Shown: piece after piece, positions 1-36,315 of the stretch | How the letters are laid out: each line of letters opens with the position of its first letter | How positions within the stretch are numbered: the first letter of the stretch is position 1 | Virus record (IMG/VR): IMGVR_UViG_3300023239_000003 | Coordinates: 1 to 36,315 of that record | Reading direction: 5' to 3' (one strand) | DNA: 36,315 nucleotides | Source: a virus | Notes under the pieces: model-generated | Databases searched by the model: none | What the model was told of the DNA's origin: nothing | Seen by the model: the letters and a program-made list of their open reading frames with translations, nothing else | Made by a program: the position numbers and the translations under genes

Positions 1-123
1 ATTACTTTTTAACGCAAAAATTTCTTCTGTTGTCTTTTCTTGTTTAGTGTCAAAACCATAATGATTCTTACCATCATTTTGAAATCTGTCTACTAATACA
101 TACCTGTAAATATAATTGTCTTT
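1..123. repeat. Left copy of 123-bp terminal direct repeat
   Basis: Bases 1-123 are identical to 36193-36315. Both copies lie inside the same small leftward gene, which becomes complete only when the ends are joined. This fits an overlap left by assembling a circular or circularly permuted molecule. A short physical terminal repeat would rarely interrupt a virion gene. Unit genome length is 36,192 bp. Confidence 0.95.
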
Positions 124-165
124 TTTAAGATGTAATACAGGTTTTAAATCTTTAATTTGTTTCAT
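1..165 (-). CDS. Small virion-region protein, N-terminal part (gene crosses the joint)
   Basis: The gene starts at ATG 165-163 and runs left off the window; joined to the other end it stops at TAA 36159-36157, giving 66 residues. The left copy holds residues 1-55. The protein is basic and Tyr/Lys-rich, beginning MKQIKDLKPVLHLKKDNYIY, with no recognised domain. It sits between the probable decoration protein and the tail tube gene. That is a usual place for a head-tail accessory protein, but the role is inference from position only. No clear Shine-Dalgarno site precedes the ATG; a hairpin at 172-203 lies just upstream, so translation may depend on that structure. Confidence 0.7.
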   Translation of the reverse strand, partial: MKQIKDLKPVLHLKKDNYIYRYVLVDRFQNDGKNHYGFDTKQEKTTEEIFALKSN

Positions 166-171
166 GCACTC

Positions 172-203
172 TAGGGGGTTTCCACTCTCGCTTCCACCCC
201 CTA
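172..203 (-). terminator. Hairpin after the decoration-protein gene (possible terminator or processing site)
   Basis: A perfect 8-bp inverted repeat (TAGGGGGT at 172-179, ACCCCCTA at 196-203) encloses a 16-nt loop. It lies 10 bases beyond the stop of the gene at 213-662 on the transcribed leftward strand. No strong T-run follows, so partial termination, RNA processing or mRNA stabilisation below the abundant capsid genes is as likely as full termination. Confidence 0.5.
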
Positions 204-212
204 AAATAAGTA

Positions 213-662
213 TTAATCTAAAACGTAAAACATTTGAAGTTGAATAGTACCAGTAGCATTAGCACCTGCTAATGTAACTGTAACTGGTAAACCATCTTCG
301 TTAGCATCAACTACTGCATTTTTTCCTAATGCCATAGTAACTAAAGCATCAGAACTTGTTGCTGCTGTTGAAGCTGCTGCCGCTTTATATGCGTCAACGT
401 CAAGAGCAACTGTTGTTCCGTCTGCATCTGTATGAGCTGCGTAACCAACTGATAATGTAGTAGAACCACCTAATGCATCATGTGATGCTGCAGCAGATAA
501 TAACCTACAACCATTAGGTATTGTAAACATAGTGATTGTTGATTGTTCTGCACTTGCTTCGTATTCAGCAAAAGCAACTCTTACTCTTCCAGATAACTCA
601 TTAGTATTCAACTTTACAGAAGGTGTACTTTGAGTTTTTGCGTATTGTATTGAATTAGCCAT
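213..662 (-). CDS. Probable head decoration or minor capsid protein
   Basis: This 149-residue protein is rich in Ala, Thr and Val with alternating hydrophobic stretches, a composition typical of beta-rich virion surface proteins. It has no membrane segment or enzymatic motif. It directly follows the major capsid gene (31-base gap) with a good Shine-Dalgarno site (GGAGAA) before ATG 662-660. Position and size fit a capsid decoration protein. A fibre-like appendage is possible. I did not recognise a named family. Confidence 0.7.
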   Translation of the reverse strand: MANSIQYAKTQSTPSVKLNTNELSGRVRVAFAEYEASAEQSTITMFTIPNGCRLLSAAASHDALGGSTTLSVGYAAHTDADGTTVALDVDAYKAAAASTAATSSDALVTMALGKNAVVDANEDGLPVTVTLAGANATGTIQLQMFYVLD

Positions 663-692
663 AATATTATTTCTCCTTTATTTTAGCTATTA

Positions 693-1559
693 TTAGTTTG
701 CAAGAACAGAAACAACTTTTGCTTCTTCCATTCTAGTTGCACCGATTGTTTGGCAATAGTACACTTGAGTAGCGTAAGATTTATCTGATCTTTCGTCTAT
801 TCTAGCAGTTACATCTTTACCAATACCAAGTAAAATACCATCTTCTGCGAAGGCAATACATTGAGTGTTTGATGCTCCATTATCAACAAGTCTGTTAGAT
901 ACATGAAATTTGAATCCCATGAAACTATCAATTTCACCTTGAACCAATGCTTTAACAGTATTAAAGTCACTTGAAGTAACTGTAGTATTGTTTAACAAAT
1001 CTTGAATCTCTGTTGGAGATACAATGATGTGTCTTTTGATTGAAGGATCAACATCACCTGAATCAAGTATATTTTTTGCTGATGCTAGTTTAGCTATGTT
1101 CATAGTATTAGCTCCACCAGTACCAACTGCAACAATATTACCTGCTGGTAATGCAACTGCTGTTCCACCAGATACTCCAGTATTAGCTGAACCTAGTGCT
1201 GCTGCGATAATAACATCATCCATTGCTCTTCCCATTGCGTATGCAGCGGCTTTTGCGTAAGATGAAGTTGGATCGATTAGCAATCTAACTTTGTCTTGTT
1301 GATCGATTAAATCAGCAAATTCATAATCTGCTAAACTAACTCTTCTTCTTGAGTGAGGTGTATCGATTTGTGGTGTGTCAGAATGTCTGCTAGTTTTTAG
1401 AATTGCTGTAACTTTACCAATTTGGTCAAAGTAAGCATCTTTTCCAGTAACAGATTCATTTCTAACTGCGTCTCTTAAAAGTGATCCCATTTGTTGAGAT
1501 AACATTTGTATGTTTGCAGAGTATTGCTCTACAAACGCTGTAGTTATTTGTGATGACAT
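693..1559 (-). CDS. Major capsid protein
   Basis: The 288-residue protein resembles the phage capsid family found in pelagiphage-type podoviruses (Phage_capsid_2 type, HK97 fold). It has an N-terminal helical region (about 1-50), a central segment around residues 70-90 with many charged residues (SRRRVSLADYEFADLIDQQD), and a C-terminal domain ending TIGATRMEEAKVVSVLAN. It lies immediately downstream of the scaffold gene, as in T7-like phages. The start is supported by AGGAGA seven bases before the ATG. At 288 residues it is shorter than T7 gp10A. Assignment is by family resemblance and synteny. Confidence 0.88.
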   Translation of the reverse strand: MSSQITTAFVEQYSANIQMLSQQMGSLLRDAVRNESVTGKDAYFDQIGKVTAILKTSRHSDTPQIDTPHSRRRVSLADYEFADLIDQQDKVRLLIDPTSSYAKAAAYAMGRAMDDVIIAAALGSANTGVSGGTAVALPAGNIVAVGTGGANTMNIAKLASAKNILDSGDVDPSIKRHIIVSPTEIQDLLNNTTVTSSDFNTVKALVQGEIDSFMGFKFHVSNRLVDNGASNTQCIAFAEDGILLGIGKDVTARIDERSDKSYATQVYYCQTIGATRMEEAKVVSVLAN

Positions 1560-1601
1560 ATTTGTCTCCTATTTATCATTATTGTTATATTTATAAAAAA
1601 C

Positions 1602-1671
1602 AGAATAGTTCTCCATCAATAATGATAGGCAATTCTTGGATTTAAAGTCTTTTAGACTACAGTTCTATTCT
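1602..1671 (-). other. Structured RNA-like element between scaffold and capsid genes
   Basis: The scaffold-capsid gap (1560-1754) is the longest in the capsid block. On the leftward strand a closing stem AGAATAG/CTATTCT (1671-1665 with 1608-1602) encloses two hairpins: AGTCT-AAA-AGACT, and CC(T)ATCA-TTAT-TGATGG with one bulged T. A G and six T residues follow the closing stem. The span is 70 nt, but there is no T-loop consensus or anticodon arm, so it is not a tRNA. It could be an attenuator or mRNA-stabilising leader for the capsid transcript. Confidence 0.4.
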
Positions 1672-1710
1672 CTGTCATCAATAAGGTTCTTGCGAGTTAT
1701 CTTATATTTA

Positions 1711-1746
1711 ATTCCTTATAATATATTTTATTATATTACAAGGAAT
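1711..1746 (-). repeat. AT-rich inverted repeat downstream of the scaffold gene
   Basis: A 15-bp inverted repeat with one mismatch (1711-1725 with 1732-1746, six-base loop) lies 8 bases past the scaffold stop codon. Arms begin ATTCCTT and end AAGGAAT. It is almost entirely A/T apart from the tips. It may act with the structure at 1602-1671 as a differential-expression signal between scaffold and capsid. Confidence 0.45.
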
Positions 1747-1754
1747 ATAAATTA

Positions 1755-2618
1755 TTAATCTTCTTTAGGTTGAGCCATTTCTCTTAATGTATAAACCTGT
1801 TGAACCATTTTTGCGTGATCTGGGTGTTTATGATTCCAATAAGGTCCAGTAGTATCATTAGTAATAGCTGATATTTCTGATTGTAAATCTTTCATTGAAT
1901 TAACACTTTCACTTTCAGTTGAAACTAATTTATCTTCTGAAAGCATACCAGCAATCTTTGCAAAGCCTTTTATTATTTCTGGATGATCTCCAATTCTAGT
2001 ACCATCTTGCATTTGTAAATCTAGTATTTCTGGATTCATATTTGCTTTTGCTAATGCACTAGCTTTTGAAACATTGCTATCAAACTCTTTACCCCATTCA
2101 GCTCTTAATTCTGTTTCAGCTTGAGCTTGTGCAGTTTCAGTATCAACAGTTGCTCTTTGCATATTGCTTTCCATATTATTTTTATAGAACTCTAATATAC
2201 CTTGAGCTTGTGTATTATTTAAACCAAGTTTATGAGATTGTTCTGCAAAGTTTTTAATTGCATTTTCATCCATAGCTACTGCTTCTGATTCAATATTTAA
2301 AGCATACTTGTCTGCAGTTTCTGGTCTACCCAATTTTGAGTACACTTCATTCCATTGATCTTCAGTTGAATTTTTATTAGGTACAGCAACTTTGTCTTGA
2401 CCAATCATTCTTGTAGCATTGATATAACTTTTTGCTAAAGCATCTATCTCTGTAAACTTTTCAATGTTAGGGTCGCTTCTAAATTCTTCACTAATAGAAC
2501 TTTTCCAATTTGCTACTGGTGTATCTCCACCACTAACTACATTTGGTTTTGCAACTGGCTCTACTGCTTCTGTTGTTTCTACAGGCACAGCTTCTTGTGT
2601 TATCTGTTCACTTGACAT
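1755..2618 (-). CDS. Capsid assembly scaffolding protein
   Basis: The 287-residue protein is acidic and largely helical, as expected of T7 gp9-type scaffolds. It contains the LGRPETADKYAL segment (about residues 96-107), often seen in podovirus scaffold proteins, then a long charged helical middle and a basic-acidic tail ending MAQPKED. It lies between the Bbp19-like gene and the capsid gene in the usual scaffold-then-capsid order. Its ATG overlaps the stop of the upstream gene (TAATG), with AAAGGA upstream. It should direct procapsid assembly and be absent from the mature virion. Confidence 0.85.
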   Translation of the reverse strand: MSSEQITQEAVPVETTEAVEPVAKPNVVSGGDTPVANWKSSISEEFRSDPNIEKFTEIDALAKSYINATRMIGQDKVAVPNKNSTEDQWNEVYSKLGRPETADKYALNIESEAVAMDENAIKNFAEQSHKLGLNNTQAQGILEFYKNNMESNMQRATVDTETAQAQAETELRAEWGKEFDSNVSKASALAKANMNPEILDLQMQDGTRIGDHPEIIKGFAKIAGMLSEDKLVSTESESVNSMKDLQSEISAITNDTTGPYWNHKHPDHAKMVQQVYTLREMAQPKED

Positions 2619-2863
2619 TATTTATCCTTTTGTTGTAGCATTGATTTAATAAATAGAATGACGCTACGTTGTCCCTCTAAGTATGCACTCTCGTGACTAT
2701 CTCCTTTTACATTAGTAGTAGTATGATAATGGCATCTTTTTTCTATATCAGCCAAAACATTTCCACCTTCACTTGATGCAAAAATAAATTGATAATCTTT
2801 TTGGAGTTCTTTTAAATGTTTTTGTATTTCTCTTACTTGTTTCTCTTGTTCCTTGTTTTCCAT
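2618..2863 (-). CDS. Bbp19-like phage protein
   Basis: The 81-residue protein has a charged helical N-terminus (1-30). Then comes a segment with the hallmarks of the Bbp19 family: a GGNVLADIEKRCH stretch (about 33-45) and a C-terminal EGQRSVILFI (about 63-72). Members usually sit beside portal genes in podoviruses; their function is not established. Here it lies between portal and scaffold. It follows the portal stop by one base and shares a TAATG overlap with the scaffold gene, so it is translationally coupled within the capsid operon. Confidence 0.75.
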   Translation of the reverse strand: MENKEQEKQVREIQKHLKELQKDYQFIFASSEGGNVLADIEKRCHYHTTTNVKGDSHESAYLEGQRSVILFIKSMLQQKDK

Positions 2864-2864
2864 A

Positions 2865-4481
2865 TTATTCCACTAAGGCTTTTGCTTCTTCCGGTAATGC
2901 CTTTGCTAGTGGTGCGATTTGTCCCCCGGCTTGTGCAACCTGTTGCATCTGTGCCATTTGTTGTTGTTGTTCAGCTTGTGCTGCTTGTTGTTCTCTTTCA
3001 GCATTAACTTGAGATTGTAATTTTAATAACTTCTGTGGCATACCCACAATATCCGCAACGTGTTTAACTAATGCGTCAAAGTTAATGTAATCAAATACAG
3101 GTGCTACATTTGCTAGACCCCCTAGTATTTCTAATGCTCTAGTTATTGATGAAAGTTCTGTAGATTTTTGTGCTTTAGCTAATGGAGAAACATATTCTAT
3201 TTCTACATCTTGACCCGATAAAAATTCTGGTGCTTCTGCAAATTGATTTTTTCTTAATAGAATATTGAAACATCTATCAATCAATGGTTTTAATAATTCA
3301 GATTGTAGTCTACCTAATACTGGTCCAAGTAATCTCATCTTCTCTTCGTTTCTTTGTACAACTTCTGTAGCTGTCATTTGTGGACCTTGTTGTAATTGTA
3401 ATTGGTTTACATAGAATACTTCTCTAATAGCATTTCTTCTTTGCTCTTCCATGTTTAAACCTAATGGATTGTTTGCACCAATGTTTAATGGTTCAATTCT
3501 ATCTCTTGTACCACTTCTATAAAAGTTTAATCCACCCGGTACAGTTCTAACAGGAAGTAAGAATCCATCATCCGGAACTAATAGTGGTGGGTCAACTTGT
3601 TTCTGTGCAGCTTTGATTGTCGTTTTAGACATTTCATTTAGCATCTTAACATCTGGTAAGGCTGTCATTGCAGGTGATCTACCATAAATTTCGTGTGATG
3701 CTTTTAAATATCTTGGAACTACATAAGGGAACTCTTTAAATCCAGAGACAGATAATTCGTCACCACTACCCATTTCTAAATACACAGATTCAAATGGCAT
3801 ATTCTCTTGATCTTTTAATTTAGGATTAAAGTCTGCTCTTGGATATACACAATGTAAAATATCTACATCTTGGTATGGGTCTTTTTCAGACATCACTTTT
3901 ATATTTTGCGAAACCTTGTTGCCAAACTTTTGTACTAAAGCTCTAGCAGATAAAGTAAACTTTCTGTAGACAGTATCTATTCTACCTTTATCATCTTCAG
4001 CTATAAATATTTCAGCAATATGTTTTGTAGAAAATTTTAATAAATCTTCATCATCTTCTTCAATGTACATTGCTGCAGTACCAAATGTAATTAGATCATG
4101 GTACAATTCAAAAATTTCTTGTTGGAAGTTTGATCTATTAAATGCTGTGTACATATCTGCAGTTACACTTTCTAACCAAAGTTTAGCTTCATCATTTTGA
4201 TCCATTGTTGAATCTTTAAATTTAAGGGTAAACCAAGGTGTTGATGGGTTAGTCATCATGCCATGTAGTGATGCTGCTAATAATTCTAATGCTTGTAGTG
4301 GAGATGAATCAAAAATTAATTCATTTCTTTTATCTCCTCTTGTTCTTCTTTTAGTAATGTTTGCTTTTCTTGGCATCATGTAATCAGCAACTTCTTGCCA
4401 ATGATTTTCCCAATTAACTCTTTGAGAATTTAGTCTGCCAAATCTTGCTAGTAGCTTTGTAGTTGTTTCTGTTTTTGCCAT
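2865..4481 (-). CDS. Portal protein (T7 gp8-like head-tail connector)
   Basis: At 538 residues this matches the T7-type head-tail connector family. Typical features are the N-terminal segment with RVNWENHWQEVADYMMPRK, the stretch LELLAASLHGMMTNPSTPWF (about 64-83), and the helical region with RNEEKMRLLGPVLGRLQSE. The C-terminal tail is Gln/Ala-rich (about 490-520) and low-complexity. The dodecameric ring it should form is the DNA entry and exit gate and the terminase docking site. Its ATG overlaps the stop of the upstream gene (TAATG). Confidence 0.93.
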   Translation of the reverse strand: MAKTETTTKLLARFGRLNSQRVNWENHWQEVADYMMPRKANITKRRTRGDKRNELIFDSSPLQALELLAASLHGMMTNPSTPWFTLKFKDSTMDQNDEAKLWLESVTADMYTAFNRSNFQQEIFELYHDLITFGTAAMYIEEDDEDLLKFSTKHIAEIFIAEDDKGRIDTVYRKFTLSARALVQKFGNKVSQNIKVMSEKDPYQDVDILHCVYPRADFNPKLKDQENMPFESVYLEMGSGDELSVSGFKEFPYVVPRYLKASHEIYGRSPAMTALPDVKMLNEMSKTTIKAAQKQVDPPLLVPDDGFLLPVRTVPGGLNFYRSGTRDRIEPLNIGANNPLGLNMEEQRRNAIREVFYVNQLQLQQGPQMTATEVVQRNEEKMRLLGPVLGRLQSELLKPLIDRCFNILLRKNQFAEAPEFLSGQDVEIEYVSPLAKAQKSTELSSITRALEILGGLANVAPVFDYINFDALVKHVADIVGMPQKLLKLQSQVNAEREQQAAQAEQQQQMAQMQQVAQAGGQIAPLAKALPEEAKALVE

Positions 4482-5143
4482 TATACTCTTCCTAATAAAT
4501 TTTTTACACCCAAAGTATAATCTGATGAAGTTTTAGTTATACCTTTTGCACTTGTCATTATAGATTGTGATCTTCCTCTTTTTTTAACTTTTAAAGCTGC
4601 TGCATCTGCGTTGGCTGCTTCTGATTGTGATACTTCTGCTTCTGTTGGTGCAGTAGTTTGAATTGTGTTTCCACCAATATTTTTTTTAATTATAGTTGGT
4701 TTATTATCTGCACTACCACCACCTGTTTGCATTGTTCTTCCCATAGCATCTATTTTTCCAGAACCTCTTTCTGCCATGTATCTTTTAAAATCTTTTTCTG
4801 ATTCTTTAAAACCATTTTTATTCATAACACTTTTTTTATATAAACTTAAATTTGTATTAAAAGTATTTTTAGAAACACCAGTAGCATCTAAAATTTTTCC
4901 TAAAATTGAAGGAGCATTACTTCCTGTATATTTTAAATTTTTAAATGCTGCAGCGGCATTTGCAGTTTCAACTGCAGCTTTTCTTGCTGCATAAGTTGAT
5001 CCGCTAACAGGTGTACTCTTGTATTGAGTTGTAGTTCTGTAGGTATCTTTGTTATTATTTTGAGCAGTATTAGTTTTTCCAGAAAAAGATTTTGCAGTAC
5101 TACTACTATAGTTGTTTGGTGCGTATGTTCTTTCTCTTGCCAT
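4481..5143 (-). CDS. Low-complexity virion-region protein with RGR-S-I-x-T / LLG tail
   Basis: The 220-residue protein has a Ser/Thr/Asn-rich, probably disordered N-terminus (1-50), a basic middle, and a C-terminal block. That block has KKRGRSQSIMTSAKGI (about 187-202) followed by NLLGR near the end. The same arrangement (RKGRRSTILTGPLGI, then TLLGK) closes the neighbouring 74-residue protein, so the two share a terminal module. It lies between terminase and portal genes and is coupled to the portal by TAATG. Role unknown; a minor virion, ejected or packaging-accessory protein is plausible. Confidence 0.75.
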   Translation of the reverse strand: MARERTYAPNNYSSSTAKSFSGKTNTAQNNNKDTYRTTTQYKSTPVSGSTYAARKAAVETANAAAAFKNLKYTGSNAPSILGKILDATGVSKNTFNTNLSLYKKSVMNKNGFKESEKDFKRYMAERGSGKIDAMGRTMQTGGGSADNKPTIIKKNIGGNTIQTTAPTEAEVSQSEAANADAAALKVKKRGRSQSIMTSAKGITKTSSDYTLGVKNLLGRV

Positions 5144-5144
5144 A

Positions 5145-5369
5145 TTAATTTTTTCCTAGCAATGTGTCGGTTGCATCTTCTTGATCTTCTTGTATTCCAA
5201 GTGGACCAGTTAGTATTGTAGACCTTCTGCCTTTTCTTTTTCTTTCCACAGCATCTCTATCTTTTTTAATTTGTGCTTTTTCTGCATCAGACAACTCTGA
5301 AGATGGAGCTTCTGGTGGAGCTTGTACCGGTGGTAAAGGTGGTGTTTTTGGTCTAAATATTGATCCCAT
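5145..5369 (-). CDS. Small proline-rich protein with RGRRSTILTG / LLG tail
   Basis: The 74-residue protein begins MGSIFRPKTPPLPPVQAPP, followed by a charged helix (about 25-45). It ends with KGRRSTILTGPLGI, an acidic stretch and TLLGK. Small proteins with this Pro-rich head and STILTG/LLG tail are common beside terminase or portal genes in podoviruses, with no known function. It ends one base before the start of the 220-residue gene that repeats the tail motif. The start has only a weak ribosome site. Confidence 0.75.
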   Translation of the reverse strand: MGSIFRPKTPPLPPVQAPPEAPSSELSDAEKAQIKKDRDAVERKRKGRRSTILTGPLGIQEDQEDATDTLLGKN

Positions 5370-5376
5370 AATAATT

Positions 5377-6648
5377 CTATATAATTGTGTAACTATTATC
5401 TGCTACAACTTGTGGAGCAGTTTGTCTAGTATTTATTTCTTGAAGTCCCACCGCTAGATACCTCATAGCATCCGCTGCGTGTGAACTCCAATCATGTACA
5501 GGCTTTGTTTTAAACATTCTATCTTTATCTACATATCTCCTGTGGTAATGTCTTAACGCATCTATTAACTTTTTGCAATGGTCTGTATCTATGTAACATC
5601 TTGGTAACGTCATTGTGGTTGCGTGTATGCCATCCTCAAGGGGTATTTTTGGAACTACCTTAAATCTTAATCCTAATTGTGTGGCGACCTCTCTCCGGGT
5701 CTTGCCATTGCCAAACTCGGTTACTTCAATGTCGTGTGGTGCAAAGTGATTTTTGTAAACGTAATCTTTGTTGTCTACCATCTTGATGTAGTATGGTAAT
5801 CCTTGACCTCTCTCTTCATGGTAATCAATTATGTTAATGACACTTGCGTTCTGCTGATAGAAGATAATAGCACTATGATCTGCCACACCTAAATCCCATG
5901 CTGTAGAAACTGGTAGTGCAGGATCGTATGGTACTCTAGTTAATTGCTTATTGTCATCCATCTTGCCAATCACATCTCCATATACTGCTCCTTCAATGTT
6001 AGCAATCCAATCACACTCAAATTCCTGTAGGTACTTCTTCTCACCCATCACTTCTCTTGCCTTGACCAACTCTTCTTCATCCACAATCTTAGTGTCTGAT
6101 GCTTTTGCCTTGTAGTTAAACCAATCATCTGCTCCATTAGCGTGTTGGTATAATTCATAGAAGTTGTTGTTCATTCCTGCTGGTGTACCAATAAAGACAC
6201 AGTAGCCTTTACGATCTGATAAAGCCGGTCTAATTATCTCTGGAAACAACCTACTGTTGACATTAGCATACTCATCAATTACACAGCCATCCAAGTAGAT
6301 ACCTCTTAATCCATCTGGTGAATCTGATCCAAGTAAAGTAATCCTAGCACCATTAGGTAAATCAACTCTAAGTTCTGTTTCGTTAAATTTTGTATTGGGT
6401 ATCTTATCAGTAAACTGTTTCATGTAATCCCATGCAATAGACTTTGCTTGTTTGAATGTGGGTGCAAGATAGGCAAATCTAGGGTTCTTTTCTTTGCAAG
6501 TAAGTGCTGATTTAATAAGGTGGTTGATCATGCAGACAGTTTTGCCGAATCTCCTGTGACAAACTAGCACACTCCATCTATGTTTATCAATTTGTTGGTG
6601 TAATAGCTTCTGATGCTTTCTTGGTGTATAGGGGATTTTAATATCCAT
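5377..6648 (-). CDS. terL: Terminase large subunit
   Basis: The 423-residue packaging motor has both expected domains. The ATPase has a Walker A-like CHRRFGKT (30-37), Walker B VIDEY (123-127) and the IGTP coupling motif (153-156). The nuclease (about 245-400) has D252 in WDLG, a PHD segment followed by an Arg-rich stretch, and a late Asp in HDWSSHAADAMRY. It should cut concatemers and drive DNA through the portal. Unusually, the small subunit is not adjacent; the best candidate is at 10868-11401 in another operon. Only two bases separate this gene from the small ORF upstream. Confidence 0.95.
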   Translation of the reverse strand: MDIKIPYTPRKHQKLLHQQIDKHRWSVLVCHRRFGKTVCMINHLIKSALTCKEKNPRFAYLAPTFKQAKSIAWDYMKQFTDKIPNTKFNETELRVDLPNGARITLLGSDSPDGLRGIYLDGCVIDEYANVNSRLFPEIIRPALSDRKGYCVFIGTPAGMNNNFYELYQHANGADDWFNYKAKASDTKIVDEEELVKAREVMGEKKYLQEFECDWIANIEGAVYGDVIGKMDDNKQLTRVPYDPALPVSTAWDLGVADHSAIIFYQQNASVINIIDYHEERGQGLPYYIKMVDNKDYVYKNHFAPHDIEVTEFGNGKTRREVATQLGLRFKVVPKIPLEDGIHATTMTLPRCYIDTDHCKKLIDALRHYHRRYVDKDRMFKTKPVHDWSSHAADAMRYLAVGLQEINTRQTAPQVVADNSYTII

Positions 6649-6650
6649 AT

Positions 6651-6839
6651 CTAGTGTATAGAATTATTCCTATACGCATCATTTGGTATGTAATCAAAGT
6701 CTAGTTTCTTCATAGCAAAGACACTAAATAGCTCTGCTTGTTTAGAAGCAGTAAATCCATAGAACTTCATTATTACATTGTTGCTGCCTTCTTCAATATA
6801 ACAGATTGATTCTACATCTTCTAAGTCAAGGTGATCCAT
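6651..6839 (-). CDS. Small acidic hypothetical protein upstream of terL
   Basis: This 62-residue acidic protein has no recognised family. It is the first gene of the leftward late operon, directly before terL. The ATG at 6839-6837 lacks a clear Shine-Dalgarno site, so the call rests on the tight spacing (two bases), the same strand and ordinary composition. A terminase or packaging accessory role would be a guess from position. Confidence 0.55.
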   Translation of the reverse strand: MDHLDLEDVESICYIEEGSNNVIMKFYGFTASKQAELFSVFAMKKLDFDYIPNDAYRNNSIH

Positions 6840-6893
6840 ATACTACATCTAGTTCATTTGTAAAAAATAGTAAAATAAAAAATTTGGATTAAG

Positions 6894-6902
6894 TGTGGAT
6901 AA
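6894..6902 (-). promoter_or_regulatory. Consensus DnaA box
   Basis: The minus strand reads TTATCCACA, the exact high-affinity DnaA box consensus. It lies in the leader of the late operon, about 55 bases before the first gene. I did not find another perfect copy on reading, though that scan was not exhaustive. It gains weight because the phage encodes a DnaA domain IV protein (16343-16822). Confidence 0.6.
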
Positions 6903-6989
6903 AAGGGGGTGGGTTGTTTTAGGAGAACTGTCTGTGTATGTGTGAAAATGTTCGGTGTATATATAGAGAGAAATCCGTGGGAATATTTT

Positions 6990-7001
6990 GGGGTATACCC
7001 C
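6990..7001. repeat. 12-bp perfect palindrome GGGGTATACCCC
   Basis: A perfect G/C-flanked dyad inside an AT-rich control region, about 90 bases from the DnaA box. With no loop it is better suited to binding a dimeric regulator than to forming a terminator. The binding partner is unknown. Confidence 0.5.
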
Positions 7002-7322
7002 CTCTTTAAAAAACCAAAAACTAACAAGTATTAGGTAAAACATATCTATAATGTATTAGTGATAAGAAAGCGTTACCGGTACAAATCATTTAAACCTTTT
7101 AAAAATTGTTTGGTACTGTCCCGTTGCTTAACTCGTAGAGAAAAAACAAAGACGCTTTATTAATGGATACGATCTTTATCAACTCAATTAAAATATTGTT
7201 GCAAATATATCACACATCAATAGTGTCAGAAATAAGGCGCTAGGCTTAGTTTCTTGCCTTAGTTATGCCATACCAATTTATTAACTTTAATTATGTTTAA
7301 AACAAATCAACCAAAGGAAAAT

Positions 7323-7523
7323 ATGAAACAATGTAAAATATGTAATGATAAACCAAAAGAAATTCATAAAGGCTTTTTAGTTTATATGGGTGTTAATATT
7401 TGCAAACCTTGCATGGATAAGTTTGGAAATTATTTTCATGACAAAATTGGTACTTATCCAAACAATTATATTGCTACTGATTATTTTTATTTAAAAGACA
7501 ATATTAATAAAGGGGGGAAATAA
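7323..7523 (+). CDS. Small zinc-ribbon-like protein
   Basis: The 66-residue protein starts at ATG 7323, chosen over the upstream ATG at 7293 because AAAGGA lies just before it. Two Cys pairs, CKIC near the N-terminus and CKPC about 27 residues later, should bind one zinc. No family recognised. It is the first gene of the rightward island and ends two bases before the next gene. A small DNA-, RNA- or protein-binding early factor is likely. Confidence 0.7.
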   Translation: MKQCKICNDKPKEIHKGFLVYMGVNICKPCMDKFGNYFHDKIGTYPNNYIATDYFYLKDNINKGGK

Positions 7524-7525
7524 TT

Positions 7526-7765
7526 ATGACAATTAGCTACAACGAAAAACACCTATTAAAAAATGTTATTTCTAAATATAAAACATTGCATGATTTTAAT
7601 CGTTTTACTGATTGGAATAATAGCAATAATTTTAGTGATGAATTTCATTCTAAATTTACTGATCTTTATAATTCAATAGAGCATGAAAAAAACATTAAAA
7701 AAGATTTAGACAATGATTACTCTATACAACAAAAAAGATTGTATTCAGATGATATTATCGCCTAA
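7526..7765 (+). CDS. Small hypothetical protein
   Basis: This 79-residue protein is rich in Asn, Lys, Asp and aromatics, predicted helical, with no membrane segment or motif that I recognise. The ATG at 7526 follows a G-rich ribosome site (AAGGGGGG) that overlaps the end of the preceding gene, so the two are probably coupled. Confidence 0.6.
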   Translation: MTISYNEKHLLKNVISKYKTLHDFNRFTDWNNSNNFSDEFHSKFTDLYNSIEHEKNIKKDLDNDYSIQQKRLYSDDIIA

Positions 7766-7826
7766 ATTTAGCCTTAAAACTATGAAAAAAAACAATATGA
7801 TTAAATTAACCAAAAAAAAGGAAACT

Positions 7827-8039
7827 ATGAAAAAAACATTTAAAATAAGTGTTGCAAAATTTCATTCATGGGTAAAAGAAAACACTTGTGAAAAATTAAG
7901 AAAACAAGAATTAACCGTAAAAGCTAAAGATTGGATTGACGCAATAATTGAGCACGACAAGGTTTTTAGAAATAATACTGATATTGAGAGTTATATGCTT
8001 ATTAGTGAAGATGGAATTTCTATAACACAATTAAAATAA
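7827..8039 (+). CDS. Small hypothetical protein with stereotyped ribosome site
   Basis: The frame is open from 7713, but the start at ATG 7827 is preferred: it carries the AAAGGAAACTATGAA cassette that recurs through this island. The 70-residue product has a basic helical first half (MKKTFKISVAKFHSWVKE) and an acidic second half. Function unknown. A hairpin repeat begins immediately after the stop. Confidence 0.65.
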   Translation: MKKTFKISVAKFHSWVKENTCEKLRKQELTVKAKDWIDAIIEHDKVFRNNTDIESYMLISEDGISITQLK

Positions 8040-8040
8040 T

Positions 8041-8100
8041 AAAATTTTAAGGGGTCTTTATAGACCCTTTAGAGATTTATTATAAAATAAATCATAACCA
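8041..8100 (+). repeat. Hairpin repeat, copy A
   Basis: About 60 bp, nearly identical to 8277-8340. It holds a hairpin (AAGGG-G-TCT, loop TTAT, AGACCCTT; 8049-8069), the conserved GATTTATTATAAAATA and an A-rich run into the next ribosome site. Relative to copy B one stem pair changes on both sides (TCT/AGA versus TCC/GGA), so pairing is preserved. Only a short T-run follows, so it may be a weak terminator or processing hairpin. TATAAAAT (8081-8088) resembles a -10 box, but no -35 is evident. Confidence 0.6.
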
Positions 8101-8113
8101 AAAAAAGGAAACT

Positions 8114-8272
8114 ATGAAAAAAATAAGATCAAAAAAAAGCAACTTACTTAACTATTTTATAGTTGATCATAAAAATTTAAGTAAAGATTATTTAAAAAGC
8201 TGTAATCAGTTTTTTAAAAGTGATCTTTTTAAAAGTAATGATTTAAAGGGTGTTAAAAAATTAAGTTGGTAG
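8114..8272 (+). CDS. Small basic protein between the two hairpin repeats
   Basis: A 52-residue Lys/Ser-rich protein starting MKKIRSKKSNLLNYFIVDHK and ending KKLSW. ATG 8114 follows a perfect AAAAAAGGAAACT ribosome cassette. The gene fills the space between the two hairpin repeats, so hairpin plus gene looks like one cassette. No recognised family. Confidence 0.6.
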   Translation: MKKIRSKKSNLLNYFIVDHKNLSKDYLKSCNQFFKSDLFKSNDLKGVKKLSW

Positions 8273-8276
8273 TAAT

Positions 8277-8340
8277 AAAACTTTAAGGGGTCCTAAACGG
8301 GACCCTTTAGGGATTTATTATAAAATAGATCACAACTAAC
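8277..8340 (+). repeat. Hairpin repeat, copy B
   Basis: Second copy of the element at 8041-8100. The hairpin is AAGGG-G-TCC, loop TAAACG, GGACCCTT (8285-8307), with the same bulged G and a compensatory C-G pair. The downstream GATTTATTATAAAATA is unchanged (TATAAAAT at 8319-8326). Conservation of the stem and flank with a changed loop points to a selected RNA structure. Confidence 0.6.
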
Positions 8341-8354
8341 AATAGGAACTAAAA

Positions 8355-8576
8355 ATGGATAACTTTAAAAATGCTTTTATACAATATGGACTAGATCATG
8401 GACATATTAAACCAATAAAAGAAATTGTTAAAAAATACAAAATAATTAAATTTAGAAAATCCGGAACTCAAAAAGTTATGGAAACAAATTTAAATTTAGA
8501 TGAAGCTAAAAGGTATTGTAGTAGACCGGACACCAAAGGCAAAAATTGGTTCTGTGGTTTTACTCAACAAAATTAA
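8355..8576 (+). CDS. Small phage protein with DEAKRYCSRPDT...WFCGF signature
   Basis: The 73-residue protein matches a widespread but uncharacterised pattern of small phage proteins: a beta strand pair (YKIIKFRKSG, about 29-38), a hydrophobic helix start with LNLDEAKRYC (about 47-56), RPDTKG, then W-F-x-G-F at the C-terminus. AGGAAC precedes the ATG. No enzymatic residues are obvious. It is the first gene after hairpin repeat B. Confidence 0.7.
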   Translation: MDNFKNAFIQYGLDHGHIKPIKEIVKKYKIIKFRKSGTQKVMETNLNLDEAKRYCSRPDTKGKNWFCGFTQQN

Positions 8577-8634
8577 TGCCTAATTTAAGCCATAATAATA
8601 ATTATAATAAAAACAACTAACAAAAAAGGAAACT

Positions 8635-9060
8635 ATGAACAAAGAACAAAAACAAATCAAAAAAAGAATAGATCAAGCATATAGCAAATTACACGTACTA
8701 AGCAACATCACATGGACACCATACAGAGATGAAATCTTTGATATGAATAAAAAAGATGAAAAAAGACACAGATTTAATAGACCGTCAAGCGACTTTGAAG
8801 CATCTATTAATGATTGTGCAAAGATGTTTACAGTAAAAAATATTGCTGAAAGTCTTTTAAATATTGAGAAATGGAAAGTAAAAGATTTAATCAATATTAG
8901 AAAATCAGCTTTATATTCTCAATCAGTTGTAGAAAATTACAAAGATAAAATTGTAGAAGCATGGAAAGATGAAGATTTAAAATACCTTGCTGATTTAGAT
9001 TATATCGCTTTGATTGATTGGAAACATTACACAGAAATAGAACAAAGAAAGGTTGCATAA
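8635..9060 (+). CDS. Hypothetical helical protein
   Basis: At 141 residues this is the longest gene of the rightward island. It is predicted almost wholly helical, Lys/Glu/Asp-rich with several Trp residues, without Cys pairs or membrane segments. The stereotyped AAAAAAGGAAACT site precedes ATG 8635. I recognise no family. Soluble and of unknown role, possibly host takeover. Confidence 0.65.
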   Translation: MNKEQKQIKKRIDQAYSKLHVLSNITWTPYRDEIFDMNKKDEKRHRFNRPSSDFEASINDCAKMFTVKNIAESLLNIEKWKVKDLINIRKSALYSQSVVENYKDKIVEAWKDEDLKYLADLDYIALIDWKHYTEIEQRKVA

Positions 9061-9062
9061 TT

Positions 9063-9257
9063 ATGATAGTAAATAATAATTCTTATGGTGTAGTTTGTGG
9101 ACCAGACAATATTTACACAGACGTTTCAAGGACCTTAAAAGGTGCAAAAAGATATGCAACTAATCATAGCTTTGATAAAGTCGGAATAAGATATAATTCT
9201 GGTTATGTGTGTAAGGTTGTAGCAACAAAAATAAATAATAAATGGAAAGGGATATAA
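9063..9257 (+). CDS. Small hypothetical protein
   Basis: A 64-residue mixed alpha/beta protein. ATG 9063 is chosen over upstream in-frame ATG 9018, which lies inside the previous gene; AAAGG is spaced correctly. It contains RTLKGAKRYATNH (a helix) and a C-terminal strand region ending KINNKWKGI. Its stop overlaps the next start (TAATG). No function assigned. Confidence 0.6.
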   Translation: MIVNNNSYGVVCGPDNIYTDVSRTLKGAKRYATNHSFDKVGIRYNSGYVCKVVATKINNKWKGI

Positions 9258-9403
9258 TGACAATAGACAAAAATCTAGAGGGTGCATGGCGTATTTGTGA
9301 AAATATAAATGGGTACTTGGAAACACAAGTATATTATTTTTATACAAAAAAAGACGCAATAAGAAAGTTTAGAGAACATAAAAAAGCCATAATTAACAAA
9401 TAA
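9257..9403 (+). CDS. Small protein with YTKKDAIRKFREH motif
   Basis: A 48-residue protein translated from a TAATG overlap with the previous gene. The C-terminal YFYTKKDAIRKFREH resembles the short YTKxxAxxxFR stretch seen in other small phage proteins of unknown function. The first half is probably a beta hairpin. Coupled translation and a plausible ribosome site (AAAGGGA) support it. Confidence 0.6.
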   Translation: MTIDKNLEGAWRICENINGYLETQVYYFYTKKDAIRKFREHKKAIINK

Positions 9404-9413
9404 AAAGGGAACT

Positions 9414-9626
9414 ATGAAAATAAAATGTATAAAATGTAATAAAAAACATGATGAAGAAAATATTTGTTTAAGCATAAATGATATTATTGAAAGTCATGTA
9501 AAAGAAAAAACAATAAATGATTTTGAAAAAAATTATTTACAAGGCATGAGTATTGAAAACGCTTTTTGTGGTACTTGTGCAAGTCAATCATTAAAAATAA
9601 TGGAAAGGGAACTATGCAAAAACTAA
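9414..9626 (+). CDS. Small zinc-ribbon-like protein
   Basis: A 70-residue protein with an N-terminal CIKC pair (about residues 5-8) and a C-terminal CGTC pair (about 52-55), separated by an acidic helical segment. It is a candidate zinc ribbon. AAAAAGGGAACT precedes the ATG, and the last 13 bases overlap the next gene. Function unknown. Confidence 0.65.
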   Translation: MKIKCIKCNKKHDEENICLSINDIIESHVKEKTINDFEKNYLQGMSIENAFCGTCASQSLKIMERELCKN

Positions 9627-9784
9627 AAAACAAACTAGATGACTTGTTAAAAATAGAAGAAGAAAACAAAGTAAAACAGCAACAATTAGAGCAAGTAAAG
9701 TTAAAAGGCTTATATGAAATGCTTGACTTTGTACCATTGCCACAAGATTTAATGGATAATTCAAATACAGATTGGGAAGATTAA
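9614..9784 (+). CDS. Small coiled-coil protein
   Basis: ATG 9614 is used because AAAGGGAACT sits directly before it; the frame is open from 9566 but that part lies within the preceding gene. The 56-residue product is an N-terminal coiled coil (about 1-35, with K/E/Q heptads) and an acidic C-terminus with PLPQD and a terminal DWED. Its stop TAA overlaps the next ATG by one base. Unknown function. Confidence 0.6.
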   Translation: MQKLKNKLDDLLKIEEENKVKQQQLEQVKLKGLYEMLDFVPLPQDLMDNSNTDWED

Positions 9785-9949
9785 ATGAAAGTTAAAAACT
9801 TAATAGAAAGATTAAAACGATTTGACCAAAATAAAGAAATTGTTTTTTACAATGACCAATTAGAAAATATGTGGGAATGTGACATTGAAGATGACGCTTG
9901 TAATAATGATGATGTTGTTATTACAATTTATAATGAGGAAAATAAATAA
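9785..9949 (+). CDS. Small acidic protein
   Basis: A 54-residue protein beginning MKVKNLIERLKRFDQNKEIV. The start resembles a frequent short phage family with a helix followed by strand pairs (L-x-x-L-x-x-F-D-x-x-x-E-V pattern). The second half is strongly acidic. Translation is coupled to the previous gene by a one-base overlap. Function unknown. Confidence 0.6.
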   Translation: MKVKNLIERLKRFDQNKEIVFYNDQLENMWECDIEDDACNNDDVVITIYNEENK

Positions 9950-10021
9950 ATGACTAGCTTAAATTTTTTTTGCTTAGTCATGGTTTTATTTTTAATGATA
10001 GTATCAACAATAACAATATAA
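9950..10021 (+). CDS. Putative 23-residue membrane peptide
   Basis: The ATG follows the previous stop with no gap. After MTSLN the peptide is one hydrophobic stretch of about 18 residues (FFCLVMVLFLMIVSTITI), long enough to cross a membrane. It could be a membrane-active early peptide. The evidence is only its composition and tight packing in the operon, so it could also be a chance ORF. Confidence 0.35.
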   Translation: MTSLNFFCLVMVLFLMIVSTITI

Positions 10022-10035
10022 CAAGGGAATTAAGT

Positions 10036-10212
10036 ATGAATAAAAAAATAAAAGATATGATAATATTTGATAAAATAACTGATGTTAGAACTGAAAAACA
10101 AGTTATTTTATTGGATATAAATAATACTTTATGGAATATAAAAACTTACATTAAAAATAAATATCCAACTTTAAATATAGAAATAATAAATGAGGGTATG
10201 GGGGATAGATGA
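10036..10212 (+). CDS. Small hypothetical protein
   Basis: ATG 10036 follows an AAGGGA ribosome site; the upstream in-frame ATG at 9970 lies within the membrane-peptide ORF. The 58-residue product is Ile/Lys/Asn-rich with alternating hydrophobic strands and no motif that I recognise. Its TGA stop overlaps the next ATG (ATGA). Confidence 0.55.
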   Translation: MNKKIKDMIIFDKITDVRTEKQVILLDINNTLWNIKTYIKNKYPTLNIEIINEGMGDR

Positions 10213-10376
10213 TTGCATTTGAACAAAAAAGACAAGAACTAATAAAAGACAAATTAAAAAGACCTATTTACAATGGTTGTAATGATGATTTTTATAAATT
10301 ATGGAAAAACAAACATGATGATTATGTTAAAAATTGTTTTATAGAAAATCAAATACAAAAACTTTATGACAACTAA
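10209..10376 (+). CDS. Small hypothetical protein
   Basis: A 55-residue basic, probably helical protein translated from an ATGA overlap with the previous gene. It holds two Cys and several aromatic residues but no paired Cys motif. No family recognised. Support comes from coupling and from a G-rich ribosome site (GGGGG) inside the upstream gene. Confidence 0.5.
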   Translation: MIAFEQKRQELIKDKLKRPIYNGCNDDFYKLWKNKHDDYVKNCFIENQIQKLYDN

Positions 10377-10503
10377 ACAATTACAAAAACAAAATTTAGA
10401 TGAGTTAATGAAACAAACTCTTTTAAATATATTAAGTGCTAAGGGAATAATTTACACTTACTATAAAAATAACAAACTAACAAAAAAGGGAAAATATGAA
10501 TAA
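10366..10503 (+). CDS. Putative small basic protein
   Basis: A 45-residue ORF overlapping its neighbours at both ends (11 bases upstream, 8 downstream). It starts MTTKQLQKQNLDELMKQT, helical and Gln/Lys-rich. There is no good ribosome site, and its last codons run through the next gene's ribosome cassette, so this is a tentative call. Confidence 0.35.
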   Translation: MTTKQLQKQNLDELMKQTLLNILSAKGIIYTYYKNNKLTKKGKYE

Positions 10504-10684
10504 AGAAAAAGCAAGTACGATAGCTGATGAACTATATTTTATGTTTATAGACAGTTTACATGATGATGTTGCAGTTGAGTATGTTGAAACAGACCCAGAC
10601 AATGATGATGGTGGAACTAGGAACACAGAAAAAGGTAGTGAGCTTTATTATAATATTGAAAATATAATAGAAAATATAAAATAA
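10496..10684 (+). CDS. Small very acidic protein
   Basis: A 62-residue protein with a strongly acidic middle (DDVAVEYVETDPDNDDGG, about 23-40) after a helical start. AAAAAAGGGAAAAT precedes the ATG. Strong negative charge in an early phage protein can indicate DNA mimicry or inhibition of a host nucleic-acid enzyme, but nothing here proves that. No family recognised. Confidence 0.6.
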   Translation: MNKEKASTIADELYFMFIDSLHDDVAVEYVETDPDNDDGGTRNTEKGSELYYNIENIIENIK

Positions 10685-10697
10685 CAAAAAGGAAACT

Positions 10698-10871
10698 ATG
10701 AAAAAATATAAAGTTTATGTATCATTTAGAGAAAGATATGAAGTTGAAGTTGAAGCAAAAGATAGAAAACAAGCCGAAGATATTGCCGTAAATAATACAA
10801 AAGTAAATTTAATTAGTATAGGTGATTTTGATGATGGTTTATGGGTTGATGAAGTTGATGAACTAGATTAA
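10698..10871 (+). CDS. DpnD/PcfM-like small protein
   Basis: The 57-residue protein has two N-terminal strands (KKYKVYVSFRERYEVEVEA, about 2-20) and a helix (DRKQAEDIAVNNTK, about 22-35), an arrangement like the DpnD/PcfM-type C-terminal fold found in small phage and plasmid proteins. An acidic tail follows. AAAAAGGAAACT precedes the ATG. Last gene of the rightward island; its stop codon shares the palindrome TTAA (10868-10871) with the stop of the convergent terminase small subunit gene. Confidence 0.65.
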   Translation: MKKYKVYVSFRERYEVEVEAKDRKQAEDIAVNNTKVNLISIGDFDDGLWVDEVDELD

Positions 10872-11401
10872 CTTTTATTAGGTGTAGGCACATCAACGTC
10901 TGTTGCGTTTACATCTATAATATCGCTATCACTTTCCCAGCTAATAGTCATTTCAGTTTTTTGATCTACTTTCTGGACCTTATTATCTGAATATAAATCA
11001 GTAATTTTACCGGCAATCCATTTAACAAAATCAGCTTTTCTAGTTATCCATAGTATTTGATTAGGGTTTTCAAGTTCTTGATGATTAAATATTTCAAGCA
11101 ATCTATCAATAGAAGTTTGAATACCTAACTTTCTAGCGTCTAATACTTCTTGTTCAATCTCGGGATTTTTTTTTAAGATAGAGTAAAATTTCCCTAAGCT
11201 GATCCCCATTGGGTTTGTGATTTTGGATTCTATACAATGAGTTAATGTATTTCCCTCTACTAATGAATCTAGTATGGTAGGTAGATTTTTCTTTATTGTC
11301 AATTCTAGGTCTAAGTTTTTCTTCATAGTAGGTGTTAAAGGCTTCTTCGGTAAGGTCTTTGAACTGTTTAAGTTTTCTAAGTTGCTTTTTTCTAGTGTCA
11401 T
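10868..11401 (-). CDS. Probable terminase small subunit
   Basis: The open frame gives 177 residues from 11401; a later in-frame ATG near 11326 would also keep the core. A helix-turn-helix-like segment (about 45-80) is followed by EIEQEVLDARKLGIQ (about 81-95) and ITRKADFVKWIAGKITDLYSD (about 118-138). That layout is typical of Sf6-type small terminase subunits, in which a charged helix precedes a W/Y-rich segment and a beta tail. It should recognise phage DNA and regulate TerL. It is separated from terL by the rightward island and overlaps the upstream gene by up to 248 bases in another frame. Confidence 0.62.
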   Translation of the reverse strand: MTLEKSNLENLNSSKTLPKKPLTPTMKKNLDLELTIKKNLPTILDSLVEGNTLTHCIESKITNPMGISLGKFYSILKKNPEIEQEVLDARKLGIQTSIDRLLEIFNHQELENPNQILWITRKADFVKWIAGKITDLYSDNKVQKVDQKTEMTISWESDSDIIDVNATDVDVPTPNKS

Positions 11402-11558
11402 GTGTATAGTTCGGTTTTTGAAATCCTAATATATTCTGAAAGCCATGAAAACGACAGAAGTATTTGTTATTTTTACACAAAAACCCCTTAGCTAAACAAG
11501 GTTTGCCATCACGTCTAAGAGATTGACAGAATACTTTTGATTTAGGTCTACCAGCCAT
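11154..11558 (-). CDS. Cys/His zinc-motif protein, overlapping the terminase small subunit
   Basis: This 134-residue protein starts MAGRPKSKVFCQSLRRDGKP and carries C11, C21, C28, C35 and H38 in a CQSL...CLA...C...CRFHG pattern. It resembles the short HGG-type zinc proteins often found next to small terminase genes. Residues after about 53 are encoded by DNA that also encodes the terminase small subunit N-terminus in the +1 frame. The start overlaps the previous stop (TAATG). Either true overprinting or a frameshift junction could explain this. The zinc segment is the most secure part. Confidence 0.6.
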   Translation of the reverse strand: MAGRPKSKVFCQSLRRDGKPCLAKGFLCKNNKYFCRFHGFQNILGFQKPNYTHDTRKKQLRKLKQFKDLTEEAFNTYYEEKLRPRIDNKEKSTYHTRFISRGKYINSLYRIQNHKPNGDQLREILLYLKKKSRD

Positions 11559-12253
11559 TATTTCTTTGGGTTGCCTTTATAGTCTAAATTATTTCTTTTA
11601 TTAAATTGAACTTTCTCTCTGTATCTAGGATTAGATTGCTTTTTAATTTTAGTCAGCTCATTTATTATCTTTTGTGGGTGAACATAACTTTTAGTATTTT
11701 CAGCAATCAATTCCTCTTTCCTATTTATAGCAAGTTTTACATAGTATGGATTCTTAGTATCCTCTATTAGTTCTTCGGGGGGGAGCTTCGCTAAATGGTC
11801 TATTATAGATTCTTTATCACCTTTATAAGTACCTATTATTTTATCTATATTATTAATGTTTAATGCTTCTACTAATACTGATCTTTTTTTCACATAAGGG
11901 TGATCTAAATTATACATTTTTGATTTAGGAGTGTATAAAATTGATCCATCTGATTCTGATTTTAAGAATATCTCATTAACCTTATAAGATTTACCAGACC
12001 TACCTCGCACAGTAGATATGATGTTTAATTTCTCTAGGGTATCTAAGGTGCGTCTGACAGTTATTCTGGATAGTTTGGTGTCTTTAGCAACAGTTGAGTA
12101 TCTAAGTCCACATTCATAGTTATTCTTTTTCCAAGCATGTTTCATTAAAGATAAAAAGCAATTTAGTGCATGGGATTTTTTCACCCCAGATAGCTTGTCT
12201 AAGTGACCATAAATTTTATAAGTAATATGTAAGAAAGCACGACTATTTTGCAT
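11558..12253 (-). CDS. Winged-helix replication-initiator-like protein
   Basis: The 231-residue protein has an N-terminal winged-helix domain: a helical lead (1-50), the recognition core STVAKDTKLSRITVRRTLDT (about 54-73), and a wing with IISTVRGRSGKSYKV (about 79-93). A variable middle and a very basic C-terminus follow. This resembles phage replication initiators or replisome organisers of the O-protein type. With no phage polymerase or helicase, it is the best candidate for loading host replication enzymes; a transcription regulator is the alternative. Coupled at both ends: 11-base overlap upstream, TAATG downstream. Confidence 0.68.
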   Translation of the reverse strand: MQNSRAFLHITYKIYGHLDKLSGVKKSHALNCFLSLMKHAWKKNNYECGLRYSTVAKDTKLSRITVRRTLDTLEKLNIISTVRGRSGKSYKVNEIFLKSESDGSILYTPKSKMYNLDHPYVKKRSVLVEALNINNIDKIIGTYKGDKESIIDHLAKLPPEELIEDTKNPYYVKLAINRKEELIAENTKSYVHPQKIINELTKIKKQSNPRYREKVQFNKRNNLDYKGNPKK

Positions 12254-12626
12254 GGGTACAGACTTGTTTATGTTTGGAGTGGATTGATCTTAAAATGTCT
12301 ACCCACTCGGCTTCGCAATGGGTGTTTAATGGAGTTCTAATGGGGTGTACTTGAGCAACTCGGAACGATAGGGTATCGGTGGTCAATTTTTTGTAATAGA
12401 CCAAAAATACCGGCACATTTAAGGCTTTCCCAATGTGTTCTACAATGGTTGTATACTTTCGTTTAGTTTGGTTTACGTCATACAAATGCTCAATGATTGC
12501 AAGTGGATACCAGCAACCTTTATTCTGGCAAATTTCTACACTATCTACATCACACATAGCAATCCCATCATATTTTCTATGGAACTTACTATATAAGTCC
12601 TTATCAAAGTATTTAGCTTGACGCAT
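12243..12626 (-). CDS. Hypothetical protein with possible PD-(D/E)XK-like core
   Basis: A 127-residue protein. The segment CDVDSVEIC (25-33) followed by PLAIIEHL (41-48) and a helix-strand unit (VEHIGKALNVPVFLVYYKK, 62-80) loosely matches the D...E-x-x core and fold order of PD-(D/E)XK nucleases. The usual catalytic Lys after the Glu is not in place, so activity is doubtful. AAAAGGGGAAC precedes the ATG. It lies between small zinc/coiled-coil genes and the replication-initiator-like gene. Confidence 0.6.
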   Translation of the reverse strand: MRQAKYFDKDLYSKFHRKYDGIAMCDVDSVEICQNKGCWYPLAIIEHLYDVNQTKRKYTTIVEHIGKALNVPVFLVYYKKLTTDTLSFRVAQVHPIRTPLNTHCEAEWVDILRSIHSKHKQVCTHAK

Positions 12627-12643
12627 TGTTCCCCTTTTTATTA

Positions 12644-12802
12644 TTACTCTGTTTTTTCTAGTGCTTCTTTTAATCCTTTTATCTCTTCTCTTAATTTTTG
12701 TATTTGAAAATCTTTTATAGTAGCGTGAGTTTCAAGTAAATCTATTGTTTTTTTTAATTTCTCTATTTCTTCAGCATCTTCAAACATACCAGCGTTTGTC
12801 AT
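12644..12802 (-). CDS. Small coiled-coil protein
   Basis: A 52-residue protein, acidic then basic, with heptad-like Leu/Ile spacing over nearly its whole length (for example IEKLKKTIDLLETHATIKDF), so a parallel coiled coil is likely. It starts in an ATGA overlap with the zinc-ribbon gene upstream and has a GGAG ribosome site. No known function; an oligomerising partner for neighbouring early proteins is possible. Confidence 0.65.
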   Translation of the reverse strand: MTNAGMFEDAEEIEKLKKTIDLLETHATIKDFQIQKLREEIKGLKEALEKTE

Positions 12803-12957
12803 TTAGTCTCCTTTTTATTAGTAGATACTTCGTACCAAGCCTTACAATTATCGCACTCGTACATACTTGTTATTGTGTATTCTGAATCTGGATCAATATC
12901 CTCTGAATCAAAATCATTATTCCATCTAACTTCGGTGTCGCAAAAAAAACATTTCAT
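12799..12957 (-). CDS. Small zinc-ribbon protein
   Basis: A 52-residue protein with CFFC at residues 3-6 and CDNC near residue 36, a classic two-knuckle zinc ribbon spaced by an acidic segment (DFDSEDIDPDSE). It starts in a TAATG overlap with the upstream gene and ends in an ATGA overlap with the next. A protein- or nucleic-acid-binding early factor is likely; exact role unknown. Confidence 0.7.
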   Translation of the reverse strand: MKCFFCDTEVRWNNDFDSEDIDPDSEYTITSMYECDNCKAWYEVSTNKKETK

Positions 12958-13271
12958 TACACCCCCTTTATTTTTTTAATTGATACAATGACAGATGTTG
13001 GAATTATAACTGTGCTTCCAATATCTTCCATAGTAGATTTTTCTTTGCTCTCAATATAATCTCTAAATAATCTAGTCACACCTTTTTCTTGACTTAATAA
13101 ATAACCTTTAGATACAGCAACCGGCAATTTTTCTTTTTGTAAAACTTCCAAAGTAGACCAACCATCATCACCTTCAATATCAAGCCAACGAACTTCTACA
13201 AAAGAATAGGTAGATATATCTTTACTTAAATGTTTTGTTTTTTTAATTTTTAATTTTGTACCATGCTTCAT
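12957..13271 (-). CDS. Hypothetical early protein
   Basis: ATG 13271 is preferred to 13283 because GGAGA is then spaced about 7 bases away. The 104-residue protein is mixed alpha/beta, with KLKIKKTKHL near the start, an aromatic region (VEVRWLDIEGDDGWST) and a C-terminal Val/Ile strand region. It overlaps the end of the regulator gene by 29 bases in another frame. No family recognised. Confidence 0.65.
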   Translation of the reverse strand: MKHGTKLKIKKTKHLSKDISTYSFVEVRWLDIEGDDGWSTLEVLQKEKLPVAVSKGYLLSQEKGVTRLFRDYIESKEKSTMEDIGSTVIIPTSVIVSIKKIKGV

Positions 13272-13470
13272 ATAAGTCTCCAATTTTTACCTTGCCTTTA
13301 GTTATCTCTACTATTTTCTTAACCATTTCTGGATTAGGAAATCTTTTAACTCTAGCAGTTAAGCACCACCTATTGACGCTAGTTCCCGGATTTTGTCCAT
13401 CAAGTCCCAGCATTTGTCCAAAGACATAATAGGATAGCTTCTTATCTTTTCTATATTCTTCAAGTGTCAT
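13243..13470 (-). CDS. Cro/CI-like helix-turn-helix regulator
   Basis: ATG 13470 with AAAGGA just upstream is chosen over the longer frame to 13527, because the extra 19 codons would run through the promoter region. The 75-residue protein has a compact HTH: LSYYVFGQMLGLDGQNPGTS then VNRWC as turn and recognition helix, followed by RFPNPEMVKKIVEITKGKV and a C-terminal GDLYEAW, the layout of small Cro-type regulators. As first gene of the leftward early operon beside divergent promoters, it probably represses one or both. Confidence 0.75.
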   Translation of the reverse strand: MTLEEYRKDKKLSYYVFGQMLGLDGQNPGTSVNRWCLTARVKRFPNPEMVKKIVEITKGKVKIGDLYEAWYKIKN

Positions 13471-13499
13471 AATTCCTTTCTTTATTGATCTATTATAGA

Positions 13500-13527
13500 G
13501 GTATATATTATATATTTTATTTGACAA
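13500..13527 (-). promoter_or_regulatory. Candidate leftward early promoter
   Basis: On the minus strand TTGTCA (13527-13522) and TATACC (13505-13500) are 16 bases apart, upstream of the regulator gene. A better -10 (TATAAT, 13497-13492) lies a little downstream but lacks a -35 at normal spacing. The -35 overlaps that of the rightward promoter. Confidence 0.5.
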
Positions 13528-13548
13528 GTAATTTTTTTAGTTTATAAG
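13521..13548 (+). promoter_or_regulatory. Strong rightward early promoter
   Basis: TTGACA (13521-13526) and TATAAG (13543-13548) are 16 bases apart, close to the sigma70 consensus and the best promoter I found in the window. Transcription would begin near 13555, giving a short leader to the exonuclease gene at 13572. Confidence 0.75.
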
Positions 13549-13571
13549 TGTATAAAAAAACAAAGGAACTT

Positions 13572-14504
13572 ATGAAAACTCAAGAAGAATTAATACAAGA
13601 AGCATTTGCTTTTTATAATGGTGGTAAAGGATTAGATCATTGGTCTTATTCTTCTACATCATCACCATTCTCAAAAAATATAATTAACTATTCTTTTCCA
13701 CAAGAGGTGAGAAGAAAATTTGTATTTAGATACAAACCATCATTTGGAAATTTAGTTAATAACACAGTTCAAAAAATGATAGCTGATGTTATCTACACAA
13801 CTAAAACAATAAAACAAACTGCGTTCACAAAAGAAGAAAGAGATTACAAAACAGCATTTGAAAGTGAATTAAAAATTATAAAAGATAAACCACCGGTAGA
13901 CGCAAAGGATGAGTTTGCCAGAGAAGAAATGCAACAGTACGCACACGATTGTATTGGTGTAACTAAAAAGGTTGTGCAAGATATAATTGGTAAAGATCAA
14001 TTAGTTTGTGAGAGGTATGTTGAGCATAAAGAAATGACTATGCTTAAACCTATTATTGGTAGAATTGATTATGAAAGCAAAACTAAATTTATAGAATTAA
14101 AAACTAAGCCACCTAATATTAGAAAAGTTAAAAACAAAGAGGAATGGAAAATGAGTTCGCAACCAATTCCAACTGAGCCTACGTTTGATAACTTAACACA
14201 GACTTCGTTTTACTATATGTGTACTAAGAAAATACCATTCTTAGTTTATGTCAATGACAAAGAACATATTGTGTTTGACCAATCACATGAGTTAATGAAG
14301 AAAGACCATCTGGAACACCTTTACTTTAAAATGTGTGAGAAGATTTTATTCTGGGAAAAGATGATTATGTTTTGCAAGGGTAATATACAAGAACTTGCAA
14401 TGATGTGTGAAGCACCCGATCTAAGTCATCCATTTTATTATAAAGACTTAGCACCAGAACAACTACAATTAATAACTAACCTATGGGGAATGAAACATGA
14501 GTAA
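13572..14504 (+). CDS. PD-(D/E)XK exonuclease (RecB/Cas4-like)
   Basis: ATG 13572 with AAAGGAAC upstream replaces an upstream ATG at 13548 that overlaps the promoter. The 310-residue protein has the RecB-family nuclease motifs: GRID (163-166), ELK (175-177) and Q-x-x-x-Y (Q210, Y214), with an N-terminal helical domain. It lies two genes upstream of an ERF annealase, as in phage exonuclease/annealase pairs, so it probably resects double-strand ends for recombination. Such nucleases may also degrade host DNA. It overlaps the lipoprotein gene by 8 bases. Confidence 0.85.
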   Translation: MKTQEELIQEAFAFYNGGKGLDHWSYSSTSSPFSKNIINYSFPQEVRRKFVFRYKPSFGNLVNNTVQKMIADVIYTTKTIKQTAFTKEERDYKTAFESELKIIKDKPPVDAKDEFAREEMQQYAHDCIGVTKKVVQDIIGKDQLVCERYVEHKEMTMLKPIIGRIDYESKTKFIELKTKPPNIRKVKNKEEWKMSSQPIPTEPTFDNLTQTSFYYMCTKKIPFLVYVNDKEHIVFDQSHELMKKDHLEHLYFKMCEKILFWEKMIMFCKGNIQELAMMCEAPDLSHPFYYKDLAPEQLQLITNLWGMKHE

Positions 14505-14691
14505 AATAATACTATGTTTATCTGTAATATTTTTATTAGTAGGATGTGCAAACAAGCAAGTCCTAGTTGGTAAAAAATGTTTTATAGATAAAGAAAACAA
14601 TACAACTACCATCACTAAATCTTATATTTGGTTTGTCGACAAAGATAAAGTTTGGACCAATCAATTAAAAAAAGAAAACTGTAATAAATAA
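14497..14691 (+). CDS. Small predicted lipoprotein
   Basis: The 64-residue protein has a signal peptide (MSKIILCLSVIFLLVG) ending in a lipobox L-V-G-C with the acylated Cys at position 17. The mature part is about 48 residues, polar and Lys/Asn/Thr-rich with two further Cys. It sits in the early operon between exonuclease and annealase genes rather than in the lysis cluster. An early phage lipoprotein could block superinfection at the envelope, but that is inference. Confidence 0.7.
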   Translation: MSKIILCLSVIFLLVGCANKQVLVGKKCFIDKENNTTTITKSYIWFVDKDKVWTNQLKKENCNK

Positions 14692-14704
14692 CAAAGGGAA
14701 AACT

Positions 14705-15340
14705 ATGAAAAAAAATATATACCAAAAATTGCACTCGGCTTGTATTGAAGCTGGTAGTGTTAAGAAAGCAGAAAAAGTAAAAGGGATGCACTTTAATCCT
14801 TTATTGCATGACGCAGTACAAGAAACTGCAACGCAATCATTATTGAATAATGGATTGTACCCAACTTGTAGCTACCTAACAGAAATAACAGATAAGAATA
14901 TGGTCATGGTTGTATGTACTATGAAAGTACATGACGTTGATGATCCAACACAATTTGTTTTAGTAGATGGTTGCTCGGCAATGGGTGGATTAGATAAGTT
15001 TGGTACGGGTCAAGCTATGTCATACTCAAGAAAGTATGCGTTCTTAAATCTGTTAAATCTTAAAACCGGTATTAAAGATGAGGATGGTTATGAAGCCAAA
15101 CCCTTTAAACAAAATTCTGTAGAGAAATCTGCAGAGCCTACATACATGGATGAATCTGTGAATGTAGATGAAATAAAAGATGAACTTAAAAATGCTCAAT
15201 CTATACAAGGTTTAAATCTTGCTAAGAATAAACATAGAGATAGTGTTCATTTTTTACTTAAAAACAATTTACGAGCCTACAGACAAGTCACCGACATTGC
15301 TGAATCTCGTGAATTACAATTAAATAATGTTCAACAATAG
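14705..15340 (+). CDS. erf: ERF-family single-strand annealing protein
   Basis: The 211-residue protein matches the ERF superfamily: GTGQAMSYSRKYAF (100-113) followed by TGIKDEDG (121-128). An N-terminal helix-strand core precedes these, and a helical C-terminal tail (about 145-211) follows. ERF proteins anneal complementary single strands and drive phage genome circularisation and recombination. Paired with the upstream exonuclease it forms a two-part recombination module. AAAGGGAAAACT precedes the ATG. Confidence 0.9.
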   Translation: MKKNIYQKLHSACIEAGSVKKAEKVKGMHFNPLLHDAVQETATQSLLNNGLYPTCSYLTEITDKNMVMVVCTMKVHDVDDPTQFVLVDGCSAMGGLDKFGTGQAMSYSRKYAFLNLLNLKTGIKDEDGYEAKPFKQNSVEKSAEPTYMDESVNVDEIKDELKNAQSIQGLNLAKNKHRDSVHFLLKNNLRAYRQVTDIAESRELQLNNVQQ

Positions 15341-15364
15341 TTGAAGATAACAAAAGGAAATAAT

Positions 15365-15667
15365 ATGAATGAAGAAGTAATATGGGTAAATTTAGTACCC
15401 AACGAAAACAAAACAGCAGACAATCATCCAGATTGGGTAGCACCTGCAAATCCTAACGCACCAGAGGGAAAGAAATGGACCATTGGTACGAAGATTGGAG
15501 AGACTTGGCACAATCCTGCAGGATGGAACGCAAAGGATGATGCTGGTAATTTAACTGGAGCAATCAAAATTAAATTGACACCCAATAATTATGATGCTTC
15601 ACAAGCTGGAAATAAGGGGTTTCCAAAAGCACCTATTTCTGGTAATAAACCAGAATACAAGTTTTAA
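15365..15667 (+). CDS. Hypothetical early protein downstream of erf
   Basis: ATG 15365 has AAAAGGA upstream; an in-frame TTG at 15341 lacks one. The 100-residue protein is rich in Asn, Pro, Trp and Lys, probably beta-rich, with KLTPNNYDA and a C-terminal FPKAPISGNKPEYKF. It follows erf directly. A single-strand DNA-binding or annealase-partner role would fit the position, but no OB-fold signature is visible, so it stays unassigned. Confidence 0.65.
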   Translation: MNEEVIWVNLVPNENKTADNHPDWVAPANPNAPEGKKWTIGTKIGETWHNPAGWNAKDDAGNLTGAIKIKLTPNNYDASQAGNKGFPKAPISGNKPEYKF

Positions 15668-15691
15668 TTAAAAAGAAAATTTGTATAGTCT

Positions 15692-15740
15692 TAGAGGGGT
15701 TTTTTTCTTTCTTAGTTCCCTTCGTTAGTTTTCCCCTCTA
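15692..15740 (+). terminator. Long-loop hairpin after the recombination genes
   Basis: An 8-bp perfect inverted repeat (TAGAGGGG at 15692-15699, CCCCTCTA at 15733-15740) encloses a 33-base pyrimidine-rich loop that begins with seven T residues. It lies 25 bases past the stop at 15667. The T-run is inside the loop, not after the stem, so this is not a standard terminator. It resembles the hairpin at 172-203 in its G5/C5-type stem. Confidence 0.5.
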
Positions 15741-15756
15741 GGACATAAAAAAAAAT

Positions 15757-15972
15757 ATGACCGATACAATCAAACAGCCAAAGCATTATATCGCTAACGC
15801 AATAGAGCCTATTGATTTTATTATTGCCAACAAATTAAATTTTTGTGAAGGGAATGTTGTGAAGTATATATCTCGTTGGAGATTAAAAAACGGAGTGGAA
15901 GATTTAAAAAAAGCCAAACAATACATAGATTTTTTAATCGAAAAAGAGGTTGCCAAAAAGGATAAATCATGA
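15757..15972 (+). CDS. DUF3310 family protein
   Basis: The 71-residue protein has the DUF3310 hallmarks: KQPKHYI near the start, EPIDFI, then NVVKYISRWRLKNGVEDLKKA (about 28-48) and a Tyr/Leu-rich C-terminal helix. The family is common in phages and sometimes labelled nucleotide kinase, but the activity is unproven and no P-loop is present. The ribosome site is weak. It overlaps the next gene by 4 bases (ATGA type). Confidence 0.88.
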   Translation: MTDTIKQPKHYIANAIEPIDFIIANKLNFCEGNVVKYISRWRLKNGVEDLKKAKQYIDFLIEKEVAKKDKS

Positions 15973-16208
15973 CAAAATACACAAGAATCAAAAACGGAGA
16001 GTGTAGTTTTCAAATTACCGAAGTGTTTGATTCAGCAGAAAAGGCTGCAAATCCTTCCAATGATGGGAGTAATGCAGAAGTAAAAATTGAGAATATTAAA
16101 CTCGATTTTACAACAGTGAAAAAGGAGCATGATGGAAGAGATCAAAGTGCGTCTGCAGAAGCTAAGAGACTTACAGGAAAAGAAACATCAGAAGTTCTTG
16201 GAAAGTAA
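15969..16208 (+). CDS. Small hypothetical protein
   Basis: A 79-residue protein starting in an ATGA overlap with the DUF3310 gene, preceded by AAGGA. Soluble, Lys/Glu/Ser-rich, without recognised motif. Its last 77 bases overlap the following small coiled-coil gene in another frame. Function unknown. Confidence 0.55.
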   Translation: MTKYTRIKNGECSFQITEVFDSAEKAANPSNDGSNAEVKIENIKLDFTTVKKEHDGRDQSASAEAKRLTGKETSEVLGK

Positions 16209-16293
16209 GATCAAAGCTAATAAGTACCATCAAGATAGTATTAGATTGATGAACAAAGTAGTGCAGACACAAGAAGAATTAATGACAGCTTAG
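16132..16293 (+). CDS. Small coiled-coil protein
   Basis: A 53-residue protein, nearly all Lys/Glu/Gln/Leu in heptad-like spacing, so a coiled coil. ATG 16132 follows a perfect AAAGGAG ribosome site. It begins inside the 79-residue gene in another frame. It lies just upstream of the DnaA domain gene and could act with it, though there is no direct evidence. Confidence 0.6.
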   Translation: MEEIKVRLQKLRDLQEKKHQKFLESKIKANKYHQDSIRLMNKVVQTQEELMTA

Positions 16294-16342
16294 TTATTAG
16301 TTTTAATAATTAAAAAAAACAAGAGGAACATGAGGGGATTCT

Positions 16343-16822
16343 ATGACTAAAAATACAAGATTCAATGAGATTAAACTTGCAATGAGAGCCGGTCATTACG
16401 CAAATCTAAATAAAAGAGAAGAGAAAATATACAAGAACGCATTTGTCAATGGTTATAAGTTAGCCAAAAAACATTTAAAACAAAATGAATATGACCTTGT
16501 TAAGATTGTAGGTTATTCTTTTTCATCACCACAAAAAGCAACCATAGATAATATTATTGATTATATTTGTAAGCGATATGAAGTTTCTAAAATAGAATTG
16601 CTTGGCAAGAAAAGAACTTTAGATATTGTAAGATCAAGAAACATTATTCATAATTTATTAAATGAAAAATATAAAATGAATCTAACAAATATTGGTAGGT
16701 ACTTTAAGCAAGATCATACCACAGTATTACATTCAATAAAAATGAAAGCTAACAAGAAAAGATATTGGTCAGAGGAGCAAACTATATGGCAAGAGTTTCA
16801 AGAGTTAAAAGAGGTGTTGTAG
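16343..16822 (+). CDS. Stand-alone DnaA domain IV (DnaA-box-binding) protein
   Basis: The 159-residue protein has an N-terminal helical region with no ATPase (1-60). Residues about 66-138 then match DnaA domain IV: ELLGKKRTLDIVRSRNIIHN (85-104) and NLTNIGRYFKQDHTTVLHSI (113-132), the bacterial DnaA signature. D124-H125-T126 and R99 correspond to E. coli residues that read the DnaA box. Lacking Walker motifs, it cannot form the ATP-DnaA filament alone. It may bind the box at 6894-6902, recruit host DnaA or compete with it at the host origin. GAGGGG precedes the ATG; the coding region overlaps the next gene by 37 bases. Confidence 0.9.
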   Translation: MTKNTRFNEIKLAMRAGHYANLNKREEKIYKNAFVNGYKLAKKHLKQNEYDLVKIVGYSFSSPQKATIDNIIDYICKRYEVSKIELLGKKRTLDIVRSRNIIHNLLNEKYKMNLTNIGRYFKQDHTTVLHSIKMKANKKRYWSEEQTIWQEFQELKEVL

Positions 16823-16941
16823 GAATTAATTGGAATCTAAGATACAGATTAAAGATAGAAGATCAAGAGCATACCATAGATGATCTAAGGTCTTATGTTA
16901 GGCAATTAGAATTTAAAATTAAGAAACTTTTAAAGAATTAA
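16786..16941 (+). CDS. Small basic protein, end of the early operon
   Basis: A 51-residue protein with GAGGAG seven bases before ATG 16786, inside the DnaA-domain gene. The N-terminus is basic (MARVSRVKRG) and the remainder a helix with DDLRSYVRQLEFKIKKLL. Its last 23 bases overlap the convergent late gene that ends at 16919. Function unknown. Confidence 0.6.
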   Translation: MARVSRVKRGVVGINWNLRYRLKIEDQEHTIDDLRSYVRQLEFKIKKLLKN

Positions 16942-17110
16942 TATATTTATCAAAGCAGCTACCATCTTTTCCATCATGACAAAAATGTTTTTTCTCTGCG
17001 TTTACTATCCAGCCACCAGCATCACTTAACATTTCTTTCTTACAAACATTACACCATCCTGCCGCCATTACGGATTTAGTTTTATTCCAAATTTTATTTT
17101 TTGTAGCCAA
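16919..17110 (-). CDS. Small Cys-rich protein, last gene of the late transcript
   Basis: A 63-residue protein with CNVC (about 20-23), a KKHFCHD segment and a further Cys (GSCFDKY), suggesting a zinc-binding knuckle. The longest frame begins with TTG at 17110; ATG at 17068 would still keep all Cys residues. It is the last gene of the leftward late block and overlaps the convergent early gene by 23 bases. No known function. Confidence 0.6.
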   Translation of the reverse strand: MATKNKIWNKTKSVMAAGWCNVCKKEMLSDAGGWIVNAEKKHFCHDGKDGSCFDKYINSLKVS

Positions 17111-17201
17111 GTCCAGTCTTTCTATTTTTATATAGTTTTTGCCATGACCAAGAACTTAACTTGCTAGACCAATGATAAATAAATAATACTATTGTTTTCA
17201 T
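17097..17201 (-). CDS. Putative 34-residue basic membrane-associated peptide
   Basis: Starts in an ATGA overlap with the gene upstream. It has a short hydrophobic start (MKTIVLFIYHW), then a Trp/Ser segment and a strongly basic end (KNRKTGLGYKK). It overlaps the 5' end of the next gene. Coupling supports it; size makes it uncertain. Confidence 0.45.
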
Positions 17202-17362
17202 TTAATGTTTTTACCCTTGTTAATACCTTGTTTTATAATGTATCCTTTAGTACCATTAGCACCAATCTCAACTTCTTTAATAAGGTTTTTAAACAGTATC
17301 ATTTCTTGCATTTTTTTCCAATGCTTTTTAAGGTAGGATTCTATAGCTTTATTATCTCTCAT
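17198..17362 (-). CDS. Small basic protein
   Basis: A 54-residue Lys-rich protein (MRDNKAIESYLKKHWKKMQE at the start) linked to its neighbours by a TAATG overlap upstream and ATGA downstream. The first half is an amphipathic basic helix; the second half has GANGTKGYIIKQG. No family recognised. Confidence 0.6.
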   Translation of the reverse strand: MRDNKAIESYLKKHWKKMQEMILFKNLIKEVEIGANGTKGYIIKQGINKGKNIK

Positions 17363-17574
17363 TAAATTTCTTTTAACTTTTTACACATAAATTTAGTTGC
17401 TACCTTGTTATCATTAACAAAGGTATCTTCTTGTGCAATTACTAATTTCTTAGATATTTCTAATGCAGCTATTGTACATTCTTTCCAAGAATTATATTCC
17501 CCTTGAATTTGTGCTGGTGGTAGACATTGATTGTTTATAAAAGAACATAAACTTATTACTAATATAAATTTCAT
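17362..17574 (-). CDS. Small exported protein
   Basis: The 70-residue protein starts with a short signal-like segment (MKFILVISLCSFI) followed by CLPPAQIQGEYNSWKEC and a helix, with four Cys that could form two disulfides in the periplasm. Small exported proteins of this layout recur in lysis regions of marine phages. Its start overlaps the upstream stop (TAATG type). Possibly a lysis accessory; unproven. Confidence 0.65.
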   Translation of the reverse strand: MKFILVISLCSFINNQCLPPAQIQGEYNSWKECTIAALEISKKLVIAQEDTFVNDNKVATKFMCKKLKEI

Positions 17575-17762
17575 TATTTACCCCTAACAGAATCAATGAA
17601 ATTATAAACTCTTCCAAATTGTTTATCAATAGACATCAAATCAGATTGGATCATGGTTACTGTTAATTGAAGCTCTATTAATGTTATAAGTGTCCAAGTA
17701 GCTAAACCCATAAGGATTGTACCCAATAAACCTATTAACATTGTATTATTTTTTCTAGTCAT
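17574..17762 (-). CDS. Small membrane protein
   Basis: A 62-residue protein with a basic start (MTRKNNT), one strongly hydrophobic helix (about 8-32) and a polar helical tail with possible heptads (VTMIQSDLMSIDKQFGRVYN). A type II membrane anchor with a coiled-coil tail is compatible with a spanin- or holin-accessory role. It overlaps the upstream gene by 8 bases. Confidence 0.6.
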   Translation of the reverse strand: MTRKNNTMLIGLLGTILMGLATWTLITLIELQLTVTMIQSDLMSIDKQFGRVYNFIDSVRGK

Positions 17763-18330
17763 TTGTAGGTATCGGTAATTCTCCTGTTAAATCTTTAGGT
17801 ATCTTTAATTTTTTTTTTGATCCTATAAATTTATCTCCCATTATTTTAACCTCTGGGTTTTCCTCTTTGTAATCATCTTTTAGATCATCCCAAAGGCTAC
17901 CATCCGGACTTTTATTTTCTGGAATTACTATACCAGAACATTTTGCAACAATTAAATTAAAGTTTGGATTGTATTTTAAAGTAGGATTTTTATTAACTTT
18001 ACCACACATTTTCATTAACTCTAATTGTTGTTTTAATTCTATATTTTCTTGCTGTGTTTTTTTAAATTCTTTTGTACAAGCTGAACCTAAATAATGTCTG
18101 TAAGTTAAACTTAATGAATCTCTTCCATTCTCGCTATTATAATTATTAGAAGGACTATAATGTTTATATTTATTATCTCCCTCTTGTGTTTCTATACGAA
18201 CATCAAACGAACCTGTGTTACAAGAATTATATCCATTGTTTAAATATTCGTTTTTAGGATAAGCGGGATCAGCAAAAAAAGTTAGCATTGATAACATTAA
18301 AATAAGTATGGCTGTAAATTTGTAATTCAT
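17755..18330 (-). CDS. Secreted protein with coiled-coil segment
   Basis: ATG 18330 is preferred to 18345 because GGAG then lies 9 bases upstream. The product (191 residues) has a signal peptide (MNYKFTAILILMLSMLTFFA), a Tyr/Asn/Ser-rich domain, a coiled coil (about 85-105, KKTQQENIELKQQLELMK) and an acidic/basic tail. It should act in the periplasm or outer envelope, perhaps with the spanin-like membrane protein encoded next. No family recognised. Confidence 0.6.
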   Translation of the reverse strand: MNYKFTAILILMLSMLTFFADPAYPKNEYLNNGYNSCNTGSFDVRIETQEGDNKYKHYSPSNNYNSENGRDSLSLTYRHYLGSACTKEFKKTQQENIELKQQLELMKMCGKVNKNPTLKYNPNFNLIVAKCSGIVIPENKSPDGSLWDDLKDDYKEENPEVKIMGDKFIGSKKKLKIPKDLTGELPIPTND

Positions 18331-18348
18331 ACTGAGACACTCCATACA

Positions 18349-18672
18349 TTACCTATTTAAATCTTTAATATCGTAACTGTGTTCTCTAACTTGATCGGCT
18401 AAAGTTCTATATAAATTCTCTGCCATTTGCCATGTAGCTTCAGCAGAAGATAATCTTATTTTTAAATCTGCTGTTTTATCTTGTTCTATTTTTAAATCTC
18501 TTTTAAGATCATTTACTTCAACAGCTAATATTTTTGTTATTGCTGTTTTATTACCATTAATTGTTTGAGTTAAGTTAAGTACATACTTAACAGAGGTAAA
18601 ACCCCCAACTAATATGGAAGCTACTACTGGTACAAATATAAAATTCTTTTTAAATAAATCTGCTATGTTCAT
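18349..18672 (-). CDS. Membrane-anchored coiled-coil protein (spanin-like layout)
   Basis: The 107-residue protein has a short cytoplasmic head, one transmembrane helix (about 10-33, FIFVPVVASILVGGFTSVKY) and a long charged coiled coil to the end (about 45-107). That is the layout of inner-membrane spanins, though many phage membrane proteins look alike. It lies in the lysis block but several genes from the holin. No lipoprotein partner overlaps it, so the spanin label is tentative. Confidence 0.55.
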   Translation of the reverse strand: MNIADLFKKNFIFVPVVASILVGGFTSVKYVLNLTQTINGNKTAITKILAVEVNDLKRDLKIEQDKTADLKIRLSSAEATWQMAENLYRTLADQVREHSYDIKDLNR

Positions 18673-18688
18673 GTAACACCTTTAAATG

Positions 18689-18790
18689 TTATTGAATAAT
18701 AGTGATAATTAATATAACACCTACAACAATTACCATTTCTTTATGGTCTGTCCAGTAGTGCATAGCTTTTTCTTTAATTTTATTTAACAT
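18689..18790 (-). CDS. 33-residue single-pass membrane peptide
   Basis: A basic, aromatic head (MLNKIKEKAMHYWTDHKEM) is followed by a hydrophobic helix (VIVVGVILIITII) to the end. GGAGATAG precedes the ATG. Very short membrane peptides of this kind are common in marine podovirus lysis clusters. A holin-modulating role is plausible but unshown. Confidence 0.6.
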   Translation of the reverse strand: MLNKIKEKAMHYWTDHKEMVIVVGVILIITIIQ

Positions 18791-18823
18791 ATCTATCTCC
18801 TATATGCCTTTTAATACAGTATC

Positions 18824-18973
18824 TTACTTACCCTGTCCACGATTTTTTGATTTACCTTTATGAAGTTTCTTAGACTTATTCATAGAAGATAATTTAGGTC
18901 TCCTACCTATACTTGTTTTTTTTGGTATTCTTTCGTGTGGTTGATCTGCTGTGTTGAACTTTACTCTTGCCAT
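18824..18973 (-). CDS. Small very basic protein
   Basis: A 49-residue protein rich in Lys and Arg (MARVKFNTADQPHERIPKKT, then GRRPK and a Lys/Gly tail ending NRGQGK), with AGGAAA before the ATG. Similar tiny basic proteins are frequent in marine podovirus genomes, with unknown function; nucleic-acid binding is likely from charge. The ORF at 18903-19052 overlaps it by 71 bases in another frame. Confidence 0.65.
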   Translation of the reverse strand: MARVKFNTADQPHERIPKKTSIGRRPKLSSMNKSKKLHKGKSKNRGQGK

Positions 18974-19052
18974 TTTTTCCTGTTTGTTGTGATAATAAAC
19001 TTGTTTTCTTACTGTATTGACTAACAGATGCTGTCATTATACCTTTACTCAT
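18903..19052 (-). CDS. Putative small basic protein overlapping its neighbour
   Basis: A 49-residue ORF starting in a TAATG overlap with the holin stop (MSKGIMTASVSQYSKKTS...). Its second half is encoded by DNA that also encodes the basic protein at 18824-18973 in another frame. The coupled start favours translation, but the biased composition of the second half could be a by-product of the other gene. Confidence 0.45.
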   Translation of the reverse strand: MSKGIMTASVSQYSKKTSLLSQQTGKNGKSKVQHSRSTTRKNTKKNKYR

Positions 19053-19429
19053 TATTTCTTTCTCATAATATCAGCACCCTTTAATCCATAAATTGCCGAT
19101 ACGACACCAATAAAAATTGCTTGATACCAATAAGGAAGCTGTTTAAAATACTCAAAAAATAAATTTAGTTTAATACGAATCTCTGGATCGTCAGAAAACA
19201 CAGACCAAACCAATAACAACATAGGCATAGATACGAGAATGAGTACAAATTCATCTTTCCAACCATTGTCATTACTTTCAATAACTTTCGCTTTATATTC
19301 CAATTCACCATTTGCCATTTTTTCTGCATGACTTGCTTGTGCTGAAGCAATGTTCATACGAGTTTCTTGTTTCTTTTTGTATATGTGACTACCAGCGTTC
19401 ATAGCTAATTTTATTGCACTAATCCACAT
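19052..19429 (-). CDS. Holin (GTA-type three-TM family)
   Basis: The 125-residue protein has an amphipathic N-terminal segment with basic stretch KKKQETRMN, a hydrophobic helix around 60-78 (FVLILVSMPMLLLVWSVF), a second at about 96-115 (LPYWYQAIFIGVVSAIYGLKG), and a basic tail. This pattern resembles the three-segment holin family first named from gene transfer agents. It should form pores that let the peptidase encoded just upstream reach the wall. Start overlaps the peptidase stop by one base. Confidence 0.75.
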   Translation of the reverse strand: MWISAIKLAMNAGSHIYKKKQETRMNIASAQASHAEKMANGELEYKAKVIESNDNGWKDEFVLILVSMPMLLLVWSVFSDDPEIRIKLNLFFEYFKQLPYWYQAIFIGVVSAIYGLKGADIMRKK

Positions 19430-19914
19430 TATTCTTTTACCTCACCATTTTTCCATTTCATTTCCGGTAAACCATTATCAAATTTTTTACCATCATAAGT
19501 TAGAACTTGTTTTCTATTGTTACCTTTTTCATTATAACTTATATGAACCCAACCACCAGCATTATCATCTGGATTATAAAATTCTAATATAAGCTGGTCA
19601 AAATCTACATTGTTTTGTAACCAATAAGCTATTTTAATATTAGGTACACCAGCAATTTCAAAGTCTACTGCTTGACCTTTTGCGTGTTGTGAGGTTTTTT
19701 TTGAACCTATTGCTTCACATAATTCTTCTGAACGATAGCCAGATGTAATAGTTATAGGTTTATCAAACTTAGCTCTAACTGGCTCAAGTATTTCATAACA
19801 AAGATTCTCTAAATTTTTTATATCTCCTGCTCCTGCATCATTATTAATACCCTTACGAGTAGCTGTCATTGACTTGGTAAATTCTTCTAATTTAAAATGT
19901 TTACTTAGATTCAC
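19429..19914 (-). CDS. M15-family peptidase endolysin
   Basis: The 161-residue protein is a compact zinc D-Ala-D-Ala carboxypeptidase-type (peptidase M15) domain. The motif SGYRS (58-62) precedes SQHAKGQAVD (75-84), in which H77 and D84 bind zinc, and H124 in GGWVHISY supplies the third ligand; E111 is a plausible catalytic base. It should cleave peptide bonds in peptidoglycan. No signal peptide, so release depends on the holin encoded next. Overlaps the upstream exported-protein gene by 14 bases. Confidence 0.9.
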   Translation of the reverse strand: MNLSKHFKLEEFTKSMTATRKGINNDAGAGDIKNLENLCYEILEPVRAKFDKPITITSGYRSEELCEAIGSKKTSQHAKGQAVDFEIAGVPNIKIAYWLQNNVDFDQLILEFYNPDDNAGGWVHISYNEKGNNRKQVLTYDGKKFDNGLPEMKWKNGEVKE

Positions 19915-20116
19915 AAAGATACCCCCCTATTGGTTGTTTGTTATGAAAACTTTGAATCCAAATTTGACCATTGCCGGATACATAGTTTGGATTTTTAACA
20001 TAGTATACTAGCTTGTCATGTAGTTGAGAACAACTCATTCCTATTGGAACTTCAAAAGGTTTTAATTCAAATGAATTTGCTGAAGTTAAAATTATTAATG
20101 TTAATATAAGTTTCAT
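19901..20116 (-). CDS. Small exported protein
   Basis: A 71-residue protein with a clear signal peptide (MKLILTLIILTSANS) and a mature part with two Cys (MSCSQLH and GYLCESK) likely joined by a disulfide. Similar small secreted proteins accompany endolysin genes in marine phages. Overlaps its neighbours at both ends (4 bases upstream, 14 downstream). Role unknown; possibly a periplasmic lysis regulator. Confidence 0.65.
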   Translation of the reverse strand: MKLILTLIILTSANSFELKPFEVPIGMSCSQLHDKLVYYVKNPNYVSGNGQIWIQSFHNKQPIGGYLCESK

Positions 20117-20412
20117 TCGTATATGATTTTTACTTTTAGTTTCTTTTGTTCTGAAGTTGTGGCTCTATGTATAAGGCTACCAATCCTTTGTCTTTTATAA
20201 CCATCTTTATGAGTGTAATCTCTTTTTCTATAATTTTTACATTTAACATCATAGCCTTGATATTCTCCAGTTGTAAGGTCTAATGTTACTATATCTACTG
20301 GACCATTACCACCTAATGGTGTGAATACTATCATGTTTGGATCATCAGCTAGACGCAACTGTACTCTCAATTCTTGTGTTAAACCAGCTATATTTGTTTT
20401 TCTATTAGCCAT
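20113..20412 (-). CDS. Small putative PD-(D/E)XK nuclease
   Basis: The 99-residue protein carries E14, then GNGPVDIVTLD (36-45) and YDVKCKNYRKRD (54-65), matching the E...D...(D/E)-x-K core of small PD-(D/E)XK endonucleases such as Holliday-junction-resolvase or homing-nuclease relatives. Basic residues flank the core. It lies in the late region beside lysis genes rather than with the recombination genes; resolving branched DNA before packaging is a possible job. Overlaps both neighbours. Confidence 0.65.
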   Translation of the reverse strand: MANRKTNIAGLTQELRVQLRLADDPNMIVFTPLGGNGPVDIVTLDLTTGEYQGYDVKCKNYRKRDYTHKDGYKRQRIGSLIHRATTSEQKKLKVKIIYE

Positions 20413-20638
20413 TCCATTTAAAGTAACTTGCTAATATTCCTGCCAAACCACCAAGAATAAGTAATAAATTTACTGCTCCTTTGCCTTTGTTCATATCAGT
20501 TCTAAGTTCTTTAATTTCTTTTTTAACTTCATCCATAGATTTAAAAAGAGTTTTCATTCTTTCAGCACAAATTTTTTCATGTGAGGTTAATCTAATTCCA
20601 TTGTGATCTTCCAAGTTAGAGTTAGATTTTCTAGCCAT
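20405..20638 (-). CDS. Small membrane protein with coiled coil (hemolysin XhlA-like layout)
   Basis: A 77-residue protein: charged N-terminus, a coiled coil (about 28-51, with KSMDEVKKEIKELRTDM) and one C-terminal transmembrane helix (about 55-74, VNLLLILGGLAGILASYF). The layout resembles XhlA-type phage membrane proteins that assist lysis. It lies between the fibre genes and the nuclease/endolysin cluster and overlaps the next gene by 8 bases. Confidence 0.65.
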   Translation of the reverse strand: MARKSNSNLEDHNGIRLTSHEKICAERMKTLFKSMDEVKKEIKELRTDMNKGKGAVNLLLILGGLAGILASYFKWNG

Positions 20639-20640
20639 AA

Positions 20641-21720
20641 TTATCTTGCAGTTGCTGGTACACCAGTTGATGTTACGAATGGATTTTCAGCGAAAGCATA
20701 AAAAGTGTAGTTTGCACCAGAAACATTAACATAACCAGAACTTCCATCATGCCTCCACTTAAAACCATTTGATAAATAATCACAATCATATGTAGTACCC
20801 CAATCAGATTCGGTAGCATTGTTAGATGCTGCTAGAACAACATCTACAGGATTTATAACATTAGCTCCTCTTTTATTATCAAATAAAATCCAACTTCCAC
20901 CTGTTGTACTATCTGTTCTTTTTATCAGAGTAAAAGCTGGTTTAAATCCTGTATAAACAAATGTACCATCAGCATTTCCATTACCTGTGTAGCTTCCAAA
21001 TTTTGAGTAGCCTTGTTTCTCTGCAAATAAATAACTTATATAAGTACCACCATTTGTGCCAGTTCCACCACCTCCACCAGTTGAATAAACAGTTGAAGTA
21101 GGTAAAGTTCCAAAAACTGTACTTGCAGAACCTACAGCATTTGTTGTGTCCATTGATAAATATTGTGTTGCTGAAAATGTTTTATTCCAAACAAACCAAC
21201 TGTCAGCACCATTCCGTCTTTTGGTAATTATAAGACCTGGTGTAGTTCCTAATCCATGAGCAATTGTTTCAGCACTTCCAGTAGCAGTATAAGAAATTAT
21301 AGCAAACCCAGCATCAGTATTTACACTTCCTGTACTATCAATAGTTCCTATTCCAGTTCCACTTGCGTCATTGGTAAATGATGTTCCAGCTTTCCAACCC
21401 CACCCAACAAAAGTTACACCAGATTGATTACTTCCAGTATTTGCTCCAACTGTAAAACCATTAGAACCAAAAGCAGTAACACCATCTGTTCCACCATTTG
21501 TTCCTTCTGCATTAGTTAAATTAATTCTTAAATGTTTTTGTGTTCCTCTAACTGTATCATAAACATGGTGGTTTCCAGATGATGATCTTGACTTTAACCA
21601 TATCCAATCAACATCTAAATCACTATTTCCATCAAATGTTATTGCTCTTACAGTTTCATTTCCTGTATAAAGAGTTGTACCAAAATATTCTGTTGGATCG
21701 TCTATATCTGTGTAAGCCAT
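20641..21720 (-). CDS. Tail adhesin/fibre protein (DUF7483-like)
   Basis: The 359-residue protein is Gly/Thr/Ser-rich and beta-rich. It has three similar blocks, each with a W-I/F-x-W/F stretch: DWIWLKSRSS, DSWFVWNKTF and GSWILFDNKR, alternating with FVGWGWKAG and SYLFAEKQGY-type strands. This matches the repetitive beta domain common in fibre genes of marine phages. It probably forms part of the receptor-binding tip. An internal Gly run (YSTGGGGGTGTNGG, about 215-228) may be a hinge. Confidence 0.72.
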   Translation of the reverse strand: MAYTDIDDPTEYFGTTLYTGNETVRAITFDGNSDLDVDWIWLKSRSSSGNHHVYDTVRGTQKHLRINLTNAEGTNGGTDGVTAFGSNGFTVGANTGSNQSGVTFVGWGWKAGTSFTNDASGTGIGTIDSTGSVNTDAGFAIISYTATGSAETIAHGLGTTPGLIITKRRNGADSWFVWNKTFSATQYLSMDTTNAVGSASTVFGTLPTSTVYSTGGGGGTGTNGGTYISYLFAEKQGYSKFGSYTGNGNADGTFVYTGFKPAFTLIKRTDSTTGGSWILFDNKRGANVINPVDVVLAASNNATESDWGTTYDCDYLSNGFKWRHDGSSGYVNVSGANYTFYAFAENPFVTSTGVPATAR

Positions 21721-21751
21721 ATTTATATTCCTTTTAACTTGTTAAAAGCCA

Positions 21752-23164
21752 TTATCCAAACTCCGATAGGTTTTTTGTGTTTAAAGCATAATATCCACTA
21801 GGTACTGCATACTCAAAGTTTCCATAGCCATTACCATCTGTGTTGCCTGATGAGATTGATACAGATGGATTGCCAAAATTAACATTATGTATTTGATCGT
21901 TACCGTAAGCTGAAATTGCAAATACCCATTCACCATCATTTGCATAATAACCATGTGGAGCAGAAGATAAATCTAAAGTGTACTTTAGGCTATCTTGTAG
22001 GTAAAATTTAATTTCATTATCGTCTGCATTAAAAAGAATAGCTAAAGTATTTCCAGCACCCCAAGAAGTAAGACCTGTTGTAAGGTCTGTCCTAGTATCT
22101 CCAGAACCACCAGTTGATCTTTGAAATTTACCATCATATGTATAAACATAAGTTGCTTCATTAGTATTATATCCTAAATATGAATTTGTACTAGATGAAG
22201 TTGCTGGTAATCTTTGTATACCAAATTGTCCACCAAGGTTTCCACTTCCTAATTTACTTTCAATATAAAATTTTCCAGATTGAGGAAAAGGTATTGTAGC
22301 TTTAACTATAGAATAATTTCCTGTTGGATCATATTGTGTATTACCTTCTGAAAGCATACTACTAATATTTTCTGTAAAAACTGTTGATAAAGGATTTAAT
22401 GTTGCAAAATTATTCGTACAAGTATCAGTAGATTGGTCTATTGCTGTAAGGTTAGTTTCTGCAAAAGTATTTGAATTACCAGATACATCTGTTCCTAATT
22501 CTGTTGATGAAGCCATGTTTAAATAAAATCCATTAGTACCAAAGGTTAAACCAGATACATCTATTGGTTTCCATATTCCACTATCTTCGTCAAATTCTCC
22601 GAATGATGTTGCGTCTAGTTGTTGACCATCAATACCTACTATTTCGCATAAATAACCGTCCATAAAAGGTGCTGCTCCACCTTCACTATCAGAGCTTATT
22701 CTTTGTAATTCAGCAGCCATCATTTTCATATCTCTATTTTGGCTTGGATATGTTTCTGTTGCAAAAGAAGTTTCTTGAACTCCATTAACATAAATTTTAA
22801 CTCTATTTGATGCTGTTCCTTGACTACTGTCAAAGGCTAAAACAATATTATAAAATGCAGAAACATCTCTAAAAACTCTATTAGTATTTAAGTGATGACC
22901 ACTTGTGTTTCTAAAAGTTAAAGTATCATTACTTTCAAATCTTAAAAAATCTCTACTACTTGTACCAGCATGATACAATCCAGTTTCAACACCAGTACAA
23001 CTTTTTTTTACCCACATAGATATTGTTCCTTTATCATGGTGTGTACCATCTGTAGAAAATGTTTTAGATAAATATGGACTATCTCCTCTATTAAACCTAC
23101 ATGAGTTAGCTACATCAAAACCACCTGCTGCTGAAGCTGAGTTTGCTGGTATAATTAAAGACAT
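21752..23164 (-). CDS. Tail adhesin with LamG-like and SPRY-like domains
   Basis: A 470-residue protein. Residues about 30-190 look like a concanavalin/LamG fold (KGTISMWVKKS, AFYNIVLAFDSS, NRVKIYVNGVQ and MDGYLCEI are typical strands). Residues about 280-455 resemble a SPRY/B30.2-type sandwich (SGKFYIESKLGSG, NTLAILFNADDNEIKFYLQD). Both folds bind carbohydrate or protein ligands, so it is a likely receptor-binding protein. It starts in a one-base overlap with the gene upstream. Confidence 0.75.
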   Translation of the reverse strand: MSLIIPANSASAAGGFDVANSCRFNRGDSPYLSKTFSTDGTHHDKGTISMWVKKSCTGVETGLYHAGTSSRDFLRFESNDTLTFRNTSGHHLNTNRVFRDVSAFYNIVLAFDSSQGTASNRVKIYVNGVQETSFATETYPSQNRDMKMMAAELQRISSDSEGGAAPFMDGYLCEIVGIDGQQLDATSFGEFDEDSGIWKPIDVSGLTFGTNGFYLNMASSTELGTDVSGNSNTFAETNLTAIDQSTDTCTNNFATLNPLSTVFTENISSMLSEGNTQYDPTGNYSIVKATIPFPQSGKFYIESKLGSGNLGGQFGIQRLPATSSSTNSYLGYNTNEATYVYTYDGKFQRSTGGSGDTRTDLTTGLTSWGAGNTLAILFNADDNEIKFYLQDSLKYTLDLSSAPHGYYANDGEWVFAISAYGNDQIHNVNFGNPSVSISSGNTDGNGYGNFEYAVPSGYYALNTKNLSEFG

Positions 23165-23763
23165 TAAATCTCCAATGTTGGTAGTTCGCCTAATGGTCTA
23201 GTAACAGTACCATCTGATTGTTTTGTGTATGTGTATAAAGTTTCTAATGCTGGAGTGTTACTTGCATTTGTAATTGCAGTCTCCATTTGAGCTTGTTTAG
23301 TTCTAACAGCATCTCTATGAGTAGATATAGCACTAGGTATAGCAGTAGATTTTTCTGCGTTTCTTGTAATGTACCAATCGGTGTTAGCAAGTATTCCAGC
23401 AGCTTGAGTTTTAACAGTTCTAATTAATGTTGTTTTTAAACCTTCAATAACTACAACTGGATCAAGATCAACTCCATCTTCGTCAGTACCATTTCTATCT
23501 GCGTGTGCTTTAGCAGTAGCTGATCCATAACTTGCAGTTACAGTACCACTAGCAAAAGCAAAAGATTGATTAGTATTAATATACCATGCTTCATCTTTTT
23601 TATTGCTATCATCAAATACTACTTCATAAATTCCAATAGCTTCTTTTTCTTCTACAGACCATTTCATAAATATGTCTTTAGGATATTGTAAATCTCCTAG
23701 AGTAAAGCCTTTAGGATTGTTAAAGTATTTTGTGATTGTTCCGTCTGTTACTAATGCGTACAT
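23164..23763 (-). CDS. Tail fibre accessory protein (DUF4376-like C-terminus)
   Basis: The 199-residue protein starts with a small beta domain (MYALVTDGTITKYFNNPKGF). Its C-terminal helical region has TDWYITRNAEKSTAIPSAIS (about 128-147) and a run of charged and Ala-rich helices, similar to the DWYV-R-x-E-x-G stretch of phage fibre hinge or assembly proteins. It lies between the fibre and an adhesin gene. Fibre attachment or folding is the likely role. Confidence 0.68.
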   Translation of the reverse strand: MYALVTDGTITKYFNNPKGFTLGDLQYPKDIFMKWSVEEKEAIGIYEVVFDDSNKKDEAWYINTNQSFAFASGTVTASYGSATAKAHADRNGTDEDGVDLDPVVVIEGLKTTLIRTVKTQAAGILANTDWYITRNAEKSTAIPSAISTHRDAVRTKQAQMETAITNASNTPALETLYTYTKQSDGTVTRPLGELPTLEI

Positions 23764-23770
23764 AATATTC

Positions 23771-25783
23771 CTATGATAATGTTAATGCTAAATTTCTACC
23801 AACCTCTAACCACTTTGCACCATTGTATCTAAATGTAAATAAGTCGCCAAGATTAGCTGTTGCTGTTAATGTCGGTGCAGTATCTGCTGCAAATTCGTAT
23901 GCTGCGTTCCAAGTTATAGTTCTGCTACCAGTTCCATCTTGAATAATAAGTAATGATATAAATTGACCACTTACTGGATTAGCTGGTAATCCCATAGTTC
24001 TACTAGCACCAAGTGTTACTTTAGCTACTGGTTGAGTTGCTGCGTTCCAAGTAATAGTTGCAGCATCTGTTAAAGCTACTTCTGCAATATAACCAGAAGT
24101 TAATTTAACTTGACCATTACTATCTCCTCTTATCCAAGTTGTAGTTGTACTAGCATCAATACCAGCAATTACTAATTGTCTTGAACCAGTTGCAGAAGGA
24201 GCATCAACAGTTGAACCAATAATTACATTACCAGAACCACTTGTAATATTATCTCCAGCAGCAAATCCTAAATATGTATTTCTTTGTCCAGTAGTGTTTT
24301 CTCCAGCAGTTGCACCTACTGCTGTATTAAAACTATTAGTAGTTAAATCTTTAAGAGCATCATCTCCGATAGCTACATTACGAAGTCCAGTAGTAATTCC
24401 AGTACCAGCTTCATTTCCAACTGCTGTATTTTGATCTCCAGAAGTTAAAGCATCTAAAGCTGCAAGACCAACTCCAGTATTTTTTTGAGCATCATTTAAA
24501 GTTCCAGTTGTTGCATGACCAACTAATAAACTTCCTGTAAAATTTGTTCCAGCTTGTTTTCCTATTAAAGCTAGATTAGTAGCTGCTTTACCATCTAATA
24601 AATTTAGTTCTGTTGCAGTAGAAGTTAAAACTACATCTTCATTTATTTTTGGTGCAGTTAAAGTTTTGTTTGTAAGAGTTTGTGTGCCAGTTAATGTTAC
24701 AACACCAGTAGCACTAATTGCAGCATCTTGCCAAGCTGAACCAGAATAAACTCTAAGAATATCATTAGTAGAATTAAAATAAAGCATACCAGCAGCTAAA
24801 GCATCACCATCATTATCTGTTGATGGATCAGAAGATTTAGTTCCTAGATAAATATCATCAAAAGCATCAGCGGAAGCTGCAGCGTCTGTTGCAGAACTTG
24901 CAGAAGCAGTAGCTGAATTAGCTGAAGCAGTTGCAGAGTTTCCAGAAGTTGTAGCAGAGGAAGCAGCATTTCCAGCTTGTGTAGTTGCCAAAGCAACTTG
25001 TGCAGTCGCTAAAGTAACTTGTGCAGCACCATTAGTAGTAGCAGCAGTTGCAGAACTAGCCGCAGCTGTTGCAGATGAAGCCGCAGCAGTAGCACTTGTT
25101 GCAGCACTTACAGCATCTACAATTAAAGTCCAATAAGATGTGTTAGTTAAAGCAGTACCAATAGGTGATGCTTGAATACAAATATAAATATTGTTTAGTT
25201 GAGCAGTAGTTGTTGATTTAACTATATCTCTAACAACGTAAGCTGCTGTAGTAGTTGTTGCACTATTACCTTTAAAAGTTCCAAGTTCTTGAACAACTGA
25301 AATTTCTCCAGAAGCATCAAAGGCTAAAATTTTATTTGCACGATCTGTTGCACCTACAGTAAATTCTGTAGAAGTCATTGTGTTTGTTCTTGATAATTTA
25401 ATTGATCTATCTGATTCCTCTGCCACTTGTTGAGCAACCATAGTACCACGATCCAGACCCTCTTCATGTGTCTCCGCAGGGAATGGATCATTAGCAATAT
25501 AATCTATTGCTTGAGTTTGCGGGACATTCCGTCTGATTACAACTGTTTCACCACTTGCAGGAATATTTCCAGAAGTAAATGTTATACTTCCACCAGACGC
25601 ATCTCCTGCTCCGGCTACTGTATAATGTGTTGATAATGTTTTAGTTGTTTCAGCTCCTGTGGAGTTTGTACGGATAATAACTAAAAGATCGGTGTCCTCT
25701 AAAATTCTAAATTGATAGGCAAAGTTAGTTGTACTTGCATTACCATTGTGGAAATTTTTAATAATAGTTGTAGATACTGTCAT
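23771..25783 (-). CDS. Tail fibre protein with T7 gp17-type N-terminus
   Basis: The 670-residue protein has the T7 tail-fibre attachment domain (1-150; FAYQFRILEDTDLLV and IDYIANDPFPAETHEEGLDR). Next come an Ala/Ser/Thr-rich coiled stalk (about 226-307), a beta region, then about six tandem 17-residue units of the form NTAVGxxAxxxxTxG (about 434-520), as in trimeric beta-roll heads, and a beta-rich end. It should anchor at the nozzle through the N-terminus and bind receptors distally. Confidence 0.9.
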   Translation of the reverse strand: MTVSTTIIKNFHNGNASTTNFAYQFRILEDTDLLVIIRTNSTGAETTKTLSTHYTVAGAGDASGGSITFTSGNIPASGETVVIRRNVPQTQAIDYIANDPFPAETHEEGLDRGTMVAQQVAEESDRSIKLSRTNTMTSTEFTVGATDRANKILAFDASGEISVVQELGTFKGNSATTTTAAYVVRDIVKSTTTAQLNNIYICIQASPIGTALTNTSYWTLIVDAVSAATSATAAASSATAAASSATAATTNGAAQVTLATAQVALATTQAGNAASSATTSGNSATASANSATASASSATDAAASADAFDDIYLGTKSSDPSTDNDGDALAAGMLYFNSTNDILRVYSGSAWQDAAISATGVVTLTGTQTLTNKTLTAPKINEDVVLTSTATELNLLDGKAATNLALIGKQAGTNFTGSLLVGHATTGTLNDAQKNTGVGLAALDALTSGDQNTAVGNEAGTGITTGLRNVAIGDDALKDLTTNSFNTAVGATAGENTTGQRNTYLGFAAGDNITSGSGNVIIGSTVDAPSATGSRQLVIAGIDASTTTTWIRGDSNGQVKLTSGYIAEVALTDAATITWNAATQPVAKVTLGASRTMGLPANPVSGQFISLLIIQDGTGSRTITWNAAYEFAADTAPTLTATANLGDLFTFRYNGAKWLEVGRNLALTLS

Positions 25784-25786
25784 GTC

Positions 25787-28402
25787 TTAAAAACCTTTAA
25801 ACGTTGTTGAGGGTTTTGTAAATAAGAAATGTTGATTATAATCTTTTTCCATTCTATTTTCAACTCTTTCTAAAATACCCGGATTTATAGTTTCCAATAT
25901 CTGATACCCTATTAAGTGGTCAAATGCACTCTTTATATAAAATAAATTTAAAAAAGGAATCATTGAAGTTACAGCTTTATAAGCAGCTTTTCCAGCCTTG
26001 CCACCTTCTAAGTGCATACCATGATTTAATGCCATTAAAACATCTGCTGCTGTTAATGTAACAGGTCCAGCAAATCCAGCTACAATAGATGAACTGTCTC
26101 TAGCTTCTTTAAATAAAACATCACCATAAATACCTAATCCACCACCTTGTAAAAATGCAGCCATCATTGTTTTACCATTAATGCTTCCATCTTCATCTAT
26201 CAATTCTCTTGGTGATCTTCCTTTTAATAAATCTTTTATAGTCATTGACATATATCCTAAGATTCCAGAAGTTACCATTAAAGCTCCCATACCTCTTATA
26301 CCTCTACCTATGTCTCCTTGTTTTCTACCTTTAAAATAATCCATTTCTCTACCTAAAACTTTTTGTACAATAGAAATAGGAAATGCTTTAAATTGACCAA
26401 AAAATCTTATTGCTTCACCAAAACCAGTTCCTGCTAATTTACCTTGTGTCATAAAACCTTTTACTCTAGCATCCGGTTCAATAACTGAAAAGATTGATCT
26501 ATCTAATAACATTCCAGATACAGATGCTTTAAATTTTTCTTTTTCAATTCTTATTTGTCTATCTGTCATTTTATCTAAGCCTGTTACTTTTTTTATATCA
26601 GCATCAGACATTTGATCTAGTAAACCAATGTTAATAAATTCTTTACCATCATCAGCTTTTTCCATTGCAGTTTTTCTAATTATATCCCATTTTGTAGGAT
26701 TAATATCGTACATAGTAAATAATTCTTGTAATTGATTATTTAATTTTCCAAATTCTAAATTTTTATTTCTAGCAAAATAATTTGCCAAACCTAACATTGC
26801 TCCTTCTTTTAAACTATTAGTCCACCAAGAAAGTAAATTTAATTTAAAAAATGTTCTTTGAGCTTTTGTCCAACCTTTATTTAAATTATCACCAACTTGA
26901 TGTCTTGCAGACATATCATAAATTGTATTGTCATTCATAAAACCTAACATTTCAGCTATTTCTTTTTTTTTCTTTGTATTTTTTATTCTTGCCAAACTAG
27001 ATAATGCTTCAAACATTCCACCTACAAATGATCTACCTTGATACCTAACTTCTGAACCATAAATACCTACATCAGCTAAAGCTGATATTGTTGCTCCACC
27101 TAGTTTTGCCATAGATGCTAAAGTTCTTGCTATTGCTGAATATCTAGCAACTGCAAAATTTTCTACAGTATAAATAGAACCATCTATAACCTTCATATAT
27201 TTGTCAAATTTATTAAAATTTTTTATATCTTGTACATCTTTGCCAGATTTTTTTAATCTATCATGAACTGCATATCTAATTTTTTCAAAGTTTTCTTTAG
27301 GTTTTGTACCTAAACTATCTATTATTCCAAGATTTCTTCCAGCAGTTTGTAGTCCAGAAAAAAATGATTCTTTTAAATTACCTACTCCAAATTTATCATT
27401 ATAATCAAACCAATCATCTGCAGTTTTAAAATGTAATACTCTTTTAAATTTAGAACCTTTTGCTACATCTTGTGATGATCTTGTTCCATAAGTATTAGCA
27501 ACACCATCTGCAATTAAATATTTATTACCTACTAAAGAATTATAAACTTCTTGCATAAATTCATCAACATCATCTGTGTTTGCAAATGTTCTATCAGAAT
27601 CTAATTTTTTCATTACATAATTTTTCCATGCTTGAAAATTTTTATTGTAATTTATATCTTTTTTTAAAGTTAAAGATGGATCAGTTTTTATATCTGTTAT
27701 ACCTAAGATAGCTGCAGCATTTCTAATACTTGATGGATCATGTGATTGCTTTACAATATATCCCCAAATTTTTGAAATGTTAGCTCCTCTATCATTTAAT
27801 TTTTGTCTAATCATTTCAGAATAACTTTCCATAACTTCTGCTAATTTTATAATATCTTGATTAGTTTCTGTTATTTTAGGTTTGTCTCCACCAACAGGTT
27901 CTTGACCTAATTCAAACATAGTTCTTGTAACTCTTCTTTGTACTTCAGCTTCTGTCATATTATCTAAACCTTTTTCAAAAAGTTTATCTACTTTTGCAGC
28001 TCTTAATTTTGCATTAAATCCAACAATTAATTGATTAACAGTTGCGTTTTGTTGTACAGCTGCTGATGATCTTGAAGCTGTTACTCTTTCGTTTGATCCC
28101 ACAAGTATTGCAGTTAAACCTTCCAATGGATTATCTGGAAATTCAGTTAAAACTAATTCTGTTAATTTTCTAACCTTAACTTCATTTTCTATAGCATTTC
28201 TTTTATTAATTTTTTTTTGTAATTTAATTTGTTCTGATATTTCTTTAGAAATTTTATCAACACTAATTTCATCAATATTACTTAATTGTTTTTCTGCTAA
28301 TGATTGTTTAATTAAATTTATTATTTCTTCTTTTTTAGTACCTGCAATAGAAGATTTTTTTAATAAATTTTCTACTCTTACTACGCAACTATTTTTAGCC
28401 AT
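25787..28402 (-). CDS. Large internal virion (ejection) protein, gp16-like C-terminal part
   Basis: The 871-residue protein is mostly helical, Lys-rich near the N-terminus, with hydrophobic Gly/Ala segments such as IRGMGALMVTSGILGYMSM (about 693-711) and RTLASMAKLGGATISALADV (about 427-446). These resemble the large ejection proteins of marine T7-like phages. It starts in a TAATG-type overlap with the 421-residue gene, whose product resembles the N-terminal part of such proteins. No lytic transglycosylase motif is visible. It likely forms part of the ejected trans-envelope channel. Confidence 0.75.
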   Translation of the reverse strand: MAKNSCVVRVENLLKKSSIAGTKKEEIINLIKQSLAEKQLSNIDEISVDKISKEISEQIKLQKKINKRNAIENEVKVRKLTELVLTEFPDNPLEGLTAILVGSNERVTASRSSAAVQQNATVNQLIVGFNAKLRAAKVDKLFEKGLDNMTEAEVQRRVTRTMFELGQEPVGGDKPKITETNQDIIKLAEVMESYSEMIRQKLNDRGANISKIWGYIVKQSHDPSSIRNAAAILGITDIKTDPSLTLKKDINYNKNFQAWKNYVMKKLDSDRTFANTDDVDEFMQEVYNSLVGNKYLIADGVANTYGTRSSQDVAKGSKFKRVLHFKTADDWFDYNDKFGVGNLKESFFSGLQTAGRNLGIIDSLGTKPKENFEKIRYAVHDRLKKSGKDVQDIKNFNKFDKYMKVIDGSIYTVENFAVARYSAIARTLASMAKLGGATISALADVGIYGSEVRYQGRSFVGGMFEALSSLARIKNTKKKKEIAEMLGFMNDNTIYDMSARHQVGDNLNKGWTKAQRTFFKLNLLSWWTNSLKEGAMLGLANYFARNKNLEFGKLNNQLQELFTMYDINPTKWDIIRKTAMEKADDGKEFINIGLLDQMSDADIKKVTGLDKMTDRQIRIEKEKFKASVSGMLLDRSIFSVIEPDARVKGFMTQGKLAGTGFGEAIRFFGQFKAFPISIVQKVLGREMDYFKGRKQGDIGRGIRGMGALMVTSGILGYMSMTIKDLLKGRSPRELIDEDGSINGKTMMAAFLQGGGLGIYGDVLFKEARDSSSIVAGFAGPVTLTAADVLMALNHGMHLEGGKAGKAAYKAVTSMIPFLNLFYIKSAFDHLIGYQILETINPGILERVENRMEKDYNQHFLFTKPSTTFKGF

Positions 28403-29667
28403 TAGCTTCTCCCATTAGAACAATTAATAAAATCTGCAACTACTTCATCTAATTCTTTTTTCTTTGTATTAAGTTCGTCTAACTCTTCTGTTGCTGTTTT
28501 TAATGATGAATCTTCAGCACCATCTTGAAATTTAAAGTTTGCATCTTTTTGATTATTTCTAATAGTTTCTAATTGAAAATTTAATGTTTCTATCTCAACA
28601 TCAGTTTCTGCATCATTTTTTGCAACAACATTTTCTTCTAAAGTTTTTAATTCTACATCATCTGCTTTTGTTTTGGGTCTAGTGCTTGTTTCTAATGTTG
28701 GTGAACTATTTTCTGCAGTTCTTAAAATTGGATCAGCATTTACAACTGGACCTACATCCACAGGTTCATCCATTAATAAGTCTCCTAAAGATTTTTCTAA
28801 TAATAATTTTCTAGTTCTTGGATCAGTTTTTTCTAACTTCATCATTAAATCACCATTTTCTGGATAATATTCTTTAAATAAATTTAATTCTGGTTCTGCT
28901 TCGTCTGATTTTATTCCAGATTCTTCTCTTACTCTTTTTACATCTTCTCTAAATTTTTTAAATTTACGAGCAGTTTTAATATCTCTTAATTTACCAACAC
29001 CAACATGAAGTCCACCACCAAGTATTGATCCAAAAGTAATGTTAAGTAAACTATCTACTGCACCATAATCTGCCTGTACTCTTTTAGCAGCACTATAAAC
29101 TAATGGCTCAACTAAAGCTGCACCAACTGCACCTTCTACAACACCTCTTGTTAGTCTTGCAGTTCTCAAACTTGTTCTAGCAGCTAAAGCCGCAAATCTT
29201 GCTTCTCTAAATACAGGAACAAAAGAAGCCGCAATGTTAATAGGGTCAAGCATACTTACAGCTAAACCAGTACCAAATTTTGCAGCACCAACATAAAATC
29301 CACTAGAAAAAGGATTCCAAGAACCTGCTGGACCTCTACTAATAACACTTTGTCTTGCTCTTTCTTCTTCTTTTTTTTCTACCATAATATCAACAACTGA
29401 TTGATATTCATCTTCTTTAAAATATAATCCTAAATCAGAATATTCTTTATTTAATTCTTGTCTGTTAATACGAGATTCATTTTCTCTCATAGATTCTCTT
29501 TCAGCAACATTTAAAGACCTATGTGTTTTTGTTGCTTCTAAAGGATTGTATTCCCAGTTATCTGAAGCAATAGCACCCAATGTTTCTGTTAAACTTTTAG
29601 AATATCTATCATAACCATTATCTTGTGCTGAAGTGCTTACATCTAACTTAAAACCTAATTGTGCCAT
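28402..29667 (-). CDS. Internal virion protein, gp16-like N-terminal part
   Basis: A 421-residue protein: polar helical N-terminus (1-120), a segment with hydrophobic helices (about 125-225) containing SMLDPINIAASFVPV and EGAVGAALVEPLVYSAAKR, then an acidic coiled tail. The DPxN...EG-GA-EP pattern is typical of membrane-penetrating parts of large ejection proteins in T7-like marine phages. The end abuts the 871-residue gene. It may be half of what other phages make as one protein. No peptidoglycan-lysing domain seen. Confidence 0.7.
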   Translation of the reverse strand: MAQLGFKLDVSTSAQDNGYDRYSKSLTETLGAIASDNWEYNPLEATKTHRSLNVAERESMRENESRINRQELNKEYSDLGLYFKEDEYQSVVDIMVEKKEEERARQSVISRGPAGSWNPFSSGFYVGAAKFGTGLAVSMLDPINIAASFVPVFREARFAALAARTSLRTARLTRGVVEGAVGAALVEPLVYSAAKRVQADYGAVDSLLNITFGSILGGGLHVGVGKLRDIKTARKFKKFREDVKRVREESGIKSDEAEPELNLFKEYYPENGDLMMKLEKTDPRTRKLLLEKSLGDLLMDEPVDVGPVVNADPILRTAENSSPTLETSTRPKTKADDVELKTLEENVVAKNDAETDVEIETLNFQLETIRNNQKDANFKFQDGAEDSSLKTATEELDELNTKKKELDEVVADFINCSNGRS

Positions 29668-29668
29668 A

Positions 29669-32446
29669 TTAAATATTTATGCTTTTTGCGTTTATTAATT
29701 TTGTAATTAAATCAGCAGCAGCCATAGTTGCAGCTAAATCTGAATCATTTTCTAATGTTTTTGCTAATTCTTTTTGAGATAAAGTTGATAAATGTTCTAA
29801 AACAGAATTACCTTTTGGATAAGATTTTCTAAATGTTGTTTCAAATTTGTTTCCAAATAAAGGATTGTCTGTTTTTAAATTTTCTTCTATTAAACTTTCT
29901 GCACTTCTTGGTTCTACCTGCCAATATGATCTGGCAAGAAATTTAGTTTTTTCTATATAATTTCCTTTTTGTTTTTTATATTTATATTCTGTTTCTATTT
30001 GTCCAATTTTTGATAAATAATCTACAATAATTTCTTTAGATAATCTTCCATCAGTTACCATTTGACCTTCAAAAATATTTGCAGCTTTATTTATTGAATT
30101 TAAAGCATCTTCTGGAACTGTGTAAGGTAATGTTAATTTTGCCATTGCATTTAACTCTTTTAATTTACTTCTGCTTGTTTGATAATATTTTGACCAAATT
30201 TTTGTTACAAAATTTAAATTACCAGTAGTATCATTTAAACCTATTAATTTAGATTCATTTTTTAAACTTGCAAATTGAGGTTGTGAATTTTCATCAAACT
30301 GCAAAGTATCTGTTGGTAAAGCAGCTGAATTATCATCTTCTGGTATAAAATTATTAAGAGTTATATTCATTTTTATATCAGTTCCGGGTAGTATATAACT
30401 ATCATCATCAAATGAAAATTGTAAAAAATCACCATTAGCATTTTTTATAGGAGCAAACTCACCATCAGATAATATTACACCATAGATTAAACTTTCACCA
30501 TCTGCTGTGTTTCTCCATTCTCCATTATCTTTTATATTAATATTAAAATCACTTTCTATATCTACAGTAAGAGTTTCATCTTTTTCTGAACCAAATGCTA
30601 CAGCATTAAATTGTTCTAAATAATGATCTTGTATTAATTGTGCTTTATCAACAACACCATCTACGTGACCTTGACTAAATTTTTTACCATTCCAAATTTT
30701 AGGAATATAATAAGTATCTTCTCTTTGAAAATTATCTTTAATAATTCCTATAGCTTTTTTTCTTGCAGCATTTTCTGAACTACCATTAACAAACATATCA
30801 TTTATAGTATAATAACTTAATATTTCTACAATATTTTCCATTTGATCTACAGTAGCAGCACTATTTGCTCCACCATTTTCAGCAACTATATCTTCAAAAA
30901 GTTTTATAGATTTATCTGTTCTTATATCTTTTCTTATTTTTGTTAGTTTAGCACCATTATCAGCTCCCCATTGTTTTAAATTTGTTCTTTTATCTTCACT
31001 ATCAAGACTTAAAAAAGATTTAGTCATTTCTGCATTTTGAAAATAAGATGAAAGAATAGCAGTTTCTGGCAAACCATCAGCTAATAGTTGTTGATATGCT
31101 TTATTGTTTAAATCTCCAAATTGCATTTCTAAACCCTGTAACATAGCTACTCTAGTATTTTCATCACCATTTTTATATTTATTTACCCATCTTTGTGATT
31201 GATCTGTAGTCATTACTTTTTGTTCGTATTTAGGAACACCTAATTCTGTTTGAGCAGTAATTAATGATGTAGCTAATTGAGATTGTAATATATTTTTTTG
31301 CGTCAAATCTTCTGTAGATTCTATTGTTTCTAAAGCAGATTTAATATCATTATTATTTTCTGTTACAAAAGTTACAGGATCGCTTGACAATAATTCTTGT
31401 CTATCTTTAGCTATACCTTTATAATAATCTTTTCTTTTTTCTCCTATTATAAAATCTAAAGTACCAGCTTTAACTTGAGTATCTATTTCAAGTTCATATT
31501 GTTTTACAGTTAATTCTAAATCTTTAGAAGGAATAGAGTTGAGAATTTTTTGTTTAGCATAATCACCACCTATTATTTCAAGTTGAGATTCCATTTCTAT
31601 TATTGTTTCTGGTGGTAATACTTTTTTTGCAAATTCTAAATCAAATGGTACAGTTTCTATTCCTTTTGCTGAAGCAGCTATATGATTTTTCCAATCATTA
31701 TCAATTTCTTTTGATAAAATATTTTTTGCATCTTTAATTAATGATTGTCTATTTTTTAAAGTTAATCCTTCATATTTACTTTCATCTAATAAATTTTCTA
31801 ATGCTCCCCTAGGATTGTTATTTATATCATTAGTTGCTTCATAGGCTTTAATTTCACCCGGTATACCTTCAACTAATTTTGTTAATTCAGCATTAGATAT
31901 TCTTGTACTATAATTATCTGTATATAATTTTTGTAAATCAGTTGTTAAAACTCCATAATCAAAAGCACCATCTGCTAAAAAAGCAGTTGTTAATAATCTT
32001 TCTTTTTTTAAATTAACATTGTTATCTAACTCAACTAAAATGTTTCTTGAAATTGCACTATTGGTTCTAAAACTTCCTTTTTGAACTTCAGATAAAGCAT
32101 AATTATTAAATAAAGTTTTAGTAGAATTATTAGTTGCTAATGAACCATATTTTTCTATTAAAGTATTTGATTTTGTTTTTACAATATTTTGTGCTTGTTC
32201 TTTATTTGATAATATATTTGCTTCTTCATAAACAGATTGCATATCATTAATAAAATCATTTTCTAATTTAAGAGCTTCTGTTCTATTCTGTAAATCATTT
32301 TCTTTTATTCTATGATTAACAACAGCTTTTGTTACTGGCTCTAAAGCATTAGCTAAAGTATTATTTAAACCAAGTTTAATATTAGATGTAGTACCAGCTA
32401 ATTGTTCTATTGATCCTGTTGCTTCAAATGTAGGTATTTTTGGCAT
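29669..32446 (-). CDS. Internal virion protein (gp15-like by position)
   Basis: The 925-residue protein is acidic, overwhelmingly helical, Asn/Lys/Glu-rich, and without recognised catalytic motif or membrane segment. Its place between the gp14-like gene and the gp16-like genes equals that of T7 gp15, an ejected core protein of similar length (about 750 residues). Assignment rests on synteny, size and helical content. Its start overlaps the upstream stop by one base. Confidence 0.72.
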   Translation of the reverse strand: MPKIPTFEATGSIEQLAGTTSNIKLGLNNTLANALEPVTKAVVNHRIKENDLQNRTEALKLENDFINDMQSVYEEANILSNKEQAQNIVKTKSNTLIEKYGSLATNNSTKTLFNNYALSEVQKGSFRTNSAISRNILVELDNNVNLKKERLLTTAFLADGAFDYGVLTTDLQKLYTDNYSTRISNAELTKLVEGIPGEIKAYEATNDINNNPRGALENLLDESKYEGLTLKNRQSLIKDAKNILSKEIDNDWKNHIAASAKGIETVPFDLEFAKKVLPPETIIEMESQLEIIGGDYAKQKILNSIPSKDLELTVKQYELEIDTQVKAGTLDFIIGEKRKDYYKGIAKDRQELLSSDPVTFVTENNNDIKSALETIESTEDLTQKNILQSQLATSLITAQTELGVPKYEQKVMTTDQSQRWVNKYKNGDENTRVAMLQGLEMQFGDLNNKAYQQLLADGLPETAILSSYFQNAEMTKSFLSLDSEDKRTNLKQWGADNGAKLTKIRKDIRTDKSIKLFEDIVAENGGANSAATVDQMENIVEILSYYTINDMFVNGSSENAARKKAIGIIKDNFQREDTYYIPKIWNGKKFSQGHVDGVVDKAQLIQDHYLEQFNAVAFGSEKDETLTVDIESDFNINIKDNGEWRNTADGESLIYGVILSDGEFAPIKNANGDFLQFSFDDDSYILPGTDIKMNITLNNFIPEDDNSAALPTDTLQFDENSQPQFASLKNESKLIGLNDTTGNLNFVTKIWSKYYQTSRSKLKELNAMAKLTLPYTVPEDALNSINKAANIFEGQMVTDGRLSKEIIVDYLSKIGQIETEYKYKKQKGNYIEKTKFLARSYWQVEPRSAESLIEENLKTDNPLFGNKFETTFRKSYPKGNSVLEHLSTLSQKELAKTLENDSDLAATMAAADLITKLINAKSINI

Positions 32447-32904
32447 TATGCGTTCCTCATTGCTAATAGACTTGTTCCTGTTTGTGCTACTGTTGATATT
32501 TGAGCCATCTTAGCTTCATTTTTTGCAATAGTACCACTTATTCTTGCAAAGTTTGCTTCTTCCATTTTATTGTTTGCAGCAACTTGTGAATTATATTTAA
32601 TTAAATTTTCTTGTAATCTTGCTTCATAAGCATTTGAAAGTTCTATATTGTAAGCACTACCAGTTCCAAGTTCTACACCAGATTTTGCAAGAGCAACTGT
32701 AGTTTCACCTTCTAATTTTCTAAATTGTTTTTGAAATTGAGCTACATCAAATTCTGCTTTTTGTTCTATTTGTGTTGCTTGACCTTCAAGAACTTGAGCA
32801 TTTCTATTTTGAACTGATTGATTGTATTTACCAATTTTACCTTGAGCTTGGTATTGAGCTGCTCCCATTGCTCCTGCAAAAATCATTGGTGCTACTGATC
32901 CCAT
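32446..32904 (-). CDS. Internal virion protein B (gp14-like)
   Basis: The 152-residue protein starts with a hydrophobic Gly/Ala helix (MGSVAPMIFAGAMGAAQYQA) and continues as long amphipathic helices, with the GVELGTGSAYNI motif near residue 75. This layout is characteristic of T7 gp14-type ejection proteins that insert in the outer membrane. It follows the gp13-like gene and precedes the gp15-like gene, as in T7. Confidence 0.85.
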   Translation of the reverse strand: MGSVAPMIFAGAMGAAQYQAQGKIGKYNQSVQNRNAQVLEGQATQIEQKAEFDVAQFQKQFRKLEGETTVALAKSGVELGTGSAYNIELSNAYEARLQENLIKYNSQVAANNKMEEANFARISGTIAKNEAKMAQISTVAQTGTSLLAMRNA

Positions 32905-33368
32905 TAAAATATCCTCGCATATAAGTATTGGTCTGATCCGTCAAATCCCCAGTTTTTCATTAAGCCTTCTCTTTCTAATCCTAACCATTCGGCAAATCTT
33001 ATGCCTTCTTTAAAATCTTTTCTAATTCCGCTTTGTACTCTTTTTATATTATGTTCCTTTGCAACTCTAGCAAAATCTTTTTTAATTGCTTTAGCAACAC
33101 CTATTGGATGTTTCCACATTTCATCTGTAGCAATAACCCAACCTTCAGCAACTTGACCCCAAACCATTTTCATACCTGCTGCAAAGATAGGTTTATTATT
33201 TACAATACCTGTAAAAGCTAAATGATCTTGTTCTAAGTTTTGAGCATCACCCATAACTTTTATATATTCTGAATCAGCTTCTAAAATTTTATGATTCATT
33301 TGACAAGATAATATAAATCTTCCATGTTCTTTTGTATAAGGTGTTATATGCAATTTATTATCCATCAT
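32904..33368 (-). CDS. gp13-like internal virion protein (GNAT/DUF2833-like)
   Basis: The 154-residue protein looks like the DUF2833 family, which includes T7 gp13 and has an acetyltransferase-like fold. Visible parts are NKPIFAAGMKMVWGQVAEGW strands (about 58-77), a long helix (VAKAIKKDFARVAKEH), and the closing LGLEREGLMKNWGFDG that is typical of GNAT ends. T7 gp13 is needed for virion morphogenesis. Overlaps the nozzle gene by 11 bases. Confidence 0.83.
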   Translation of the reverse strand: MMDNKLHITPYTKEHGRFILSCQMNHKILEADSEYIKVMGDAQNLEQDHLAFTGIVNNKPIFAAGMKMVWGQVAEGWVIATDEMWKHPIGVAKAIKKDFARVAKEHNIKRVQSGIRKDFKEGIRFAEWLGLEREGLMKNWGFDGSDQYLYARIF

Positions 33369-35571
33369 TAGTTACCAATCTTGGGTATAATGATAAAAGT
33401 GTTAAAGGCAAAGGTTGCGTTTGTCTTACCATCATAAAACCATCTGTATCATAATTTCCTCTAAATTCTACTTCTTTATCACCTGTGAATGGTGGAATAC
33501 CTTGATCCATAGGATTAGCAGAAGTTCTAAATGGTATTCTTTCCATATTGTTTAAGTCTGGTCCAACTTCAACACCAACTGTTTCAAATAGTCTAGCAGT
33601 AACTTCATATATTCTTTTAGTTTTACCTTGTGAAGTACCATCTTGTGATCCAGCATCTATTCTCATTGTTTTTAATATTGATGTATATTGTAATCCAACC
33701 TTAACATCTGTTCCAAATCTATCTAAAGTTATTTGATTACTAGCAACTACTTTAGTTGGATGAGTTGCACCATCTACTAATATAGAAACTGTTTGTCCCT
33801 CTAAATGATTTAACCCAGCTATAATATTTACAACTTCTTTTGTAACAGCACCAGAAGCATGAGATGTTGCTGTAGTTATATTTTGACCTCTTGTACATCC
33901 TGTTAAGTTGAGACTTGATATTGCACCATATGAAATTATTTCTCCGCCAATTTTTATTTTACCAGAAGATGATAAACCAGAAACAGAAGCAACAGGAACA
34001 GTTGTAGCTGTAGCATTAATACCTGCTGTTAAAGTTGTTTGTGATTTGCTTAAACCTAATTGAGAATCTAAAAAATTAAATGAAGTGTTATCTGTTTCGT
34101 CAAAGTTAAATGTGTGTAAATATTCTACATATCTTGCAGTTGCACCATTAATAGTTCTTTTAACAATCATATATAATTCATACTCACTATCGTCTGTTGG
34201 AATTACTGCAACGCTTTCAACTACTGCATTACCTGTTCCAAATACACCACCAAGAATATGTCTATGCCAAGCAACTACTTCTTGTTCTCTTTGATATGTT
34301 AAAGCAATTAATTCACCATCATCTCTAACACACCATAAAATTGCTAAAGGTTCTTCTTGATATGCCATTTCAATAATACCCCCTTCAGTAATGTGTTCGG
34401 CAAGGATAGTTAAGTCTGGAGCAATATAACCATCAACATCAAAGTTATAAGCTAGTTCTCTAATTTTTCTTTTAGCACGTTGTAAAAATAATGTTGCGTT
34501 ACCAACTGATATTGCATCTACGTTTGCTGCACCATGATTAGATTGTTTTTTAATCATAATGTTTGTAGGAGTTACAGCATTATTATCACCACCCCCAGAT
34601 ACAACAAATTCACCCCCTGCAGTACCTATAATTAAAGTTCTAGCAGAAGTTAAAAAACGAATTGCGTTTACTTGGTTAGATGCGATTGTATAAATAATAG
34701 CATCATCATCTGCAACAGTTCCACCAATGTTAGCATCCATATTTTCATAATCACCAGATTTAGAAAAATAAACTGTTTGTGGATTATTAATACTTGCAGC
34801 AAATACTAATCGCTGTTCAAAGAATGATACGCAAGATGGGAAACCTGTTGTTGTAGAAAATGATCCTAATGACCAATCAGTAGATGCAGATGATGAACCC
34901 ATGTCTATTAATATTTCTATAGTTACAACTGTAGCACTTGTAAAAGCTGTTATTATTCCATAACCATCTCTAAATCTAACTTGTCTACCAACATCTGTTG
35001 AAACAAATGTATTAGCACTTGCTGTCATAGTTCTACCCGTACCTACAGTATGAGCAGACATAGTTATTGTTGTTGTAGATGTATTAGCATCTAAGTATGG
35101 TCCATTAGTAAATTCAACTGCAGCTAAAGTCCATGATGTATGACCTGTTCTTGATAGCTTTCTAGTTTGATGATTGGGGTGCGTAATATACATAACGTCA
35201 GCAGATTGTGCAAATTTAATATCAAATAATTCTGCTGTTAAATAAGGTGTAGATATTTCATAAGCTGATCCACCAGATTCTATTTGACCATTGTTTCTAT
35301 AAAATCTTATGTACTGATTGCCAAACTCTAATATGTAAGTTTGTTCAGTTGAAAATTCAAAAGGTATTAATCTTGTTTTGTTAGCTGGTGTTTTTACTGA
35401 AGCAACATATTGTGTTCCGGGTCTACGAGCAGCAGCTCCATGAGGATAGATAACCATATTTTCTACAGTTGCACATCCTGCTGAATATTTTGCTAAATCA
35501 TTTCTTCCATCTAAACGTGGAGATAATTCACCTGCTGTGAAGTTTGTAAGTTGTGCAGCTACTCTAGCCAT
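33358..35571 (-). CDS. Tail nozzle protein (gp12-like, tail tubular protein B)
   Basis: The 737-residue beta-rich protein starts with the signature of podovirus nozzles: NFTAGELSPRLDGRNDLAKY (about 10-29) followed by GAAARRPGTQYVA (about 45-57) and LIPFEFSTEQTYILEFGN. Its position directly after the tail tube gene matches T7 gp12. It should form the hexameric tip of the tail that closes the channel and contacts the host. Length is close to T7 gp12 (794 residues). Confidence 0.88.
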   Translation of the reverse strand: MARVAAQLTNFTAGELSPRLDGRNDLAKYSAGCATVENMVIYPHGAAARRPGTQYVASVKTPANKTRLIPFEFSTEQTYILEFGNQYIRFYRNNGQIESGGSAYEISTPYLTAELFDIKFAQSADVMYITHPNHQTRKLSRTGHTSWTLAAVEFTNGPYLDANTSTTTITMSAHTVGTGRTMTASANTFVSTDVGRQVRFRDGYGIITAFTSATVVTIEILIDMGSSSASTDWSLGSFSTTTGFPSCVSFFEQRLVFAASINNPQTVYFSKSGDYENMDANIGGTVADDDAIIYTIASNQVNAIRFLTSARTLIIGTAGGEFVVSGGGDNNAVTPTNIMIKKQSNHGAANVDAISVGNATLFLQRAKRKIRELAYNFDVDGYIAPDLTILAEHITEGGIIEMAYQEEPLAILWCVRDDGELIALTYQREQEVVAWHRHILGGVFGTGNAVVESVAVIPTDDSEYELYMIVKRTINGATARYVEYLHTFNFDETDNTSFNFLDSQLGLSKSQTTLTAGINATATTVPVASVSGLSSSGKIKIGGEIISYGAISSLNLTGCTRGQNITTATSHASGAVTKEVVNIIAGLNHLEGQTVSILVDGATHPTKVVASNQITLDRFGTDVKVGLQYTSILKTMRIDAGSQDGTSQGKTKRIYEVTARLFETVGVEVGPDLNNMERIPFRTSANPMDQGIPPFTGDKEVEFRGNYDTDGFMMVRQTQPLPLTLLSLYPRLVTNDG

Positions 35572-35573
35572 TA

Positions 35574-36155
35574 TTAATATCTTGAGTTAATGAAAGTATC
35601 AGCACCAACAACATCTGTCATTCCATTATCCGGATTAACATTATATCCTTCTGTTGAATCTACAAATCTAGCATCTCTTAATTTTTCTTGGTATGATACA
35701 ATCATATTTTGTGAAGTAGTATTATTAGATGTAATTGCATAAGCAATGTCTGCACCTAATGCTGAAGATAAAGTTTCTCTTAATAACTCATCATATTGAT
35801 TGGGATCAGTAACTCTTGAAATGTATAAAATTTTCATAGTCTCACTATTAGATAAAATACTTCTTCCTTCTACTTTATGATCTGAATCATATTCTAATAT
35901 TCTAAGTAGCCTTAAAGAATCACCGGGTAAATCATATTTAAATTTAAAACCCCAAGGTGGTGTTGTAGTTGATTGCGGTAACTCTACTCTTACTTGTAAA
36001 CAATTCCAAGGATGTGATCTAAATACTGCATCTCTTACTTCTGCATATCTAGTGTTACAAAGTCTAGCGTTTTTTGAATCTTCGTTTAATGAAAGTATGG
36101 TTGTAGCTCCCAGTTGATTTAATGCTCCATTACATATTCCTACTACTGATGCCAT
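35574..36155 (-). CDS. Tail tubular protein A (gp11-like)
   Basis: The 193-residue protein matches the T7 gp11 type: CNGALNQLGA near the start, then NARLCNTRYAEVRDAVFRSH (about 28-47), HPWNC, FKFKYDLPGDSLRLLRI, and ALGADIAYAITSN in the C-terminal half. It forms the dodecameric ring between portal and nozzle. A GGAAG ribosome site precedes the ATG, and only one base separates it from the stop of the 66-residue gene. Confidence 0.92.
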   Translation of the reverse strand: MASVVGICNGALNQLGATTILSLNEDSKNARLCNTRYAEVRDAVFRSHPWNCLQVRVELPQSTTTPPWGFKFKYDLPGDSLRLLRILEYDSDHKVEGRSILSNSETMKILYISRVTDPNQYDELLRETLSSALGADIAYAITSNNTTSQNMIVSYQEKLRDARFVDSTEGYNVNPDNGMTDVVGADTFINSRY

Positions 36156-36156
36156 A

Positions 36157-36315
36157 TTACTTCCTTATTATATATTTACGTCTGATTTGTCTATTACTTT
36201 TTAACGCAAAAATTTCTTCTGTTGTCTTTTCTTGTTTAGTGTCAAAACCATAATGATTCTTACCATCATTTTGAAATCTGTCTACTAATACATACCTGTA
36301 AATATAATTGTCTTT
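36157..36315 (-). CDS. Small virion-region protein, C-terminal part (gene crosses the joint)
   Basis: This end carries residues 15-66 of the gene that starts at 165 at the other end; the stop TAA is at 36159-36157. The C-terminus is very basic (ALKSNRQIRRKYIIRK), compatible with contacts to DNA or to the portal. The part from 36193 to 36315 duplicates 1-123. Confidence 0.7.
   Translation of the reverse strand, partial: KDNYIYRYVLVDRFQNDGKNHYGFDTKQEKTTEEIFALKSNRQIRRKYIIRK
36193..36315. repeat. Right copy of 123-bp terminal direct repeat
   Basis: Identical to bases 1-123. Joining the copies restores an uninterrupted 66-codon gene, which supports a circular or terminally redundant molecule cut at an arbitrary point. 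Confidence 0.95.

Follow-up and report, generated by a model that had tools for sequence, protein, structure and literature searches.

Bacterial DnaA is both an activator and a repressor of transcription (PMC8203912). In phage lambda, protection by DnaA of boxes downstream of a phage promoter is reported (cited in PMC3985674), and YfdR, a protein of an E. coli prophage, is reported to bind DnaA directly (PMC4776307). Among known pelagiphage groups, the HTVC010P-type phages are reported to rank second in abundance (PMC12753301), and Skadi-1 of the same group has neither an RNA nor a DNA polymerase of its own (PMC10504331), which raises the question of how gene timing is achieved in these phages. 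The named protein and the named 9-bp site described below make that question testable.

The stretch of DNA analysed here (the window, 36,315 nucleotides) is a complete, terminally redundant genome of an HTVC010P-type pelagiphage. Completeness and terminal redundancy follow from an exact 123-bp terminal repeat (window 1-123 = 36193-36315), and the best relatives are HTVC010P-type pelagiphages including HTVC034P, HTVC203P, HTVC010P, Skadi and Greip. The host group is the SAR11 bacteria of the ocean. Features of the window are collected in Table 1.

Table 1. Positions of the features discussed, in window coordinates unless residues are given
Feature	Position	Strand	Remark
DnaA domain IV protein gene	16343..16822	+	ATG start, 159 aa
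Domain IV part of the 159-aa protein	~residues 64-139		
Middle operon, with the DnaA domain IV gene as its last gene	13548..16208	+	nuclease-like gene by position in relatives
ERF single-strand annealing protein	14705-15340	+	middle operon
DUF3310 gene	15757-15972	+	middle operon
Winged-helix protein	11558..12253	-	weak match to phrog_270 (replication initiation proteins)
Palindrome GGGGTATACCCC, perfect	6990..7001	.	upstream of the TATATATACA block
TATATATACA block (TATATATACATGGGA in relatives)	6956..6965	-	putative late promoter -10
DnaA box TTATCCACA in the late-operon leader	6894..6902	-	place and orientation kept across relatives
CTAGATGTAGTATATG block, start of the first late gene	6837..6852	-	strongly conserved
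First late gene, 62 aa, adjoining the terminase large subunit	6651..6839	-	no family match
Terminase large subunit, gene 2 of the late operon	5377..6648	-	

A DnaA domain IV that stands alone

The 159-aa protein fits DnaA domain IV by profile, by modelled fold and by contact residues, from which binding to DnaA boxes is predicted. It matches PF08299 (Bac_DnaA_C) over residues 68-133 with an E value of 4.9e-18 and 65.4 bits against the Pfam cut-off of 31.5, and a phmmer search of the PDB pairs it with E. coli DnaA domain IV (1j1v, E 3.9e-7). The AlphaFold2 model, for which an alignment of 41 sequences from the window and from viral contigs served as input, has a mean pLDDT of ~89-94 over residues 61-130. 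When this model was compared with known structures by VIA-align, 1j1v gave Z 12.3 (2.3 A over 91 residues) and 3pvp of M. tuberculosis gave Z 12.2; as a group, the domain IV structures of E. coli, M. tuberculosis, Aquifex and B. subtilis reached Z 11-12, and the next unrelated structures ~6. In the alignment to 1j1v, phage R91 is the equivalent of R399, and D124-H125-T126-T127 are the equivalents of D433-H434-T435-T436. An earlier note, made from the letters alone, had claimed a DnaA-box recognition domain with the DHT triad and the R399-equivalent arginine, and had named a structural comparison with E. coli DnaA domain IV as one check; profile, residues and fold all bear this out, and the free DnaA-box binder that it foresaw is, as a prediction, well supported by sequence and modelled fold.

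Over ~170 relatives, the equivalents of K397, R405, R407, D433, H434, T435 and T436 are invariant, and the equivalent of R399 is R or K. Two positions have changed throughout the group: P423 is replaced by T or S (rarely G), and R432 is Q in all of the relatives, which also have one residue fewer immediately ahead of the recognition helix.

The rest of DnaA was looked for by family model scans. Only the last ~95 positions of the NCBIfam DnaA models match the protein, at 64 bits against cut-offs of at least 344, no Walker or AAA+ match was obtained in the 159 aa, and no match to DnaA domain I or an N-terminal family appeared at E values up to 1. Judged from its sequence, the protein is not a full DnaA initiator, with neither an AAA+ domain with Walker motifs nor domain I matched, and the absence of Walker motifs and domain III asserted by the earlier note agrees with this. 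No defence-family match was found.

Outside the domain IV core, the N-terminus is modelled as a helix with an end of low confidence. The N-terminal helix (residues 24-47) carries invariant Y30, F34 and G37, and the C-terminal tail (residues 142-151) carries invariant W142 and W149; both are possible protein contact surfaces. A weak match links residues 39-134 to NF004686 (PRK06030), a model of 151 residues for a 'hypothetical protein', and suggests that comparably built short proteins exist in cells or prophages.

Within a phage group that has been well sampled, the gene belongs to the core set. It is present in 10 of the 10 isolate genomes checked and closes the nuclease/ERF operon in all 11 genomes (the window and the isolates), relatives are encoded on more than 500 viral-contig stretches, and other marine and soil phages have stand-alone domain IV genes of their own. 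In most isolates the depositors named it 'DNA replication initiation (DnaA)', 'DnaA-like' or 'Bac_DnaA_C domain-containing'. As it occurs in all 10 isolates and is mostly annotated already, the gene itself is no discovery, and the rarity implied by the title of the earlier note was overstated. No additional gene resembling DnaA domain IV was found in six SAR11 genomes, which contain full-length DnaA alone.

A conserved DnaA box ahead of the late genes

What is new is a DnaA box at a conserved place in the late-operon leader, a site unmentioned in one published paper on the group (PMC10504331). The box sits in the intergenic leader and shares its strand with the late genes. Exact TTATNCACA occurs at 17 sites in the 11 genomes scanned, and six of these sites are at the late-leader position, so that six of the 11 genomes have the exact box there, in the same place and the same orientation; the other five carry TTATACAAA or TTATCAACA at this site. 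No second conserved box site was found among the 11 genomes, and boxes directly upstream or downstream of the DnaA domain IV gene, as in autoregulation, are essentially absent. Two other candidates were rejected: clusters of 3-4 one-mismatch boxes do occur elsewhere, but their location differs from genome to genome, and the weak boxes with one mismatch that 9 of the 11 genomes have close to the nuclease gene are inconsistent in position and orientation.

The first late gene was used as the anchor for locating the leader in relatives, and leaders of viral contigs were gathered through an adjacent 16-mer, which does not include the box, and through the DnaA domain IV gene. The 76 unique leaders were reduced to 34 dissimilar ones, of which 12 have no mismatch to TTATNCACA, 16 have one, five have two and one has three; because the sequences share ancestry, these counts measure conservation and not independent events. 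In random 55-bp windows of the same genomes, 0.1% contained an exact box, 2.8% a box with one mismatch and 28% one with two mismatches. Upon reshuffling the motif 1000 times, the true motif alone reached 28 leaders, and the runner-up reached 20. Position 5 is the free position of the DnaA box, and it is also the least conserved position within the site; its low conservation is partly independent and partly built in, as the scoring leaves this position free.

The box precedes the CTAGATGTAGTATATG block by ~42-54 bp; its spacing to the TATATATACA block is less constant, and in the leaders the box is followed by a T-rich tract. Several relatives have looser palindromes at the position of GGGGTATACCCC, which is a possible operator for a further phage regulator. 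The CTAGATGTAGTATATG block is conserved at the DNA level in dozens of contigs, beyond what is expected for a coding start. A search of the leader for a sigma-70 consensus promoter gave nothing beyond chance.

The conserved 9-mer could instead belong to a promoter, a leader or a packaging signal and resemble a DnaA box by accident: conservation in other blocks of this leader is as high or higher, and TATNCA overlaps a -10-like string. However, the conservation spans nine positions and is lowest at position 5, as is usual in a DnaA box, the motif outscores every composition-matched permutation tried, the same genomes encode the domain IV protein, and no Rfam family or known RNA element was found in the window. 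We therefore consider an accidental likeness very improbable.

Variation of the box bears on the question of which protein reads it. Many leaders have non-canonical boxes (TTATNAACA, TTATNCAAA, TTATTCAAC), and phages of one host, HTCC1062, carry differing boxes, which would follow if the box were read by the phage's own protein. Asn stands before QDHTT in the proteins of 13 of 17 variant-box leaders and of six of 18 other leaders (Fisher p 0.018, confounded by clade), and the cognate protein of the TTATTAACA leader is of the Asn-QDHTT type. Together, the variation within one host and the Asn-QDHTT association weakly hint at the phage protein as the reader. If host DnaA were the ligand instead, late expression would sense the replication state of the host, and the phage protein would compete for the box or have its targets elsewhere. 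Host DnaA has canonical recognition residues which exact boxes should suit, and host DnaA at lambda DNA provides a precedent (PMC3985674); on the other hand, canonical DnaA should bind the many non-canonical boxes poorly, and we hold host DnaA to be an improbable ligand.

A possible middle-to-late switch and its alternatives

Since a matching box is kept before the virus's own late genes, the protein probably acts on the virus's own DNA rather than only on that of the host. One conserved site before the late operon, together with a gene that ends the middle operon, makes a switch between the two the simplest reading, and we tentatively propose, at somewhat less than an even chance, that the phage has domesticated DnaA domain IV to act as a middle-to-late switch by binding the box in the leader of its own late operon. 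The protein would be made as the last product of the middle operon, attach to the box where the early/late divergent region faces the late genes, and alter late transcription by host RNA polymerase; a domain IV devoid of the DnaA motor would be able solely to bind DNA, and then to mark or to block it. Among the three roles offered by the earlier note, regulation at DnaA boxes is the one that gains specific support from this box, although the regulation itself is what we infer.

In this switch the phage protein, rather than host DnaA, is presumed to occupy the box, the divergent region would hold the late promoter, and the effect could be activation or repression. With the TATATATACA block as the promoter, the box would be downstream of the start, which fits repression or an unusual kind of activation; the CTAGATGTAGTATATG block may instead be the -10, in which case the box would lie upstream of the start. 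Against a switch, one site is little for a regulator to act through, two mismatches occur in five of the 34 leaders and three in one, with the DnaA domain IV gene still there in some of these phages, and host DnaA, having canonical contact residues, should also bind the exact boxes.

The divergent early/late region could also be the phage replication origin, which the protein would mark through the box, helping to load host replication proteins; host DnaA, or DnaB with a phage O-like initiator, would be loaded, and the T-rich tract would be the unwinding element. In family scans that covered all but some small ORFs of the window, no polymerase, helicase or primase of the phage turned up; as to the polymerase, this is consistent with the description of Skadi-1 (PMC10504331) and with the claim of the earlier note that this phage lacks one of its own. 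The negative scans would suit an origin, as would the T-rich tract adjoining the box, the cumulative GC-skew minimum, which in six genomes coincides with the box or lies close to it, and the names in isolate records that call the gene DNA replication initiation. GC skew was dropped as an origin marker because it is confounded by gene direction: skew maxima track gene direction, and the minimum equally follows from divergent transcription. Moreover, only one box is conserved, neither a cluster of boxes that keeps its place nor iterons were found, the protein lacks an AAA+ domain for opening DNA, and a separate candidate for an O-like initiator is encoded, namely the winged-helix protein of Table 1, whose assignment comes from its weak family match. 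Relatives of this winged-helix gene are annotated 'putative transcriptional regulator', the gene contains no iterons in the window, and a weak match to a terminase small subunit (window 10868-11401) lies beside it, far from the large subunit. Recruitment of host DnaA to an origin, possible at the same site, is disfavoured as well: DnaA molecules contact each other through domains I and III, and the phage protein has neither. On balance we regard the origin as an unlikely alternative that nevertheless deserves weight.

The protein could instead occupy DnaA boxes at the host oriC and block host initiation, which would free nucleotides and the replisome for the phage. At the core positions its contact residues are the same as those of host DnaA, and YfdR indicates that initiation can be targeted by prophage genes (PMC4776307). 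In six SAR11 genomes no exact direct pair of DnaA boxes within 30 bp was found, and TTATNCACA was no commoner than its reversed control; thus, the SAR11 oriC is not visible by canonical boxes. Action at the host oriC leaves the conserved box in the phage genome unexplained, and we consider it distinctly unlikely.

Returning to the middle-to-late switch, its wider form, in which one of the most abundant groups of ocean phages uses the DNA-binding end of DnaA as a late-gene transcription factor at a single box before its structural operon, is somewhat less likely than not. If it holds, the DNA-reading domain of a replication initiator would have been reused, without its motor, as a viral regulator.

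Comparison with known systems

The closest structural parallels are the bacterial domain IV structures of E. coli (1j1v) and M. tuberculosis (3pvp), with which the phage protein shares the like fold, the arginine of the basic loop and the DHTT recognition helix, and its predicted box is likewise TTATNCACA. In contrast to bacterial DnaA, the phage protein lacks domain I and AAA+ domain III, has T/S for P423, Q for R432 and one residue fewer before the recognition helix, and brings its own N-terminal helix and Trp-containing C-terminal tail.

Within the phage group, HTVC034P gp20 ('DNA replication initiation (DnaA)') and the 'DnaA-like' protein of Skadi are products of the same gene in the same place, with 36-61% identity. 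Stand-alone domain IV proteins of 145-174 aa are also encoded by Olleya phage Harreka_1 (gp24), Leeuwenhoekiella phage Arctus_1 and Bradyrhizobium phage ppBjS10J-1; they leave no room for an AAA+ domain and their genes lie among non-structural genes, as here, whereas their identity of ~31-36% is confined to the domain and their genome layout is unrelated. Phage lambda, on whose promoters and origin host DnaA acts, likewise has DnaA boxes near a phage promoter, but there the protein is the full-length DnaA of the host, whereas the pelagiphage brings the binding domain itself.
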